64,000 nt of DNA, from positions 1 to 64,000 of the forward strand of contig NZ_RAWE01000026.1 of assembly GCF_003611695.1 (NCBI RefSeq). Reading direction: 5' to 3'. The position numbers and the translations under genes are program-made. Below, in pieces: positions 1 through 64,000 of this stretch. The notes beneath the pieces were generated by a model. That model saw only the letters and a program-made list of their open reading frames with translations. It searched no databases and had not been told where the DNA came from. How positions within the stretch are numbered: position 1 is the stretch's first letter; each line of letters begins with the position of its first letter. This DNA is from Corallococcus carmarthensis (lineage in GTDB: Bacteria > Myxococcota > Myxococcia > Myxococcales > Myxococcaceae).

Positions 1-134
1 CCCCTCGCCCCCTCGACTGTTGTCCTACCTACCCTTCAGGACGGGACAATGTTCACCCTCTTCACAAGATCCGGGCCTTCCTGTACTTCCAAGGTGTAGC
101 ACGTTGATCCGCCCCTGTTCCCCCACAGAGGACC

Positions 135-533
135 ATGACTGCTCCCACTGTCCTCATCTCGGATGATGAGCCCCTCGTCGTGTCCGCGCTCGCCCGGGAG
201 GCCAAGCGCTCCGGCCTCGTCTGCGTGTCCGACACCACCTCCGAACATGTGCTGGAGCTGGCCCGCAAGCACCGCCCCGCGGTCATCATCCTGGACATCA
301 ACCAGCACCAGGACGGCCGGGACCTGCTCGCGCAGCTGAAGAAGGACCCCGCCACTCGCGACAGCAAGGTCATCATGCTTAGCGGCGTGGAGGATCAGTT
401 CACCCGCCACGTGTGCTTCGAGCTGGGCGCCGACGACTACGAAGTGAAGCCGTGCGACCCCACCTTCATGACCCGCATCGCCCGCATGGCCGCCGCCGCC
501 GTGCGCCCTCCCGTTTCGCCCGAAGCCGCCTGA
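135..533 (+). CDS. Stand-alone response regulator (CheY-like receiver)
   Basis: A 132-residue single-domain receiver. The acidic pocket is D10-D11, the phosphoacceptor is D54 in the VIILDIN strand, the switch residue is S83 in IMLSG, and the conserved lysine is K105 in EVKP. All active-site positions are filled, so it should be phosphorylatable. There is no output domain; the protein ends in an Ala/Pro-rich tail after residue 120. In known systems such proteins act by binding a partner. No histidine kinase is adjacent, so its kinase is an orphan or encoded elsewhere. It ends 1 bp from the convergent rpe gene. The ATG at 135 follows GAGGA with short spacing. Family assignment is firm; pathway unknown. 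Confidence 0.93.
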   Translation: MTAPTVLISDDEPLVVSALAREAKRSGLVCVSDTTSEHVLELARKHRPAVIILDINQHQDGRDLLAQLKKDPATRDSKVIMLSGVEDQFTRHVCFELGADDYEVKPCDPTFMTRIARMAAAAVRPPVSPEAA

Positions 534-534
534 A

Positions 535-1191
535 TCACTCCGGCCGCAGCGAACGGATGGCCTGCGCGTAGTCCTTCGCGCCAAACACGTAGCTGCCCGC
601 CACCAGCACCGTCGCCCCCGCGTCCACCACGCGCTTCGCCGTCTGCGCGTTGATGCCGCCGTCCACCTCGATGTCCACGTCCAGCCCGCGCGCGTCCAAC
701 ATCGCGCGCAGCCGGCGGACCTTGTCCACCGTGGACTCGATGAACGACTGCCCCCCGAACCCCGGGTTCACGCTCATCAAGAGCACCATGTCCACGTCCC
801 CCAACACCTCTTCAATCGCCACCAGCGGCGTGCCCGGGTTCAACACCACCGCCGGCTTCGCCCCCGCGTGACGGATGTGCTGCAACGTCCGGTGCAGATG
901 CGGACTCGCCTCCTGGTGCACCGTCAGCACGTTCGCGCCCGCCTTCACGAACGCGTCCACGTACTTCTCCGGCTCCACAATCATCAGGTGCACGTCCAGC
1001 GGCTTCGTCGCCACCCGCTTGATGGCCTCCACGATGACCGGCCCCAGCGTGATGTTGGGGACAAACCTGCCATCCATGACATCCACGTGAATCCAGTCGG
1101 CTCCTGCTGCTTCAATGGCACGGACCTCTTCGGCCAGGCGGCTGAAATCAGAGGAGAGCAGCGACGGGGAGATGCGGACGGGGCGTGTCAT
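535..1191 (-). CDS. rpe: Ribulose-phosphate 3-epimerase
   Basis: A 218-residue TIM-barrel enzyme that interconverts D-ribulose 5-phosphate and D-xylulose 5-phosphate in the cytosolic pentose phosphate pathway. The metal and catalytic residues are visible: H35 and D37 in HVDVMDG, H68 in VHLMI and D177 in EVDGG. The phosphate-binding loop is the [10 protein letters not shown] stretch near residues 139-148. Length is normal for the family. It is convergent with the response regulator, whose stop lies 1 bp away, and divergent from the GAF/HD-GYP gene upstream, so the roughly 170 bp between them should contain both promoters. Confidence 0.97.
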
Positions 1192-1364
1192 GGCGGCGCT
1201 TCATAACCGCTTCCCGTTGACCACGGTACCTCTGCCCGGCAGGACAGAGGGCTGGCGGACAGAGGTGGACCCAGCAGGTGGGGGGGCCGGGCGGCCGATA
1301 CACCGTGCGTGCTACAACTTGGCGCGCCCGCGGCCTCAAGCCGCATCCCACGGAGCCCGCCCCG

Positions 1365-2873
1365 GTGCTTCCTCAGTCCGTGCCCGCCTCCCCCAACCTG
1401 TCCCGCCGGCTCGCGAAGCTGACGTCCATCCTGGATGTCGCCAAGGCGATGAGCGCCGAGCGTGACCTCGACCTGCTGCTGCCCCTCATCCTCTATGAGG
1501 CCACCAAGGTCGTGGAGTCGGACCGCTGCTCGCTCTTCATCCTGGACCGCGAGCGCGAGGAGCTGTGGAGCAAGGTGGCCCAGGGCTCCAAGAATGAAAT
1601 CCGCCTCCCCATGGGCAGCGGCATTGCCGGCCAGGTGGCCCACACCGGCGCCGTCATCAACATCCCCGACGCCTACGCCGACCCCCGCTTCAACAGCAGC
1701 TTCGACGTCTCCAGCGGCTACCGCACCCACACCATCCTCTGCGTCCCCATGCGCGACGCCAACGGGGACGTGACGGGCGTCATCCAGGCCCTCAACAAGC
1801 GCGGCGGGCGCGTGTTCGATGCCGAGGACGAGGAGCTGCTGCTCGCCCTGGGCGCCCAGGCGGCCGGCGCCATTGAAAACGCCCTCCTCCACGAGGAGAT
1901 CAACCGCCTCTTCGAGGGCTTCGTCTCCGCGTCCGTCGTCGCCATCGAAGCGCGCGACCCCACCACCGCGGGCCACTCCGGCCGCGTCGCGGACCTCACC
2001 GTGTCCCTGGCCCAGGCGCTGGAGCACCACACCACCGGCCCCTATGCCCAGACGCGCTTCACCGCCGTGGAGCTGCAGGAGCTGCGGTACGCGTCTCTGT
2101 TGCACGACTTCGGCAAGGTGGGCGTGCGCGAGAACGTGCTCGTCAAGGCGGAGAAGCTCTACCCGCATGAGCTGGAGACGCTGCGCGCCCGCTTCCAACT
2201 GGCTCGCAAGGACCTGCAGTTGCAGAGCTCCCGGCGCCGGCTGGCTTCCGTGGAGGCTCGCGGCCTGTCCGCCCTGCCCACCATCCACCAGGAGGAGGAC
2301 GCGCGGCTCGCCCAGGAGCTGGCGCAGTTGGATGAGGTGATGTCCTTCCTGCTCACCTGCAACAAGCCGACGGTGCTCGCGCAGGGCAACTTCGAGCGGC
2401 TGCTGGAGTTGGGCAAGCTCAGCTACACCGACGCGCACGACCATGGACAGCCGCTGCTGCTGCCCAATGAGATCCAATCCCTCTCCATCACCCGCGGCAC
2501 GCTCTCCCCGGAGGAGCGCCGCGAAATCGAGAGCCACGTCGACCACACGTATCGCTTCCTGTCGCAGATTCCCTGGACGCGCGCGCTGCGCCGCGTGCCT
2601 GAGATTGCATACGCGCACCACGAGAAGCTGGATGGCACGGGCTACCCTCGCGCCATCCCGGAGATTCCGGTGCAGTCCCGGATGATGTCCATCTGCGACA
2701 TCTACGACGCGCTCACCGCGAGCGACCGGCCCTACAAGAAGGCCGTGCCGCACGCGTTGGCGTTGGACATCCTCAAGAAGGAGGCGGGGTCCGGACAGCT
2801 GGACAAGGACCTCTTCACCATCTTCGTCGATGCGGAGATTCCCCGCCGGGCGCTCAAGAAGCGCCCGGCGTAG
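1365..2873 (+). CDS. GAF and HD-GYP domain protein, probable c-di-GMP phosphodiesterase
   Basis: Residues about 20-175 form a GAF sensor domain and residues about 185-500 an HD-GYP domain. The HD dyad is H247-D248 with K251 (HDFGK), and the GYP signature is HHEKLDGTGYP at 418-428. HD-GYP proteins hydrolyse cyclic di-GMP using a bound metal pair. The domain is split: about 105 residues, partly charged and helical, lie between the HDFGK helix and the segment that normally follows it. The frame is open from GTG 1278, but the first 29 residues look like untranslated leader. I chose GTG 1365, which has a GGAG about 10 bp upstream. Activity is inferred from motifs; the effect of the insertion is unknown. 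Confidence 0.88.
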   Translation: MLPQSVPASPNLSRRLAKLTSILDVAKAMSAERDLDLLLPLILYEATKVVESDRCSLFILDREREELWSKVAQGSKNEIRLPMGSGIAGQVAHTGAVINIPDAYADPRFNSSFDVSSGYRTHTILCVPMRDANGDVTGVIQALNKRGGRVFDAEDEELLLALGAQAAGAIENALLHEEINRLFEGFVSASVVAIEARDPTTAGHSGRVADLTVSLAQALEHHTTGPYAQTRFTAVELQELRYASLLHDFGKVGVRENVLVKAEKLYPHELETLRARFQLARKDLQLQSSRRRLASVEARGLSALPTIHQEEDARLAQELAQLDEVMSFLLTCNKPTVLAQGNFERLLELGKLSYTDAHDHGQPLLLPNEIQSLSITRGTLSPEERREIESHVDHTYRFLSQIPWTRALRRVPEIAYAHHEKLDGTGYPRAIPEIPVQSRMMSICDIYDALTASDRPYKKAVPHALALDILKKEAGSGQLDKDLFTIFVDAEIPRRALKKRPA

Positions 2874-2882
2874 CACCCGGAA

Positions 2883-4313
<1,431 letters not shown>

Positions 4314-4412
4314 AGGAGCGCGAACATCCGGGACCCCCGCGTTTCGGTCAAGGAGTCACCGAATGTGACCGAGCAGGTAAACCAGTAAATGTCCAGGCCG
4401 CTCGGCGTGCGC

Positions 4413-5252
4413 TCAACCGCGCAACAGCGTGCCCAGGTTCTCGCGCTCCCAACGCAGCGCGGCGGCGTAGTGCGGGTACGTGCGCTCGCGCTCGCGGAAG
4501 GCGCGCGGGTGGTGCACGCGGCGCCCGGTGCGATTGCTGCTGGGGAACAGCTGGTGGAGCATCTCGTGGAAGACGATGAACTCCACGAAGAAGGCCGGCA
4601 CGTCCGGCTTGTCCAGCGCGGGGTGGATGCGGATCTCCCGCGTCTGGTGGTCGTAGACGCCCAGGCGGATGGACTTGCGGCGGCGGCGCGGAGGCATGCG
4701 GCCCCAGCCGATGCGGGCCTGGATGGCGTTCTGGAAGTAGGCCTCGTTGACGCCGTTGTAGAGCGCCCGCAGGTCGAAGCAGCGGCCGAGCGGATTCAAT
4801 TCCGCGTCGGACTCACGCCGAAGCTGGCGGATGAGCGGCTGCTGGCCCCGGATGTATTCGTCCAGCATGGCGCCCGCGGCGCGGTGCCCCCGGCCCGCGT
4901 AGTCCGCCACCGCTCGCACCACGACTTCGGGCGCGTCCAGGAACATGTGGTGCAGCCGCAGCTGCAGCACCTGCGAGCCCCGGCGGAAGGACACCATGGT
5001 GGAGCGGTTGTCCGTCACGGCCAGACGCACCGGCATGCCCAGGTTCGCGCTCAGCCGCCACGCGAGCGACTCCGCGCGCGTCCACAGCTCCTCGCGCGAC
5101 GCGGTGAGGACCCGCGGCGCTTCCTCCGCGACGCGGTTGCGCGGCGGCAGGGGCGCGGGGCCTTCCGGCACGCGCTGCGCGGAAGTGGCGGCGCGTTCCG
5201 CGGACGAGCCACGCGGGAACAGGGACATCTGGCGGAAGGCTTCGGGGGTCAC
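4413..5252 (-). CDS. SprT-like zinc metalloprotein
   Basis: A 279-residue protein whose C-terminal half is a SprT-like/DUF45-type zincin. HExxH is at 229-233 (FHEMLH), and a likely third ligand sits in the RRVHHPRAF segment at H247 or H248. The core is preceded by the paired strands typical of this fold (SIRLGVYD, then EIRIHPALD) that lead into the metal site. SprT/SPRTN relatives act on DNA-protein crosslinks, but bacterial members are mostly uncharacterised, so the substrate is not assigned. The N-terminal 50 residues are low-complexity. It lies between pyk and the NFACT gene on the same strand with gaps of 99 and 127 bp. Confidence 0.82.
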   Translation of the reverse strand: MTPEAFRQMSLFPRGSSAERAATSAQRVPEGPAPLPPRNRVAEEAPRVLTASREELWTRAESLAWRLSANLGMPVRLAVTDNRSTMVSFRRGSQVLQLRLHHMFLDAPEVVVRAVADYAGRGHRAAGAMLDEYIRGQQPLIRQLRRESDAELNPLGRCFDLRALYNGVNEAYFQNAIQARIGWGRMPPRRRRKSIRLGVYDHQTREIRIHPALDKPDVPAFFVEFIVFHEMLHQLFPSSNRTGRRVHHPRAFRERERTYPHYAAALRWERENLGTLLRG

Positions 5253-5379
5253 GCGGGGGGCATCGTACCCGGCACTTCCCGAACCTCAAGGCCGGGGGTT
5301 GGACGCCCGTCTGCCTGTCGACCCCGCCCACACGCGGCGCATGACACCCCGGGTTGATTCCGTCCCAGGGACTCGTCCT

Positions 5380-6840
5380 TCAGGGCAGGGCCGGGTCACC
5401 GCCATGACGCGACTTGAGCAGCCGCTCCAGCCGCTCCGGCTCCATGCGCACCACGAAGGTCTTCTCCCGGGCATACGTCACCTGTCCGGGAGCAGCGCCC
5501 TTCAACTTGCGCACGAACTTCACCGGCAGGTAGCTCACCTCGCCGCGCGGCTCGCCCTTCGCCCCCGAGTGGTGCAGCGCGAGGTGCGCCGCGTCCAGCA
5601 GCACCTCCTGCGAAGCCTCGGCGTTCTTCTCCAGCGGCACCACCACGTGGCTGCCCGGAAGGCCTCGCGCGTGCAGCCACAGGTGCCAGGGACGCGCCAC
5701 CTTGAAGGTGAGCTGGTCGTTGTCCTCCGAGCCGCGCCCCACCCAGATGCGCGCGCCGCCGTGGCCCACGTACTCCTTGAAGGGGAGGCCCCCCTTCGGG
5801 CCTTCTTCTCCCTGGACCACCTGGAGCACTTCCGCCTGCGCCATCAGCGCGGCGTCATCCATGGCCTCGATCTGCGTGAGCGCGGTCTGCGCGTGGGCGA
5901 CCTCTCGCGCGAGCTCCGCCTCGCGGTGGCGGGCCTGCTCCACGCCGCGCAGGAGGCGCCGGTACTGGTGGAAGTGCCAGTCCGCCTCCTCCTTCGGGGT
6001 GCGCTTCGGGTCCAGCTTCACCTGGACCTCCTCCATGCCCGCCTCCGTATAGGCGGTGAGCGTCACCTGGGACGCGCCGCGCTTGAGCCGGTGCAGGTTC
6101 TGCGCGAGCAGCTCGCCCACCTCGCGGTGCTTCTCCGCCTCCGGGCCGCGTCCGGCCTCCGCGCGCACCTTCTCCAATGTGCGGGAGGAGCGCTTCAGCC
6201 GCGCCCGGTACGGCTGCGCGAGCCGGCGGCGGATGGCGTCCGCGCGGCTGGTGCGGTCCTTCTGCCCGAGCACGCGCTCGGCGGCCTGCAACCTGGGCAG
6301 CGCGTCTTCTTCCTTCGGCTCCAGACGCGAGGGCTGCGCGCGCCCCTTCGCCAGCGCTTCGGCGGACACGGGCTCCGGCGGCGACCACTGCGCTCCGGGA
6401 TAGAGGTTGCGGCGCGGGCCGAAGCCTTCACCGGAGAGCATCAGCACGCGGTGGTTGTCGCTGAGGAGCAGCAGTCCCCCGGGCGCGCCCACCTCCAGCA
6501 CCAGCCTGCGGCGCACGTCTTCGCGCTCGAACTCCAGGACGATGGCGCGGCTCTCCTCCAGGTAGCGCGCGGCCGCGAGCTTGAAGCCGGTGAGCTCCTG
6601 GCGCAGCCAGCGCTGGAAGGGAGCGGGTTCTCCCGGCGTGGGGAAGCGGTCCTCCGCGACGGACAGGCGCGACAGCTCACCTTCGGCGCACAGGCACAGG
6701 ACGACCGATCTGCCGGGGACGCGCAGCTCCAGGTAGGCCAGGCGGGGCAGCGGGCACCACGCCTTCTGGGCCACCGCGCCCACCAGCCGGGCCGCGACCT
6801 CCGCCACGACCTCACCGAACTCCACCGGACGCAGCGACAT
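5380..6840 (-). CDS. NFACT-domain protein, divergent RqcH/FbpA homologue
   Basis: The C-terminus (about 360-475) is a clear NFACT-R/DUF814 domain with the motif WLHARGLPGSHVVVPL. A long charged helical region (about 210-330) matches the coiled coil of the Rqc2/RqcH family, which binds split 50S subunits and adds alanine tails to stalled peptides. The N-terminal NFACT-N part is short and degraded. Where RqcH has the Asp-Arg pair at 97-98, this protein has S97-R98, and the usual Gly-Arg-His-Ser-Asn signature is absent. Length is 486 residues against about 570 in Firmicutes. It probably still binds the ribosome; tailing activity is doubtful. GGGAGG precedes the ATG by 4 bp. Confidence 0.85.
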   Translation of the reverse strand: MSLRPVEFGEVVAEVAARLVGAVAQKAWCPLPRLAYLELRVPGRSVVLCLCAEGELSRLSVAEDRFPTPGEPAPFQRWLRQELTGFKLAAARYLEESRAIVLEFEREDVRRRLVLEVGAPGGLLLLSDNHRVLMLSGEGFGPRRNLYPGAQWSPPEPVSAEALAKGRAQPSRLEPKEEDALPRLQAAERVLGQKDRTSRADAIRRRLAQPYRARLKRSSRTLEKVRAEAGRGPEAEKHREVGELLAQNLHRLKRGASQVTLTAYTEAGMEEVQVKLDPKRTPKEEADWHFHQYRRLLRGVEQARHREAELAREVAHAQTALTQIEAMDDAALMAQAEVLQVVQGEEGPKGGLPFKEYVGHGGARIWVGRGSEDNDQLTFKVARPWHLWLHARGLPGSHVVVPLEKNAEASQEVLLDAAHLALHHSGAKGEPRGEVSYLPVKFVRKLKGAAPGQVTYAREKTFVVRMEPERLERLLKSRHGGDPALP

Positions 6841-6886
6841 GGGCCCTCCCGGAAGCGGGATGAGAGGAGGTAACCCCTGGCCCGCA

Positions 6887-6922
6887 AAAGAAAAACGGCC
6901 CGGCGGGTTTCGCCGAGCCGTT
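6887..6922 (-). terminator. Rho-independent terminator of the H1-like gene
   Basis: On the minus strand, AACGGC and CGGCG arms (one internal mismatch) pair around a 5-nt loop, and the hairpin is followed by TTTTTCTTTT. It starts 39 bp after the stop of the H1-like gene, which it should terminate before the NFACT gene. It is the clearest intrinsic terminator in the window. Confidence 0.85.
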
Positions 6923-6961
6923 CACCGGACGTCAACCGACGTCCGAAATGACGTCGTTACT

Positions 6962-7165
6962 TCAGGCTTCCGGGGTCGCCGGAGCCGCAGCGGCCTTGCT
7001 GGCGCTCTTGCGGGTCGTCTTGCGCGCGGACTTCTTCGCGGCGGCCTTCTTCGCAGGGGCCTTCTTGGCCGTACCGCGCTTGGCGGCAGGGGCCTTGCGG
7101 GCGGTCTTCTTCGTCGCGGTCTTCTTCGACGCGGCCTTCTTCGCGGTCTTCTTCTTCGCGGCCAT
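6962..7165 (-). CDS. Histone H1-like Lys/Ala-rich DNA-binding protein
   Basis: A 67-residue protein made almost wholly of Lys, Ala, Thr, Ser and Arg in short KKTAKK / KKAPAKKAA-type repeats, ending in a neutral Ala/Pro tail. This is the composition of bacterial histone H1-like proteins and of H1 C-terminal tails, which bind DNA without sequence specificity. No folded domain is expected. The frame runs upstream to 7276, but ATG 7165 is chosen because GGAGG lies 7 bp before it and the composition changes sharply there. A consensus-like promoter and an intrinsic terminator bracket it as a single transcription unit. A role in nucleoid compaction is inferred. Confidence 0.85.
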   Translation of the reverse strand: MAAKKKTAKKAASKKTATKKTARKAPAAKRGTAKKAPAKKAAAKKSARKTTRKSASKAAAAPATPEA

Positions 7166-7247
7166 CGGAATCCTCCGTTCAGTGTTGAGGCCCGCGAGGA
7201 CGCGAGCCCTGCACCCACTTTGGACTGAACGTGAGTGCTTGAAATGA

Positions 7248-7276
7248 ATGGTACGGGCGACATGCCAGTGTGTCAA
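7248..7276 (-). promoter_or_regulatory. Sigma-70-type promoter of the H1-like gene
   Basis: Read on the minus strand, TTGACA (7271-7276) is followed after exactly 17 bp by TACCAT (7248-7253). This perfect -35, ideal spacing and 4/6 match at -10 stand out against the GC-rich background. A start a few bases beyond gives a leader of about 75 nt before the GGAGG and ATG at 7165. Confidence 0.7.
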
Positions 7277-7512
7277 CGCATGGTGATGTATTGCAGTGCG
7301 CGGCGAGGCCGATTTTTGGCCTCCGGGCGCTTCGAACCGTTGGTGGCGGTCATTTCGGGGGTCCGGCGCATCGCGTGCGGGGCCGAATTTCCGGCTCCGG
7401 ACGCACTTCGGGGGTCCGCGCTACAGGTCTGGATGTCCGCTGCCGTGCATCCGGCGCGCGCGCATCGCGTCGCTTCCCGTCCTGGAGGCGGCGACCTACG
7501 GTGCGCGCCCGC
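7277..7512. other. Intergenic region between H1-like gene and GH1 gene
   Basis: With the promoter described above, this completes a 347-bp divergent gap. An open frame runs through it into the GH1 gene from 7270, but its residues do not resemble a GH1 N-terminus. I see no convincing promoter for the GH1 gene, no hairpin and no RNA gene. Confidence 0.5.
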
Positions 7513-8838
7513 ATGAGCACCCGCGCGCTGACCTTCCCCGCGTCCTTCACCTTCGGCGTCGCCACGTCCGCGTACCAGGTGGAGGGCGGCATCGAGAACG
7601 ACTGGGCCCAATGGGAGCGGCAGGGGAAGTTGAAGGAGCCCCACGTGCGGTGCGGCCGCGCGGTGGACCACTGGAACCGCTACGAGGAGGACTACGCCCT
7701 GGCGAAGGCGGTGGGGGCCACGGCGTTCCGGCTGTCGCTGGAGTGGGCGCGCATCGAGCCTGAGCGCGGCCAGTTCGACGGCGCGGTGCTGGAGGGCTAC
7801 CGCGAGCGGCTCTTGCGGCTGCGCGCGCTGGGCCTCAGGCCCGTGGTGACGCTCCATCACTTCACCCACCCCACGTGGTTCCACGCGTCCACGCCCTGGC
7901 ACCTTCCGGAGAGCCTGGAGGCCTTCCGCCAGTACGTGCGCCGGTGCGCGCCCCTGTTGGAGGGGCTGGACGCGCTCGTCATCTCCTTCAACGAACCGAT
8001 GGTCCTCTTGTTGGGCGGCTACCTCCAGGGCCTGATGCCGCCGGGCATCACGGACGGGGCGAAGACGATGGCCGCGCTCGGCAACATGGTGCGCGCGCAC
8101 GTCATCGCTCGGGAAGAGCTGGGCCAGCACCTGGGCCGCGTGGAGCTGGGCATCTCCCAGAACATGCTCGCGTTCGCGCCGGACCGCTGGTGGCATCCCC
8201 TGGACCGCTCGCTGGTGCGGCTGGCGGCCCCTGCCTACAACCACGCGTTCCACGAGGCGCTGTCCTCCGGCCACCTGCGCGTGTTCATGCCGGGCGTCGC
8301 GTCCACGGACGTGCGCATCGAGGGGGCGCGCGACTCCGTGGAGTTCGTGGGCGTCAACTACTACACGCGCGCGCACCTGCGCTTCATGCCGCGCCCGCCC
8401 TTCATCGACTTCAAGTACCGCGACCCGGACGGGCGCGGGCTCACCGACATCGGGTGGGAGCAGCGCCCCGAGGGCTTCCTCCAGCTGCTTCAAGAGGTGA
8501 AGCGCTACGGCAAGCCGGTGTGGGTCACGGAGAACGGCATCGACGACCGCAAGGGGACCGTGCGGCCGGAATATCTCCACGCGCACCTGCGCCAGGTGCT
8601 GGCCGCGCGCGAAGCCGGCGTGGACGTGCAGGGCTACCTTTATTGGAGCCTGCTGGACAACTTCGAGTGGCTGGAGGGTTGGGGCCCGCGCTTCGGCCTC
8701 TACCACGTGGACTTCGACACGCTGGAGCGCCGCCCCACCCCGGCCTGCGACTACTTCCGCACCGTGGCCACCGGGCGCGTGCTGGTGCCGCCGGCGGCTC
8801 CGGGCCCCGGCAGCGCTCAGCCCAGCGCCGCGCGGTAG
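7513..8838 (+). CDS. Glycoside hydrolase family 1 (beta-glucosidase type)
   Basis: A 441-residue TIM-barrel retaining glycosidase. GH1 features are all present: the N-terminal FTFGVATSAYQVEG, the acid/base E161 in SFNEP and the nucleophile E340 in VTENG. The YWSLLDNFEW stretch near the C-terminus carries the aglycone and sugar subsite residues. Expected substrates are beta-glucosides or beta-galactosides; sequence alone does not separate these. No signal peptide is visible, so it is probably cytoplasmic. The start is ATG 7513; the frame is open to 7270, but that extension is not family-like. Its last 22 bp overlap the convergent dusB gene. Confidence 0.94.
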   Translation: MSTRALTFPASFTFGVATSAYQVEGGIENDWAQWERQGKLKEPHVRCGRAVDHWNRYEEDYALAKAVGATAFRLSLEWARIEPERGQFDGAVLEGYRERLLRLRALGLRPVVTLHHFTHPTWFHASTPWHLPESLEAFRQYVRRCAPLLEGLDALVISFNEPMVLLLGGYLQGLMPPGITDGAKTMAALGNMVRAHVIAREELGQHLGRVELGISQNMLAFAPDRWWHPLDRSLVRLAAPAYNHAFHEALSSGHLRVFMPGVASTDVRIEGARDSVEFVGVNYYTRAHLRFMPRPPFIDFKYRDPDGRGLTDIGWEQRPEGFLQLLQEVKRYGKPVWVTENGIDDRKGTVRPEYLHAHLRQVLAAREAGVDVQGYLYWSLLDNFEWLEGWGPRFGLYHVDFDTLERRPTPACDYFRTVATGRVLVPPAAPGPGSAQPSAAR

Positions 8839-9830
8839 TCCACTTCGGGCTCCTCTAGAGGTGCCGTGGGGTCGGTGTCCGCGCCCGCGAAGAAGCGGCG
8901 CACGCTGTCCTCCACCACCTCCGGCGAGTCCAACCCGTTCACCTCCGAGCGGAAGTGCGCCGCGCCCTTGAGGCCATGGGCGTACCAGGCCAGGTGCCGG
9001 CGGAAGGAGCGCACCGCGCTCAAGCCGTCCCCGACGAACTCCGCGTGGGCCCGGGCGTGCTCCAGCACCAGCTCGCAGCGCTCCTCGGGCGTGGCGGGCG
9101 GGCCGCCCACGAGCTCGCGGAAGAGCCACGGGTTGCCCAGGGCGCCCCGGCCAATCATCACGAAGTCGCAGCCGGTGACGTCCAGCATGCGGTGCGCGTC
9201 CGCCACCGTCTTCACGTCCCCGTTGCCGATGATGGGCAGCTCCGGGAAGTGGCGCTTGAGGTCCGCGATGTGGGCCCAGTTCGCCTGCCCCGAGTAGCCC
9301 TGTTCGCGCGTGCGGGGGTGCAGGGCGAGCCCCGCGCACCCCGCCTCCTGGAGGGCCTCCGCTACCTTGAGATAGTTGAGCGTGCGCGCGTCCCAGCCCG
9401 AGCGGATTTTACAGGTGACGGGCAGGCCGGTGGCGTCCCGGATGGCCTGGACGATGGCCGCGGCGCGGGGCACGTCGCACAAGAGGCCGCTGCCGGCGCC
9501 GTTGCGCACCACCTTCTTCACCGGGCAGCCCATGTTGATGTCGATGAGCTGCGCGCCCGCGGCCTTGCCCACCTGCGCGGCCTGGGCCATGGCCTCCGGT
9601 TCGCCGCCGAAAATCTGGAGCGAGTAGGGCTTCTCCACCTGGGCGTCGTAGCGCAGGTACTTGAGGGTGCGCTGGTTCTGCCGCATCAGCCCCTGGGCGC
9701 TGACCAGCTCCGTGGGGCAGAGGGCCGCGCCCAGCCGGAAGGCGATGACGCGGAAGGGGCGCTCGCTCACGCCCGCCATGGGCGCGAGGATGTAGGGGTT
9801 GGGGAGCGTGTAGGGACCCAGCTTCAGCAT
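8817..9830 (-). CDS. dusB: tRNA-dihydrouridine synthase
   Basis: A 337-residue FMN-dependent enzyme that reduces uridines to dihydrouridine in the tRNA D-loop. Signatures seen: APMAGVSERPFR near the start, the catalytic C102 in NMGCPVKK, NGAGSGLL just after it, and the phosphate-binding IGRGALGNPW near residues 220-230. It fits the DusB/TIM-barrel family (oxidoreductase, Dus type). ATG 9830 is preferred over the open extension to 9908, because MLKLGPYTLPNP is the usual family N-terminus. It overlaps the 3' end of the GH1 gene by 22 bp in convergent orientation and is divergent from the M50 protease gene. Confidence 0.93.
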   Translation of the reverse strand: MLKLGPYTLPNPYILAPMAGVSERPFRVIAFRLGAALCPTELVSAQGLMRQNQRTLKYLRYDAQVEKPYSLQIFGGEPEAMAQAAQVGKAAGAQLIDINMGCPVKKVVRNGAGSGLLCDVPRAAAIVQAIRDATGLPVTCKIRSGWDARTLNYLKVAEALQEAGCAGLALHPRTREQGYSGQANWAHIADLKRHFPELPIIGNGDVKTVADAHRMLDVTGCDFVMIGRGALGNPWLFRELVGGPPATPEERCELVLEHARAHAEFVGDGLSAVRSFRRHLAWYAHGLKGAAHFRSEVNGLDSPEVVEDSVRRFFAGADTDPTAPLEEPEVDYRAALG

Positions 9831-9926
9831 GGCGAAAGACACCCTATACCCGGCAGGGAACAGAAGCGCGCGGGCCATGAGAACGGCCCTGCGCGAGGGG
9901 GGGGCCACCGATTAAGGTCCTTCCCC

Positions 9927-11354
9927 ATGTTCCGTTTCCGGCTCGGGAGCGTCCCCGTCCACGTCCACACGAGTCACCTGCTGTTCTCCGCGGTGCTCGC
10001 CTACCAGTCCCTGCCGGTGCCGGGGCGTCACTCGGGTGCCGGGTGGATGGGGGACCAGCTGGCCGACCCCTCGTCGCCCGGGCACATGGGCGCGGTGGTG
10101 ACCTACGTGCTGTCGTGGATGTTCATCGTGTTCGTGTCCGTGCTCGTCCATGAGTTGGGGCACGCGGTGGCCTTCCGCTTCTTTGGATACCAGCCGAGCG
10201 TGGACCTGGTCTTCATGGGCGGCGTGACCCGGCCCAACACGGACGCGCCCCTGCCCTGGCACAAGGACGTGGTGAGCAGCTTCGCGGGCCCGCTGGCGGG
10301 GCTGACGCTGGGCGTCCTGTGCTGGGCGGTGCTGATGCAGGTGCGGGGCCGCTCGGAGGTGGCGGACTTCTTCCTGGGCAACTTCTTCTTCGCCAACATG
10401 GTGTGGGCGGTGCTGAACCTGCTGCCGGTGCCTCCTTTGGATGGCGGGCACATCAGCACGGCGCTGGCGACGCGGATGTTCGGGCGGCGCGGCTTCATTG
10501 TGTCCCACGTGCTGGCGCTGGGGCTGTGCGTGGGCATGGTGCTGCTCGCCATCAAGAGCGGGGCCCTGTTCATGGGCGTCCTCTTCGCCATGTTCGGCTT
10601 CCAGGCTTTCCGCGTGCTGGCGGACGTGATGCGCGCGCGCAACGAGGCGAAGGAGGAGGAAGGTCCCAAGGCCCAGGCCCTGCGCGAGGCCCAGCAGGCC
10701 CTGCGCGAGGACCGGCTGGACGACGCATGGCGGCTGGGCAACCTGCTGCTGGAGACCGAGGGCCTGTCCCCGGGGCTCACCAGCCGCGCTCATTATCTGT
10801 TGGGCTGGGTGGCGCTGAAGCAGGGCCACGGGCGGCCCGCGCTGGACCACTTCTCCCAGGTGCAGGGCCAGCCGGTGGAGATGCACGCGGTGGCGGCGGC
10901 GTTCTCCCTGGTGGGGGATGACGCGCGGGCGGTGGGCTACTGGAAGCAGGCGTGGGGCGAGTCGCAGGACCGCACCGTGATGCACGAGTACGCGGGCGCG
11001 CTCATCCGGCTGGGCCAGGTGAACGAGGCGCTGCGGCTGCCCGGCGTGGACCCGGCGGCCGCGTTCCGGTGCGCGGAGCGGGCGCTGTTCATCCGGGGTG
11101 CCTATTCTGAGGCCGCGGCGGTGAGCGAAGCGGCCCTGAAGCACGTGCCGGACCCGGGCATCGCGTATGACGCGGCGTGCGCCTTCGCGCGTGCGGGCAA
11201 CGTGGCGGACGCGGTGCGGCTGCTCCAGCGGGCGGAGGCCCTGGGCTTCAAGGACGGGGCCTATGCCTCCTCCGATGAGGACCTGGCGCACCTGCACGGA
11301 CACCCCCCCTTCGAGGAGTGGCTGGCGCGGCTGCGGCCGGCCGCCTCGCCCTGA
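9927..11354 (+). CDS. Site-2-type M50 membrane metalloprotease with TPR tail
   Basis: A 475-residue protein. The N-terminal half is polytopic and carries the zinc motif HELGH at 75-79 and the third-ligand motif NLLPVPPLDGGH with D172. Both are hallmarks of M50 proteases, which cut transmembrane segments and often release membrane-held regulators. The C-terminal half (about 230-475) is soluble and has TPR-like helical repeats. No PDZ domain is present. It lies directly upstream of an ECF sigma / anti-sigma pair on the same strand, 67 bp apart. That makes proteolysis of the anti-sigma a reasonable but unproven link. ATG 9927 is used; the frame is open far upstream as antisense of dusB. Confidence 0.88.
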   Translation: MFRFRLGSVPVHVHTSHLLFSAVLAYQSLPVPGRHSGAGWMGDQLADPSSPGHMGAVVTYVLSWMFIVFVSVLVHELGHAVAFRFFGYQPSVDLVFMGGVTRPNTDAPLPWHKDVVSSFAGPLAGLTLGVLCWAVLMQVRGRSEVADFFLGNFFFANMVWAVLNLLPVPPLDGGHISTALATRMFGRRGFIVSHVLALGLCVGMVLLAIKSGALFMGVLFAMFGFQAFRVLADVMRARNEAKEEEGPKAQALREAQQALREDRLDDAWRLGNLLLETEGLSPGLTSRAHYLLGWVALKQGHGRPALDHFSQVQGQPVEMHAVAAAFSLVGDDARAVGYWKQAWGESQDRTVMHEYAGALIRLGQVNEALRLPGVDPAAAFRCAERALFIRGAYSEAAAVSEAALKHVPDPGIAYDAACAFARAGNVADAVRLLQRAEALGFKDGAYASSDEDLAHLHGHPPFEEWLARLRPAASP

Positions 11355-11421
11355 GCAGGCAGCCGCGGGGCGACTTTCTCCCTCGCGGCCCCCCGCGGGC
11401 CCTAGAGTCCGCGTCCGTCCC

Positions 11422-12051
11422 GTGAGCCCTTCGTCCCCTCCCGTGAAACCCTCCGCCGCGCCCGTGCGTACCGGGGACATGCCGGCATCCTCGGGAGCTT
11501 CCGGCGACCCGGACGAGGTGTTGATGGAGCGGTTCTGCCAGGGAGACGCGCAGGCGTTCGACGCGCTCTTCCAGCGCTATGCGCGCCCCGTCCAGGGGTA
11601 CCTGGCGCGGCTGACGGGCAGCCCCGCCACCGCCGAGGACCTGGCCCAGCTCACCTTCCTGTCCCTGGTGCGCGCGCGGGGCCGCTATCAAGCGGGCGCC
11701 CGCGTCCGCCCGTGGCTGTACGCCATCGCCACCAACGCCGCGCGGGACCATGCGCGCCGCCACCGCCGGCCGGAGGACCTCACGCCCGAGGGAGAGCTGC
11801 CCCTCACCGCCGTGGCGGACACGCCGGAGCCGCGCGACGCGGGCCTGGAGCGCGCGGTGCAACGCGCCCTGGCGCAGCTTCCGGAAGGCCAGCGGCTGCC
11901 CATCCTCATGCACCGCTTCGAGGGCATGGGCTTCGCCGAAATCGCCGAGTCCCTGGGCCTCACCGAGAGCGCGGTGAAGGTCCGCGCCCACCGGGGCTAT
12001 GCGCGCCTGCGCGAGCTGCTCGCCCCCCTTCAGCAGGAGACCTCGCGATGA
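11422..12051 (+). CDS. ECF-type RNA polymerase sigma factor
   Basis: About 209 residues. The sigma-2 region runs from DEVLMERFCQGDAQAFDALFQRY through the -10 binding helix (AEDLAQLTFLSLVRAR), and RPWLYAIATNAARDHARR follows. Sigma-4 is the helix-turn-helix near the C-terminus (FAEIAESLGLTESAVKVRAHRG). The order and short linker are those of an ECF factor. Its TGA overlaps the ATG of the membrane anti-sigma gene by 4 bp, so the two are probably translationally coupled. The start is uncertain: GTG 11422 is given, and ATG 11479 (190 residues) is equally possible because the first 25 residues are low-complexity. Confidence 0.92.
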   Translation: MSPSSPPVKPSAAPVRTGDMPASSGASGDPDEVLMERFCQGDAQAFDALFQRYARPVQGYLARLTGSPATAEDLAQLTFLSLVRARGRYQAGARVRPWLYAIATNAARDHARRHRRPEDLTPEGELPLTAVADTPEPRDAGLERAVQRALAQLPEGQRLPILMHRFEGMGFAEIAESLGLTESAVKVRAHRGYARLRELLAPLQQETSR

Positions 12052-12830
12052 CGCCCGAGTGCGAACGCGTCCTGGACTGCCTGGACGGCCCGTTGCCCCC
12101 GGACCTGGCGTCGCACGCGGCCGGGTGCGCGGACTGCCGCGCCCTGCTGGAGGGCTTCCACGTCCTGGCGCCTCCCGCCGCCCTTCCGCCCCCCGTGCCC
12201 ATCAATGAGGCGAAGCTCGAACAGACGCGGCGCCAGTCCCTCACGGAGCTGGCCGCGCACCCCCTGCCCACGCCGTGGTGGAAGGAGGTGGCGGTGCTGC
12301 TCGCCGCCTATCTGGGCGTGGGCGCGGTGGGCCTGTTCGTGGTGGGCCGGCACGGGATGATGCTCAACAGCGCGTCGCCGTGGGTGGTGGCGCTCGTGGC
12401 GCTGCTCATCATCGTGGGCGTGGGCGGAGGCGCCATGGTGGCCCTGGCGCCGAGGCAGCGCACCTGGCCCTTCACGCTCGTGGCCGTGGGCGCGCTCGTC
12501 GTGGCGCTGGCGCAGCTGTCCGGGCGCTCGGGCGTCCAGGTGCGGCCCTTCCTCGCGGGCACCCTGGGGTGCATGGGCGCGGAGGTGGCGCTGTCCGTGG
12601 TGCCGCTGTCCCTGGCGCTCGTGCTCCTGTGCCGCTCCGCCTTCCAGCCCGTGCGGGCGCTGGCGGCGGGCCTGTCCTCCGCCGGTGTGAGCCTGCTGGT
12701 ACTGCATGTGCACTGCCCGGATGGCAGCGCGGGCCACCTGATGCTGGGCCACGTGCTGCCGTGGTTCGTGCTGGCGGGCGTGGCGGTGTTCATCCGCTCG
12801 CGCCTGCCGTCCCGCACGTACGCGCCCTGA
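12048..12830 (+). CDS. NrsF-like (DUF1109) membrane anti-sigma factor with zinc-binding motif
   Basis: A 260-residue protein. The N-terminal 35 residues hold a HxxxCxxC anti-sigma zinc motif (H23, C27, C30) in a segment rich in Cys and Asp. From about residue 80 there are about six hydrophobic segments separated by short loops, as in NrsF/DUF1109 anti-sigma factors. It should hold the upstream ECF factor at the membrane until a signal arrives. The ATGA overlap with the sigma gene supports partnership. The combination of a ZAS-like N-terminus and an NrsF-like membrane domain is read from the sequence; the signal sensed is unknown. Confidence 0.82.
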   Translation: MTPECERVLDCLDGPLPPDLASHAAGCADCRALLEGFHVLAPPAALPPPVPINEAKLEQTRRQSLTELAAHPLPTPWWKEVAVLLAAYLGVGAVGLFVVGRHGMMLNSASPWVVALVALLIIVGVGGGAMVALAPRQRTWPFTLVAVGALVVALAQLSGRSGVQVRPFLAGTLGCMGAEVALSVVPLSLALVLLCRSAFQPVRALAAGLSSAGVSLLVLHVHCPDGSAGHLMLGHVLPWFVLAGVAVFIRSRLPSRTYAP

Positions 12831-12870
12831 AGCTCCGGCGAAGCTCCGGCGAAGCTCCGGCGAAGCTCCA
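12830..12870. repeat. 11-bp tandem repeat, 3.7 copies
   Basis: The unit AAGCTCCGGCG is repeated three times exactly and then partially, beginning in the stop codon of the anti-sigma gene and ending 5 bp before the stop of the convergent peroxiredoxin gene. It does not fold into a strong hairpin. It is probably a slippage product in non-coding sequence. Confidence 0.8.
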
Positions 12871-12875
12871 GCGCC

Positions 12876-13316
12876 CTACTGGAGCCGCGACAGCGCTTCC
12901 TGGGGGAAGGCGCGCGCGTCCACCTTGGCGTGCCACTCCTTGATGCGGCCATCCGGCCCGATGACGACGCCCACCCGGCGCGCGTTGGCGGCCGAGGCGT
13001 CATCCGCGGCGCCGTAGGCCAGCCCCACCTTGCGATCCACGTCGCTCAGGAGCGGGAAGTTGAAGCCGAACTTCTGGGAGAAGGCCTGGTTCTCCTCCGG
13101 CGTGTCGAAGCTGATGCCCAGGATGACGGTGCCCTTCGCCTCGTACTGGGTCTTGTGGTCGCGGAAGGAGCAGCCCTCCGCGGTGCATCCGGGCGTGTCC
13201 GCCTTCGGGTAGAACCAGAGCACCACGTTCTTGCCCCGGTAGTCCGACAGCCGGTGCGTCTTCCCCACCGAGTCCTGCACGGTGAACTCCGGCGCCACGT
13301 CTCCCTGCTTGAGCAT
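12876..13316 (-). CDS. bcp: Bcp/PrxQ-type thioredoxin-dependent peroxiredoxin
   Basis: A 146-residue cytoplasmic peroxidase that reduces hydrogen peroxide and organic hydroperoxides. The peroxidatic cysteine is C44 in ADTPGCT and the resolving cysteine is C49 five residues on, the atypical 2-Cys arrangement of the Bcp/PrxQ class. The rest of the thioredoxin fold is intact. ATG 13316 is chosen because AGGAGG lies 8 bp upstream; the frame extends to 13526 but the extra 70 residues look non-coding. It is divergent from the CLC transporter gene. Confidence 0.94.
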
Positions 13317-13493
13317 GTGCGATGCCTCCTTCATGGGGTGGAAACCGGGGCCGTCGTAGCACGCCCGGGGGGCGGGAAGCCGGGCACCGCTCGGGCGATG
13401 TGTGGAGTGGAGTGCAGGCGGACGGCGCCGGAGTGACACCTTCATCAAGAAGCTTGAAACCCACCGGGGTCCTCCGTTTAGTAGGTGCACCAA

Positions 13494-15605
13494 ATGAACG
13501 ACTCCGACGAACCTCCGCCTGCTCATTCGCAGCGGGTGGCCGCGCTCACGGCCCGGGCGCGCCAGAACCTTTCACGCCTCATCTATTTCCTGCTGGGCGC
13601 GTCCAATCGCATCCGCCTGCCGACCCCCTCGGTGTTGCCCATCGCGGGCGCGGTGGTGGGGCTCTACAGCGGACTGGCCGCGGGCATCTTCTCCAACCTC
13701 ATTGGCGTGATGAGCGGCATCACGTTCAGCGCCGCGGAGCTGGCGACGACGCTGAGGCCGCAGCGGCTGCGCACATTGATGGAGTCGCTCGCCTCCGCGC
13801 GCTGGCACCTGGAATACGCGCTCGTGGGCGTGCCGCTGGCGCTGGGCGCGCTCTTGCTTGCGCGGGTGATTGAGCCCGGCGGCCCGCGCGATGAGGTGAA
13901 GCGCCGCCTGCGCCTGCTGGCGCTGCTGACGCTGGGCGCGCTGTCGCTCTACTACCCGCTCGTGGGCCTGGCGGCCGTGAACGCCGTGTTCGGCCACGCG
14001 CACAACCTGCCCGCGGCGCTGCCGCACCTGCCCTGGTGGTTGATGTTGCTCGCGCCCACGGTGGGTGGCCTGGCCGTGGGGCGGCTGTTGCGCGACCGGC
14101 CGGAGACGCACGGCCATGGCCTTCCGGAGGTGGTGCGCGCGGTGAAGAGCGGCGCCAACGTGGTGCCCGCGGACCGCGGGTTGCTCAAGCTCATCGCGTC
14201 CGCCATCACCATTGGCAGCGGCGGCTCCGCGGGCCGCGAAGGCCCCATCGTCTATGGAGGCGCGGCGTTCGCGTCCAGCGTGGGGCGCGTGCTGGGCTTC
14301 AGCCGCAAGGAGCTGTCCATCCTGCTGGCGTGCGGCGCGGGCGCGGGCATCTCCGCGTCCTTCAACGCCCCCATCGCGGGCGCGGTGTTCGCGATGGAGA
14401 TCATCCTGCGCGAGTTCGAGCTGCGGGTGTTCTCCCCCATCATCCTGGCGAGCGTGGCGGGCACCCTGGTGAGCCGGGGCGTGCTGGACGAGGCGCCCAT
14501 GATCAACCGGGTCAACTACGAGCTGGTCAGTGGCTCGGAGGTGTTCGCCTACGCGGCGCTGGGCATCGGGTGTGGGTTGCTCGCGTTCGCGTTCGTGAAG
14601 CTGTTGCACGGCGTGGAGCACTTCTTCCAAGGTCGCTCGGGCGGAAAGCTGTCCCCGTGGTTGGGGAAGAAGCCGCTGCCGGTGCGCGCCGCGCTGGGGG
14701 GCCTCTGCACGGGCGTCCTCGTGTTCCTCAGCCCCACGGTGTGGGGCAGCGGGCACGACTACATCAACCTGGCGGCGGCAGGTCAGCTGCCCTTCCTCTT
14801 CCTGGTGACGGCGTGCGTGCTGAAGCTCGTGGCCACGTCGCTCACCATCGGCTCGGGGGGCTCCGGCGGCACGTTCTTCCCGGCGGCCCTCATTGGCGCC
14901 ATGGCGGGCGGCGCGTTCGGCACGCTGGTGCACTACTTCTTCCCGCACGCCACGGGGCCCAGCGGCGCGTACGCCATCGTGGGCATGGGCGGCGCGGTGG
15001 CGGCGCTCACGCGCGGCCCGCTCACCGGCATGATGATGTTGTACGAGCTGAGCGGCAGCCACGAAATCATCCTGCCCTTGATGGTGACGTGCACCATCGC
15101 GTCCGCGCTGTGCACCTTCCTCACGGAGCGCACCGCGCCCAAGGTGCAGAGCGATGAAGACCTGCTCGTGGCCACGCACGTGCGGGCCCTGATGACGGAG
15201 GTGCCGGCGGTGCCCGCGGGCACGCCGCTGCGCTCGCTGACGGACCAGCTGCTCACGTCCGAGGCCGGCACGCTGCCGGTGCTGGACACGCAAGGCAACC
15301 TCTACGGCACGGTGCAGGTGGAGCAGCTGCGCGAGGTGTGGCGCGACGAATCCATGTACCCGCTGCTGGTGGCCAGCGACCTGGCGCGCAAGCTGCCCGC
15401 GCTGGCGCCGGACTCGGACCTGGCGCATGCGCTCCAGGTGATGGACCAGGAGGACGTGGACGCGCTGCCGGTGACCCCCGTGCTGGGGCTGGCCCCGTGC
15501 GGACTCCTCACCCGCGCCGCCGTCCGGCGCTTCCTCTTCGCGCAGCACACACGCGAGCACGCCACGGGCAACTACCCCGTCACCCCCTCCGAGGCGACGC
15601 ACTGA
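13494..15605 (+). CDS. CLC-family chloride channel/transporter with C-terminal CBS pair
   Basis: A 703-residue membrane protein. CLC motifs are intact: [11 protein letters not shown] at 241-251 with the gating glutamate E249, and [12 protein letters not shown] near residue 458. The gating glutamate suggests a chloride/proton antiporter or a gated channel; the difference cannot be decided here. The last 140 residues form two CBS modules (from [11 protein letters not shown] and from [12 protein letters not shown]), which in relatives bind adenine nucleotides and control transport. ATG 13494 is used; GTG 13485 is an alternative three codons upstream. It is divergent from bcp. Confidence 0.93.
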
Positions 15606-15654
15606 GCGGCGGCTCCCGGCCGACTCCTGGGATTGCCGCCAGGGCAGCCACCCA

Positions 15655-15681
15655 CGGCGGGAGCGCATCCAGCTCCCGCCG
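15655..15681. terminator. Hairpin between convergent genes
   Basis: A perfect 10-bp stem (CGGCGGGAGC and its complement) with a 7-nt loop lies 50 bp after the CLC stop and 31 bp before the stop of the convergent secreted-protein gene. There is no U-tract on either strand, so it is a candidate bidirectional terminator or RNA-stabilising hairpin only. Confidence 0.5.
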
Positions 15682-15711
15682 CGCGAGCGCCCTTCAACGT
15701 GCCCCGAACCG

Positions 15712-16278
15712 CTAGTAGATCCCCAACGTCAGCTCAAGCTCGCACGTCACGGGGTCGACGCCAGATTGCGGCGGAGAGAAGGTGCACACCACGCCCTGGT
15801 TCCCCTTGGGATAGGTGGTGACAAACGCCTCGCAGCCGCTGCTCGAGTAGACGACGCCAACCGCGAAGACGCACGCCTTGGCGTTGCCCCATGGGTCCGC
15901 TGGGTTCGTCGTATAGGCGATGCCTTGACTCCAGTTCGTTGCGGGCGGAACCTCTGTCTGCGCGAAGCCGGTGCCACTTATCGTCGCGGGCGTCTGCACA
16001 ATGACGTTTCCACTCAGGGAGTTTCCGTCCTTATAGAGAGTCGTGCCGGTGCCATTGACGATGTAGAAGGTCTCGGTGACGTACGACATGAGCCGCTGCG
16101 AACCGGACAGGTCGCGCACGGGAACCGGGATGGGGCTCCCCAGGCTGGCCACGAACTCCTCGGCCATGAGCTGCGAGTCGAAGTCCCCCGGCTCCTCGGC
16201 GGAAGCGGACGCAGCGGCCAGCAACGCGGCGCCCACCAGGGCAGGAACGGCCAGGTACTTCACTCCGTGGCGCGGCAT
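15712..16278 (-). CDS. Secreted hypothetical protein
   Basis: A 188-residue protein not recognised as a known family. Residues 1-26 form a signal peptide (basic start, hydrophobic core, ASASA before the expected cleavage). The mature part is Thr/Ser/Gly-rich with likely beta strands and four cysteines in its last 55 residues, suggesting disulphides and an extracytoplasmic location. GGAGAG lies 6 bp before ATG 16278; an open extension to 16542 is rejected. GC and codon use look a little less extreme than in neighbours. No partner gene is obvious on either side. Confidence 0.72.
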   Translation of the reverse strand: MPRHGVKYLAVPALVGAALLAAASASAEEPGDFDSQLMAEEFVASLGSPIPVPVRDLSGSQRLMSYVTETFYIVNGTGTTLYKDGNSLSGNVIVQTPATISGTGFAQTEVPPATNWSQGIAYTTNPADPWGNAKACVFAVGVVYSSSGCEAFVTTYPKGNQGVVCTFSPPQSGVDPVTCELELTLGIY

Positions 16279-16495
16279 GTGAGGCTCTCCATTGTCTGAG
16301 GTAGGCCCTCCCAGGCCATGGACTGACTTTCCGGCGAGGGCAAACGAATGGCTAACATGCCATTCATTGAAATGACAATTGCAACCACTCAAAAGCTCCA
16401 ATTCCATTCCTGATGGAGATGTCCGACCAAGACAGAGGAAGGCCGCTACGGGCGGGTCTGTCAGGAAACCCGGGGAGCAGGCATCCTTGGGCGCC

Positions 16496-19400
16496 ATGTC
16501 CGAACCCGCCCTGTCCGCCCTGCGCGCCGAGCTGTCCTCCACCTTCCACGATGCTCGGGTGCGTCACATGGTGGCCCTGGGCACGAAGGCCCGGACGGAC
16601 CCGGAAGCGCAGGCGCTGCTGGACGCGATGGCCCGGGGGGACGCCTCCGAGCGGCGGCTGGCCCTGGCGGCCCAGTTCACGCGCCGCGACGGCGAGGCGG
16701 TGCTGAAGGCCACGGCGGACGAATCCTTCCGCGTGCGTGCCCTGGCGTTCGAGCTGGTGTCACTGGCCTGTGACGATGCCCAGGCCCTGGAGGCGCTGCG
16801 GATGGCGCACGGCATGCGCCGCGAGCAGTCCGTGCTGCACCAGCTGCGGAAGCGGAAGCGGCACGCCGTCATCGACGCGTTCCTGGACGGGCTGGCGCAG
16901 CGGGGCGAGCACGTCACCTTCGCGGACACCCTGCCCCTGGCCACCGAAGCGACCCTGCGCCGGCACCTGGCCCAGGCGCTGGAGCGGCCCAGCCACCGGT
17001 TCTGGGCGCGGTTGGCGCGGCATGCGCCGCCGGTGCTGGGACAGGTGTTGCTGGAGCGGCTGCGCGCGGTGCAGGGCGAGCCCGACCCCGTCACGCGGCA
17101 GCACCTGGGATGGGGCATGACGTGGCTGGCGGAGCGGGCGCCGGACCTCGCGGAGTCGCTGCTGGCCGTGCTGCTGGAGCGGGGCATCCCGCCGGATGAG
17201 CACGCCGTGCGGGCACTGGCGCGGCGGCGCCCCATGCGCCTGGTGGCGCTCGTGCGTCAGCATCCCCCGGCGTTCCTCCCCCATCTGTTGTTCGCGAAGA
17301 ACGTGGCGGCGCTGGATGCCGAATCCCTGACGTGGGTCGCCCGGCGTGACCCGACGCTGCTGGGCCGCGCGGAGGACGCGCTGAAGGAGCTGACGGAGCC
17401 GATGCGCCAGACGCTCACCGAGGCCTGGGCGGCCTCCGTGGAGCGCGCGCCCGCGTGGGGCACGCCGCTCATCACCCGCATCGCGGACCCGGCCCTTCGC
17501 GAGAGCGTCTACGCGCGCTGGACGGTGGGGGCTCGCAACCGGGACGGAGTCATCGCGCCGGAGTACGTGCGGCACCTGCCGGTGGACCTGCGCGAGCGGG
17601 AGGCGCGCCGGCACCTGAACGAGGTGGTGGCGCTGGGCACCCGCGCCGAGGCGCGCATCTCCTTTGCGCGCTTCCTGCCCTGGGATGAGGCGCTGGGCGC
17701 GCTGCGGGGCGCGCTGGGACACCCGGACGCGGCGATGCGCGGCGAGGGACTGGGCGCCCTGCTGGCGCTGCCCGGCCTGCGTCCGGACGAGCCCGCGTGG
17801 GTGGCTCCCGCGCTGGCGGCGGTGCTGGCCCGGAAGAACGAACAGGACCCCGTGCGCGGGGTGATGCTGCAGGCGCTGGCCGCGTGGCCCCGGCGGATGT
17901 GGCGCGCCGAGCACACCGAGGCCCTGGGCCGGATGCTGCGCGACGCGCTGGACGCGGCGGACCTGTCGGCGGGGACGGCGCAGTCGGCGGAGCGGCTGCT
18001 GGTGCGGGCCTTCGGCGCGGATCCGGCGTGGGGCGCGCAGTGGCTGGGCACCTTCCTCAAGGAGCGCGGGCGCATCCACGACGCGGGGCTGGGCCACCGG
18101 TTGACGGACGACGAGGTGCGCCGGGCCGCGCCGTACCTGCTGACGCTGGCCAAGAGCTGGGCGGAGCGCGAGCGCGGCGGTCCCCTGCTCCAGCTCGCGG
18201 CGAGCCTGGGCAAGCGCGCGGCGCTGGTGGCCGGCCTGTCGGACTGGCTCGTCTCCGTGCGTGACGTGACACCCGACAACCGGCTGGCGCTGGGGCTGAC
18301 GGCGTGGCTGATGCAGGAGGACCGGCCGCGTTTCGAGTCGACGCTCGCGAGCACCCTGCGGCGCTGGCGGGACCGCGGCTGGGACGACGAGGTGGTGGCG
18401 CTGGCGGCGGCCGAGAAGCGCGGGCGCCCCCTGCACCGGGAGCTGGTGGAGGAGCTGGAGCGGGTGGCGCTGCGGCTGGACAAGCCGTCCGGCAACGCGC
18501 TGTGGGTGCTGCGCTACCGCGCGGTGAAGGATTTCGACCGGATGCTGCCCGCGCTGCTCAAGCGGGACGAGAGCGCCATCGCCATCCCGGTGGTGCGCGA
18601 GTTCCTGCACCGGCGGCGGCAGGACCTGCTGGGGCCGTACCTCCACTCGCCGGCCATCACCGGCCAGTTCGCCACGGGAGCGACGCACTGGATATTGCCG
18701 TTCGACTCGGGGTTCTTCCGGTGGACGGTGGAGCAGAACCGGGCGTATTCGCGGGCGCTCGCGAGGCTGTGCGAGGACCTGGAGCGGGACACGCCCACGC
18801 TGCTGGCGGCGGTGACGCGGATGGCGGCGCTGGACTGGGCGCCGATGGACGCGCTCCTGGCGCTGGCGGACGACAAGCGGCCCGCGGTGCAGGAGCGGGC
18901 CCTGCGGGTGATGGCGCGGTGCGACCAGGGCCAGGGCGTTCCCACGCTGCTGCGGTGCCTGGAGGATTCGCGCGCGCGCATCGCCATCTACGGGCTGCGC
19001 CGCGCGTTCAACGGCATGCCGGTGACGCGGGTGCTGTCGCTGCTGGCGGAGGTGCCGCTCACCAAGGTCACGGTGGCGAAGGAGGTGGTGCGCCTGTTGG
19101 GCGAGCTGCGCTCGGACGCGGGCTATGCGCGGCTGCTGGAGCTGGACGCGAAGCCCCTGCACCGTGACGTGCGCATCGCGCTCTTGCGCGCGCTGTGGGA
19201 CCACCTGGACCGCGAGCCCACGTGGGCGGTGTTCGAGCGCGCCGTCTCCGGCGAGGACGCCATCATGGCGTCGCGCGTGGGAGACATCCCGGCGGACCGG
19301 CTGACCGAGGCGCTGGATGCGCGGCTGTCCGCGCTGCTCGCGAAGGTGCTGGCGCGGCCGGAGCCGGATGCGCGCATCGACCTGCTGCGGCGCGCGGCGT

Positions 19401-20056
19401 GGCTGCCGGTGAAGGACCGCGAGCGGGTGTTTCTCTCCGCCTGTGGCGCGCGGCTGGCTTCGCCCTACGACGACGAGGTGCGCGCGGCGATGGGGGCGCT
19501 GGTGTACCGGGCCGACGAGCGCGACGTGGCGCTGATGGAGCGGATGCTGGCGGCGGTGGTGGAGGACCGGCGCGCGCTGAGCGTGGCGATGGACGCGCTG
19601 CTCCAGCCTCGGGAGCGGATGCGGCCCGTGCCCCTGAACACGGTGCAGGGACTGGTGACGGGGCTCCTCACGAAGGACCCGTGTCTGGCGACGCTGCGCG
19701 TGCGCTGCGCGGTGGTGGCGCTGGCTCCGTCAGCCTTCGCGAGCCATCTGGACACGATGGGCCGGGAGGGGTGGCTCCATGCGGACGCGCTGATGGCGGC
19801 CCAGGTGGCGGTGTCGAACCTGCCGGTGGAGACGATGGAGGCGGTGGGCGCGCGCCTGGCGCTCAGCCCCAGTCCGGAGGCGCGTCGCGTGGCCCTGCAC
19901 TGCCTGGTGCGCGATGCGGCGGACGGACGCGGCTGGACGGCGGAGCGGCTGGCGAAGCTCGCCACGTTCCAGCGCGACGCATCACCGCTGGTGGCTGGCG
20001 CCGCGCAGTTCGTGTTCCCGCCTCGGGAGATGGTGAAGGCGCCGCAAGGGACCTGA
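16496..20056 (+). CDS. Large HEAT-like helical-repeat protein of unknown function
   Basis: 1186 residues, almost entirely predicted helix in repeated pairs of the HEAT/Armadillo style, for example the runs around residues 290-400 and 780-1000. There is no signal peptide, membrane segment, catalytic motif or zinc motif that I can see. Such solenoids usually scaffold protein complexes. Leu, Ala and Arg dominate, typical of high-GC helical proteins. The start ATG 16496 is chosen over the open frame to 16379, because the upstream 39 residues look unlike the rest. It stands alone: divergent from a secreted-protein gene and followed by two palindromes and a convergent glycosyltransferase gene. Confidence 0.75.
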   Translation: MSEPALSALRAELSSTFHDARVRHMVALGTKARTDPEAQALLDAMARGDASERRLALAAQFTRRDGEAVLKATADESFRVRALAFELVSLACDDAQALEALRMAHGMRREQSVLHQLRKRKRHAVIDAFLDGLAQRGEHVTFADTLPLATEATLRRHLAQALERPSHRFWARLARHAPPVLGQVLLERLRAVQGEPDPVTRQHLGWGMTWLAERAPDLAESLLAVLLERGIPPDEHAVRALARRRPMRLVALVRQHPPAFLPHLLFAKNVAALDAESLTWVARRDPTLLGRAEDALKELTEPMRQTLTEAWAASVERAPAWGTPLITRIADPALRESVYARWTVGARNRDGVIAPEYVRHLPVDLREREARRHLNEVVALGTRAEARISFARFLPWDEALGALRGALGHPDAAMRGEGLGALLALPGLRPDEPAWVAPALAAVLARKNEQDPVRGVMLQALAAWPRRMWRAEHTEALGRMLRDALDAADLSAGTAQSAERLLVRAFGADPAWGAQWLGTFLKERGRIHDAGLGHRLTDDEVRRAAPYLLTLAKSWAERERGGPLLQLAASLGKRAALVAGLSDWLVSVRDVTPDNRLALGLTAWLMQEDRPRFESTLASTLRRWRDRGWDDEVVALAAAEKRGRPLHRELVEELERVALRLDKPSGNALWVLRYRAVKDFDRMLPALLKRDESAIAIPVVREFLHRRRQDLLGPYLHSPAITGQFATGATHWILPFDSGFFRWTVEQNRAYSRALARLCEDLERDTPTLLAAVTRMAALDWAPMDALLALADDKRPAVQERALRVMARCDQGQGVPTLLRCLEDSRARIAIYGLRRAFNGMPVTRVLSLLAEVPLTKVTVAKEVVRLLGELRSDAGYARLLELDAKPLHRDVRIALLRALWDHLDREPTWAVFERAVSGEDAIMASRVGDIPADRLTEALDARLSALLAKVLARPEPDARIDLLRRAAWLPVKDRERVFLSACGARLASPYDDEVRAAMGALVYRADERDVALMERMLAAVVEDRRALSVAMDALLQPRERMRPVPLNTVQGLVTGLLTKDPCLATLRVRCAVVALAPSAFASHLDTMGREGWLHADALMAAQVAVSNLPVETMEAVGARLALSPSPEARRVALHCLVRDAADGRGWTAERLAKLATFQRDASPLVAGAAQFVFPPREMVKAPQGT

Positions 20057-20078
20057 GCCCCCCGCCCGACGCGGCCCA

Positions 20079-20103
20079 AACCTGTCCGACTGTCGGACAG
20101 GTT
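20079..20103. repeat. 25-bp palindrome, copy 1
   Basis: Perfect 11-bp arms AACCTGTCCGA and TCGGACAGGTT with a 3-nt centre CTG. It lies 22 bp after the stop of the helical-repeat gene, in a convergent gap. A near-identical copy sits 70 bp further on. It could act as a bidirectional transcription stop or be a dispersed palindromic element. Confidence 0.8.
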
Positions 20104-20148
20104 TCCGCCGCTCGGATGGAGCGGCTGCCCCCCAGCCACGGGGCTCCC

Positions 20149-20173
20149 AACCGGTCCGACTGTCGGACAGGTT
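20149..20173. repeat. 25-bp palindrome, copy 2
   Basis: The same palindrome as at 20079 with one change in the left arm (AACCGGTCCGA). The single difference breaks one base pair, and the right arm and centre are identical, which suggests common origin rather than chance. Confidence 0.8.
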
Positions 20174-20248
20174 CGTGCGGCGCGCCCCTGACGGGGAGCC
20201 TCAGCGGGTTCTCACCTTCTCACTCACGGGGACAGACTTTCAGGTCCG

Positions 20249-21337
20249 TCATCCCGGGCCCATGAGGCTCAGTTCAGCGAGCGCACCGGAGCCATCCACG
20301 GGGGGCCCCTGCTCCGCCTCGTTCGCGTATTGCTCCAGCTGCACGGCTCGGTGGGCCACGGTGTGTTCGGCCAGGACCCTCGCCCGGGCTCGCATGCCCA
20401 GCTGGTGCCGGTCCGCTTCCGGCATCGCCAACAGGTAGCGCAGCACGTCCCGCTCCGTACGGGCGACCATCACCTCCTCGCCCAGCGCGAAGAGGTCCTC
20501 CAGGCCCGTCCAGGGGTCGCAGATCAGCGCGGCCCCGCAGGCCGCGGCCTCGAACAGGTTCGCGCCCGGCGTGTGCTCCGCCTGGGAGAGCGCCAGCGTG
20601 AAGCGTTGCGCGCCGAGGAAACCCGCCTGCTCTCGTGGCGACGGTGCCGCATGCCTCGCCACGTTGGCGGGCCAGGCGTCATCCACCGCCGACAACATCC
20701 CCGCGAGGACGAAGCGACCCTCGGCCCAACCGCGCGCGGCGCCGAGCAACCATTGCGTCAGCAGTCCCCGCCGCTCCGCGGACAGCGGCCCCAGGTGCCC
20801 CAGGTCCCAGCGCGTCCTCCCGCTCCCGGGCGCGAAGTGCCCCACGTCCACACCGGGCAGGAACACGCGCGCCCGGGCCACGCCCCACTCGCGCTCCAGT
20901 TGCCGGGGCACCGGGCCTCCGCTGGAACAGAGATAGAGCCGGTAGCCCGCGAACAGCTCCGGCGACATGCATCCGGGGTCCTCTCGCAGGGCATGCCGTG
21001 CCAGCGTCCGGGGCGTGTCCCGGTCCCAGAAGACGGTGAGCCCGCCCGCCGTGTTCGTGGCCCAGCGGCTCACGTCCGCGACCTGCGGCACGTCCGCGTC
21101 CACCAGCATCAGGTCCGCTCGGCGCACCCGTGAATGGAAGCGCGCGTGCAGGTCCGCGAGGTCCAGGTACGTCGCGACGGCGGAGGACTCCTCCCGCTGC
21201 GTGCCGGGCGCCGTGCGCTCCAGGAAGAGGACCGCGTGTCCGCGCCGCCGGAGCGCCTGCGCGAGCTGCCTCGGGGCCGTGTCCGCCTGCGACCCGGCTG
21301 CGGGCCGGCACGCGGGGCCCAGAAAGACGATGTCCAT
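20249..21337 (-). CDS. CgeB-like glycosyltransferase family protein
   Basis: A 362-residue GT-B-type protein. The best evidence is the C-terminal region (about 255-345): NLFEAAACGAALICDPW followed by LEDLFALGEEVMVARTERD and a helical end. This is the nucleotide-sugar binding part of CgeB-like and GT4-type transferases. The N-terminus (MDIVFLGPACR with a following helix) fits the first Rossmann strand. Donor and acceptor are unknown; CgeB-like enzymes modify spore or surface structures in other bacteria. ATG 21337 follows GAGGAGG at 9 bp. It is convergent with the helical-repeat gene and stands 225 bp from the next gene on its strand. Confidence 0.78.
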   Translation of the reverse strand: MDIVFLGPACRPAAGSQADTAPRQLAQALRRRGHAVLFLERTAPGTQREESSAVATYLDLADLHARFHSRVRRADLMLVDADVPQVADVSRWATNTAGGLTVFWDRDTPRTLARHALREDPGCMSPELFAGYRLYLCSSGGPVPRQLEREWGVARARVFLPGVDVGHFAPGSGRTRWDLGHLGPLSAERRGLLTQWLLGAARGWAEGRFVLAGMLSAVDDAWPANVARHAAPSPREQAGFLGAQRFTLALSQAEHTPGANLFEAAACGAALICDPWTGLEDLFALGEEVMVARTERDVLRYLLAMPEADRHQLGMRARARVLAEHTVAHRAVQLEQYANEAEQGPPVDGSGALAELSLMGPG

Positions 21338-21562
21338 CCACTCGGGCCTCCTCACGCCCCCAGCCCGGCGGATGGAGGAAGTCCCGCGCGCGGCAAGCCC
21401 CAGGGCTATCGCCTCCAGCCTCGGGCGGACAAGCAGCCGTGCGCCGGGCCGCGTGAACTCCTCAACGGCATGGACGGCATTCCGCCCGCGCGTGCAACGG
21501 CGACGTCCGCGAGTGGACCGTGCCCCCGTCCCGGAAGCCAGGGGCCCGCGTCCGTGCCGCGG

Positions 21563-22123
21563 CTACTTCGTCGCGGGCTCGGCCTGGGTGGGAGGCGTGT
21601 TCCCCGCCGGAGCCGCCGCGGGCTTCGCGGCCGCGCCCTTGCGCAGCGGACACGCGACGATGGCGCCCGAGGGGTCGATGGCGTCCTTGCCCTCGTCCAC
21701 CTTGAGCACCTTGCGGTCCTCGCCCACGACGAACGTGTAGCGCTTGGACACCGTCAGCACCGGCATCTTCACGTCGTACGCGCCCACGACCTTGGCGTCC
21801 GGATCCGGGATGAACGCGAAGGGCGCCTTCAGCTCCGTCTTGAAGCGCGTCAGCGTCTCCGCGTCGTCCGTGGAGAAGGCCAGCACCTGGCCCTGCACCT
21901 GCTCGATGTCCTTGTAGCGGTCGCGGTACGCGGTCAGCTCCTTCGTGCAGCCGCCGGTGAACGCCTTGGGGAAGAAGGCCACGATGACGGGCCCCTTCTT
22001 CACCATCTCCGACAGCGTGTAGGTCGTCCCCGCGGTGTCCTTCACCGTGAAGTCCGGGGCGGTTTCGCCCACCTGGGGAATCGCTGCGCTGAGCCATCCG
22101 ACGACGAGCAGGGAGTTGAGCAT
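21563..22123 (-). CDS. Exported peroxiredoxin (AhpC/TSA family)
   Basis: A 186-residue protein. The first 16 residues ([17 protein letters not shown]) are a short hydrophobic leader, so it is likely exported or membrane-anchored. The thioredoxin-fold core starts at [11 protein letters not shown]; the peroxidatic cysteine is C59 in FTGGCTKE. A second cysteine near the C-terminus (VACPLRKG) could resolve it. A low-complexity Ala/Pro/Gly/Thr tail of about 25 residues ends the protein. It is a second, envelope-directed peroxidase next to the cytoplasmic Bcp at 12.9 kb. The amidohydrolase gene upstream is 59 bp away on the same strand. Confidence 0.88.
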
Positions 22124-22182
22124 GCCCGGGACTTAACGGGCCCCGGACACCACCACAAGCTCCAGGCTCCGGGCTCCAGGCT

Positions 22183-23478
22183 TTACGACGAGGCCATGCG
22201 CGCCCACACCGCGGCGGCGGCCTCGCGCGACTGCTCGGCGACCACGGTGGGGTTCACCGACAGCGGCCTGCGCGCCCAGACACGCCACACGCCGTCCACC
22301 ATCACCGCCTCCACGTGGCGGCTGCCCAGCCCGTGCACCACGTGCCACGCCAGCGTCTCCGCCGTCAGCGGCGTGGGCGACAGGTAGTCCAGCACCAGCA
22401 GGTCCGCGAGCGCGCCCTCGCGCATGGGGCCGATGGCCGCCTCGAACACCTGCGACGCCAGCCGGTGGCCGTTGGCCAGGTAGCGCAGCACGTCGATGGG
22501 CTGCCCCGCCTCGCGCGAGCGCAGGTACGCCGCCTGCGCCTCCGCGAACAGGTCCGGCGACGTGCCGTCCGTGCCCAGCGATGCCCGCGCCCCGAACTTC
22601 AGCGCGGGCGCGTAGCCCACCTCCAGGCCCTGGTTGGAGCGCGGCGTGTGGAGCAGCCACGTCCCCGTGGCCAGCACCTGCGCCAGGTCCGCCCACGCCA
22701 GGTGGCCCGCGTGCGCCGCCATGGCGCGGGGCGACAGCAGGTTGCTGGTGAGCAGCCGCGTCACCGGCCCGTTGCCGTGGCGCTCGGTGGACAGCCGCTC
22801 GTCCAGCGGATCCTCCGCGAGCGGGAAGTGCAGCCCGGTGCCGGTGGTGTTGAGCGCCTCGCCCAGCCCCTGGAGCGCGTCGTCGCCGAGCGTGAAGCAG
22901 GGGCCCGCGCCCACCTGTCCGCGGAAGCGGCCCCGGGCCTTGCGCGCGAAGCTGACCGTCTCCTCCAGGCCCTCTTCCCGGCCCACCGCGCCCATGCGGT
23001 CCGTCACCGCGTAGGACAGCACGCCGCGCACGCCCACCTCATGGAGGCCGCGCGCCGCGCGCAAGAGCGAGCCCGTCACCGCGCGGGGCGAGGCGTGCAG
23101 GTCGAACAGGGTGGTGGTGCCGCACTGGATGGACTCCAGCCCGCCCGCCGTGGCGGCCACCTGCACCGCGTCCAGGTCCAGCGCGTTCTCGAAGGGCCAG
23201 CGCACCTGCTCCAGCAGGGCCTGGTAGGACGGCGGCGGAGGACGGACCAGGCCGCGCGACAGGACGCTCGCGAGCCGGTGGTGGGCGTTGACGAGCCCCG
23301 GGAAGACGAGCTTGCCGGACAGCGCGACCACCTCGTCGTCGGGGCCGGGCGCCAGGTCCTCGCCCCGCGCCACGATGCGCTCACCTTCGATGCGCAGGTC
23401 CACCCGCTCCACGGACGCGGGCTCCAGTTCGACGACGAAACCACCCTTGAGGACGGTGCCCAACATCCCTCCCTGCAT
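22183..23478 (-). CDS. Amidohydrolase-superfamily protein (SsnA/chlorohydrolase-like), altered metal site
   Basis: A 431-residue protein with the two-part beta-sandwich and barrel of the amidohydrolase superfamily. It resembles SsnA and TRZ/ATZ-type deaminases (GKLVFPGLVNAHHRL, then AHAGHLAWADL, SLGTDGTSPDLFAE and EGALADLLVLD). The usual HxH metal pair after strand 1 is missing: the sequence is H66-H67-R68, so the second His is Arg. Where family members have a His-x-His or His-x-x-Glu segment there is LHFPLAED. The strand-8 Asp is present in LGTDG. It may bind metal differently or be non-catalytic. The substrate is unknown. Confidence 0.8.
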   Translation of the reverse strand: MQGGMLGTVLKGGFVVELEPASVERVDLRIEGERIVARGEDLAPGPDDEVVALSGKLVFPGLVNAHHRLASVLSRGLVRPPPPSYQALLEQVRWPFENALDLDAVQVAATAGGLESIQCGTTTLFDLHASPRAVTGSLLRAARGLHEVGVRGVLSYAVTDRMGAVGREEGLEETVSFARKARGRFRGQVGAGPCFTLGDDALQGLGEALNTTGTGLHFPLAEDPLDERLSTERHGNGPVTRLLTSNLLSPRAMAAHAGHLAWADLAQVLATGTWLLHTPRSNQGLEVGYAPALKFGARASLGTDGTSPDLFAEAQAAYLRSREAGQPIDVLRYLANGHRLASQVFEAAIGPMREGALADLLVLDYLSPTPLTAETLAWHVVHGLGSRHVEAVMVDGVWRVWARRPLSVNPTVVAEQSREAAAAVWARMASS

Positions 23479-23734
23479 CCGCGACGGTTCGCGAGGTTCG
23501 TGAAGGCGGCCCCCTCCCCTTAGGGGTCACGCTTGAGGCTTGAGACGTTAGCACTCCCGCGCCGTCCTCCGTCACCGGGACCACACATCCTTCCACCCAC
23601 ACCCGTCGTCCCGGCCCCTCCAATACGGGGGGCATGCCCGGAGTGTCTGGCGTCGGGGACGGGGACAGGCAGGCAGGCGGCACGTCAGGACGTTGGGCGC
23701 CGGGGGCGCGGACCCGTAGACTGCCGCCACCTTG

Positions 23735-25924
23735 GTGTCGGAATCCGGCGTTTCCTGGGCAGGTCGCTACCGCTTGAGCGCGCGCATCGCGACGGGCGGC
23801 ATGGCGGAGGTGTATCTGGCGCGCGCCATCACCCCGGATGGCCAGCGCGGCCCGTCCGTGGCGGTGAAGCGGCTGATGCCGCACCTGGTCGCGGACCGGC
23901 GCATCGTGCAGATGTTCCTCAACGAGGCGCGCATCACCGCGCAGGTGCGTCATCCGCACGTGGTGTCCATCCTGGAGCTGGGCATGGAGGGCGGAGAGCC
24001 CTTCATCGCCATGGAGCTGCTGGAGGGGCGCTCGTTCGCGGAGGTGCGGCAGGAGGCCGCCGAGCGCGGCCAGCGCGTTCCGTTGGGCATCACCCTGCGC
24101 GTGCTGGTGGATGCGTGCCGGGGGCTGGACGCCGCGCACCGCGCCGTGGACGAGGCGGGCCGGCCGCTGAAGATCGTCCACCGCGACTTCACGCCGGACA
24201 ACATCCACGTCGGCGTGAACGGCGTGGTGAAGGTCATCGACTTCGGCATCGCGAAGGCGGACGCGCTGGGGGCGGGGACGGAGCCCGGGACGCTGAAGGG
24301 CAAGTTCTTCTACATGTCGCCGGAGATGATCGCCGGCCGCAGCGTGGACCACCGCGCGGACCTGTTCGCCGCGGGGGTGATGCTCTACGAACAGCTGTGC
24401 GGACGGCGGCCCTTCACCGGCATGTCCACCGACGAGGTGCTCACGCGCATCTCGGAAGGGAAGCCGAAGCCGCCCACCGCGTTCGACCCGTCGGTACCGC
24501 AGGCGCTGGAGGCGGTGTGCCTCATGGCGCTCGCGAAGGACCCCGAGGCGCGCTTCGACAGCCTGCAGACGTTCATCGCCGCCATCGAGCTGCTGGGCGG
24601 GCCCGCGGAGGTCGCCGCGCCGGCGCAGGTGTCCGCGTACCTGGACACGCTGTTCCCGCCGGACAGTGACCCGAAGCGGCTGGCGCTGCGCAGCGCGAGG
24701 CTCGCGGATCCGTCCAATTCGGGCGCGGATGGCGCGCCGGCCCTGGACGTGCTGCCGCCCTTTGGCGTGCAGGGCATTCCGTCCTGGCCCGTGCCCCCAC
24801 CGGCCGAGGCTCCGGTGATGACCCGGCCCCTGCCGCCCCTGGGAACCCACACCGTGTCGCTGCGCGTCTCGACCCGGCCCGTGACGGCTGGCGGCGTGAG
24901 CAGCCCCGTGCCGCCCCAGCCCCCTGTCGCGCCCTCAGGCCCCACGACCGCGAGCGCGCAGGACAAGGCGGCGCGTGCCGAGCCCCGGTCGCGAAGAGCG
25001 CTGGCCATCGTCGCGGGGGTGCTCGCGCTGGGCGGACTGGGCGCGGGAGCCACGTGGTACCTGCGGCGTCCGGAACCGCCGCCTCCCGCCCGGATTGCCG
25101 CCGCCGAGGCCGCCACGACCGCGGAGGCGAAGGTGTCCGCGCTGGATGGGATGGGCAAGGACGTTCGCGCCACGGCGGCGGAGCTGGCCCGCGCGGGCAC
25201 GCTGCTGTTGAACGCGGGCGCCCACTCGCAGGCCCTGTCGCTGGCGGAGGCGTACACCTCGCGCTTCCCGAAGGAGGCGGAGGCGCACCTGCTCGCCGCG
25301 CGCGCCGCCACCGAGCTGCGCATGGGCAAGCGCGCGGAACGCGCCATCGACGAGGCCACCGCCCTGGCCCCCAAGGACGTCCGTGTGCCGCTGGCCCTGG
25401 CCGACCTGCGGGCCCGCCAGGGCGACGTGCCCGGTGCGCTGACCGCGCTCGCGAAGGCCTACGCACAGGCGCCGGGTTCCGCCCAGGTCGCCCCCCGCTA
25501 CGGACAGCTCCTGTCACAGGGTGGACGGCTGGACGAGGCCGCCACCGTGCTGACCACCTGGACGCGCCAGCACGACGACGCCGAGTCCCTGGCGGAGCTG
25601 GGCTTCGTGCGCTTCCGCCAGGAGAAGCTGGACGACGCCGTCGCCCTGCTCAAGCGCGCGCAGCGCAAGGCCCCCACGCTCGCGGTGGCCCACTCCTACC
25701 TGGGAGCCGTCCTCTTCCGGCAGGGCGACCTTCGCGGCGCCGAGCGCGAGTACCGCGAGGCCGAACGTCTGGCCCCGGACGATCCCCGCGCCCTCACCGC
25801 GCGTTGCCAGCTCCACGTCCACCAAGGCGACACCGCCCAGGTGGCCGAGGTGAAACGTACGCTGGCGGAAAGGTTCCCGGACCGGGCGGTGGCGCTCGCG
25901 GCGGAGTGCGGCACGGGGAATTAG
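23735..25924 (+). CDS. Hanks-type Ser/Thr protein kinase with TM segment and TPRs
   Basis: About 729 residues. The kinase domain (about 10-280) has the ATP lysine K45 in VAVKRL, HRD at 149-151, N156 and DFG at 169-171, so it should be active. The catalytic loop reads HRDFTPDN rather than the common HRDLKPxN. A Pro-rich linker follows (about 300-410), then one transmembrane helix (ALAIVAGVLALGGLGAGATWYL) and a periplasmic region with TPR-like repeats (about 480-720). The layout suggests a membrane kinase whose outer part binds a protein. GTG 23735 is used; TTG 23732 is one codon upstream. It is 9 bp from the esterase lipoprotein gene and may be cotranscribed with it. Confidence 0.93.
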   Translation: MSESGVSWAGRYRLSARIATGGMAEVYLARAITPDGQRGPSVAVKRLMPHLVADRRIVQMFLNEARITAQVRHPHVVSILELGMEGGEPFIAMELLEGRSFAEVRQEAAERGQRVPLGITLRVLVDACRGLDAAHRAVDEAGRPLKIVHRDFTPDNIHVGVNGVVKVIDFGIAKADALGAGTEPGTLKGKFFYMSPEMIAGRSVDHRADLFAAGVMLYEQLCGRRPFTGMSTDEVLTRISEGKPKPPTAFDPSVPQALEAVCLMALAKDPEARFDSLQTFIAAIELLGGPAEVAAPAQVSAYLDTLFPPDSDPKRLALRSARLADPSNSGADGAPALDVLPPFGVQGIPSWPVPPPAEAPVMTRPLPPLGTHTVSLRVSTRPVTAGGVSSPVPPQPPVAPSGPTTASAQDKAARAEPRSRRALAIVAGVLALGGLGAGATWYLRRPEPPPPARIAAAEAATTAEAKVSALDGMGKDVRATAAELARAGTLLLNAGAHSQALSLAEAYTSRFPKEAEAHLLAARAATELRMGKRAERAIDEATALAPKDVRVPLALADLRARQGDVPGALTALAKAYAQAPGSAQVAPRYGQLLSQGGRLDEAATVLTTWTRQHDDAESLAELGFVRFRQEKLDDAVALLKRAQRKAPTLAVAHSYLGAVLFRQGDLRGAEREYREAERLAPDDPRALTARCQLHVHQGDTAQVAEVKRTLAERFPDRAVALAAECGTGN

Positions 25925-25933
25925 TCTCCCGCC

Positions 25934-26956
25934 ATGCGCCTTCGCTTTTTCGCCCTCGCCGCGTCCAGCCTGCTGCTGACCGCCACCGCGTGCGGCTCCA
26001 GCTCCACGACGGACGACGACACCGACGCCGGGACGGAGCTCCCGGGCACCCCTCCCGGGGACGTGGCCCCCGCGGACCGCGCGGCCTGCTCCGGTCTCAC
26101 CGTGACGCCCGGCACCTACGACTGGACCGTCGAGCACGGCGGCCACACCCGCGCCTTCCGCGTCCACGTCCCCAGCGGCTACGACGCCACGAAGCCCACG
26201 CCCGTCGTGCTCAGCTTCCACGGCTTCGGCTCCACCGAGCAGGAGCAGGAGCAGCTGACCGGCTTCTCCGCGCTGGCAGACGCGGAGGGCTTCATCGCCG
26301 TGTACCCGCGCGGCCTCAACTTCCCGGAGATCTACGGCCGGGGCGAAGCGGACACGCGGGGCTGGAACGGCGAGGCGTGCTGTGGCCCGGCGCAGATTGC
26401 CGGCGTGGACGACGTGGGCTTCGTGGACGCGCTGCTCGCGGACCTGGACACCCGCGTGTGCACGGACCCGCGCCGCGTCTTCGCCAACGGCTTCTCCAAC
26501 GGCGGCTTCTTCTCCTACCGGCTGGCCTGCGAGCGCGCCCAGCGCATCGCCGCCATCGCGCCCGTCGCGGGCATGGATGGCGTGCCGGACTGCCGCCCGT
26601 CGCGCCCCATCCCCGTGCTCCACTTCCACGGCACCGCCGACGAATCCATCTATTACGACGGGGGCGAGAACCTCACCGTCGTCGGCGGCAAGCCCTACCC
26701 GTCCGCCGTGGAATCCGTGCGCCGCTTCGCCGCGTTCAACGGCTGCACCGGCCCGCAGCAGCAGACGTATCAGCAGGGCAACAGCACCTGCGTGGCGTAT
26801 ACGGGCTGCCAGCCGGAGAGCGCCACCGCGAGCCTGTGCACCGTCACCGGCGGCAAGCATGCGTGGCCCGGCCAGCCCTTCTACAATGACGGCACGCCGG
26901 ACCTGAATGCGTCCCTGGAGATGTGGCGCTTCTTCCAGGCGCGTCCCCGTCCCTGA
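25934..26956 (+). CDS. Putative lipoprotein esterase, PHB-depolymerase/feruloyl-esterase type
   Basis: A 340-residue alpha/beta hydrolase. An N-terminal signal ends in TATAC with C20 as likely lipidation site (an imperfect lipobox), followed by an Asp/Thr-rich linker. The catalytic triad is visible: S188 in GFSNGG, D236 in HGTADE and H309 in GGKHAWPG. The oxyanion region is SFHGFGS near residue 95. This order matches the LpqC/PHB-depolymerase family, which includes feruloyl and acetylxylan esterases; the substrate cannot be named. Several cysteines may form disulphides. The stop is 12 bp before the putative ACG start of the deacetylase gene, and the GAAGGAGG of that gene overlaps this stop codon. 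Confidence 0.88.
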   Translation: MRLRFFALAASSLLLTATACGSSSTTDDDTDAGTELPGTPPGDVAPADRAACSGLTVTPGTYDWTVEHGGHTRAFRVHVPSGYDATKPTPVVLSFHGFGSTEQEQEQLTGFSALADAEGFIAVYPRGLNFPEIYGRGEADTRGWNGEACCGPAQIAGVDDVGFVDALLADLDTRVCTDPRRVFANGFSNGGFFSYRLACERAQRIAAIAPVAGMDGVPDCRPSRPIPVLHFHGTADESIYYDGGENLTVVGGKPYPSAVESVRRFAAFNGCTGPQQQTYQQGNSTCVAYTGCQPESATASLCTVTGGKHAWPGQPFYNDGTPDLNASLEMWRFFQARPRP

Positions 26957-26968
26957 AGGAGGCCCGTC

Positions 26969-27715
26969 ACGCCGCCCCGCGCCCTCATCATCAACGCCGA
27001 TGACCTGGGCTACGACCCGGGCATCACCCGGGGCATCCTCCAGGCGCTGCGCGAGGGCGTCGTCTCCTCCTCCACCCTCCTGGTGAACGCGCCGGATTCC
27101 GGGGACGCCGCGAGGCAGGCCCGGGGACTCGCCATCGGGTTGCACCTGAACCTGGACCGGGGTCCGCCGGTGGACCCCGCCTTCCCGGGCGAGTGGCGCA
27201 CCGTGGACGGAGGCCTCGCCGGAGCCCGGGTGGGGGAACTTCCCGCGGACGTGGTGGAGGCGGAGGCGCTCGCGCAACTGGAGCGGCTGGAGCGGCTCCT
27301 GGGCCAGGCCGCCACGCACCTCGACGTGCACAAGCACCTGCACCGGCATCCCCAGGTGCTGGAGGGACTGGCGCGCGTCGCGAGGCGCGCGGGCCTCCCG
27401 GTGCGCTCCATCGACGCGCGGATGCGCGGCGCGCTGAGGGCCTGGGGCGTGGCCACGAATGACCACTTCGTGGGCGAGTCCGGAGCGACGGCGTACTGGA
27501 CGCCGGAGCACTTCTCGTCGGCCCTGGCGGCGCTGCCGGGCGAAGGCGTCACGGAGTGGATGTGCCACCCGGGCCACCTGCCCGAAGTCGTCACCACCCG
27601 CTACGCCGCGCAGCGCGAGGTGGAGCTCGGCACCTTCCTGGAGTCCCGCTCACGCGAGGCCCTGGAACAGGCGGGAGTCCACCCCACGGACTTCCGCGTC
27701 CTCCGCGCGCGCTGA
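26969..27715 (+). CDS. ChbG/YdjC-family carbohydrate deacetylase, apparent ACG start
   Basis: About 248 residues. The family N-terminus RALIINADDLGYDPG begins at 26978 and carries the metal-binding Asp. Further ligands and catalytic residues fit GLHLNLDRG and HLDVHKHLHRHP. The relatives deacetylate small sugars such as chitobiose derivatives. No ATG, GTG or TTG lies between the preceding in-frame stop (TGA at 26954) and the DDLG motif. A perfect AAGGAGG sits at 26956-26962, and ACG 26969 is 6 bp beyond it, exactly where ATG would be expected. The first GTG (27083) would delete the active site. Either ACG is the start, or there is a recent mutation or sequencing error. Confidence 0.85.
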   Translation, partial: TPPRALIINADDLGYDPGITRGILQALREGVVSSSTLLVNAPDSGDAARQARGLAIGLHLNLDRGPPVDPAFPGEWRTVDGGLAGARVGELPADVVEAEALAQLERLERLLGQAATHLDVHKHLHRHPQVLEGLARVARRAGLPVRSIDARMRGALRAWGVATNDHFVGESGATAYWTPEHFSSALAALPGEGVTEWMCHPGHLPEVVTTRYAAQREVELGTFLESRSREALEQAGVHPTDFRVLRAR

Positions 27716-27717
27716 CC

Positions 27718-29622
27718 CTACGCGGGCGTGACGAGCGGCAGCTCCGACTCCACCGGCGTCAACGTCCGGCGCTTCTCGCGCGTCAGCACGGTGCGCACGC
27801 CCGCGAGCAGCTCCTCCGGCCGGTACGGCCTGGGACACAGCGCGGCGTTCTCCTGCGCCCACCACGGCCGCGCATCCCCCGCCAGCAGGATGGGCACCGG
27901 CCGCGCGCGAGGCAGCGTGGCGAAGGTCTCCAGGAAGCTGGCCACCGCGGCCTGCGTGGCGCTCGTCGACAGGACGATGAGGTCCACCGGCAGGTGCGTC
28001 GCCTTGCGCAGGGCCTCCGCGCCGCTCTGCACGGTGAACACCTCGAAGCCCTCCGCGCGCAGGGTGCGCTCCGCCGCGGCCTCCTGATGCGAGTCCTCGT
28101 CCAGCACCAGCACGCGCCGGGGCAGCCGCCGCACCTCGTGCGCGGACATGCGCGGCAGGTCCAGCATGAACGTGGAGCCCTCGCCCTCGCGGCTGCGGAG
28201 CGCCAGCGCGCCGCCATGCATCTTCACGATGGAGTGGCTGATGAACAGGCCCAGCCCCAGCCCGCCGAAGTTGCGGTGCGACACGTTGCGCGCCCGGTAG
28301 AAGCGCTGGAACACCAGGGCCTGATCCGCGCCCGGAATCCCGATGCCGTGGTCCTGCACCTGGATGCGCGCGGACTCCGCCGTGCGCCCCACCCTCACCG
28401 CGATGGGCGCCCCCGCCGGGCTGTACTTGTGCGCGTTCTCCAGCAGGTTCACCAGCACCTGCTCCAGCCGGTCCCTGTCCCCCAGCACCCAGACGCCGTC
28501 GTGCGGCACGTCCACCGTGAAGGGGCGCTCGAAGGCGTGACGGAAGTGGTCCACCACCTCCGCCACCAGCTGCCCCACCTCCAGCGGCGACGAGTCCAGC
28601 GCCAGCCGCCCCAGCTCCAGGCGGCTCGCGTCCAGCAGGTCGTCCACCAGCCCCGCGAGCCGGTCCACCTGCCGCTTGGACTTGAGCACGCTCGCGAGCG
28701 ATACCGGCTGCCCCGCGGCGATGCGGCGCTCCATGGAGTACAGGCCCAGCTTCAGCGGCGTGAGCGGCGTCTTCAGCTCATGCGACGCGATGGACATGAA
28801 CTCCTCGCGCACGCGCAGGGCGGACTGGGCCTCGCGGAGCAGCCGCGCGTTCTCCACCGCCACCGCCAGCTGGCTGGCCGCCGCGCTCCACATCTCCAGT
28901 TCGCGCACGGAGAAGGACGCGCCCTGTTCCTTGTAGATGAGCAGCAGGCCCACCGTGCGGCGCGGCGCGCACAGCGGCACCGCCGCGAACACGGAGCCCA
29001 CCGCGTCGCCGTAGCCGCGCTGGATGCCCAGCTGCGGCTGGCGCAGGGCCAGGGCCTGCCGGTAGGGGTCCTCCGACGGGTCGAACGCGTCCTGGGGCGC
29101 GTCCAGGCCCTCCAGGTCCGACACCGCCATGCGCTTCAGCGTCGCGTCGTCCTCCTCGTAGAGGAACACCTCCGCGCGCCGCACCTGGGCACACCGCACC
29201 AGCGACACCACGGCGGCCGAGCAGACGCGGTCCACCTCCAGCGACTCACCCACCGCGCGGGCAATCTCCCGCACGGCTTGTGAAAACGCGCCCTCGTCGT
29301 CCACGCCGGACGGCTCCACCACCAGCCACGCCCCGGCCGAGCCGTTCGTGTGGGTGGGCTTCACCTGCACACGCACCTGCCGGAGCGCGCGGGTGATGGC
29401 GTGGCCGGAGTGTGCCCGCTGCTCGCGGATGGCGCGCTCCAGGGCGTCCAGGCTGCGGCCGGGCTCCAGGGCCTCCAGCAGCGTGTTCCCCGGAGAGAGC
29501 GTCACGCCCGTCTTGGCCGCGAAGCCCTCCTCGCACCATTGGACGCGCAGGTCAGGACCCACGCGCAGGAGCGCTTGGGGCAGGCACGAGAGGACATCCT
29601 CGACGTCGTTGGGTGGCAGCAT
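27718..29622 (-). CDS. Sensor histidine kinase (PAS-like, GAF, HisKA, HATPase) with degenerate receiver
   Basis: 634 residues with no membrane segment. Residues 1-100 look PAS-like and 110-260 are GAF. The dimerisation box has H281 in ASHELKTPL. The ATPase domain is intact: N396 in NLLENA, DHGIG at 424-428 and GLGLGL at 454-459. The C-terminal 120 residues resemble a receiver (LVLDED at 505-510), but the phosphoacceptor position in DLIVLSTSA is S552, and the usual Lys is Arg in PRPYRPEE. The kinase should autophosphorylate; the tail is probably a protein-interaction module. It ends 2 bp after the convergent deacetylase gene. Confidence 0.92.
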   Translation of the reverse strand: MLPPNDVEDVLSCLPQALLRVGPDLRVQWCEEGFAAKTGVTLSPGNTLLEALEPGRSLDALERAIREQRAHSGHAITRALRQVRVQVKPTHTNGSAGAWLVVEPSGVDDEGAFSQAVREIARAVGESLEVDRVCSAAVVSLVRCAQVRRAEVFLYEEDDATLKRMAVSDLEGLDAPQDAFDPSEDPYRQALALRQPQLGIQRGYGDAVGSVFAAVPLCAPRRTVGLLLIYKEQGASFSVRELEMWSAAASQLAVAVENARLLREAQSALRVREEFMSIASHELKTPLTPLKLGLYSMERRIAAGQPVSLASVLKSKRQVDRLAGLVDDLLDASRLELGRLALDSSPLEVGQLVAEVVDHFRHAFERPFTVDVPHDGVWVLGDRDRLEQVLVNLLENAHKYSPAGAPIAVRVGRTAESARIQVQDHGIGIPGADQALVFQRFYRARNVSHRNFGGLGLGLFISHSIVKMHGGALALRSREGEGSTFMLDLPRMSAHEVRRLPRRVLVLDEDSHQEAAAERTLRAEGFEVFTVQSGAEALRKATHLPVDLIVLSTSATQAAVASFLETFATLPRARPVPILLAGDARPWWAQENAALCPRPYRPEELLAGVRTVLTREKRRTLTPVESELPLVTPA

Positions 29623-29825
29623 GGGAGGGGCGGGACGCGCTCGCTACTGGGGTCGCCGGAGGGAGATAGGAATCCCCGAGCATGATCGCCAACCACCCCC
29701 GGACGTTCTCCTGTCCTGGAGGGTGCTGGCACGTTGGAACCCGAACAAAGCCCGCGCAGGGCAGCCGGGGGGGCGACTTCTTGGAGGGCGGTGACACGCG
29801 CCGAACGTGTGCTAGACGACAGCGC

Positions 29826-30191
29826 ATGTCCTCTCAGCCGTCCAAGGAAATCCAGACCTTCCCCAACCCCGCCGCCGATCGCGACTACGAGATCGCCTTC
29901 GACGTGCCGGAGTTCACCTGCCTGTGCCCGCTGACGGGCCAGCCGGACTTCGCGCGCTTCACCATCAAGTACGTGCCGGATCAGCTGTGCGTGGAGCTCA
30001 AGAGCCTGAAGCTCTACATGTGGTCCTACCGCAACGAGGGCGCCTTCCACGAGAAGGTGACCAACACCATCGCGGACGACATCATCAAGGCCATCCAGCC
30101 GCGCAAGCTGACGGTGGTGGGTGACTTCTTCGTGCGCGGCGGCATCGGGACCATCGTCACCGTCACGCACGACAAGAAGAAGCAGGCCTGA
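29826..30191 (+). CDS. queF: NADPH-dependent preQ0 reductase (7-cyano-7-deazaguanine reductase)
   Basis: A 121-residue short-type (unimodular) QueF that reduces the nitrile of preQ0 to the amine of preQ1 for queuosine in tRNA. The thioimide-forming cysteine is C34 and the proton donor D41 in CPLTGQPDF. The NADPH-binding QueF motif is [15 protein letters not shown]. Type-I folding predicts tunnel-shaped oligomers. ATG 29826 is used; the longer frame is not family-like. No other queuosine gene is adjacent; a divergent QueA relative lies 7 kb away. I looked for a preQ1 riboswitch upstream and did not see one. Confidence 0.96.
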
Positions 30192-30201
30192 GGCCCCTCC
30201 T

Positions 30202-31332
30202 TCAGCGGGTGAGCTGCTCCAGGAGCGGCGCCCACTGGGACTGGGACAGGTAGAGGCCGGTGCCGGCCGCGACCGCGCCCGCGGTGAGCGCGGCCACCAC
30301 CCACTTGAAGCGGCCAGGCGCGCGCACGGGCTTCTTCGTCGCGAAGACGTCGAGCACGCCCAGCTCCTGCTGGGTGAGGTGGGCCAGGGCCTCGGTCTCG
30401 GTGAGCTTCTCGCGGTAGCGCAGGTAGGCCACGAGCAGCGCGGGGTGGGACACGCGCACCTCGTGGGCCAGGAACAGGTCCAGTTCGCGGCGCATGGCCG
30501 CGGCATCCGGGAAGCGGGCCTCCGGCTTCACCGACAGCGCGCGCTTCACGATGCGCGCGAGCGGTGGCGGCACGTGCGGGGCCACCTTCTGGAGCGGCGT
30601 GAACTTGCCGTCGCGGATGCGGGCGAAGACTTCGCCGGCCGTCTTGCCCACGAAGGGGCGGACGCCGGTGAGGGCTTCGTACAAGAGGACGCCCAGGGAG
30701 AAGATGTCGGTGCGCGCGTCGAGCGGTGCGCCAGTCACTTGCTCCGGGGACATGTACGACGGCGTGCCCACGGCCATGCCCTGCTGGGTGAGGGCTTCGA
30801 GGCCGACGTCCTTGGCGATGCCGAAGTCCATGAGCTTCACCTCACCGGACTTGGTGAGCATGACGTTCGCGGGCTTGAGGTCGCGGTGGATGATGCGGCG
30901 GAAGTGGGCGTGGTCGAGCGCGCTGGCGATGCGCGCGGTGATGACGGCGGCGACGTCCGGGGGGAGCGGGCCGTCCTTGATGAGGGTGTGGAGGGTGGGG
31001 CCGTCCACGTACTCCATGACCATGAAGAGGCTGTCGTTCTTCTCCACCAGGTCATAGAGGGTGACGATGTTCTGGTGGCGGAAGGCGGCGAGCGCCAGGG
31101 CCTCGCGGCGGAAGCGGGACAGGGCCTCCTGGTCGCGCTGGCCTTCCGGGAGCAGCTCCTTGATGGCGACCTCGCGCTGAAGCAGCTCGTGCAGGCCGCG
31201 ATACACGAGCGCCATGCCGCCCCGGCCCAGCTCGCCGAGCACGCGGCAGGCGCCAATCTTGCGGTGACGAAGTCTTTCGGATTTCTCGGCGGCGGCGGTC
31301 ACGGGGCCGAAGGGTACCGATTCACGTCTCAT
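30202..31332 (-). CDS. Hanks-type Ser/Thr protein kinase, single C-terminal TM
   Basis: 376 residues. All catalytic motifs are present: glycine loop GELGRGG (33-39), K58 in VAIKE, HRDLKPAN with D151 and N156, and DFG at 169-171, followed by GTPSYMSPEQ. The kinase domain ends near residue 290. A helical juxtamembrane region leads to a transmembrane segment (WVVAALTAGAVAAGTGLYL) near residue 345, with only about 15 residues outside. It therefore lacks a large sensor domain and probably depends on partner proteins. It is convergent with queF (10 bp apart) and divergent from the toxin lipoprotein gene. Confidence 0.94.
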   Translation of the reverse strand: MRRESVPFGPVTAAAEKSERLRHRKIGACRVLGELGRGGMALVYRGLHELLQREVAIKELLPEGQRDQEALSRFRREALALAAFRHQNIVTLYDLVEKNDSLFMVMEYVDGPTLHTLIKDGPLPPDVAAVITARIASALDHAHFRRIIHRDLKPANVMLTKSGEVKLMDFGIAKDVGLEALTQQGMAVGTPSYMSPEQVTGAPLDARTDIFSLGVLLYEALTGVRPFVGKTAGEVFARIRDGKFTPLQKVAPHVPPPLARIVKRALSVKPEARFPDAAAMRRELDLFLAHEVRVSHPALLVAYLRYREKLTETEALAHLTQQELGVLDVFATKKPVRAPGRFKWVVAALTAGAVAAGTGLYLSQSQWAPLLEQLTR

Positions 31333-31448
31333 GCGTCGATGGGCCCTCCCTGACGGGGTGGGTTCTCACAGGTGTGATGGAAAGGCGCGGTGTCGCTGTC
31401 TCACGCCAGGGTGCCTACCTGCCAGGCGAGGACTGGCAGGATGGAGAC

Positions 31449-32255
31449 ATGGGACTGGGACGCTGGCCGGATTGGCTGTGGGTGCTGCTGTGCGTGGGGC
31501 TCGGCGGCTGCGCGGGGCCGCGTGCGCACACGTACGAGCAGCGGGCTTTCGACTCGGTGTCGAACACCTGCCGGACCCAGCCGGCGCTGTGCACCGGGGC
31601 GGAGTCGGTGCTCCCGGGGGTTCGCGCGGCGGAAGTGGCGGTGGTGGTGGCGGGTGCCCGGGCGATGATGGACGAGGACACGCAAAGGGCAGTGGAGTTC
31701 GTGCTGAAGGAGTGCGCGGACCTGGCACGGTCGCAGGTCCTGCTTCGCTACCATGACGGCCAGAGCCCTTCGAAGGCGCAATGCAACGAAACCCTCCGCA
31801 ATGAGAAGGGTGAGTCCGTCTCTCGTGCCATGTGGCTGGGCGACAAAATGCACGCGGCGGCATTGGAGTGTGCCCAGCAGAAGCTGGAGTCACTCCGCCC
31901 CGGACGGTTCAGTCTTGAGCCAACCTACCGTGTCGACCGGCGCACAGGAGTTACGACCTTGCTCAGCGCCGAAGAGGTCCAGTTGCTGAAGCAGCCTCGC
32001 TTCCAAAGCGAACTGAAAGGCACGCTCGTCCCCGATGTCGTCATCCACGAAGGGAGCCCCTTGGAAGCGAACGCCGTCTATGACTTCAAGTTCTCCTGTT
32101 ACAACGTCGATGAGCCTGCGGTCTGGCGGGAGGTGCCAGCAGAAGGCGCGTCTCCGGGAAGCGTTCCCACGCAAAAGAACCTCTACATGAAAGCATTGGG
32201 GCTGAGCAGGTCTCAGGTCTTGCGCGTCGTCCCCCGGCACGGAGTGCTCCAATGA
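31449..32255 (+). CDS. Lipoprotein toxin with PD-(D/E)XK nuclease domain, SitA-like
   Basis: 268 residues. The signal peptide ends in the lipobox LGGC, C21. The middle is helical with cysteines and has no known fold. The C-terminus (about 185-265) shows a PD-(D/E)XK nuclease core: E188, P195-D196 in VPDVVIH, then D212-F213-K214 in VYDFKF, then a helix with K243 and K248. A lipoprotein with a C-terminal nuclease followed by an overlapping immunity gene matches the SitA toxins of Myxococcus xanthus, which pass between cells by TraAB outer-membrane exchange. The stop overlaps the next ATG by 4 bp. ATG 31449 is chosen from the signal peptide; an extension to 31374 is unlikely. The SitA link is inference. 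Confidence 0.75.
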   Translation: MGLGRWPDWLWVLLCVGLGGCAGPRAHTYEQRAFDSVSNTCRTQPALCTGAESVLPGVRAAEVAVVVAGARAMMDEDTQRAVEFVLKECADLARSQVLLRYHDGQSPSKAQCNETLRNEKGESVSRAMWLGDKMHAAALECAQQKLESLRPGRFSLEPTYRVDRRTGVTTLLSAEEVQLLKQPRFQSELKGTLVPDVVIHEGSPLEANAVYDFKFSCYNVDEPAVWREVPAEGASPGSVPTQKNLYMKALGLSRSQVLRVVPRHGVLQ

Positions 32256-33163
32256 CAATTCCTCGCATCCGCCTGAGCGTGAAGGACTGGGAGGGTGAGC
32301 TGCTTGTTGCCCAGGACGGACTCGAGTTCTGTTTCTATATGCAGCAGTCACATGACACATTGAGGGCAGGTGTCCGGCAGGCCTTGGACCTTTATCTGAA
32401 GGTCATGGGGAAGGAGTCCCTGAACAGCGCCCCGGATTCCGACGGCTACTGGCAGCCCCTCGATGCAGCCGCGTGGAGCGCCATACACCAGAAACTCCAC
32501 AACCCCCTGTGGGCATCCGTTGCCTTGGCGGGCCAAGACAGGACTGGCGACCGATTCGGCTTCGAATACCGCGGGCATGCATTCAGCCATCCAGATGATT
32601 TCAGGGGGCCGGACGCAGTCAGCGCACTCCGGGTTTCATTTCCCACGAAGATCCTGGAAGCGCATGGGCCCGAGCGCATTCGCGGATGGGCGCTCGAAAT
32701 GGCGCAGCCACTCCCCTTCAGCTACGGCCATGCAGGCCTCTGTTTCAACGGTTACCCCACTGCATCGACCGTCCGTGACGAGGCGAAGAGGCTCGCCTTC
32801 CGCCATCCGGCCATGGACGTGATCAACCTGGACGATGTAGCGCGGGACCTGGGCACCCACGTCCGGGCCCCAGCGTGGATGAACTTCCTGGGCCCTCCCG
32901 TGCTCAACGAACTGGGCGGAACGGATGCCCTGCGCTCCCGCCTGCACTCGCCTGGGACCACCGTGCAGGCGATAGGGCAGGACCGGGCGGTCGTCACGCT
33001 AGGCCCCTATCCAGAAGCCGGTGACACCGAACAAGGGCAGACATTGCCGGCCTACCGGGAGCTCGCGCGCGTGCTCGAACCCTGGCTGTACCAGACGTCC
33101 GGTCCAGAAGACTCCGACCTCTTCGACTCCACGCGCCGCTGGCAGCGCCGCTTCCTCGACTGA
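32252..33163 (+). CDS. DUF3396 (type VI immunity family) protein, putative immunity partner
   Basis: A 303-residue cytoplasmic protein resembling DUF3396, a family annotated as immunity proteins. Typical segments are FPTKILEAHGPERI, LPFSYGHAGLCFNG and the C-terminal WMNFLGPPVLNELGG. There is no signal peptide. It is coupled by an ATGA overlap to the lipoprotein nuclease upstream, which is the usual toxin-immunity order. It should bind and block that nuclease, acting in the cytoplasm of recipient kin cells. GC is lower than in surrounding housekeeping genes, fitting horizontal exchange of such cassettes. Confidence 0.78.
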   Translation: MTIPRIRLSVKDWEGELLVAQDGLEFCFYMQQSHDTLRAGVRQALDLYLKVMGKESLNSAPDSDGYWQPLDAAAWSAIHQKLHNPLWASVALAGQDRTGDRFGFEYRGHAFSHPDDFRGPDAVSALRVSFPTKILEAHGPERIRGWALEMAQPLPFSYGHAGLCFNGYPTASTVRDEAKRLAFRHPAMDVINLDDVARDLGTHVRAPAWMNFLGPPVLNELGGTDALRSRLHSPGTTVQAIGQDRAVVTLGPYPEAGDTEQGQTLPAYRELARVLEPWLYQTSGPEDSDLFDSTRRWQRRFLD

Positions 33164-33247
33164 GCGCTCCGCCTCCCGTCCCCCTGCCCTGCACCGCCTC
33201 GCGTGCGTTCCCATGCTTCTTCCATCCAACGTGCCTGGGAGAACGCC

Positions 33248-33835
33248 ATGACGGAACAGGACGCATACATCCAGAAGATGGAGGCCGAGCAGCGCGAGGC
33301 GACCGCTCGCTTCCGCGAAATCGAAGCCCAGGCGGAACTCGCCGACAACGAAGAAACGCTCGACGTCCTCACCGGCGCGCGCGCGTTCAACGACGACGTC
33401 ACCCGTGAGCTCCAGGCGCTCCGCCGCGCCGACCAGAGTGACTGGGAGCGCGTCAAGGACGGCGCGGAGAAGGCCCGCCGCCGCTTCCATGAGCACCTGG
33501 ACCGCGCCGGCACCCGCTGGGAGGAGCTCCGCGTCGCCTACCGCCGCCAGCGCGAGGACGAGCTGCGTGAGCTGAGCGCCCAGGTGGACCGCTGGGAGGC
33601 CTCCCGCAAGCAATCCCGAGCCGAGGACGCGCTGCTCACCCGCGAGGAGCTCGACTTCATCACGCGCGGCGTGAAGAACGCCGGCGAGCTGCTCAAGAAC
33701 ATGCGCCACGCGCGCGGGCAGGTCTGGAAGACGGCCCGCGACCAGTACGAGGCCAACTGGCGCGAACTGATGGAGCGCTCCCGCCGCATCCGCGCCGAAG
33801 GCGCCCTGGACGAGTCCGGCGCCTCCCCCTCCTGA
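33248..33835 (+). CDS. Cytoplasmic coiled-coil protein of unknown function
   Basis: 195 residues, very rich in Glu, Arg, Ala and Gln and almost wholly helical, with heptad-like spacing over residues 5-180. There is no signal, membrane segment or enzyme motif. It looks like a structural or adaptor coiled coil; composition gives no clue to a partner. The start ATG 33248 is preferred over the extension to 33203. It lies 84 bp after the immunity gene and 119 bp before the PPX/GppA gene on the same strand, so an operon is possible but not shown. Confidence 0.65.
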   Translation: MTEQDAYIQKMEAEQREATARFREIEAQAELADNEETLDVLTGARAFNDDVTRELQALRRADQSDWERVKDGAEKARRRFHEHLDRAGTRWEELRVAYRRQREDELRELSAQVDRWEASRKQSRAEDALLTREELDFITRGVKNAGELLKNMRHARGQVWKTARDQYEANWRELMERSRRIRAEGALDESGASPS

Positions 33836-33954
33836 AACCCCATCTTCACCAACGCCACACGGCTGTCACACGGCTACGCTAGGAATCGCCCCCACCCGGA
33901 GGGACACGGCCCGGAAGGACCGTGCCCCTCCCAGGCGTTTCCGCCCGCGAGCCC

Positions 33955-35475
33955 ATGGCCCTTCCTGCCCGTCCGACCCCGCCTCCCGTCCTCGCCGCCA
34001 TCGATGTGGGCACCAACGCCGTACGCCTGGAGCTCGCCCGCCCGGACGCCGAGGGCTCGCTCGAAACCCTGCACCAGGAGCGAGACCCCATCCGCCCCGG
34101 TGAGGGCGTCTTCACCACCGGAGAGATGCCCCCGGAGACCGCTGACCGGCTCCTCTCCACCCTGCGCCGCTACGCCGCCCTCTGCCGCCGCCACAAGGCC
34201 CAGGTGCGCGCCGTCGCCACCAGCGCCCTGCGCGAGGCCCGCAACCGCCAGGACATCGTGCGCCGCGTGCACGAGGAGGCCGGCCTGGAGCTGGAGGTCG
34301 TCAGCGGCAAGGAGGAGGCCCGCCTCATCTGCCTGGGCGTGCTGCACAGGAAGCCCGCCAACACCCGCTCGCTCCTCGTGGACATCGGCGGCGGCAGCAC
34401 CGAGGTCGCCATCGCCACCGGCGAGAAGCCGGACGAGCTCTGGAGCCTCGCCCTGGGCTCCGTGCGCCTCACGGAGGTGTTCGACACCGCGCGCGCCGTG
34501 ACGCCCAAGCAGCTGCGGTTGATGCGGAGCTTCGTGGAGGAGGTCCTCCACAAGACGCTCCCGGAGAAGCTCCCCGCCCTGCCCCGCGTGGCGCTGGGCT
34601 CGTCCGGCACCATCGGCGCCGTGGTCGGCTTCGCCGCCGCGGAGAACGGAGGCAACGCCACCATGCGCCAGCTCACCCAGACCGTGGAGACCCTGGCGAA
34701 GATGCCGCCGGAGCGCCGCCGCAAGCGCTTCGACCCGCGCCGCGCGGACATCATCGTCTCCGGCGCCGTCATCCTGGAGGGCGTCGTGCGCCACCTGGGC
34801 GTGGAGTCCGTCAGCGTCGTCAACCGCGGCCTGCGCGACGGCCTGCTGGTGGACCTGCTCTACCGCCAGGACGAATCCCGCGAGGACCACAGCCTCGCGG
34901 ACGCGGCCATCGTCATGGGCCAGCGCTTCCGCTTCGATGAGAAGCACGCCCGCCAGGTGTCCCGCCTGTCCCTGGCCCTCTTCGACAGCCTGGCCGCGCT
35001 GCACCAGCTACCCCTGTCCGTGCGCCCCCACCTGGAGGTCGCCGCGCTCCTGCACGACATCGGCACGTCGGTCAGCTACGAGCGCCACCACCGCCACACG
35101 TACTACCTCATCCACAACGCGGACCTCCCGGGCCTCGCGGACCACGAGCGCGAAATCATCGCGCGCGTCGCCCGCTACCACCGGCGCTCCCAGCCGGAGC
35201 TGTCCCACTCCGGCATGGCCGGGCTCACCCCGTCCGAAGCGCGGCGCGTGCGCAAGCTGGCCACGCTGCTGCGCCTGGCGAACGCGCTGGACCACAGCCA
35301 CCACCAGCCCATCCGCGACTTCAAGGTGACGGATGGCCGCGAGGCGGTGACCCTGCACCTGCACGCCCGGCAGCCCCTCGACCTGGAGCTGTGGAACGCC
35401 GAGCGCGAGGTCGTCCAGTTCCGCAAGGTGTTCGGCAAGCGGCTCGCGTTCCAGGTCCACTCGACCGGACGCTAG
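33955..35475 (+). CDS. Ppx/GppA-family phosphatase with C-terminal HD domain
   Basis: 506 residues. The actin-like ASKHA fold is marked by DVGTNAVRLE near the start and VDIGGGSTEVAI near residue 142; the two form the phosphate-binding loops. These enzymes cut polyphosphate or the 5'-phosphate of pppGpp. The C-terminal part (about 310-500) is the HD domain of long PPX/GppA proteins, with LLHDIG and later histidines (NALDHSHHQP). Which substrate is favoured cannot be told. ATG 33955 is chosen; GTG 33922 would add 11 residues and has GGAAGGA only 2 bp upstream. Confidence 0.9.
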   Translation: MALPARPTPPPVLAAIDVGTNAVRLELARPDAEGSLETLHQERDPIRPGEGVFTTGEMPPETADRLLSTLRRYAALCRRHKAQVRAVATSALREARNRQDIVRRVHEEAGLELEVVSGKEEARLICLGVLHRKPANTRSLLVDIGGGSTEVAIATGEKPDELWSLALGSVRLTEVFDTARAVTPKQLRLMRSFVEEVLHKTLPEKLPALPRVALGSSGTIGAVVGFAAAENGGNATMRQLTQTVETLAKMPPERRRKRFDPRRADIIVSGAVILEGVVRHLGVESVSVVNRGLRDGLLVDLLYRQDESREDHSLADAAIVMGQRFRFDEKHARQVSRLSLALFDSLAALHQLPLSVRPHLEVAALLHDIGTSVSYERHHRHTYYLIHNADLPGLADHEREIIARVARYHRRSQPELSHSGMAGLTPSEARRVRKLATLLRLANALDHSHHQPIRDFKVTDGREAVTLHLHARQPLDLELWNAEREVVQFRKVFGKRLAFQVHSTGR

Positions 35476-35638
35476 GGTTACTGCCTCTCCGCCTGCTCAC
35501 CGGTGGAGGGAGCGCGGCGCCAGTCCTGCCCGGCTCCACCGCCGTGACCAGAGTCCAGACGAACGGGTCCCGTGCGCCTTTGGAAGCGCCGTGGGCCTTC
35601 ACGTCTTTCAGGGCCCTGGCGCGGGCAAGGAGCGGAAC

Positions 35639-36862
35639 ATGAAGGCAGTCGTTTTCCACGGCATTGGGGACATCCGGCTGGACGACGTCGCGGAGCCGAA
35701 GCTCAAGGAGCCCACGGACGCCATCATCCGGCTGACCGCCAGCGCCATCTGCGGCACGGACCTGCACATGATCCGCGGCACCATGGCGGGCATGAAGCCC
35801 GGCACCATCCTCGGACATGAAGGCGTGGGCGTCATCGAGGAGCTGGGCAAGGACGTGCGCAACTTCAACGTGGGTGACCGCGTGGTCATCTGCTCCACCA
35901 TCGCGTGCGGCAACTGCTCGTACTGCCGCGCGGGCTACTACGCCCAGTGCAACGACGCGAACCCCAACGGCCCCGCCGCGGGCACGGCGTTCTTCGGCGG
36001 CCCGGAGATGACGGGCCCCTTCGACGGCATGCAGGCGGAGAAGGCGCGCATCCCGTACGCGGCCGTCACCATGGTGAAGGTGCCCGACGGCGTCACCGAC
36101 GACCAGGCCATCCTCGTCTCCGACATCTTCCCCACGGGCTACTTCGGCGCGGAGATGGCGGAGATCAAACCCGGTGACACCGTGGCGGTGTTCGGCTGCG
36201 GTCCGGTGGGCCTGTTCGCCATCGTGAGCGCGAGGCTCCTGGGCGCGGGCCGCGTCTTCGCCATCGACAGCCACGAGGACCGGCTGGCGCTGGCGCGGAT
36301 GCAGGGCGCGGAGGTCATCAACTTCGAGCAGGAGGACCCGGTGGAGACGCTCAAGCGCTTCACGGCGGGCATCGGCGTGGACCGCGCCATCGACGCGGTG
36401 GGCGTGGACGCGCAGCACGCGCACCACGGCCCGGCCGCCAAGAAGGCCAAGGCGGAGAAGCCCGAGTTCAAGCGCGAGGTGGAGAGAGTCGCCCCCAAGC
36501 AGAAGCCGGACGGCGACAACTGGGTGCCCGGCGACGGGCCGTCCCAGGCGGCGCAGTGGGCGGTGCAGTCGCTGGCCAAGGCCGGCACGCTGTCCATCAT
36601 CGGCGTGTACCCGCAGACGATGACCGCGTTCCCCATTGGCGAGGCGATGAACAAGAACCTCACCCTGCGCATGGGCAACTGCAACCACCGCAAGTACATC
36701 CCCAAGCTGCTGGAGCTGGTGCGCTCCGGCACCGTGGACCCCACGGCCATCCTGAGCCACGTGAAGTCCATGGCCTCCGCCATCGACGCGTACCGCAACT
36801 TCGACCTGCGCAAGCCGGGCTGGGTGAAGGTGGAGCTGGAGCCGGGCGCCACCCTCCAGTGA
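35639..36862 (+). CDS. Zinc-dependent alcohol dehydrogenase, formaldehyde-dehydrogenase-like
   Basis: A 407-residue medium-chain dehydrogenase. Catalytic zinc ligands are C38, H60 and E61 (GHEGVG); structural zinc is held by C90, C93, C96 and C104. The NAD-binding site is GCGPVGL near residue 183. It carries the extra Lys-rich segment (about 262-300) found in glutathione-independent formaldehyde dehydrogenase-like proteins. The specific alcohol or aldehyde is unknown. AAGGAG lies 7 bp before ATG 35639. It is convergent with the QueA-like gene, 6 bp apart. Confidence 0.93.
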   Translation: MKAVVFHGIGDIRLDDVAEPKLKEPTDAIIRLTASAICGTDLHMIRGTMAGMKPGTILGHEGVGVIEELGKDVRNFNVGDRVVICSTIACGNCSYCRAGYYAQCNDANPNGPAAGTAFFGGPEMTGPFDGMQAEKARIPYAAVTMVKVPDGVTDDQAILVSDIFPTGYFGAEMAEIKPGDTVAVFGCGPVGLFAIVSARLLGAGRVFAIDSHEDRLALARMQGAEVINFEQEDPVETLKRFTAGIGVDRAIDAVGVDAQHAHHGPAAKKAKAEKPEFKREVERVAPKQKPDGDNWVPGDGPSQAAQWAVQSLAKAGTLSIIGVYPQTMTAFPIGEAMNKNLTLRMGNCNHRKYIPKLLELVRSGTVDPTAILSHVKSMASAIDAYRNFDLRKPGWVKVELEPGATLQ

Positions 36863-36868
36863 CGCGCG

Positions 36869-37891
36869 TCATGAATCCAGGAGGAGGCACGTGTCGCCGA
36901 ACTCGTGCCCCAGGTAGCCCGCGCCTTCCGCATGCGCCGCGGCCCGCTGCAACAGCGGAAGCGGCGCGAAGGCCTGGAGCAGCGCATGGTGGCTGCTCCC
37001 CGGGTCGTGCACGCCGGTGAGCAGCCCGTGCACGACCCGCGGCACGTAGCCGGGCCCGAGCAGCAGGCCCGTCACGTCCTCGCCCGGCACCAGCGCCCCG
37101 TGTTGCGTCGCGCGTCCTTCCAGCGCGCGCACCACGGTGGTGCCCACCGCCACCACGCGTCCGCCCCGTGCTCGCGTCTCCTCCACCAGCGCCACCGTGC
37201 GCTCCGGGATGTCCGAGCGTTCGGGCCGGGGCAGCGCCGCGTCCAGCGCCGCGTCCCCCGTGGAGGAGAGCCCCGCCGCGTGCGTGAGGGATGCCCAGCG
37301 CACGCCGCGCGCCTTCAGCCGCAGGAGCACGGACGCGGTGAGGGGCAGTCCCGCGGACGGCATCTCCGCGGCCCACGGCCGTGAGGCGTAGAGCGTCTGC
37401 ACGTGCCACAGCGCCAGCGGTCCCGCCGTGTATGCGTACTGCACCGGACGGCCCGCCGTGTAGAGCGCCTGCCAGAGCGCCGCGCCGCTCACGTCGAAGG
37501 CCACGCGCAGCAGCCGGGGGGATGGGGGCAGCACCTCCAGCACCCGCGCGGTGAGTCCACCCACCTCCAGTCGGGAGCCCACGGGGAGCTCCGGCGGAGG
37601 AGGCCGGTCCTCGGTGCGCCGGCGCCAGTCGCCCGCGCCGAAGAGGACGGCGGTCCAGGTGTCGTCCGGTTCGTGGGAGAGCAATCGCAGCTCGATGGGT
37701 GCGCCCGCGCCGGTGCGGCCCGTGAGCGAGCCGGGCAGCGTGGCCGCGTCGTTCATCACCAGCAGGTCGCCTTCACGCAGGAGTTGGGGCAACTCCGAAG
37801 CGACGGTGTCGGTGAGGCGTTCCGCGCGAGGCTCCACGTGAAGGAGCCTCGCCGCGTCGAGGTGTTCCCGGGGCCAGCGCGCGGCGTTCAT
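36869..37891 (-). CDS. QueA-like protein (S-adenosylmethionine:tRNA ribosyltransferase-isomerase family), divergent
   Basis: 340 residues, the usual QueA length. QueA transfers and isomerises the ribose of SAM onto preQ1-tRNA to make epoxyqueuosine. Conserved segments include EGDLLVMNDAATLPGSL, GRVVAVGTTVVRALE (residues 244-258) and the C-terminal GLLTGVHDPGSSH. Several motifs differ from the classical enzyme: the PTAGLHF segment reads PSAGLPLT, and the glycine-rich LHVGAGTF reads LTHAAGLSS. It is cotranscribed with an SDR gene by a 4-bp ATGA overlap, an unusual partner. It may be an unusual QueA or a paralogue with another SAM-dependent role. Confidence 0.8.
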   Translation of the reverse strand: MNAARWPREHLDAARLLHVEPRAERLTDTVASELPQLLREGDLLVMNDAATLPGSLTGRTGAGAPIELRLLSHEPDDTWTAVLFGAGDWRRRTEDRPPPPELPVGSRLEVGGLTARVLEVLPPSPRLLRVAFDVSGAALWQALYTAGRPVQYAYTAGPLALWHVQTLYASRPWAAEMPSAGLPLTASVLLRLKARGVRWASLTHAAGLSSTGDAALDAALPRPERSDIPERTVALVEETRARGGRVVAVGTTVVRALEGRATQHGALVPGEDVTGLLLGPGYVPRVVHGLLTGVHDPGSSHHALLQAFAPLPLLQRAAAHAEGAGYLGHEFGDTCLLLDS

Positions 37892-38610
37892 GCGGCCTCC
37901 CACTTCGCGGCCTCGAACCGCTGGCCGGACGCGGTGTCCCGGGCCTCCACGAGCGCGAGGATGCGCGCGGCCACGTCCTCCGGCTTCGCCAGCGTCGCGG
38001 GGTCGGCGTCCGGGAGCGCGTCGGCGTGCATGCGCGTGTCCATGTCACCGGGGTCCACGGTGAGCAGGCGCACACCGCTGCCCTCGAACTCCGCGGCCCA
38101 GATGCGCGTCAGGTGCTCCAGCGCGGCCTTCGACACGCTGTAGGCGCCCCAGCGGGGATAGGCGGACACGGCGGCGTCGGAGGTGATGTTGAGGATGAGC
38201 CCGCGGCCCCGGACGACCATGCTCCCGGCAACGGCCTTGGTCAGACGGAAGGGTCCCAGCAGGTTGACCTCCAGCACCTGCGAAACGTCCTCGCAAGCCG
38301 TGTCCAGGAGGAGCGGGAGCGGCGTGGGCCCCAGGCTGCTCGCGTTGTTCACCAGCACGTCCAGCGGCCCCACCAGCGCGGTGGCCGCGCCCACCAGCGG
38401 GTAGATGGCCTGCTTGTCCCCCACGTCGAAGGCGAGCCCGTGCACCGTCAGCCCCTGTGCCCTCAGGGGTGCCACCGCCGCGTCCATCGCCTTCGCGTCA
38501 CGTGCCACACCGACCACCCGGGCGCCACGCCGGGCGACGGCCTCCATCAGGGCCCGGCCCAGTCCCCGGCTCGCGCCCGTCACCAGCACTGCTTGATTCC
38601 GCATGTCCAT
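37888..38610 (-). CDS. Short-chain dehydrogenase/reductase (SDR)
   Basis: A 240-residue classical SDR. The cofactor motif is TGASRGLG at 11-18, NNAS is at 88-91, and the catalytic set is S144, Y157 and K161 (AYSVSK). R34 and R37 after strand 2 suggest NADP(H). The substrate is unknown. The ATG at 38610 follows AAGGAGGAG; a second ATG lies two codons in. Its TGA overlaps the start of the QueA-like gene. It is divergent from an XRE-cupin regulator 86 bp away, with an inverted repeat in between, so that regulator probably controls this operon. Confidence 0.92.
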   Translation of the reverse strand: MDMRNQAVLVTGASRGLGRALMEAVARRGARVVGVARDAKAMDAAVAPLRAQGLTVHGLAFDVGDKQAIYPLVGAATALVGPLDVLVNNASSLGPTPLPLLLDTACEDVSQVLEVNLLGPFRLTKAVAGSMVVRGRGLILNITSDAAVSAYPRWGAYSVSKAALEHLTRIWAAEFEGSGVRLLTVDPGDMDTRMHADALPDADPATLAKPEDVAARILALVEARDTASGQRFEAAKWEAA

Positions 38611-38659
38611 GGCTTGCTCCTCCTTGAGGAGAAGGGATAGCGGAGGGGCTCCGACGGGA

Positions 38660-38692
38660 TGGCATGGCCGCCAATGCGTTGGCAGAATGCCA
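38660..38692. promoter_or_regulatory. Candidate operator between SDR operon and XRE-cupin gene
   Basis: TGGCA-GAA-TGCCA lies at 38680-38692, 4 bp before the XRE start, and a further TGGCAT at 38660 mirrors the ATGCCA at 38687-38692. It sits in the divergent promoter region, as expected for a self-regulating XRE protein that also controls the SDR/QueA-like operon. Binding is inferred. Confidence 0.45.
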
Positions 38693-38696
38693 GCGC

Positions 38697-39254
38697 ATGA
38701 GCGAAGAGGACCTTCCGGGCAGACTGGCGCGCAACCTGAGGACCCTGCGGGAGACGCGGGGGGCCACGCAGGTGCAGCTCGCGAAGCTGGCGAGCGTGCC
38801 CCGGGCCACCTGGGCGCATCTGGAATCCGGCGCGGCGAACCCCACGCTGTCGGTGCTGCACCGGGTGGCGGGAGCACTCCAGGTGTCGCTAGAGGAGCTG
38901 CTGGCCCGGCCCAAGGCGAGCGCCCGTCACTACCGGCGCGACAGCCTGCCCGTGCGTCAAAGGGGGGCGGCCTTCCTGCGCAAGCTCCTGCCGGATCCGC
39001 TGCCCGGCATGGAGTTCGACCGGCTGGAGTTGCCGCCCCGCGCGCGCATCACCGGCGTGCCCCACACCCCGGGCACGCGCGAGTACCTGGCCTGTGAGTC
39101 CGGAACCCTCGCGCTGGTGGCCAGCGGGGAGCGGTTCGTCCTCGAAGCGGGTGACGTCGTCGTCTTCCGGGGCGACCAGAAGCACTCCTACGAGAACCCG
39201 GGCGCGCGCACGGCGGTGGGCTACTCCGTCGTGCTGCTCGCGCCGTCAATCTAG
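38697..39254 (+). CDS. XRE-family transcriptional regulator with C-terminal cupin
   Basis: 185 residues. An XRE helix-turn-helix occupies about 8-65 (ATQVQLAKLASVPRATWAHLESG), and a small cupin barrel about 105-180 (RITGVPHTPGTREYLACESG, then LEAGDVVVFRGDQKHSYEN). In this family the cupin binds a small ligand that changes DNA binding. It is divergent from the SDR/QueA-like operon. ATG 38697 is preferred over ATG 38664, because the inverted repeat at 38680-38692 would otherwise lie inside the gene. Confidence 0.9.
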   Translation: MSEEDLPGRLARNLRTLRETRGATQVQLAKLASVPRATWAHLESGAANPTLSVLHRVAGALQVSLEELLARPKASARHYRRDSLPVRQRGAAFLRKLLPDPLPGMEFDRLELPPRARITGVPHTPGTREYLACESGTLALVASGERFVLEAGDVVVFRGDQKHSYENPGARTAVGYSVVLLAPSI

Positions 39255-39307
39255 CGAGGGGGATGCAGCCCGGGGCGGTCCACCCTCATTTCCGGACTTT
39301 ACCTTTT

Positions 39308-39328
39308 AAGTCCAAAGCATATGGACTT
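39308..39328. promoter_or_regulatory. AT-rich palindrome upstream of the pseudokinase gene
   Basis: Arms AAGTCCA and TGGACTT with a 7-nt centre, then TTTT. It is AT-rich for this genome. It lies 53 bp after the XRE stop and upstream of both candidate starts of the next gene. It may be a weak terminator for the XRE gene or a binding site; I cannot choose. Confidence 0.4.
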
Positions 39329-39394
39329 TTCAGGTTCACCATGCCCAGACTCCCCGGATGGCGCCGTCGCGCCGAACCCTGGCCCCGAGGAGTC

Positions 39395-40507
39395 ATGTCC
39401 ACGTCCACCCCTGCGCCGCGCCTCGGCTTCTTCCTGCCCACGCCCGGCTGGCCCCGGCCGCTCTTCACCATCCAAGGCGTTCGCTACGAGGCCATTCGCG
39501 AGCTGGTGCGGATGCGGACAGGGGAGCTGCTGATGCTCGCCCGTCGTCATCCGGAGCAGGGGGACCCCCTGCCCGGGCTCTGCTTCGTGCGGCGGCTGGC
39601 CAATCCCTCCACCACCCTGGGCCGCACGCGCCTGGGGGAGGAGATCCAACGGGCCTTCCGCCTCCGTCACCCCGCCATCGCCCAGGTGTTCCACCGCAAG
39701 GTGCACCAGGACTCGCTGCACGTCGTCATGGAGTACGTGGATGGCCCCTCGCTGGAGATGCTGCTGAGCGCGAGCGTGGCGCGCGGCCGGCCGGTCTCCG
39801 AAGCCTTCGCCCTCTACGTGGGGGCGGAGCTCGCCGAGGCGCTGCACCATGCGCACACCCTGACGGACGACGCGGGCAAGCCCCTGGGGATCATCCACCG
39901 CGACGTCAACCCCCGGCACGTCTACGTGGGGGCGCACGGCGAGGTGAAGCTCGCGAACTTCGGCGCGTCCTATTCCGTGGTGATTGGACGTGAAGAGTCG
40001 GCCGCGCACCTCGTCTGGGATGACGTGGCCTATGCCTCACCCGAATACCTGGAGCGGCTGCCGCTGACCCCGCGCTCCGACGTCTTCAGCCTGGCCCTGC
40101 TGCTGGTGGAGCTCTTCACCGGCAAGCATCCCTTCGACGTGCAGGACGTGCCCCACCCAACCATCCGCCTGAGTCCGCCGCGGGTGGAGGTCCCCCCGCT
40201 GCCGCTGACGCAGACACGGGTGCGGCTGGCCAGCTTCGGACCCGCGCAGGTCGAGGCGGCGGTGAAGCGGCTTTCGCTGGACGTGAAGCAACTGCTGCAC
40301 GCCGCCCTGCGCATCGAACCCCAGGAGCGGATCGCCACGGCGGAGGACATCCGTGACGTCCTTCGCGCGGCGCTCGTCAGGCGGCACCCGGGCTACGGCC
40401 GCCAGGAAGCGGCCAACGAAGCCGCGCGCCTACTGGCGGAAGGGAGCGTGTTTGGCGAGGGCGGCCTCTTCCAGGAGGAACTGGAGGAGAGCGAGAGGAA
40501 GAAGTAG
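39395..40507 (+). CDS. Pseudokinase of the Hanks Ser/Thr kinase family
   Basis: 370 residues with a recognisable kinase fold: MEYVDGPSLE hinge, HRDVNP (168-173), then the SPEY and SDVFSLALLLVEL helices. Three catalytic features are changed. There is no glycine-rich loop in the N-lobe, and the ATP lysine position reads FVRRL (R66-R67). The catalytic-loop Asn is H175 (HRDVNPRH), and DFG is NFG (N188). The HRD Asp is kept. Activity is therefore unlikely; a scaffold or allosteric role is inferred. It is followed by a convergent XRE gene and an active kinase gene 470 bp downstream. ATG 39395 is used; ATG 39341 would add 18 residues. Confidence 0.85.
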   Translation: MSTSTPAPRLGFFLPTPGWPRPLFTIQGVRYEAIRELVRMRTGELLMLARRHPEQGDPLPGLCFVRRLANPSTTLGRTRLGEEIQRAFRLRHPAIAQVFHRKVHQDSLHVVMEYVDGPSLEMLLSASVARGRPVSEAFALYVGAELAEALHHAHTLTDDAGKPLGIIHRDVNPRHVYVGAHGEVKLANFGASYSVVIGREESAAHLVWDDVAYASPEYLERLPLTPRSDVFSLALLLVELFTGKHPFDVQDVPHPTIRLSPPRVEVPPLPLTQTRVRLASFGPAQVEAAVKRLSLDVKQLLHAALRIEPQERIATAEDIRDVLRAALVRRHPGYGRQEAANEAARLLAEGSVFGEGGLFQEELEESERKK

Positions 40508-40511
40508 CGCG

Positions 40512-40874
40512 TCAGCGCGCCAGCACGGAGGCGACGTGCAGGAGGGCGTCCAGCTTCTCCGCGTCCAACTTGCGCGCCAGGTGCAGGAGGCGCCGCAGGT
40601 CCGGCGCATCCCCCTCCTCCCGAGGCGAAGGCTTCCGGCCCTTGCGCACGTCACCCTCCGGCGTCAGGCCCAGCATCGCTTCGGGGGAGACGCGCAGCTC
40701 GCGGCAGAGGCGGTAGAGGGATGGGACGCTGGGCAACATCTTGCCGCGCTCCAGGCGGCTGTAGACGGGGTGCACCAGTCCGATGCGCTCGGCGACTTCG
40801 GCCTGCGTCAATCCCAGCTGCTCGCGGGCGGCACGTGCCGCCACGCCAATGGTGATGCCGAGTTCTTCATTCAT
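40512..40874 (-). CDS. XRE-family transcriptional regulator
   Basis: 120 residues. The helix-turn-helix (about 10-65) includes QLGLTQAEVAERIGLVHPVYSRLERG and ends with a short helix. The C-terminal 50 residues are charged and helical with an LLHLARKLDAEKLDALL stretch. It is convergent with the pseudokinase gene (4 bp apart) and divergent from the active kinase gene 103 bp away, so that kinase promoter is a candidate target. ATG 40874 is taken from homologue-like length; the frame is open to 40979. No clear ribosome-binding site precedes it. Confidence 0.85.
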   Translation of the reverse strand: MNEELGITIGVAARAAREQLGLTQAEVAERIGLVHPVYSRLERGKMLPSVPSLYRLCRELRVSPEAMLGLTPEGDVRKGRKPSPREEGDAPDLRRLLHLARKLDAEKLDALLHVASVLAR

Positions 40875-40977
40875 GGAGGGTGCGCAGCGTATCCGAGATG
40901 TCCGCTTCCGGCCCTCGCCCGCTGGATGGCGTGCGGACCCCGCTGGGAAGAGGCCGCATGCGAGAAGGGAGGACGCC

Positions 40978-42747
40978 ATGAGGCCACCGCCTGCCGTCCT
41001 GCTGCCCGGGACCCAGGTGCTGGGCTACACGGTGGAACGACAGCTGGGCCAAGGCGGCTTCGGTACGGTGTACCTCGCGCGCAACGCGGGACAGCCCTTC
41101 GCGCTGAAGCTGTTGCACCTGCCGCGAGTCGGGGCACGGGTGGAGCGTGAGGTCTCCATCCTCCTGAAGCTGCACCACCCCCATGTCGTGGGCCTCCAGG
41201 GCTACGGGCTGTGGCCTCCGGGCGAGCCGCACTTCGCGGTCATCGTCATGGAGTACGTGGACGGACGCCGGTTGGACGTCTGGGCGGACGAGGAGAAACC
41301 GTCGGCACGGCAGGTGGCGCGCGCGGTGCTGGATGTGGCGCGGGCGCTCGCCGCGACGCACGCGGCGGGGGTGCTGCACCGGGACGTGAAGGAGGCCAAC
41401 GTCATGGTGCGCGCCTCGGACGGCCTGGCCAAGCTGGTGGACTTCGGGATTGGCGACTACACGGGCGCGCGCGGACTGACGAAGGACATCCTGCCGCCGG
41501 GAACGTCGGAGTACCGCGCCCCCGAAGCGTGGCGGTACTTCCGGCAGCACGCGCGGGTTCCTGGTGCCCGCTACGTGGCGAGCGCACCGGATGACCTGTG
41601 GGCGCTGGGCGTCGTCCTCTACTGGCTGCTGACGGGGCGCAAGCCCTTCGACGGTGGGGGCGACGCGGAGTTCATCGAGGCCGTGCTCACCCGGACACCC
41701 TCGCCACCGTGCGAGGTGAACGAGCGCGTGCCTCAAGCGTTGAGTGACGTGTGCATGGGGCTGCTGGAGAAGACACCCGAGGTGCGCACGCCGAATGCTC
41801 TCGCCGTCATGGCCGCACTGGAGGAAGTCCTGAGGGGCGCGGACGCAGCGTGGGACGTGCCCCTGTGCGCCGCGTCCGGCGAGGACACCGCGACGACGGA
41901 GGGCGAACAGGACCGCGTCGAGAAGTGGCGGAACCAGCCAATGCACCAGCCTCGGCAGGACGTGCGTGCGCCGACGACGGTGAAGCCACTGCATCCCTTC
42001 CCGGCGTGGGCGGTGGTGCTGACAATCCTGGCGGTGGTCGCCGCGGGAGCGCTGCTGCGCGGGACGGCTCGATCTCCAGGGACGGTCACGCCTCGTCAGG
42101 AAGTAGCGCACGCTGGCAAGTCATCTCAATCTGACCTGGCTGCGGCTCCCAGAGGGCCCGAGGCCATCGCCGCGGCCGTCGCACTTCCCGCGACGTTCCA
42201 GGAGGTTGCCGCCACCGTGACGAGCCAGACGCCAGAGACTCCCTCCCTTCCGCTCCCTTCGAATCCCGCGAGGAAAATCCGGAGCGTCATGACCCGTGCG
42301 GCGGGCGCGGCGGCCTGCACGGCCTTGATGGCCTGCCCTGGCCCACAGGTGCGCCCACCACCACCGCCCGAGCCCTGCCCCATAGGATCGGTGAAGGCCA
42401 TGCAGGAACGGGGCTTCGTGATGGGTGACAAGTACATCGCAGCCTTCGACTTCTCGCAGCCACGCATCATGTCGGTGTCCGAAGGTCCCACCCAATTTCT
42501 CCTGGCCGACGACGTGAGAGACATTCCGAGCGGTACGGCACTGTCAGGCCGGCTTATCGTGAGGGACCGCGTCTATGGGCGCTTGACGTGGGCGACGACA
42601 AAGGCAGGCGACAGCTTTCCTGTGTGTCTGGAGGTCTTCGCGGAGGAGGGAGGCCGGGGCATGGCGAGGGAACCTGGAGACGACTCACCGTCGAGTGCCC
42701 GGGTCTTCACCACGGTGCGTGTAAAGGCGGTGCGTGAGTTCGAGTAG
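40978..42747 (+). CDS. Ser/Thr protein kinase with TM segment and internal lipobox-like sequence
   Basis: 589 residues. The kinase domain is complete: GQGGFG at 24-29, K44, HRDVKEAN with D136 and N141, and DFG at 155-157. A transmembrane helix lies at about 342-361 (PAWAVVLTILAVVAAGALL). A second segment at about 438-453 looks like a lipoprotein signal with lipobox LMAC and is followed by a Pro-rich stretch, then an unassigned beta-rich domain (about 470-589). This kinase type is common in Myxococcaceae next to DUF2381 genes, as here: the DUF2381 start is 26 bp downstream. GGAGG lies 6 bp before the ATG. The outer domain may sense something together with the DUF2381 protein. Confidence 0.9.
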   Translation: MRPPPAVLLPGTQVLGYTVERQLGQGGFGTVYLARNAGQPFALKLLHLPRVGARVEREVSILLKLHHPHVVGLQGYGLWPPGEPHFAVIVMEYVDGRRLDVWADEEKPSARQVARAVLDVARALAATHAAGVLHRDVKEANVMVRASDGLAKLVDFGIGDYTGARGLTKDILPPGTSEYRAPEAWRYFRQHARVPGARYVASAPDDLWALGVVLYWLLTGRKPFDGGGDAEFIEAVLTRTPSPPCEVNERVPQALSDVCMGLLEKTPEVRTPNALAVMAALEEVLRGADAAWDVPLCAASGEDTATTEGEQDRVEKWRNQPMHQPRQDVRAPTTVKPLHPFPAWAVVLTILAVVAAGALLRGTARSPGTVTPRQEVAHAGKSSQSDLAAAPRGPEAIAAAVALPATFQEVAATVTSQTPETPSLPLPSNPARKIRSVMTRAAGAAACTALMACPGPQVRPPPPPEPCPIGSVKAMQERGFVMGDKYIAAFDFSQPRIMSVSEGPTQFLLADDVRDIPSGTALSGRLIVRDRVYGRLTWATTKAGDSFPVCLEVFAEEGGRGMAREPGDDSPSSARVFTTVRVKAVREFE

Positions 42748-42773
42748 CAGGCTTGCCTGGGAGACGCCGCCAA

Positions 42774-43685
42774 GTGACCTCTTCCTCCACGGTTGTCCTC
42801 CTGGCGCTCCTGTCCGCGAGCGCGGCGGCATTCGCTCAATCCGAGAGCTCGGCCTCCGTGCCGGGCGCCCGGCGCATCGAGCTGCCTCCTGACGGGAGTC
42901 CATCCATCGCGGAAATCGCGGTCAGCGCAGGGCTCTCCACGGGCCTCTACTTCGACTCGGACCTGGTGCGTGAGGGCATCGAGTTGGAGGGGCGGGAGCG
43001 CTTCTCGCTGGTGGACATCGGCCAGGCTACCCTCCGCCTGATTCCGTCTTCGCGTGTAACTCCTGGCGAGCACTTCCGGCTCGTCGTGCGCTTCAGGGAT
43101 GGTGCGGCGCCGGTGAGTGCATCCTTTCTCCTCTGGGTGCATCCCGCGAAGGCGGAACCTCTCGTCGAGGTCTATCGCGGAAAGCGGACGCTCGAGACCT
43201 ATCAACAAGAGACCCGGGAGGTCCGTGCGGAGTTGGAGCGCTGCCGGGACGAGACCTCACGGTTGATGGCAGAGAATGAGGCTCCGGCCGGGCTGGCGGG
43301 ACTCCTCTTCACCGGAACCCTGGATGAGAACGGTGTGGCGGGACGCATCGTGACCAAGGACATTCTTCTGCTGGCTGGAAGTGCCCTGAAGGCGATCTCC
43401 GTCACCACCTACCGAGCCACGAAGGCTGTTGCCGTCGTGGTCAAGCTGACGACGAAGGCGGGGGAGCAGTCCTGGATCTCGAAGGGGGCGACACTTCGGG
43501 GCAGGAGCGGAGCGGAAGTGAAGGTACTCCGCATCTGGCAGCAGCCATCCAGTCCCATGGGTGAAGCCCGGAGCATCGTGGTCGAAGCCGAGGCCCCAGA
43601 GGCCGGTGTCCAGGGACCGTTCTCCTTGAAGCTCTGGGAGGACGGACCGCGCACCGTCACGCTGGGCAACGTGACGTTCCCCTGA
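42774..43685 (+). CDS. DUF2381 (TIGR02268) family secreted protein
   Basis: A 303-residue myxobacterial paralogous-family protein. A signal peptide (TVVLLALLSASAAAFAQ) directs export. The N-terminal part has strands such as GARRIELPPDGSPSIAEIAVS and a plug-like pattern. A helical segment with ETREVRAELERCRDE follows (about 140-165). The C-terminal half is beta-rich (VAVVVKLTTKAGEQSW and following). It is directly downstream of the membrane kinase, an arrangement seen repeatedly in this family, so it is a likely periplasmic partner of that kinase. GTG 42774 is chosen; TTG 42753 would add 7 residues. Molecular function is not known. Confidence 0.85.
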   Translation: MTSSSTVVLLALLSASAAAFAQSESSASVPGARRIELPPDGSPSIAEIAVSAGLSTGLYFDSDLVREGIELEGRERFSLVDIGQATLRLIPSSRVTPGEHFRLVVRFRDGAAPVSASFLLWVHPAKAEPLVEVYRGKRTLETYQQETREVRAELERCRDETSRLMAENEAPAGLAGLLFTGTLDENGVAGRIVTKDILLLAGSALKAISVTTYRATKAVAVVVKLTTKAGEQSWISKGATLRGRSGAEVKVLRIWQQPSSPMGEARSIVVEAEAPEAGVQGPFSLKLWEDGPRTVTLGNVTFP

Positions 43686-43793
43686 AACCGGTGCGCCACC
43701 AATCGACCGCCTTCCGATGCCGCCGCCATTTCGGACCGGAGTGGAAGCATTCGAGGCGTCCGCCCTCCCCGGTGGGCTCCCTGGAGGTAGCCA

Positions 43794-45314
43794 ATGCGCG
43801 TGAGTGTCGTGGCGCTGTTCGCGGCCTTGCTGATGGTGGGCTGCGCGGGCGTGGAGACTTCTTCAGCAAGAGGAGGCTCACGGGTCCTCCGGCAGCGTGC
43901 CGCCCATCCATCGGAGGCTCCCGGAGACGACGAGTCCGATGAGGAAGCGGACGCCCAACGCCTCCACCGGCGTCCCTTCGCCCGCATGCCGGTAGGGACG
44001 GTCATCCTCGCGCCTCCCGGGAAGGTCTCGCGGCAGGCCCTGGAGATGGGCCTGCTGGACGTGGACGCCTTCGAGAAGTTGCTGGTGCGCGCCGGCCTGG
44101 AGGACGTGGACGAGCTGCCCCTGCGCCGCAATCCCTTCACTCCGGATGACGCGGTGGAAGTGCTGGGCCGGTTGATGGAGAAGCCGGTGACGCTCGGCAC
44201 CTTCCCGCCTCGCATGGCGGCGGGCTTCCTCCTGCGGGAGGTGTTGGAGCGCGGCGAGGTTTCCCGCGAGGAACTGGCACGGCGGGTGGCGCGCTTCGCC
44301 CGCGAGCAGGTGGCGGTGCTGAGGCCTGACGGCTACCTCGCGTGGGCACTCAACGGCCACACGCAGCAGAAGGTCGCGCCCATCCAATGGAGAGAGGGCG
44401 CCTTCCGCGCGGGCAACTTCGAACTGGGCCGCTTCTACAGCGGCAAGGGCGGTGTCTTCCGTCAGGTCGATGCGCAGCTCCAGGCATCGGACTCGCGGCC
44501 TCTGGCCGAGGTGTACGACGACGCGGACGTCCTCGGCCGCTCGCTGGATGGCGCCGAGGACGCCTTCGTGGAGCTGTACCACGCGCTGGGGCAACTCCTC
44601 TCCCGCCCCGCGGACAGCATCGCGGGACTGCGCAACCTCCCTGCGGGCGTCGTAGCCCTCATTGCTTCGTCACCCGAGTACTGGGAGCGATTCCAGTACA
44701 TGACGGCCGGCGAGCAGATCCGCGAGACAGCCCGGCTGTCGACGGGGGTGCTCGCCACCTGGGGCTCGGCGTCGGCCACGACGCGGACGCTGAAGGGACT
44801 GGCGTCGGGCGCCGAGGCCACTCTGCCCGTGCTGTCGCTGTCGGCAGAAGGTGTGCTGGTGCTGGAGCGCGTCTCCGTGCCGGTGGGACGCGCGGCGGCG
44901 GTGTTGAGCAGCGGCCCCGGGGCGGCCATCATCCTCCAACGAGTCGATGACACCGTGGGCGATGGAAACGGTGGAGGTTCTCCACCGAGCGGGCCGCAGG
45001 GCTATGCGTCCTTCAAGTCGTTCAAGCGGGCCATGGGTCCGGCGGGGAATGGGAAGGAGTGGCACCACATCGTGGAGCAGACCGACGGGAACGTGGCGCG
45101 CTTCGGGCCACAGGCGCTCCACAACACGGAGAATGTTGTTCCACTCGACAAGGCACTTCATAACTCGGTGAGTGCGTTCTATTCGTCGCACCAGTATCGG
45201 ATCACAGGCTCGACGTCGCTGACCGTTCGGCAGTGGCTGAGCACCCAATCATTCGAAGCCCAATCTGCATTCGGGCTGCGCGCAATGGAGAATATTCGGA
45301 ACGGACTATGGTGA
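43794..45314 (+). CDS. SitA-like lipoprotein toxin with C-terminal HNH nuclease
   Basis: 506 residues. The signal ends in MVGC with C17 as lipidation site. A charged linker and a long helical, Leu/Arg-rich central region (about 60-330) come next, then an Ala/Val-rich segment (about 330-385) that could cross or insert in a membrane. After a Gly/Pro hinge, the C-terminal 90 residues are an HNH/wHH-type nuclease: EWHHIVEQ (H424-H425), N447 in NTENVV, H456. This is the SitA plan known from Myxococcus xanthus, where lipoprotein toxins are shared by TraAB-mediated outer-membrane exchange. The immunity gene overlaps its 3' end by 7 bp. No sitB-like gene is adjacent. Confidence 0.82.
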   Translation: MRVSVVALFAALLMVGCAGVETSSARGGSRVLRQRAAHPSEAPGDDESDEEADAQRLHRRPFARMPVGTVILAPPGKVSRQALEMGLLDVDAFEKLLVRAGLEDVDELPLRRNPFTPDDAVEVLGRLMEKPVTLGTFPPRMAAGFLLREVLERGEVSREELARRVARFAREQVAVLRPDGYLAWALNGHTQQKVAPIQWREGAFRAGNFELGRFYSGKGGVFRQVDAQLQASDSRPLAEVYDDADVLGRSLDGAEDAFVELYHALGQLLSRPADSIAGLRNLPAGVVALIASSPEYWERFQYMTAGEQIRETARLSTGVLATWGSASATTRTLKGLASGAEATLPVLSLSAEGVLVLERVSVPVGRAAAVLSSGPGAAIILQRVDDTVGDGNGGGSPPSGPQGYASFKSFKRAMGPAGNGKEWHHIVEQTDGNVARFGPQALHNTENVVPLDKALHNSVSAFYSSHQYRITGSTSLTVRQWLSTQSFEAQSAFGLRAMENIRNGLW

Positions 45315-45667
45315 CGGAAGCCCTTCAGAAACTCGTCGAGAAGTTCGCGCAGCATGCAGCGGCACAAACAGAGGCCATCATGCAGGGGGACGCGAAAGCC
45401 GCGAACAAGCACGCGAATGAATCGATTGCAGCGTTCAAGCGGCTGAGGACCCAGGGGGATGTGGGACGGGATGCGCTCGCAACCCTCTTCACCCATCCAC
45501 GGATGGACGTTCGAACGGCAGCGGCGGCATTCCTCCTGCGGTATCGCACCACTGAAGCAAAGGCGGTGTTGGAGGAGGCTTCGAAGGGAAAAGGGCTGAT
45601 CCCGTTCGAGGCCCAGGAAGCCCTGAAGCGATGGGAAGAAGGAACCTGGTCCCTGGACCCCGCTTGA
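45308..45667 (+). CDS. DUF2019 protein, putative immunity to the HNH toxin
   Basis: A 119-residue cytoplasmic helical protein resembling DUF2019. It opens with LVEKFAQHAAAQTEAIMQGD and continues with HEAT-like helix pairs (LFTHPRMDVRTAAAAFLLRY). DUF2019 proteins are found as immunity partners of nuclease toxins. It overlaps the toxin gene by 7 bp from ATG 45308, or by 4 bp if GTG 45311 is used, which implies translational coupling. Base composition of the toxin C-terminus and this gene is less GC-rich than the lipoprotein N-terminus, as expected when toxin-tip/immunity modules are swapped. Confidence 0.8.
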   Translation: MVTEALQKLVEKFAQHAAAQTEAIMQGDAKAANKHANESIAAFKRLRTQGDVGRDALATLFTHPRMDVRTAAAAFLLRYRTTEAKAVLEEASKGKGLIPFEAQEALKRWEEGTWSLDPA

Positions 45668-45679
45668 ACGAATCCCCCG

Positions 45680-46426
45680 CTACGCCCCACCGCCCTGCCA
45701 CGTGAGCATCCCCATCACGCCCACGTCGCGCGCGCCCCCCGCGTGGAACCTCCAGGGCACCGCCACGCCGAACTCCAATGACTTCAGCGGGCGCGCCAGC
45801 AACCCCGGTGAGAGGAGCACGGTGGACGTGCCGTCCTCGTCCCGCCACCCCGCCTCCACCATGGGCCGCAGCGGCCCCAAGGCCAGCACCGCTCCCGCCG
45901 CGAAGTCTGGATGCAGCTCGCTGCCCAGGCCGCGCACGCCGGGCAGTTCCTCCGCCTTGAGCTGGAGGTTGAAGCCCACCGGGCCCACGTCCTGATACGC
46001 CAGCAGGTACGGCTCGAAGCCCGGGCGGAAGCGGTCGTCCGCGAGCTCCCGCGTGGCCTCCAGGTCCATGCCCACGCTGAGCGTGAAGCCTCGCTGTCTG
46101 TCATTGACCAGCGCCAGACCGATGCCCGCCTCCGCCGTGTCCAGCCCGCGCGGATCCTCCGGCGTCGTCAGCGCCACCTTCGCCTCCAACTGCACCCGGT
46201 CGCTGACGCCGTACTCGCCGCGCACGGGCAGTTCGAAGCGCGTCTCGTCCTCCTGCCGCGTCCACTCCAGCCCCGTGCCCAGCTCCACCTGCCCCCGCTG
46301 CTGCGGTGGCGCCCCGTCTCCCAGGAAGAACTCCTGCACCCGCCCCTGCACCCCTTCCGCCGCGACCGCTGGCACCGCGAAGAGACCCAGGACTCCCACC
46401 GTGACGAGCTGCCGTGCGTTCGCCAT
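45680..46426 (-). CDS. Secreted beta-rich protein, possible outer-membrane barrel
   Basis: 248 residues, not matched to a named family. A signal peptide (about 1-22, ending AVPAVAA) is followed by alternating polar and hydrophobic strands: VELGTGLEWT, RFELPVRGEYG, VQLEAKVALTT, FTLSVGMDLEA and so on to the C-terminus. This pattern, plus Gly and aromatic content, suggests an 8-12-strand outer-membrane barrel. There are no cysteines in the mature part. ATG 46426 is chosen from the signal peptide; an antisense-driven open frame extends far upstream. It is convergent with the DUF2019 gene, 12 bp away. Confidence 0.7.
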   Translation of the reverse strand: MANARQLVTVGVLGLFAVPAVAAEGVQGRVQEFFLGDGAPPQQRGQVELGTGLEWTRQEDETRFELPVRGEYGVSDRVQLEAKVALTTPEDPRGLDTAEAGIGLALVNDRQRGFTLSVGMDLEATRELADDRFRPGFEPYLLAYQDVGPVGFNLQLKAEELPGVRGLGSELHPDFAAGAVLALGPLRPMVEAGWRDEDGTSTVLLSPGLLARPLKSLEFGVAVPWRFHAGGARDVGVMGMLTWQGGGA

Positions 46427-46579
46427 GTCAGCAGGGTGGACACGGCCCTGAGGCTCCGGGGCCTCCCCACCGTGCGCCCCACCGCTCGGCCGCACGCCTG
46501 CTTCCATGGGAACAAACACCCAGGCGCTCCGCGTGGAGGCTTGCATCACCGTGCGTGAGGGTGGCAAAGCCTCGGGACC

Positions 46580-48121
46580 ATGACCTCCGCCGCCATCAAG
46601 CCCGCTCTCATCTTCGCGCGACACACCGTGGCCCTGCTGGCCCTGGGCCTCACCGCCTGTGGCGGCAAGGACGTGCGCCCGGGTGATGACCCCTCCCCCG
46701 ATGAGAACCCCGCGACGGACCCCTGCGTGGAGAGCACCACCGCGGATCCAGCCAGTGGCACGTGCGCGCCGCTGCGGTTGCAGTGCGCCAGGGACCTGAG
46801 CGGCTTCAAGACGGACCGCTACGTCTGGCGCGACCGCGACTGCCACGTGCGCTCCGTGTCGCTCGTGCGCAACGACGCGGCGGACCCCGCGGGCTGGAAC
46901 GGCGGCTACATCCGCCGCTACACCTACGAGGTCGCCGGTGCCGAGCGCACCTGCGATGGCCAGAACCCGCAGGTGCCCGGCTGGGGCATGGTGACCAGCC
47001 ACCTGAAGGACGGCCAGACGTGGGGCGCGTGGACACAGGACGTGCGCGGCACCGGCCGCTTCGTCTTCAAGGGCGCGCACCACGCATTGCACGAGCTGAA
47101 GTGGCCCCTGTCGCTGGACGGCCACGTGGTGCAGGTGACCGTGCAGTACCTGTTCGCCACCGGCCGGGACCACCCGCTGTATGCCATCACCCACGACGCG
47201 TCCGGCTTCCCCGCGAACCAGATTGAAGCCGACGTGCGCTCGCCCTACGGCGACCTGGGCTTCGACGGCAACGCCAACACGGACATCGCCGGCCTGGGCT
47301 GGGGTGACAAATACCGCTTCGTCACGCTGTCCTCGCCCGTGACGCTGAACACCGGCTGGGACTACCGCGAGCTCAACGTCGTCCCCTACACGCGCATGTG
47401 GACCGCCGCGCCGGACGCGGAGATGGGCGCGGTGCAGACCCAGACGTGGGAGCAGAAGGCCGCGGGCGGCTACTGGCTGTATCCGCAGTGGGGCACGCGC
47501 CACGCCAACGGCCCCATGCCCGAGGACTACAACTGGGCCTACCAGCTCAACCAGTACGAACTGCCGTCCGTCACCAACTCCCACCGGCTCGCGTGGGGCA
47601 GCAACTTCGGCGCGGTGGGAATGTCGCAGTACCCGCGCCTGGGCGACAACGGCGTGATGCTCTCCGGATATCCCTACCAGAGCTATTCCGTCTTCATGGT
47701 GCTGGGCACGCACGCGGCCAACCCCGTGCTGTCGCTCGTGTCGGAGGTGGAGGCCTGGCAGGGCGTGAAGCTCACCGCCTCCGAGGGCTCCGTGCGCACG
47801 CGCGGACCGGGCGGAGTGGGCCGCTCGGACGCCGTCGCGTATGACGTGGCGGGCTACAACCCCGTCTACGCCACGTGGGAAGCGGAGGCCGCCTCCAACC
47901 GCGTGACGCTGACGTTCGACACCGCGGGCCGCACGCTCGCGCACCCCATGCTCGTGGTGCACGGCTACACCGCCGCCAGCGCGCCGACGACGGTCAGCCT
48001 GGATGGCCAGGCGCTGACCCCGGACACGGACTACTTCGCTTCCGTGGACACGGAAGGCAAGGCGCTCTGGCTCACGCTCCAGCGCGACCTGAAGGGCTCC
48101 GCCACCCTCAAGGTGGAGTAG
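46580..48121 (+). CDS. Large putative lipoprotein, beta-rich, unknown function
   Basis: 513 residues. The signal peptide ends in the lipobox LTAC (C27), followed by a Pro/Asp-rich linker. The mature part (about 65-510) is Trp, Tyr and Gly-rich and mostly beta, with segments like GWNGGYIRRYTYE and YRFVTLSSPVTL, and ends in an Ig-like C-terminal stretch (TTVSLDGQALTPDTDY). Such composition is common in carbohydrate-binding or carbohydrate-cleaving surface proteins, but no catalytic motif is assigned. Probably outer-membrane anchored. It stands alone, with a strong hairpin 17 bp after the stop. Confidence 0.72.
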   Translation: MTSAAIKPALIFARHTVALLALGLTACGGKDVRPGDDPSPDENPATDPCVESTTADPASGTCAPLRLQCARDLSGFKTDRYVWRDRDCHVRSVSLVRNDAADPAGWNGGYIRRYTYEVAGAERTCDGQNPQVPGWGMVTSHLKDGQTWGAWTQDVRGTGRFVFKGAHHALHELKWPLSLDGHVVQVTVQYLFATGRDHPLYAITHDASGFPANQIEADVRSPYGDLGFDGNANTDIAGLGWGDKYRFVTLSSPVTLNTGWDYRELNVVPYTRMWTAAPDAEMGAVQTQTWEQKAAGGYWLYPQWGTRHANGPMPEDYNWAYQLNQYELPSVTNSHRLAWGSNFGAVGMSQYPRLGDNGVMLSGYPYQSYSVFMVLGTHAANPVLSLVSEVEAWQGVKLTASEGSVRTRGPGGVGRSDAVAYDVAGYNPVYATWEAEAASNRVTLTFDTAGRTLAHPMLVVHGYTAASAPTTVSLDGQALTPDTDYFASVDTEGKALWLTLQRDLKGSATLKVE

Positions 48122-48137
48122 CCACACCCAGGAGACA

Positions 48138-48169
48138 GGCCCCTGGCACCGTCGTGGGTGCCCGGGGCC
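48138..48169. terminator. Strong hairpin between convergent lipoprotein genes
   Basis: A 13-bp stem with one mismatch and a 6-nt loop: GGCCCCTGGCACC pairs with GGTGCCCGGGGCC. It lies 16 bp after one stop and 27 bp before the other. It has no U-tract, so it may stop transcription by another route or protect the mRNA 3' ends of both genes. Confidence 0.55.
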
Positions 48170-48196
48170 GTCGTCCCGCTGCTTCACGCCTGGGCG

Positions 48197-48901
48197 TCAG
48201 TCCGCGGTGCCGCTGCCGCCGTAGCCCTGCGGGGCCTGCGAGCGCAGCCGCTGCCACTCGGCGCGGGCGTCCTGCTCCACGCGCTTCTGCTCGCCCACGC
48301 GGCGCCGGGCGTCCTCCACGCCGCGCTTGGCCTCGGCGACGGCGGACATGAAGTTCGCCTCGGACATCTCCTGGGCGCGCACGTCCCCGCTCTTCTCCAG
48401 TGCCTTGTACTGGGCCAGGTTGAGCTCGGTGTCCGCCACCTTCAGCTCCGCGTCGCGCAGGTCCTTCTCCGCCTTGGCGGTGTCCGTCTTGCGCTCGTGC
48501 CAGGCCACCTCGGCGTCGGCGGCGATGCGTCCGGCATCGGCGCCCTGGAGCCGGATCTTCGCCTGCGCGATGGGGCTCTGCTGGCCGGTGGCCTCGGCGG
48601 CCTTCACCGCGGCCTTCTCCGCCTCCATGCGGCTTTCGGCGGCGTCGCCGTTGCGGCGGGCCACTTCCGAGGCGCGCTCGGCGTCGCGCACCGCCACCTC
48701 GGCGCGCGTCACGTTGTCGGCGGCCTTGGTGCGGGCCAGCTGCGCGTCACGCACGGCGCCCAGCTGCTCCTCGGGGACGCGGGCCATCATCGCGTCGTCC
48801 ACGCGCGCGGCCTTCGAGCTGCTACAGCCAGCGAGGAACGTCATGGACGCCCCCAACGCCAGCCCCATCACCCAATGACGCTTCGTCCTGTTCTGGAACA
48901 T
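48197..48901 (-). CDS. Coiled-coil lipoprotein (DUF4398-like)
   Basis: 234 residues. The signal ends in the lipobox LAGC (C26). The mature protein is a single long helix (about 45-220) rich in Ala, Glu, Arg and Lys with clear heptads, such as AEVAVRDAERASEVARR. This is the layout of Lpp-like or DUF4398 lipoproteins that brace the envelope. No enzymatic motif is present. It is divergent from another lipoprotein gene; the 254 bp between them hold no feature that I can identify. Confidence 0.8.
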   Translation of the reverse strand: MFQNRTKRHWVMGLALGASMTFLAGCSSSKAARVDDAMMARVPEEQLGAVRDAQLARTKAADNVTRAEVAVRDAERASEVARRNGDAAESRMEAEKAAVKAAEATGQQSPIAQAKIRLQGADAGRIAADAEVAWHERKTDTAKAEKDLRDAELKVADTELNLAQYKALEKSGDVRAQEMSEANFMSAVAEAKRGVEDARRRVGEQKRVEQDARAEWQRLRSQAPQGYGGSGTAD

Positions 48902-49155
48902 GATCTCAAACCCCCGTACGAAGATGACTGGGGAAGAACCTAGACACGCCTCCGCTACACGACAGGCGCCACGGACGCCGCCGTTCCCCCTGGAATCCGT
49001 TCGGGTCCGAGACGGCCGGAGAGCAGGCAGGCTCCGGTCTTTTCCCTCTCAGCGCCGTTGCGGTCCGGGACTTTCGTCACGGGGCATGTCCCAACCCGGA
49101 CGCGGTGCGTGTCTCAAGGTCGCGCGAACGACGCGCCACCAGGGAGAGGGACCAC

Positions 49156-49695
49156 ATGAAGCGGACCGGATGGGGATTCGTGCTGGGAACGGGCTGCGCG
49201 CTGATGATCGCGGCCTGCGGTGCCGGGCCGGAAGAGGAGTTCGACGACGCCGAGGGCACCGAGTCCGTGAAGATGAGCATCTCCCTGGCGGGTGACGCGT
49301 GCGGCGTCACGGCGGCCGCGGCGACCGTGAGCGCGCCGGACCTTCCGCCCTCCTCCCCCCAATCCCTCTACGTGGGAAATGGCTACATCGAGGGCTACCT
49401 GAGCAACATCCCCGTCGGGTCCCGGCGCGTCGTGGACGTGCGGGCCTACAACCGGGCGGGGCTGGAGGTGTACGCCGGCAGCGCGGCCGTGGACGTGTAC
49501 CAGGGCTCCGTGGCGTACGCGCAGCTCCAGCTGAAGCGCAATCCACAGAACTGCCCGGGCACGGGGACGGGCGACATCTACATCATCGGCACGTTGGAGG
49601 GCACCGGCCCCGGTCCGTCCTACGACGCGGGCACGGCCTACGACGCGGGCCCGGGTCCGTCCTTCGATGCGGGCGCCGCGTTCGACGCGGGCTAG
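49156..49695 (+). CDS. Small lipoprotein with C-terminal (Y/F)DAG repeats
   Basis: 179 residues. The lipobox is IAAC (C21). The mature part contains one beta-rich domain with two cysteines (DACGVTA and NPQNCPG) and a strand SVAYAQLQLK, typical of carboxypeptidase-like folds seen in many myxobacterial lipoproteins. The last 25 residues carry four (Y/F)DAG units separated by Pro/Gly/Thr. Asp-Ala-Gly tails of this kind recur in myxobacterial surface proteins, but their role is not known to me. AGGGAGAGGG precedes the ATG. Function unknown. Confidence 0.72.
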   Translation: MKRTGWGFVLGTGCALMIAACGAGPEEEFDDAEGTESVKMSISLAGDACGVTAAAATVSAPDLPPSSPQSLYVGNGYIEGYLSNIPVGSRRVVDVRAYNRAGLEVYAGSAAVDVYQGSVAYAQLQLKRNPQNCPGTGTGDIYIIGTLEGTGPGPSYDAGTAYDAGPGPSFDAGAAFDAG

Positions 49696-49719
49696 AACGC
49701 GCGGAGGTGCTGTAAGCCC

Positions 49720-50322
49720 TCAGGTGCCCCGGCCGTAGAACCACGCGGTGAGAGCCAGGCGGGAGGCGTGGGCGGGCAGCACCTCGTGCTCCAGCCGCTC
49801 GCTCAGGAACACCACCAGGCGGTCCAGCACGGGCGCCACCTCCACCGGGGCGCCGGTGTCCTCCGGGAAGAGGCGCAGGAGGCCGCCGTCCTGCGGCGTC
49901 CAGCCCGCGTTCGCGTACCAGATGGCGGTGAGCCGGCGGTTGGACTGGCCCGGGAACGCGTCGCGGTGACGGGCGTAGTGCGCGCCGCCGCCTGGGTAGC
50001 AGGCGAGCTGCACGTCGAAGCGCCCCAGCCCCAGGTACGCGCCCGAGGACACGGCCTCTCCCAGCGCCTGGAAGCGATGCCACAGGGCTTCGAGTTCGGG
50101 GGCCGCGCCGGGCAGCACCCATTCGATGTGGTCGCCGCGCACGGAGGTGTCGAGCGAGTGGTCCGCGCCGCGCCGGATGCCCGCGGGCTTCAGCGTCCCG
50201 GCCTCCACGCGCGCGAGCGCCGCGGCCCGCACCGCCAGGGCCCGCGCCTCCCCGAGGAAGCCGTCCCGCACGAAGTACCCGTGCGAACCCAGGGCCTCCA
50301 CCTCCGCGTCCGTCAGCTCCAC
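49720..50322 (-). CDS. 2OG-Fe(II) oxygenase (prolyl 4-hydroxylase type)
   Basis: A 200-residue cytoplasmic dioxygenase that should use 2-oxoglutarate, oxygen and iron(II). The HxD pair is H119 and D121 (YARHRDAF), the distal His is H179 (LEHEVLP), and R188 (SRLALTAWFY) should hold 2-oxoglutarate. The arrangement is that of the EGLN/prolyl 4-hydroxylase branch. The target is unknown; bacterial relatives can hydroxylate proteins such as elongation factor Tu or free amino acids. It is convergent with the DAG-repeat lipoprotein gene and divergent from the DUF4230 gene. Confidence 0.92.
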   Translation of the reverse strand: MELTDAEVEALGSHGYFVRDGFLGEARALAVRAAALARVEAGTLKPAGIRRGADHSLDTSVRGDHIEWVLPGAAPELEALWHRFQALGEAVSSGAYLGLGRFDVQLACYPGGGAHYARHRDAFPGQSNRRLTAIWYANAGWTPQDGGLLRLFPEDTGAPVEVAPVLDRLVVFLSERLEHEVLPAHASRLALTAWFYGRGT

Positions 50323-50414
50323 CGTGTCTCTCCATCCCGAGCGCCTGTCCGGAAGCCCGCGTCCGCACGCTGCCCCAGGACGCCCCTGTTCCGGAAGCGG
50401 GTAGACTTCCCGCC

Positions 50415-51032
50415 ATGGCGAAGAACGTCTCGCGAGCCCTGTCCCTCCTCGCCGCGGTCGCGCTCGGCGCGCTGGGGGCCTGGGTGCTGCTGCGTCCCGC
50501 GTCCTCCCGGCTGCCGGATACAGCGGCGGTGGTGGAGCAGATGCGGGAGGTGGCCCGGCTGGAGACGCTGGACGTGTCCCTCTACAAGAAGGTCACGTTC
50601 ACACCGGAGCCGCAGGCCACGGACGCGCTGTGGAAGGACGTGCTGCTCTGGGCCAGCTACACGCTCCAGAACCCGCACGGCCGCGCCATCGTGTTCGCGG
50701 ACGCGCACCTGGGGTTCGACTTCCAGCGCTTCGATTCGAGCCACCTGCACGCCGTGGGCACGCGCGTGGACGTGCTCCTGCCGCCCATGCAGGTGACGGT
50801 GGCGCTGCGGCCCGGGGAGACGGAGATCATCGACTCCAACCTGGACAGCACGCAGACGGCGCAGCTCCTGGAGAAGGCGCGTCTGGCTTTCGAAAAAGAG
50901 GTGCGGCAGGACCGGCGCCTCCAGGAGAAGGCGCGGCAGTCCGCGGAACGCTCGCTGCGGGGCCTGCTGCTCACGCTGGGCTTCCGCGAGGTGCGGTTCG
51001 TGGAGACCCTGCCGGTGGGGAGCGCGGGATGA
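50415..51032 (+). CDS. DUF4230 membrane-anchored protein
   Basis: 205 residues. One N-terminal membrane segment ([18 protein letters not shown]) is followed by an outer domain with the DUF4230 pattern: [43 protein letters not shown] and a helical end ([23 protein letters not shown]). It belongs to a widespread family of unknown function. Its TGA overlaps the ATG of the macro-domain gene, so the two are probably coexpressed and may work together. Confidence 0.85.
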
Positions 51033-51541
51033 CCGAACGTCTGGAGTTGATTCAGGGAGACATCACGCGCTTCGCGGTGGATGCGGTGGTGAACGCGGCG
51101 AACTCCGCGCTGTCCGGTGGCGGCGGCGTGGATGGCGCCATCCACCGCGCGGCGGGTCCGGAGCTGGTCGCGGAGTGCCGCACGCTGGGCCGCTGTCCCA
51201 CCGGGGAGGCACGCATCACGAAGGGCTACCGGCTGCCCGCGGCACACGTCATCCACGCGGTGGGCCCCGTGTGGTGGGGCGGGGACCGCGGCGAGGACGC
51301 ACTGCTGGCTTCGTGCTACCGCAGCGTGTTCGCGCTGATGGAGCAGCACGGGCTGCGCACGGTGGCGTTCCCCTCCATCTCCACGGGCAGCTACAGCTTC
51401 CCCATCGAACGGGCCGCCCCCATCGCGTTGCGGGAGATGCGAGAGGCACTGGCACGTCGGCCGGAGCTGGAGCGCGTCACCGTGGTGCTCTTCAGCGCGC
51501 GCGATTTGAAGGTGTATCAGGAGGCGCTCAGCGCTCCGTAG
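51029..51541 (+). CDS. Macro-domain protein (O-acetyl-ADP-ribose deacetylase type)
   Basis: A 170-residue stand-alone macro domain. The ADP-ribose pocket is marked by [18 protein letters not shown] (N22, N25), the glycine loop [11 protein letters not shown] with D35, and [12 protein letters not shown] around residues 112-123. Relatives of the YmdB/MacroD class remove acetyl or ADP-ribose groups. The gene is coupled to the DUF4230 gene by an ATGA overlap. It ends 7 bp before the convergent ParB-like protein gene. Confidence 0.93.
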
Positions 51542-51548
51542 TGCCGCA

Positions 51549-52568
51549 TCAATTCCCGCGCGCCCAGGCCCAGTCTCCCACAAACCCTTCCCAGTCCTCG
51601 GCGGTCACACCGTCAGGCCGCCGAGGATGGGACCGCAACACACTGGCCTGCCAATCGGATTTCTGGATGGGCCAGGCCCGTGTGATGGCGCCAGGCGACG
51701 TCCCACCACTCCTCGGGTTGTCGTGCTCGAACCGGGTCGGATGGGTGATGACAGGCCAGAGCCCCAGCAGAGGAGGCATGGCGCCTTCAAGCAGGGCGGC
51801 GTGGATCCGGTCATGCCCATCCACCACCAACCACTTTTCTGGCAGTTCCATGTAGAGCAGCAACGCTGGAGGGAGCGTTCCGTCCCGGACGTGCTTTCGC
51901 CAGGCCTTCACGCGGCTGGCGTCAGGACGTGAAGGCTCCCGCAGGGCCAGCACCGCCCCCATCTTCGCTTCTGGCCAGAGCTGGGCGTCCGAGCTGCTCC
52001 ACGACCATCGCTCGACCCAGAAAGGGTCGAAGCGCAGCGCGGTCTCCAAGGCGTAGGGCGACGCCGGTGGATAGCCAGGACCATTGCCCGGCGGGGAGTT
52101 GAGTTGGGCACGCTCTTCGGGAACCACCCGCAGCGGATGCAGGGACCAGCGACCGGAATGGAGCACGGTGGCGGTCGCGGCCTCCAACTCGCGCGCGAAG
52201 TGCCACGTCCAGGACTCCCACCAGCTCCGGGAACCCGATTCATGGGGCACGCCCCGCGCCTGCGTGGCCTGGATGGGCGCAAGGGCCCAGGGAAAGGGCG
52301 GACGGGCGGGCCCTCTCAGGACGCCACAGCAGGACCAGCGGAAGTGGATGCGCATCCAGAAAAGCGGCTGCCCCTGGCTCATCAGCCGGATCCCCTCCTC
52401 CGAGGAGGCCTCGAAGTGCAGGGAAGGCCGCTGCCGCCAGATTCCTTCATGCGGCACGACCATGCCCAGCCCCGGGCCCGAGGACGCCCGCCACTCCCTG
52501 TCGTCCGGCCCCACGATGAAGCGTCCCGCCATCTGGCCCTTCGTCCCTTCCACGGCCGGGTGCTTCAT
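51549..52568 (-). CDS. Hypothetical protein with ParB-like segment
   Basis: 339 residues, not a recognised family overall. Near residues 225-265 it has VKAWRKHVRDGTLPPALLLYMELPEKWLVVDGH then DRIHAALLEG (quoted in pieces), which resembles the ParB/Sulfiredoxin-type core motif of a nucleotide-binding fold. The rest is Trp- and Pro-rich. Its ATG overlaps by 4 bp (ATGA) the stop of a truncated copy of the TPR gene tail at 52565. That overlap implies it was originally the second gene of an operon with the TPR gene now ending at 54814, before a reverse-transcriptase cassette separated them. Confidence 0.7.
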   Translation of the reverse strand: MKHPAVEGTKGQMAGRFIVGPDDREWRASSGPGLGMVVPHEGIWRQRPSLHFEASSEEGIRLMSQGQPLFWMRIHFRWSCCGVLRGPARPPFPWALAPIQATQARGVPHESGSRSWWESWTWHFARELEAATATVLHSGRWSLHPLRVVPEERAQLNSPPGNGPGYPPASPYALETALRFDPFWVERWSWSSSDAQLWPEAKMGAVLALREPSRPDASRVKAWRKHVRDGTLPPALLLYMELPEKWLVVDGHDRIHAALLEGAMPPLLGLWPVITHPTRFEHDNPRSGGTSPGAITRAWPIQKSDWQASVLRSHPRRPDGVTAEDWEGFVGDWAWARGN

Positions 52569-52748
52569 CCCGGCCGCAACACATCGCCGTCCAGCGCGAA
52601 CACTCCGTTCGGTGCGTGCCCCAGCGCTGCGAGCCTCCTCACCGATTCACCGTCCGAGTCGCGGTACAGGAGCGCCACCTCGCGCCGGCCCAGGCTCACG
52701 CGCAGCGGGCCTCCGCCCTTGGCTGCCTCCAGCCTTCGACGCTGCGAC
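52565..52748 (-). pseudogene. Orphaned 3' end of the TPR gene
   Basis: The minus-strand frame encodes SQRRRLEAAKGGGPLRVSLG and continues to a stop at 52565. It matches the C-terminus of the TPR gene at 54814-56091 at about 90% of bases. It has no start or upstream domain of its own. Its stop still overlaps the start of the 51549-52568 gene by 4 bp, showing it is the ancestral tail of the interrupted gene. Confidence 0.85.
52601..52748 (-). repeat. 148-bp direct repeat, left copy
   Basis: Aligns without gaps to 54859-55006 with about 15 differences by eye. It flanks the reverse-transcriptase cassette on its left. The divergence argues against a fresh target duplication and for an incoming tail from a related strain. 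Confidence 0.85.
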
Positions 52749-52766
52749 CATTGGAATTCACCCAAT

Positions 52767-53186
52767 CATTTTCGTCAGCGCACAGACGACATGTTCTCTA
52801 GAGGAGAACTGATTCGCCGCCGCAGGGGCCCCAAGCCTAAGCAGCAGTGCGCCTATCCTATCAACAGGGCACTCTGCGATGCTTGATACTAGCGCTGGGC
52901 ATCCGCAAGTGCACCTCACGTATATCTTGCCCGCGAGAATAATTTCTCCTGCGGCGATCACTCCCCTCCACCTGAACACCCGCACAGGCAAGCAAACCCC
53001 AGGACATATAGGGAGGCTGGGTGGCCCAAGACCCAATTGGTGAAAACGACCAAGGCCCTGCAATACTATCATCCAATCAGACAGGTCCGCCGCTAGGACA
53101 CTTGCCCCCATCAATTACACCAAGCGCCCCTCCCATCTCCTCAGTGTCCGCAGAACAGTTCACCCAGCAAACTTGACGATTAACAT
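52767..53186 (+). other. Non-coding leader upstream of the reverse transcriptase, possible structured RNA
   Basis: 420 bp without a convincing gene. Possible hairpins are GTTCTC/GAGAAC (52793-52809), AGTGC-CC/GG-GCACT (52846-52873), TGGGT/ACCCA near 53019-53035 and TTGGT/ACCAA (53037-53053). Several defence reverse transcriptases, such as DRT2 and DRT9, have a partner non-coding RNA upstream; this could be one. The stems are short and no covariation can be tested here. No ribosome-binding site precedes the ATG at 53187. Confidence 0.35.
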
Positions 53187-54740
53187 ATGAGCACCAGCCC
53201 AAGCCCCTCAGACACAGACATCATTCGCGCTCTAGAACTCGTAACAGAAGACCAGCGCGGAGATCTGTTTTACAAGCACCCTTTTGAGATCGACATTCTC
53301 AAGAGAGACCTATCGTGGCTTGAGCGCATCTCCACACAACTCGCCGAAAACAAGTACACTGCAGCGCAGGCCCGACCTGTAGATGTCCCAAAGCCCGGAT
53401 ACCACATTCGCCCGGCGGCACACCTCTCACTAGAGGACCAAGTCGCGATAAGCTACCTCCTAATTAAGTGCAAGCAAACAATAAGCAAGGCCATCTCCTG
53501 GTCGGAAGGAACAATTCGCCAGTCTCATTGGATCTCAGAAGGAGGCAGTTGGTTTAAGGACGCATACAGCGGATGGAAACACTTCCGCGAGAAGTCCATT
53601 CAAACCATCCTTAATGGCGCGAAATTCGTCTTCATCACCGACATTTCTGGCTACTACGAAAACATAGACCTATCAAAACTTTCTTCGGACCTCAAAAACC
53701 TAAGCATTCCCACAAAGACAGCTGATCAGATCTCAAGTTGCCTAAACAAGTGGGCTGGGCCGAGGCGGCGAGGCATTCCTCAAGGCTACAATCCGAGCCA
53801 TCTACTTGGAGAACTCTACCTAGACTCATTCGATCACAACCTACAAGACGAAGGCTTTACGCATCTCCGCTATCTCGACGACATCCGAGTTTTCGCCAGA
53901 ACAGAACAAGAAGCGCGGCGAGCACTTCATAGAGTGACCGTGCTCCTTCGTGAACGCGGACTCAACCTCCAGACATCAAAAAGCAAGATATTGTCGGGAG
54001 ATGAAGCAACCGCCCTTTTTGATGGCGTCGCTCCAATAATAAAGAACGTGAGCGAAGAAATCGCTAAAGAGCTCGATCTACTGGAAGAGATTGGCTACGT
54101 CGGAATGGAAGAGTCCAGACGAGCACTAGAAAATCTTTCATCTCCACCTCTCGAAGTACTCCAGCGAACCTGGAGACAGTTCGAACAGGGAAGTCTAGGC
54201 GGATTTGACAAGACCCTTTTTCACTATCTTTTGAACCGTCTAGGCAAGGCCAAGGTTCCTGATGCAGTTGATTATAGCCTGCGACTGCTGACTGAGCGCC
54301 CAGAAGAAACATCCACATGCCTCCACTATCTTCAGCAGACAAATGGGCGGGAAGCCGAGATCGCCAAAGCGGTAGCTGAAATAATCCAGAGCCGCGACAC
54401 CCTCTTCATCCACCAAGTCTACACCTGCCTGAGATGGCTATTCGACAACAAGCTTAGAATCGAATCAGTAGTAGAGCACTGTCGCTCGCTCTCCACTTGG
54501 TCGCCAGAACGTTTTATTGTTCGCCCATATGCAATTGCATACATTGGTCTCTTTGCGTCACTCAGAGACTTCGAGCGCCTGGAAGGACTCTATAGAGACT
54601 CTTCCGACTGGCTAGATCGAGCAACTGTAATCTGTGCCTATCGGAACGCCATCATCGATATGCGGAACGCCTTTTATGGCCGAGTCAGAGGCGAACACGA
54701 GCTAGTGGACAGAGCAATCGCATACTCCAAAGCCGCATAG
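53187..54740 (+). CDS. Reverse transcriptase of Abi/unknown-group (defence) type
   Basis: 517 residues. RT motifs: A is TDISGYYENI with D152, B is GIPQGYNPS (196-204), C is YLDD at 229-232, and D is the lysine region QTSKSKIL (262-269). The palm is active by sequence. The N-terminal 140 residues include HLSLEDQVAISYLLI, as in Abi and UG enzymes. The C-terminal part (about 285-517) is all helical with repeat-like spacing and no maturase, endonuclease, protease or nitrilase domain, recalling the helical repeats of AbiA/AbiK-type RTs. GC and codon use differ sharply from neighbours, a sign of transfer. It is not a clear retron, group II intron or DGR enzyme. Confidence 0.88.
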   Translation: MSTSPSPSDTDIIRALELVTEDQRGDLFYKHPFEIDILKRDLSWLERISTQLAENKYTAAQARPVDVPKPGYHIRPAAHLSLEDQVAISYLLIKCKQTISKAISWSEGTIRQSHWISEGGSWFKDAYSGWKHFREKSIQTILNGAKFVFITDISGYYENIDLSKLSSDLKNLSIPTKTADQISSCLNKWAGPRRRGIPQGYNPSHLLGELYLDSFDHNLQDEGFTHLRYLDDIRVFARTEQEARRALHRVTVLLRERGLNLQTSKSKILSGDEATALFDGVAPIIKNVSEEIAKELDLLEEIGYVGMEESRRALENLSSPPLEVLQRTWRQFEQGSLGGFDKTLFHYLLNRLGKAKVPDAVDYSLRLLTERPEETSTCLHYLQQTNGREAEIAKAVAEIIQSRDTLFIHQVYTCLRWLFDNKLRIESVVEHCRSLSTWSPERFIVRPYAIAYIGLFASLRDFERLEGLYRDSSDWLDRATVICAYRNAIIDMRNAFYGRVRGEHELVDRAIAYSKAA

Positions 54741-54813
54741 AAGCGTCCATGTCGACAGGCCATTTGGCGGCGGCCGATCGAGCAGAGACTATTCTCAAAA
54801 TCAAAGCGTTCGT

Positions 54814-56091
54814 TCACGCCAAAAACAAATATGATCCCTCCAACAGGAACACCCCAGGCACTCCGTCCGGCGCATGTCCCAGTTCAGCAAGCCTCCGCAC
54901 CGATTCACCGTCCAGGTCGCGGCACAGGAGCGCCACCTCGCGCCGGCCCAGGCTCACGCGCAGCGGGCCTCCGCCCGTGGCGGCCTCCAGCCTGCGACGC
55001 TGCGACTTCGTGAGCAGCCGTGCGCCGTCGTGCCCGTCGCCGCCCGCCACCGCCCAGATGCCGGAGAACGCCTCCGCCAGCCGCACCTCGCCCTGGTCGA
55101 TGACGACGGGCCGCACGTCGGCGGGACGCAGCTCCAGGTTGTGCCACGCCGCCGCGTCCACCGCTTCCAGCGTGAGCCCCGCTTCCTTCAGCGCGGAGAC
55201 GGGCAGGTAGCGCACGAACTCCGCGTCCTCCAGCACGTAGAAGACCTCCAGCCCCGCAGGCCCGGGACGGAACAGCGCGCCCTGCGTCCCCGCCACGAAG
55301 CCGGAGGGCCGCAACACCGGGCGCAGCGTGTCCAATGACACACCCGTGGGCCCCACGCCCGAGGACAGGCCGCCCAACCTCGACGCCAAGGCGTCCACGT
55401 GCGCGGTGAGCCCCTGCGCTCCCGGTGCCTCGCGATACGCGGCATACAGCGAGCCCACGTCCACGCGGCCCACACCGCCCGAGGCCAGCTTCACCAGCAG
55501 GTCGCGGCCCTGGCGCCGGAAGGCCACTCCCGCCCGGCCCAGCGCGGCGGTGAGCGCGGCGGTGAACTCCGGGCGCAACACCTGCTCCTCTGGCATGGGA
55601 GGCGGAGGCAGGTCCACGGCCTCCAGCTCCGCGCGCAGCAGCTTCGCCTCCGCGTCGAAGGGGTCGCGCTCCACCGCCTCGGCCACGTAGGCGCGGGCGC
55701 GCTCGCCCTCTCCCTGCCGCAGCGCGAGCACGGCCAGCACCTTGAGCGCCTCCGGGTCACCCGGGCTCAGTGCCAGTGCCTCCCGCAGCTCGGCCTCCGC
55801 TTCGCGGTGCCGCTCCAGGCCCAGCAGCGCTCGCGCGAGGCCCAGGCGCACCTGGAGGTCCTTGGGGAAGTCACGCCGCAGGGCCTGCATCAACGGTAGG
55901 GCCTCCCGCTCCGCGTCCGCGTTGACCAGCGCATGCGCCACGGTGAGGCGCAGCGTGGGGCCGGGAGCTCGCGCGGCCTCGGCACGCAGCGACTCCAGCT
56001 CCGCGCCGCTGAGCACTTCACCCGCCTCCACCTTGCGGCGCAGGCGCTCCAGTTCCGCCGGGGAAATCACGCGCGGACAATAGTGGTCCAC
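54814..56091 (-). CDS. TPR protein with DUF1444-like C-terminal domain
   Basis: 425 residues. Residues about 10-165 are TPR helices (for example LQVRLGLARALLGLERHREAE). The C-terminal half (about 180-420) is mixed alpha/beta and resembles DUF1444, with LLVKLASGGVGRVDVGSLYAAYRE. The last 50 residues and stop lie in the 148-bp repeat and the incoming cassette: the final VFLLEGSYLFLA is encoded by low-GC sequence, whereas the original tail is left at 52565. So the present C-terminus is a replacement. ATG 56091 is used; GTG 56070 is also possible. It is divergent from the CBASS-like operon. Function unknown. Confidence 0.8.
   Translation of the reverse strand: MDHYCPRVISPAELERLRRKVEAGEVLSGAELESLRAEAARAPGPTLRLTVAHALVNADAEREALPLMQALRRDFPKDLQVRLGLARALLGLERHREAEAELREALALSPGDPEALKVLAVLALRQGEGERARAYVAEAVERDPFDAEAKLLRAELEAVDLPPPPMPEEQVLRPEFTAALTAALGRAGVAFRRQGRDLLVKLASGGVGRVDVGSLYAAYREAPGAQGLTAHVDALASRLGGLSSGVGPTGVSLDTLRPVLRPSGFVAGTQGALFRPGPAGLEVFYVLEDAEFVRYLPVSALKEAGLTLEAVDAAAWHNLELRPADVRPVVIDQGEVRLAEAFSGIWAVAGGDGHDGARLLTKSQRRRLEAATGGGPLRVSLGRREVALLCRDLDGESVRRLAELGHAPDGVPGVFLLEGSYLFLA
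54859..55006 (-). repeat. 148-bp direct repeat, right copy
   Basis: Coding part of the TPR gene C-terminus, about 90% identical to 52601-52748. Beyond 55006 the similarity stops because the left copy is truncated there; beyond 54859 the cassette sequence begins. Confidence 0.85.
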
Positions 56092-56225
56092 GCCAGCAGC
56101 GCCCAGCCCGGAACGCTGTCGTACTCCTGGCCCGACACCAGCCCCCTCGGGCGGATGAAGAAAATCGACGGTGCCGCGATGGCTTTTCCTGCGCCTCGCA
56201 TCTTTGGGAATGAGGGAACCATTTC

Positions 56226-58025
56226 ATGAGTGAACCACATACCGCTCCCCCCGCTGGACTCATCCTGCTGTCCCATCCGGAGCAACGCCCCATCACGCCA
56301 CTAGAGGCGGTCCAGGCACTGCCCCCCAGCGCAATGAGCCTTCCGCGCGTCACGGTGGAAATCGACATGGCGGATGCCGCACAGCAGGCCATCCGCTCTC
56401 GGGACTGGAGCGCAGCCCACCGAACCCTGGAACAGCTGTTCAAGGACCAACTGGAACCCCAACTGAAGCAATACCCCGGCTACCGGGTGGTCTATCTGGG
56501 CTCTTCCTCCATTCCGCTGACGCTCTATCTCGGCGCACGCGTCCATACATGGAGGCAGATCGAGGTCATTCCCCACCACCACGTGCATCGGACTTGGGGA
56601 TGGCACTCTGAGCCTGGAAGTCCTGCGGCGCGACTGGCGCCCATGCGGCTTCCCACCGAGCGGGACAGGACTCCTGGAGAGGCTGTCATCCGGGTTTCGA
56701 CATCCCATGTCGTCGACCCCCAAATGACTCGCAGAGTCGTACCGACACCCATGGTGGAGATCGACATCGCGCTGGAGCAGCCCTCCGAGGACGCCTTCTC
56801 CACGCCGGATGAGATGCAGGCGGTGGCCAGTGCCTTCCGGCAGGCCCTGGATGTGCTGGGGGACCAATTCACGGGAGTCCAGCGAGTGCACCTGTTCGCA
56901 TCCGTCCAGCCCGGCATGGCGTTCCTGCTGGGAGCGCAGATCAGTCCGACGATGCATCCGGCCATTCAGACCTACCAGTACACCCGGAGCCAGGAGCAGG
57001 GAACGTTTCACGCGCCTGCCATCCTTCTCAATCAGCCGCCACCGCCAGAACGGATTCCCCTCACCGACGAAGCCATCCGCCGAGCCCAGGTGGACCGTGA
57101 ACAGCTCGCGGCGGACCTGGAGCGAATGAAGGGGTTCGCGACCACTGCATCCAGGATCTCCTCCTCATGGCTTGCCCAGGTGCTCGGTCCGAAAGAAGGA
57201 ACGGCAGGCGTTGCGCCCCACTGGACGCATCTTCCCACGCTCGGAGAGACGCCGCTGCACAACGCGTCCGTCGACCTTGACAGCCGGACGGTCCCCGACA
57301 GCTTCACATTCTCTCAGCGTGGGGCCTGGCAACTGGACGATGTATGGCTGGATCAACTCGCACGCCGGTTGGCAGACGCACCGTCACGGCAGCAAGCCTT
57401 GCGCTTGCTGGTCCTGCACGAGTTCGCGCATCGGGGGCCACAAGCACTGACCCGCTCGTCGAGCCGTGAAATCGGCCGCTTCCCCAAGGTTCTGGAGGAG
57501 GTCGACTACCAAGCCGATGTGTGGGCCATGCTTCACGAGTACGCGCTGACTTCTCTGCACCATCCTCGTGAAGCGGCAGACGTCAGGGCCTTCTTCATGA
57601 ACATGGTTCTCATCGCCACGAACACAATGTGGGCATTCGATGACTCCGGCCCTCCTCCTGTGGAGTTCCAGGTCCGCCGTCTCAATCGCTATCTCATCTG
57701 GTACTGGCAGTACCTTCTGCTAGAGCGAGGCGCCGGAGCAGGACGTGAGACTCCGCTCGACTTCGTGCTCGGACTGTTGACCCACCGTCCCGTCATCGAA
57801 CTGGCCGGCCCCAACGTCCACACCCACGATGAGCGCGTCTATTTCGCGCTCGACCATGCGCATCTGAACATTCCTGAACTGGCCATCTACCACCAGGGCC
57901 GCCTCTTCAGACACGGCGCTCGCGCGGACTTCTCGCTCACGGAACTGATGGCCCGCGTCCGCGCGCGCGATGGCGAGGGGATCCTGTCGGTCCTCCGCTC
58001 GGCCTTTGAACAGACGGTCCGCTGA
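56226..58025 (+). CDS. SAVED-domain protein fused to an HExxH putative metalloprotease (CBASS effector)
   Basis: 599 residues. Residues about 38-125 and 175-255 form two related Rossmann-like halves of a SAVED domain, which binds cyclic oligonucleotides. Each half has a VEID start (43-47, 177-180), a central helix and a strand with small residues (RVVYLGSSSIPLTLYLG; VHLFASVQPGMAFLLG). After a helical linker, a C-terminal domain (about 365-500) holds HEFAH at 398-402 in LLVLHEFAH and, 25 residues on, EEVDYQADVWA (E425, D427, A430, D431). This is like the ExxAD helix that supplies the third zinc ligand in M48-type zincins. The CD-NTase gene starts 25 bp downstream. Inference: a cyclic-nucleotide-activated protease that harms the infected cell. 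Confidence 0.8.
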   Translation: MSEPHTAPPAGLILLSHPEQRPITPLEAVQALPPSAMSLPRVTVEIDMADAAQQAIRSRDWSAAHRTLEQLFKDQLEPQLKQYPGYRVVYLGSSSIPLTLYLGARVHTWRQIEVIPHHHVHRTWGWHSEPGSPAARLAPMRLPTERDRTPGEAVIRVSTSHVVDPQMTRRVVPTPMVEIDIALEQPSEDAFSTPDEMQAVASAFRQALDVLGDQFTGVQRVHLFASVQPGMAFLLGAQISPTMHPAIQTYQYTRSQEQGTFHAPAILLNQPPPPERIPLTDEAIRRAQVDREQLAADLERMKGFATTASRISSSWLAQVLGPKEGTAGVAPHWTHLPTLGETPLHNASVDLDSRTVPDSFTFSQRGAWQLDDVWLDQLARRLADAPSRQQALRLLVLHEFAHRGPQALTRSSSREIGRFPKVLEEVDYQADVWAMLHEYALTSLHHPREAADVRAFFMNMVLIATNTMWAFDDSGPPPVEFQVRRLNRYLIWYWQYLLLERGAGAGRETPLDFVLGLLTHRPVIELAGPNVHTHDERVYFALDHAHLNIPELAIYHQGRLFRHGARADFSLTELMARVRARDGEGILSVLRSAFEQTVR

Positions 58026-58050
58026 AGGACCTCATCCCCCAGGAGTCACC

Positions 58051-58995
58051 ATGACGATGCAGTCACGATTCCGGCGTTTCCACGAAGCCATCCAACTGAA
58101 GCGCTACAACGAGAACGCAGGGCTCGTCGAGAAGCGGGACCGCGTGCTGAGGCGGCTGCGTGAAAACGCGCCACGGTCCTTCGAATTCTTCAACCAAGGC
58201 AGCTATGCCATGGGCACCGGCATCAAGCCCCTGGATGGCGACTACGATATCGACGTCGCCATTGTCTTCGAGCTCAACCCTCACGCTTTTGACCCCGTCG
58301 AGGTCAAGCGCTGGGTCTACAGCGCGGTCGCGTCACACACCAGCCGGGTAGAGTGGCGGAGGTCCTGCATCACCGTCTATTATCAACAAGCAGGCGAGGC
58401 GGTGTATCACGTCGACTTGGCGGTCATGGCTCGCACTCCCAATTCGCGGGGCTTCCATCTCGCGATTGGCAAGGAGCACTCCGCCGACAGCCAACGCAAG
58501 TGGCAACCTGACGATCGGCAGGGCTTCATCGAAGCAGTGGAAAACCGTTTCTCTGGCGAGGAGGCAGCCCAGTTCCGCCGGGTCATCCGCTACCTGAAAA
58601 GGTGGAAGGATCATCACTTCTCCTTGGAAGGCCGGGCAGCGCCCACGGGCCTCAGCCTGACAGTCGCTGCCTACAAGTGGTTTCGGCCCAGCCAGGGCTC
58701 CACCTGGATGGGAACGGAGGAAAGCGACCTCGCGGCGACGCTCAACCTGGTCAAAGACATCCGACGTAACTTCAGCCAGGTCTGGGACTCGGATACCAAT
58801 AGGAGCATTCCCCGCCTCTCGCTACAGTTTCCGAATGCGCCCTTCGATGACGTGCTGAAGCGAATGACCCATCAGCAGATGGAGGAATTCCACCAGCGCA
58901 TCGTGAAGCTGGATGCCTGGCTGGAGCACGCGAATAGGACGGGCTCTGTGACATCCCTCACGTCCGCTTTCGGGGATGACTTTCCTGACGACTGA
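58051..58995 (+). CDS. CD-NTase (cGAS/DncV-like nucleotidyltransferase)
   Basis: 314 residues. The nucleotidyltransferase signature is G50-S51 in NQGSYAMGT, followed by D66 and D68 in DYDIDVAIVF and a third carboxylate D122 in YHVDLAVM. The C-terminal half is helical, as in OAS/DncV-type enzymes. These enzymes make cyclic di- or trinucleotides after phage infection. It is the second gene of a two-gene operon with the SAVED effector, 25 bp apart, with CAGGAG 5 bp before ATG 58051; the open extension to 57970 is rejected. No Cap2/Cap3 genes are adjacent, so this would be a type I CBASS layout. The product nucleotide cannot be predicted from motifs alone. Confidence 0.88.
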   Translation: MTMQSRFRRFHEAIQLKRYNENAGLVEKRDRVLRRLRENAPRSFEFFNQGSYAMGTGIKPLDGDYDIDVAIVFELNPHAFDPVEVKRWVYSAVASHTSRVEWRRSCITVYYQQAGEAVYHVDLAVMARTPNSRGFHLAIGKEHSADSQRKWQPDDRQGFIEAVENRFSGEEAAQFRRVIRYLKRWKDHHFSLEGRAAPTGLSLTVAAYKWFRPSQGSTWMGTEESDLAATLNLVKDIRRNFSQVWDSDTNRSIPRLSLQFPNAPFDDVLKRMTHQQMEEFHQRIVKLDAWLEHANRTGSVTSLTSAFGDDFPDD

Positions 58996-59010
58996 GTTGG
59001 CGCCCGCCCC

Positions 59011-61050
59011 TCAATGCGTTGCGTCGTGCGGATCCACCTGCCCGGTGGGTTCCTCTTCGGCCCGGCTCTGGGAGAGGAAGTCGTCCAGGGCGCCCACGTC
59101 GATGGGCTTGCGGAACACGGCATCCACCTGCGCGAGGCTCGCGCGGTTCTGTCCGCGCACGTCCATGCCGGTGACGATGGCCAGCAGCGCCTGGGGCGAG
59201 CGCTGCCGCACTTCGCGCGCCAGCTCCCAGCCCGTCATCTCCGGCATCACCGCGTCCAGCAGCGCGGCGTCGTAGGGATTCTTCTCCCACATGTGCAGGG
59301 CCACATCCGGGCTGTGCGCCACCTGCACGTCATAGCCTTCCTCGCCCAGCACCTCGGCCATCATCCGCGCGTTGTCCAGGTCGTCGTCCACCACCAGCAC
59401 GCGGCGCGCGCGGCCCGGCAGTCGCGGAATGCCTCCCGGAGCCATCCGCGGCGGCGGGGGCGGAGCCTCGCCGGCCGAAGCGTCGCGGAAGCGCGGCAGC
59501 CTCACGAGGAAGCTCGCGCCTGAACCGTCGCGCCGGTTCTCCACCGTCAGCTCTCCGCCCCAGCGCTGCACCTGCGTGCGCGCCACCGCCAGGAACAGCG
59601 AGAACTGCGGCGCACCGGGGTCGCGGCGCAGCGGGTCGAACAGGCCCGCCAGTTCATCCTGCGCGTAGGGCCGCCCGCCGTCCTCGATGCGCAGGTCCAG
59701 CCAGTCCTCCCCCGCCGGGCGGGAGCGGACCGTCAGCGTGCCGCCCCCCTCCATGCGGTCGCGCGCGGACAGGAGCAGGTTGACGATGAGCTCGCGGAAG
59801 AAGCCCGCGTCCGCCTTCACGCCCCACGGGAAGCCCAGGTCCAGCTCCGTGTGCACGGGGTGCTCGCGCTGCTCCAGCTCGCCCCGGGCCAGCTCCAGCG
59901 CCTCGCGCACGGTCTGGTCCACCGGCACGTTGCCCAGGTGCTCCTCGGTGCGCTGCACGTTGAACTCCTGCAGCCGCGCGACCAGCTCGCCAATCTGGCG
60001 CACCGTCTTGTCCAGCGCCTCCACGTGCTCCGGCTTGTATTCGCGTTGCAAGAGCGTGATGCGCAGCCGCAGCACGTTGAGGAAGTTGTTGAGCGCGTGC
60101 GCGGCGCCGCTCGCCAGCTGCCCCAGCGCCTGCTGCCGGGTGCGCCGCAAGAGCTGTCCCTGGAGCCGGCGCACCTCGCCGTGCGCGTTCTCCAGCGCCT
60201 TGGTCTTCACGGCCGCCTCGGTGCGGTCGCTGAAGGTCTGGATGACGCCCGCCAGGACGTGGTCCTCCTCCCACACCGGCGTGGCGCTCATCTCCAGCGT
60301 GGCGTCCCCACCGCCGGGGCGCTCCACCTGCATCATCACGCCGCGCACCGGCGCCTTCTCGCGCAGCGCGCGCAGGAAGGGCATGTCCTGCACCTTGAAG
60401 GGCTCGCCCGTGGGATGCCGGGCGTTGACCTGCGTGAGCACCGGGCCCAGGGAGCCCGCGGCGCGCGCGCCCACCACCGCGCGCATGGGCACGCCCATCA
60501 GGCGGCTCACCGGCGGCGACGCGAAGGACACCATGCCGTCCGTCTCCGCCAGGAGGATGCCCACCTCCACGTGGTTGAGCACCGACTCCATCACCGCCGC
60601 CTCGCGGAAGCGGACCTCCTCCGTCTTGAGCACGCGCGCATACGAAGCCTGGGCGGACGCGTCCGCCTCCCACACCAGCTCCGACACCAGCTCCGCCACG
60701 TTCGCGTCGATGACGCCCTTGTTGCGGCGCGCGTAGACGTAGAGCAGCACCTCCTGGAGCGACTTGAACTCGCGCGTCAGGTCTTCGGGTTCGAAGTTCT
60801 GGTCGTACCGGAAGGCTCCGTGCGAGCGCACCACCTCCGGCCACAGCCGCACCGCGTCCTCGCCCCGGTCCTCGAGCAGCCGGGCAAGCTCATCCAGCAG
60901 GTGACGCAGCGGCGCGCGCAGGTCCCGGCCGGGGACCTCCACTTCGTACGTCTCCGCGCGCAGGCGCTTGGACCACAGGCGCGTGATGCGCTCGCCCTCG
61001 TCGGAGAGCAGGCCTGACAACGCGGAGATGGCGGAATCGGAAGAAGGCAC
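59011..61050 (-). CDS. Hybrid histidine-kinase-like protein with degenerate ATPase and intact receiver
   Basis: About 679 residues. An N-terminal helical domain (about 1-150) resembles RsbR-type sensors, and a PAS domain covers about 155-280. The DHp helix has H318 in SGAAHALNNFLN, with Ala where Glu or Asp normally follows His. The ATPase domain lacks key residues: NLLLSA instead of NLLxNA (S428), DGGRPY instead of DxGxG, and no GLGL loop (PQFSLFLA). The receiver at 548-660 is complete: D555-D556, D599 in LLDAVMP, T627 and K648. It may work by receiving phosphate or binding partners, not by autophosphorylation. GTG 61050 is chosen; GTG 61092 is an alternative. Confidence 0.88.
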   Translation of the reverse strand: MPSSDSAISALSGLLSDEGERITRLWSKRLRAETYEVEVPGRDLRAPLRHLLDELARLLEDRGEDAVRLWPEVVRSHGAFRYDQNFEPEDLTREFKSLQEVLLYVYARRNKGVIDANVAELVSELVWEADASAQASYARVLKTEEVRFREAAVMESVLNHVEVGILLAETDGMVSFASPPVSRLMGVPMRAVVGARAAGSLGPVLTQVNARHPTGEPFKVQDMPFLRALREKAPVRGVMMQVERPGGGDATLEMSATPVWEEDHVLAGVIQTFSDRTEAAVKTKALENAHGEVRRLQGQLLRRTRQQALGQLASGAAHALNNFLNVLRLRITLLQREYKPEHVEALDKTVRQIGELVARLQEFNVQRTEEHLGNVPVDQTVREALELARGELEQREHPVHTELDLGFPWGVKADAGFFRELIVNLLLSARDRMEGGGTLTVRSRPAGEDWLDLRIEDGGRPYAQDELAGLFDPLRRDPGAPQFSLFLAVARTQVQRWGGELTVENRRDGSGASFLVRLPRFRDASAGEAPPPPPRMAPGGIPRLPGRARRVLVVDDDLDNARMMAEVLGEEGYDVQVAHSPDVALHMWEKNPYDAALLDAVMPEMTGWELAREVRQRSPQALLAIVTGMDVRGQNRASLAQVDAVFRKPIDVGALDDFLSQSRAEEEPTGQVDPHDATH

Positions 61051-61224
61051 GCTCAAGGGCGCACGATGCGCACGCCCCAGGCGTCCAGCCACCCGCCCCC
61101 CCTGCCCGCGCGGCGCGGCAGTGTCTGGCTGTCCACAGGGCGCCCTCCGTCAGGGGCCACGAGCGCCCGCCTGCCCGGCCGCCCTGGCCCCGGCGCGCGG
61201 CCGTCCCCAACTTCTCCGGCACGG

Positions 61225-62010
61225 ATGAGCGTCAAGGAGCGCAGACAGAACGATCTGGAACAGCCGGTGCTCTCGCAGCAGGCGATGGCGCAGCTCTTCC
61301 GTGGCGAGCTCAGCCGTTCGGACACGTGGCGCACGCGCCTGGACACGACGACGAACTGGGCGCTCACCACGACGGCGGCGGTCATCTCCTTCGGCTTCGC
61401 GACACCGGCGAGCTCGCACGTCACGTTCCTGGTGGGCATCTGGATGGTGGTGTCCTTCCTGCTCATCGAGGCGCGGCGCTACCGCTATTACGATTTGTGG
61501 AACCGCCGGGTGCGCTTGCTGGAGGACGGCTGGTGGGCGCCCATGCTGCGGCGCGAGCCGGTGGATCCGGACGCGCTGCGCGAGCTGGCGGTGGAGATGT
61601 CCCGGCCGCAGATCCAGCTGTCGCTGTTGTCCGCCATCGCGACGCGGCTCAACCGGGCGTACGGCCCCATCCTCATCGTCCTGTTGGTGACCTGGTTCTT
61701 CAAGGTCTACAGCCACCCGCGTCCGCCTCGAGACTTCGCGGACTTCGTGCAGCGGGCGCACGTGGCCTGGCTCCCCGGGCCGGTGGTGATGGCAGGGCTC
61801 CTGTTCCTCACCGTGGCGGCGGCGTACCTCTTCACCGCGTCCTTCTTCATCCGGGCGCCGCTGGGTGAGCTGCGCACCCGTCCGCGCGGGCGCCGGGCAG
61901 CGCTGTGGGAGGCGTTCTACCGGCCCTACGCCATCCAGCGCCGCAAGCGCCCGCGCACCCCGAGCGCCCGGCCTGGCCCGCCGCGCCCGCCGGCCCCGTT
62001 CGACCACTGA
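61225..62010 (+). CDS. DUF2270 membrane protein
   Basis: 261 residues. After a soluble N-terminus there are two membrane segments (about 40-72), then a cytoplasmic stretch (YYDLWNRRVRLLEDGWWAPML), and two more (about 145-170 and 190-215). It ends in a basic Arg/Pro-rich tail. This order matches DUF2270, a family of predicted integral membrane proteins without known function. ATG 61225 follows a weak purine stretch; the open frame to 61066 looks non-coding. It is divergent from the hybrid kinase and ends at the stop of the convergent secreted protein gene. Confidence 0.85.
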   Translation: MSVKERRQNDLEQPVLSQQAMAQLFRGELSRSDTWRTRLDTTTNWALTTTAAVISFGFATPASSHVTFLVGIWMVVSFLLIEARRYRYYDLWNRRVRLLEDGWWAPMLRREPVDPDALRELAVEMSRPQIQLSLLSAIATRLNRAYGPILIVLLVTWFFKVYSHPRPPRDFADFVQRAHVAWLPGPVVMAGLLFLTVAAAYLFTASFFIRAPLGELRTRPRGRRAALWEAFYRPYAIQRRKRPRTPSARPGPPRPPAPFDH

Positions 62011-63927
62011 TCACCCGCCGAGCTGCGCGCCCACCTGCGCCATCAGCGCCATCACCCGGGCGCGCGTGGGGGCCTGGAGGTCCGGCCGCACCGCGAGCGC
62101 CTGGAGCATCTGGAACACGGGCGTGCCCCCTTCCAGGTGCTGGGCCGCGACCGCCAGCAGCGCGGGCTCCTCGCCTGACGCCAGCCCCCCGGACACCACC
62201 CAGGCCCGCAGGTGCTCCAGGGCGCCAGCGTCCAGGGTGCGCGTGTTCAGCGCCTCCAGCAGCGCCCGCTGCACGCCCCGGTCCTTCTCCGTCTCCAGCG
62301 CGTCCAGCAAGAGCCGCGTGGCAAGCTCCTGCGGGGCGGCGCGCAGCGCATCCGCCGCCGCGGCCCGCACGTCCGGGGACTCCGCGCGCAGGTGCGGCGA
62401 CGCCACGTCCATCAGCCGCTCCGCCCGCGTGCCGCCCATCGCGCGCAGCGCGTGCGCCCGCGCCTCGTCCCCAGGGGCCTGGGCCACGGCGTTCTCCAGC
62501 GTCCGCACCGCGGCGCGCGCCTCCACGGAGTCTGGGTTCAGGTGCGACGACCAGACCCCCAGCGCGTACGACGTGGCCCGCTCCACCGGGACGTCGTGCT
62601 CCGTGCGGGCGCGCTCCAGCAGGCCGTTGATCATCACGCCCGTCTCCGGCTCCGGCTTCGTCAGGAACCCCGCGCGCTGCACCATCATCACGTACGCGCC
62701 CGCGTGCTCCCGGGCCTCTGGCGACTGGAGGAGCGTGCGCAGCGTGGCCTGCGCCTGCGCGTGCCCCGCGCCCACCAGCAGGTCCAGCATCAGCTCGCGC
62801 ATGCCGGGCTTCGTGCCGGGCTTCAGGAACAGGCGCGCCAGCTCCTGGCAGCGCTTCGGCTCCAGCGTCAGCGCCGCGATGGCCCGCCGCGCGAACACGT
62901 CCAGCCCCGCGATGGCGTCCGGGCTGCTGGCGTCCTCCAGCGTCTCCAGCAGCTCGTCCACCGTCATCCCGTCCGCCTGGCCGCGCAGCGCCGCCATCTC
63001 CGGATCCATCTCGAAGGCAATCTGCGACGGCGTGCGAATCACCAGCTTCTGCTCGCCCGACGCCGGCAGGGGCTGCATCTCCCGCGACTGGTAGGTCAAC
63101 CGCAGGCGTAGCCGCTTGGACAGGAGCACGCGCCCGTCCGTGCCTAGCGCGTCCAGCACCTCGTCCTGGGTGATGGCGACGAGGCGTCCTTCCGCGTCGC
63201 GGTCGAAGGTCGTGAGCGAGCCCAGCTCCTGCTTCGCCACCGTCGCCGCTCCCGCCGCGCGCAGGCTCTGGTAGCGCGTCCTGCGGCGCGTCAGCCGCGA
63301 GGTGTCCCCGGGCTCGAAGGCGAACGCCGACTCCGCGTCGCCCGTCTGCGTGGACTCCGTGGTGGTCCAGGATGCCGCGTCGCGCAGCTCGGAGGGGAAC
63401 AACTCCGCCGCCAGCGTCTGCGCGAACTGGCGGAACAGCGGGGGCTCCGCCTCGGAGAAGCGCACCGCCTGGAGCGCGCCGCGCGCATCCAACTCCAGCC
63501 ACGCGCTGGCGGTGTCCGGCAGGTGGGCCTGAAGCGCCGCCGCGTCGGGCAGCAGCGCCTGTCCGGAGAGGGTGGCTTCGTGCCGCGCCAGCCGGCGCAG
63601 CGTCAGGCGCAGCCGGGTGCCCGTCGCGCGCGTCTCCAGCGCCTGGAGCATCAGCTCGCCATCCAGGTGCAGCACGCCCTCCAGCTCCTGGGCCTTCGCG
63701 TCCTGCGCCGGCATGGGCAGCGCCACGCGCGTCAGGTCATCCCAGACGAGGTGGAAGGTGTGCGCCTCGCCCACGCGCCAGCGGAACAGCGGCAGCCGGT
63801 GGACGGACGCGGAGGCCTCCACCGTCGCGGCGGACGGAGACGACTCGGACAGCCAGAAGGGCAACGCTCCCAGGCACACCAGGGCACCCAGGCCGGCCAC
63901 GCCACGAACGAGGGTCGAGCGACGCAT
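62011..63927 (-). CDS. Secreted or membrane-anchored protein with HEAT-like C-terminal half
   Basis: 638 residues. An N-terminal hydrophobic segment (LVRGVAGLGALVCLGALPFWL) is a signal peptide or anchor. The next part (about 45-290) is beta-rich with many Leu/Thr strands, and the second half (about 300-635) is helical repeats (ALRAMGGTRAERLMDVASPHLRAESPDVRAAAADALRA and similar, quoted as pattern only in part). A beta sandwich followed by HEAT repeats recalls the lipid-transfer N-module of vitellogenin-like proteins, but I cannot confirm that. GGGAG lies 6 bp before ATG 63927. No operon partner is visible. Confidence 0.72.
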   Translation of the reverse strand: MRRSTLVRGVAGLGALVCLGALPFWLSESSPSAATVEASASVHRLPLFRWRVGEAHTFHLVWDDLTRVALPMPAQDAKAQELEGVLHLDGELMLQALETRATGTRLRLTLRRLARHEATLSGQALLPDAAALQAHLPDTASAWLELDARGALQAVRFSEAEPPLFRQFAQTLAAELFPSELRDAASWTTTESTQTGDAESAFAFEPGDTSRLTRRRTRYQSLRAAGAATVAKQELGSLTTFDRDAEGRLVAITQDEVLDALGTDGRVLLSKRLRLRLTYQSREMQPLPASGEQKLVIRTPSQIAFEMDPEMAALRGQADGMTVDELLETLEDASSPDAIAGLDVFARRAIAALTLEPKRCQELARLFLKPGTKPGMRELMLDLLVGAGHAQAQATLRTLLQSPEAREHAGAYVMMVQRAGFLTKPEPETGVMINGLLERARTEHDVPVERATSYALGVWSSHLNPDSVEARAAVRTLENAVAQAPGDEARAHALRAMGGTRAERLMDVASPHLRAESPDVRAAAADALRAAPQELATRLLLDALETEKDRGVQRALLEALNTRTLDAGALEHLRAWVVSGGLASGEEPALLAVAAQHLEGGTPVFQMLQALAVRPDLQAPTRARVMALMAQVGAQLGG

Positions 63928-63971
63928 GAAACACTCCCGCAAGGAAAAGTCGAAGAAGGTAGGGAACCACT

Positions 63972-64000
63972 CCCCGGGGCCGTTGAAGGCGGCCCCGGGG
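63972..64000. terminator. Perfect hairpin at the window edge
   Basis: Arms CCCCGGGGCCG and CGGCCCCGGGG with a 7-nt loop. It lies 45 bp upstream of the secreted HEAT-like gene, so it may end a transcript entering from the right. Sequence beyond 64000 is needed to see a U-tract. Confidence 0.5.

Follow-up and report, generated by a model that had tools for sequence, protein, structure and literature searches.

How does the gene for a low-GC reverse transcriptase (RT) come to lie between two copies of the 3' end of a neighboring protein-coding gene? The question is raised by a locus in the window analyzed here, a stretch of 64,000 nucleotides from Corallococcus carmarthensis (contig NZ_RAWE01000026.1, positions 1 to 64,000), in which a TPR-repeat gene (TPR in the following) ends within sequence that its relatives do not share. 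An earlier note, made from the letters of the sequence, had proposed that an RT cassette integrated into the 3' end of this gene and supplied it with a replacement tail. We compared the locus with the corresponding region of related genomes, examined the RT and its homologues, and weighed several ways in which the present arrangement may have arisen.

Two copies of the TPR tail flank a low-GC block

The features of the locus are collected in Table 1. TPR does end in low-GC sequence at position 54814, as the earlier note had described, and a second, truncated tail is indeed present on the far side of the RT gene, where it overlaps the start of the next gene by four bases (ATGA). The reading frame of this left tail (L) is open up to position 52765. 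Together with the right tail (R), L forms a direct repeat (52601-52748 and 54859-55006) of 148 bp that aligns without gaps, with 133 identities and exactly 15 differences, where about 15 had been counted before. When 60 first-order Markov sequences of equal length were searched, the top ungapped match over 148 nt had 74 identities, so the likeness of the two tails is far above chance.

Table 1. Features of the TPR locus, in window coordinates
Feature	Position	Strand	Basis or remark
TPR-repeat gene	54814-56091	-	ORF; 3' end in foreign sequence
Part of TPR homologous to relatives	54836-56091	-	In 16/16 genus genomes including its own; blastn homology to 15 congeners down to 54835/54836
Right tail copy (R)	54836-55006	-	Part of the TPR gene
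Foreign end of TPR, last 6 codons (SYLFLA) and stop	54814-54835	-	Without counterpart in the tails of 15 congeners
Low-GC inserted block, 2,087 bp, 51.2% GC	52749-54835	.	GC content and alignment with relatives
UG21-type RT gene, 517 aa	53187-54740	+	PADLOC RT_UG21; Pfam RVT_1
438-bp stretch 5' of the RT gene	52749-53186	.	Without ncRNA or protein family match
Left tail copy (L), truncated on its 5' side, with ancestral-type end and 9-bp in-frame deletion	52565-52748	-	Alignment
339-aa gene of unnamed family	51549-52568	-	4-bp overlap with the stop of L
Macro-domain gene	51032-51541	+	Pfam Macro, 6e-45; converges on TPR in 9/15 congeners
CBASS pair (SAVED/peptidase effector and CD-NTase)	56226-58995	+	5' side of TPR; second insertion

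GC content between the tails is 51%, compared to 69.9% for the window, and GC at third codon positions (GC3) is 53% in the RT gene vs. 88% in TPR. Homology of R with the relatives extends to position 54836; L carries its deletion in that same region but keeps the ancestral-type end. Because the relatives' homology with R stops at 54836, we delimit the foreign block as 52749-54835, and the foreign sequence within TPR comprises its last six codons and stop. Direct repeats flank the block, one of them containing the end of the target gene, as in CIMEs. At its left edge, the block starts with a short palindrome whose arms (ATTGG/CCAAT) are 5 bp long, and the RT gene is the sole gene recognized within it.

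The sequence around the RT gene was searched for further features. Positions 50000-57000 gave no match to Rfam at E values up to 1. The upstream stretch folds only slightly better than its shuffled versions (z-score of -1.88, with 4 of 100 shuffles as good), and a 118-aa ORF on its minus strand had no Pfam match above the cut-off. No sigma-70 promoter was found within 52500-55010, where 1.2 would be expected by chance. Both the upstream stretch and the segment on the other side of the RT gene (54741-54858) were present in 1 of 96 family genomes, namely their own.

The reverse transcriptase and its relatives

The translated RT gene matched the PADLOC RT_UG21 model with an E value of 2e-171 over residues 8-516 of 517, and the next best model was Drt8 (1.7e-52). 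By its sequence, the protein is a member of UG21, a defense-associated family, and it presumably acts against phages. It contains the residues YLDD, which we take to be the catalytic YxDD motif, and D231 is invariant in an alignment of five sequences. An AlphaFold model built with an alignment of five sequences (mean pLDDT of 73, with 76 residues below 50) shows an RT fold, after which residues 319-516 form an all-helical C-terminal part. The best PDB matches of the RT by Foldseek were DRT4, a group II-like RT, and UG15; group II intron RTs, AbiA, AbiK, and DRT6 came next. Scaled by query length, the TM-scores were ~0.4-0.55.

Class 1 UG RTs are described in PMC13174585 as RTs fused to helical repeats that make untemplated DNA, as far as they have been studied. 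The RT at the TPR locus resembles these UG/Abi-group DRTs in its full-length match to the PADLOC UG21 model and in its all-helical C-terminal half, the latter as in the class 1 systems of that source; it differs in being only 22-31% identical to the relatives that we found. UG21 may likewise carry out untemplated DNA synthesis. UG21 is mentioned in PMC8934634, and the literature that we searched yielded no functional test of UG21.

UG21 is rare. Of 195 genomes from the phylum, its own was the one in which the RT was found at an E value of 1e-25. When the RT was used as a query against 98 genomes at an E value of 1e-10, three additional, remote RTs were recovered that are 25-33% identical over part of the sequence; one of them belongs to a congener (G015), where it is 31% identical over 166 residues and is sited elsewhere in the genome. 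Among plasmids, the RT matched 29 records, one of which, a haloarchaeal plasmid, covers at least 80% of the RT at 27% identity. A pattern search of genome contigs gave no confirmed RT among 124 pattern matches, and a search of genome contigs with a two-sequence alignment returned four distant UG21 relatives among 100. For the haloarchaeal-plasmid RT and for all four genome-contig relatives, the UG21 model was the best match. Viral contigs provided none that could be confirmed (0 of 5 and 0 of 131), and none was found in phages.

The TPR site in congeners and the history of the two tails

TPR is present in all 15 congeners, with a single tail in each; the genome studied here is the only one with two. 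None of the 15 carries this RT, and none has the 51549-52568 gene at the TPR site. On the 3' side, the neighbor of TPR is a macro-domain gene in nine congeners and, directly, a DUF4230 gene in five, while in the last (G015) we found an insert of 3.2 kb (L043:6711-9812) that contains a HipBA-type pair, a methyltransferase, and a MerR-type regulator (named by eye) and that is not accompanied by a duplicated tail. On the 5' side, where the window has its CBASS pair, 12 congeners have <100 bp of intervening sequence, and longer intervals are seen in G013 (3.0 kb), G015 (1.4 kb), and G001 (0.55 kb); a CBASS pair was found at none of the 15 congener loci. As a side observation, the 5' interval of G013 (L036:10838-13850) holds a lanthionine-synthetase-like gene pair, again named by eye. 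Since both flanks vary among relatives, TPR sits between two spots that take up new genes; since the 51549-52568 gene is absent from the relatives' site, the insertion on the 3' side in the window includes that gene as well as the RT gene.

Homologues of the 51549-52568 gene occur in 38 of the 95 other family genomes, mostly at 43-56% identity and in several of them in two copies. Among some 50 listed matches, we examined 29 loci, and in none of them was the TPR tail located upstream of the homologue. One locus (L064) has a weak TPR-repeat match (E value of 0.009), which is not the tail. The VDGHDRIHAA stretch in the gene product presumably recalls ParB/sulfiredoxin-like folds.

These comparisons bear on several expectations of the earlier note. 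It had predicted that an empty site would show TPR overlapping the 51549-52568 gene, an arrangement that we saw in 0 of 15 congeners; as no relative has it, the view of L as the "old" tail is left without support from synteny. On the other hand, the two observations that the note had named as speaking against it, namely, relatives with two tails and a low-GC end in lineages lacking the RT, did not appear when we looked for them (two tails in 0 of 15 relatives; the low-GC end at 54741-54858 in 0 of the 95 other family genomes).

We then compared the tails themselves over 141 aligned columns. L and R differ from each other at 15 positions, and 10 differences separate each of them from the nearest relative (G009); the mean between near species over these columns is 14.25. 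Since the divergence between L and R is about that between near species, a fresh duplication is unlikely, which suggests that the copies parted about as long ago as the species did or derive from separate genomes. A tree of the tails had no starred branch and left the placement of both L and R unsettled. Seven states in L and three in R are private, i.e., found in no relative. All seven in L are A on the gene strand in place of C or G and none is T, an outcome with a chance of ~1 in 64 if A and T were equally likely, and most of the changes in both tails run from G/C to A/T.

At eight positions, R has a state that differs from that of G009 and is not found in L; all eight lie within the 3' 57 of the 141 columns (0 of 84 vs. 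8 of 57; Fisher's exact test, 0.0005, or 0.006 when weighted by where near species differ, with the split having been chosen after seeing the data). This clustering, which is suggestive only, is what would be expected if a crossover separated a native upstream part of R from an incoming downstream part. Splitting the tails at the assumed crossover leaves the total number of changes the same, and several of the R states are also found in other species, G013 above all. L and R also have two states in common against G009, which slightly favors a shared origin within this lineage. Near the start of the repeat, the nearest relatives of TPR change, from G003 and G011 upstream to G009 and G005 within it, a sign of past recombination that is compatible with more than one model.

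The proposal that R is a replacement tail needs to be narrowed in light of these data: the SYLFLA codons and the stop of TPR have a foreign sequence, but 54836-55006 is homologous to the relatives, so the right tail is not foreign as a whole. Given that L and R are equidistant from G009 and that the tree settles neither, the arrival of R with the cassette is plausible but unproven.

How the block may have entered the TPR locus

The reading that we favor, with a probability of roughly 0.48, is that the block is a decayed or integrase-less, CIME-like insertion of foreign DNA that swapped tails at the 3' end of TPR and carried the UG21 RT as cargo. The incoming DNA, probably in a circular or attP-like form, would have carried a version of the last 150-170 bp of TPR. 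Campbell-type recombination within the tail would then have preserved a whole TPR gene with an exchanged end, R being the incoming tail, and would have displaced the truncated tail to the far side, beside the 51549-52568 gene. A recombinase that acted in this process would since have been lost. That the 2.1-kb block lacks an integrase, as noted earlier, was borne out by our searches, and no conjugation genes were recognized in it either. A search for tyrosine integrases (PF00589) found none on the window's contig and, in 16 genomes of which several offered contigs of only 10-20 kb, none up to 50 kb from the TPR site; the nearest PF00589 match was a fragment 56 kb from the TPR site in G011. It is because no integrase was found in the block or near the site that we read the element as decayed or integrase-less, and for the same reason a lost recombinase and plain homologous recombination remain close rivals.

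The earlier note had likened the arrangement to integration into the 3' end of a tRNA gene, but in a protein gene. The insertion does lie where a protein gene ends; the logic itself has precedents, in icd/icdC around prophage e14 and in elements at fda, rpmG, and rpsI. In Escherichia coli K-12, e14 sits in the 3' end of icd, which keeps a whole reading frame, and a truncated tail (icdC) follows on the far side, with the two tails sharing 153 of 165 bp (counted from the sequence record). A further likeness is in the cargo, which in e14 includes the restriction gene mcrA. In contrast, e14 is 15.2 kb long and has intE/xisE, whereas the RT element is 2.1 kb long and without an integrase, and the last codons of its target gene are foreign.

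CIMEs, as characterized in PMC7563491, are 1.2-13 kb long, carry cargo but no recombination genes, and lie in tandem with ICEs or IMEs at the 3' ends of rpmG, rpsI, and fda. Most IMEs with a single tyrosine recombinase, according to PMC5704250, use specific sites that include the 3' ends of tRNA genes or housekeeping protein genes, which are not disrupted. Compared with what the two sources describe, the block agrees with CIMEs in its size range, its cargo, its lack of recombination genes, and its place at a protein-gene 3' end. It differs in that the CIMEs described there are in tandem with ICEs or IMEs, whereas at TPR we found no integrase-bearing relative or defined att core. Judged by these analogies, the layout of a gene with a swapped end, cargo, and a truncated tail is already known from e14 and CIME-like elements and is not unprecedented. 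What appears to be new, within a limited literature search, is the presence of UG21 RT cargo in a Myxococcus-like host and the uptake of defense genes on both sides of one TPR locus.

The locus illustrates how a single-gene defense RT can enter a chromosome with its target gene left unbroken. If the favored tail-swapping insertion is correct, the 3' end of TPR would be an attachment-like site in the genus as well as a handle for finding further defense genes and their recombinase. The cargo taken by this spot differs by species, with CBASS at the other side of the gene in the window and a HipBA-type pair in one relative.

The main rival, which we consider less probable, is RecA-type homologous recombination without a site-specific recombinase, involving either a circle or a linear fragment of another Myxococcus-like genome in which the RT gene lay beside a TPR tail. 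Homology at one end, combined for linear DNA with an illegitimate join at 52748/52749, would produce the same duplicated tail. This would agree with the lack of a tyrosine integrase near the site, and homology was available in the form of the 148 bp at 90% identity, although that stretch is short and imperfect. The donor would also have needed the right tail fragment beside the RT gene, which we did not find in 96 family genomes, and the palindrome at the left edge could instead be part of a recombinase site.

We consider it rather improbable that the second tail arose in place, i.e., that the insertion duplicated ~150-170 bp at the end of TPR, with the two stretches diverging afterwards under relaxed constraint and AT-biased mutation. 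The two states common to L and R against G009 would fit such a history, as would the seven private A states of L and the prevalence of G/C to A/T changes in both copies. Against it, the divergence between L and R equals that between species and yet the block keeps its foreign GC content, and R still belongs to a conserved gene. Target duplications made by transposases are far shorter, which also counts against a duplication of this kind.

There is very little chance that the arrangement is an assembly artefact or a contaminant joined into the contig: the assembly is a draft of 530 contigs and the block occurs nowhere else in the family, but its two edges fall inside a single contig of 69 kb and are flanked on both sides by syntenic sequence, and contamination would not account for a second TPR tail. 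Equally slim is the prospect that the UG21 RT aided its own insertion, in which case a target-primed or template-switching copy would have made the tail duplication and error-prone copying would have given the A states of L; if true, this would be a defense RT acting as a retroelement.

The idea of a diversity-generating retroelement (DGR), with L as the template repeat, R as the variable repeat, and an RT that mutates A positions, draws on the position of the RT gene beside the duplicated 3' end of TPR and on the 8 of 15 differences that fall on the 23 A's of L (Fisher's exact test, 0.0003), but it is contradicted by the polarity of the changes and by the RT family: at seven of those eight A sites the state usual among near species is found in R, which makes L the changed copy and the direction wrong for a DGR, while the other 7 of the 15 differences are not at A and the RT is of the UG21 family rather than a DGR RT.

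Three further identities were rejected. For a group II intron, there was no domain V or Rfam match in 50000-57000, and the RT scored 77.9 bits vs. a cut-off of 300. Integration at a tRNA end was set aside because the window contains no tRNA gene. For an integron cassette, no RYYYAAC...GTTRRRY pair 45-170 bases apart was present in 52749-54860; the pattern is strict and makes for a weak test, having also passed over an attC-like stretch on a cyanobacterial contig. On that contig (L084:408-3800), a UG21 RT gene (2029-3615) lies 637 bp from a divergent integron integrase gene (TIGR02249, E value of 1e-133), and it is the palindromic stretch after the RT gene that resembles attC by eye. UG21 RTs may travel as integron cassettes.
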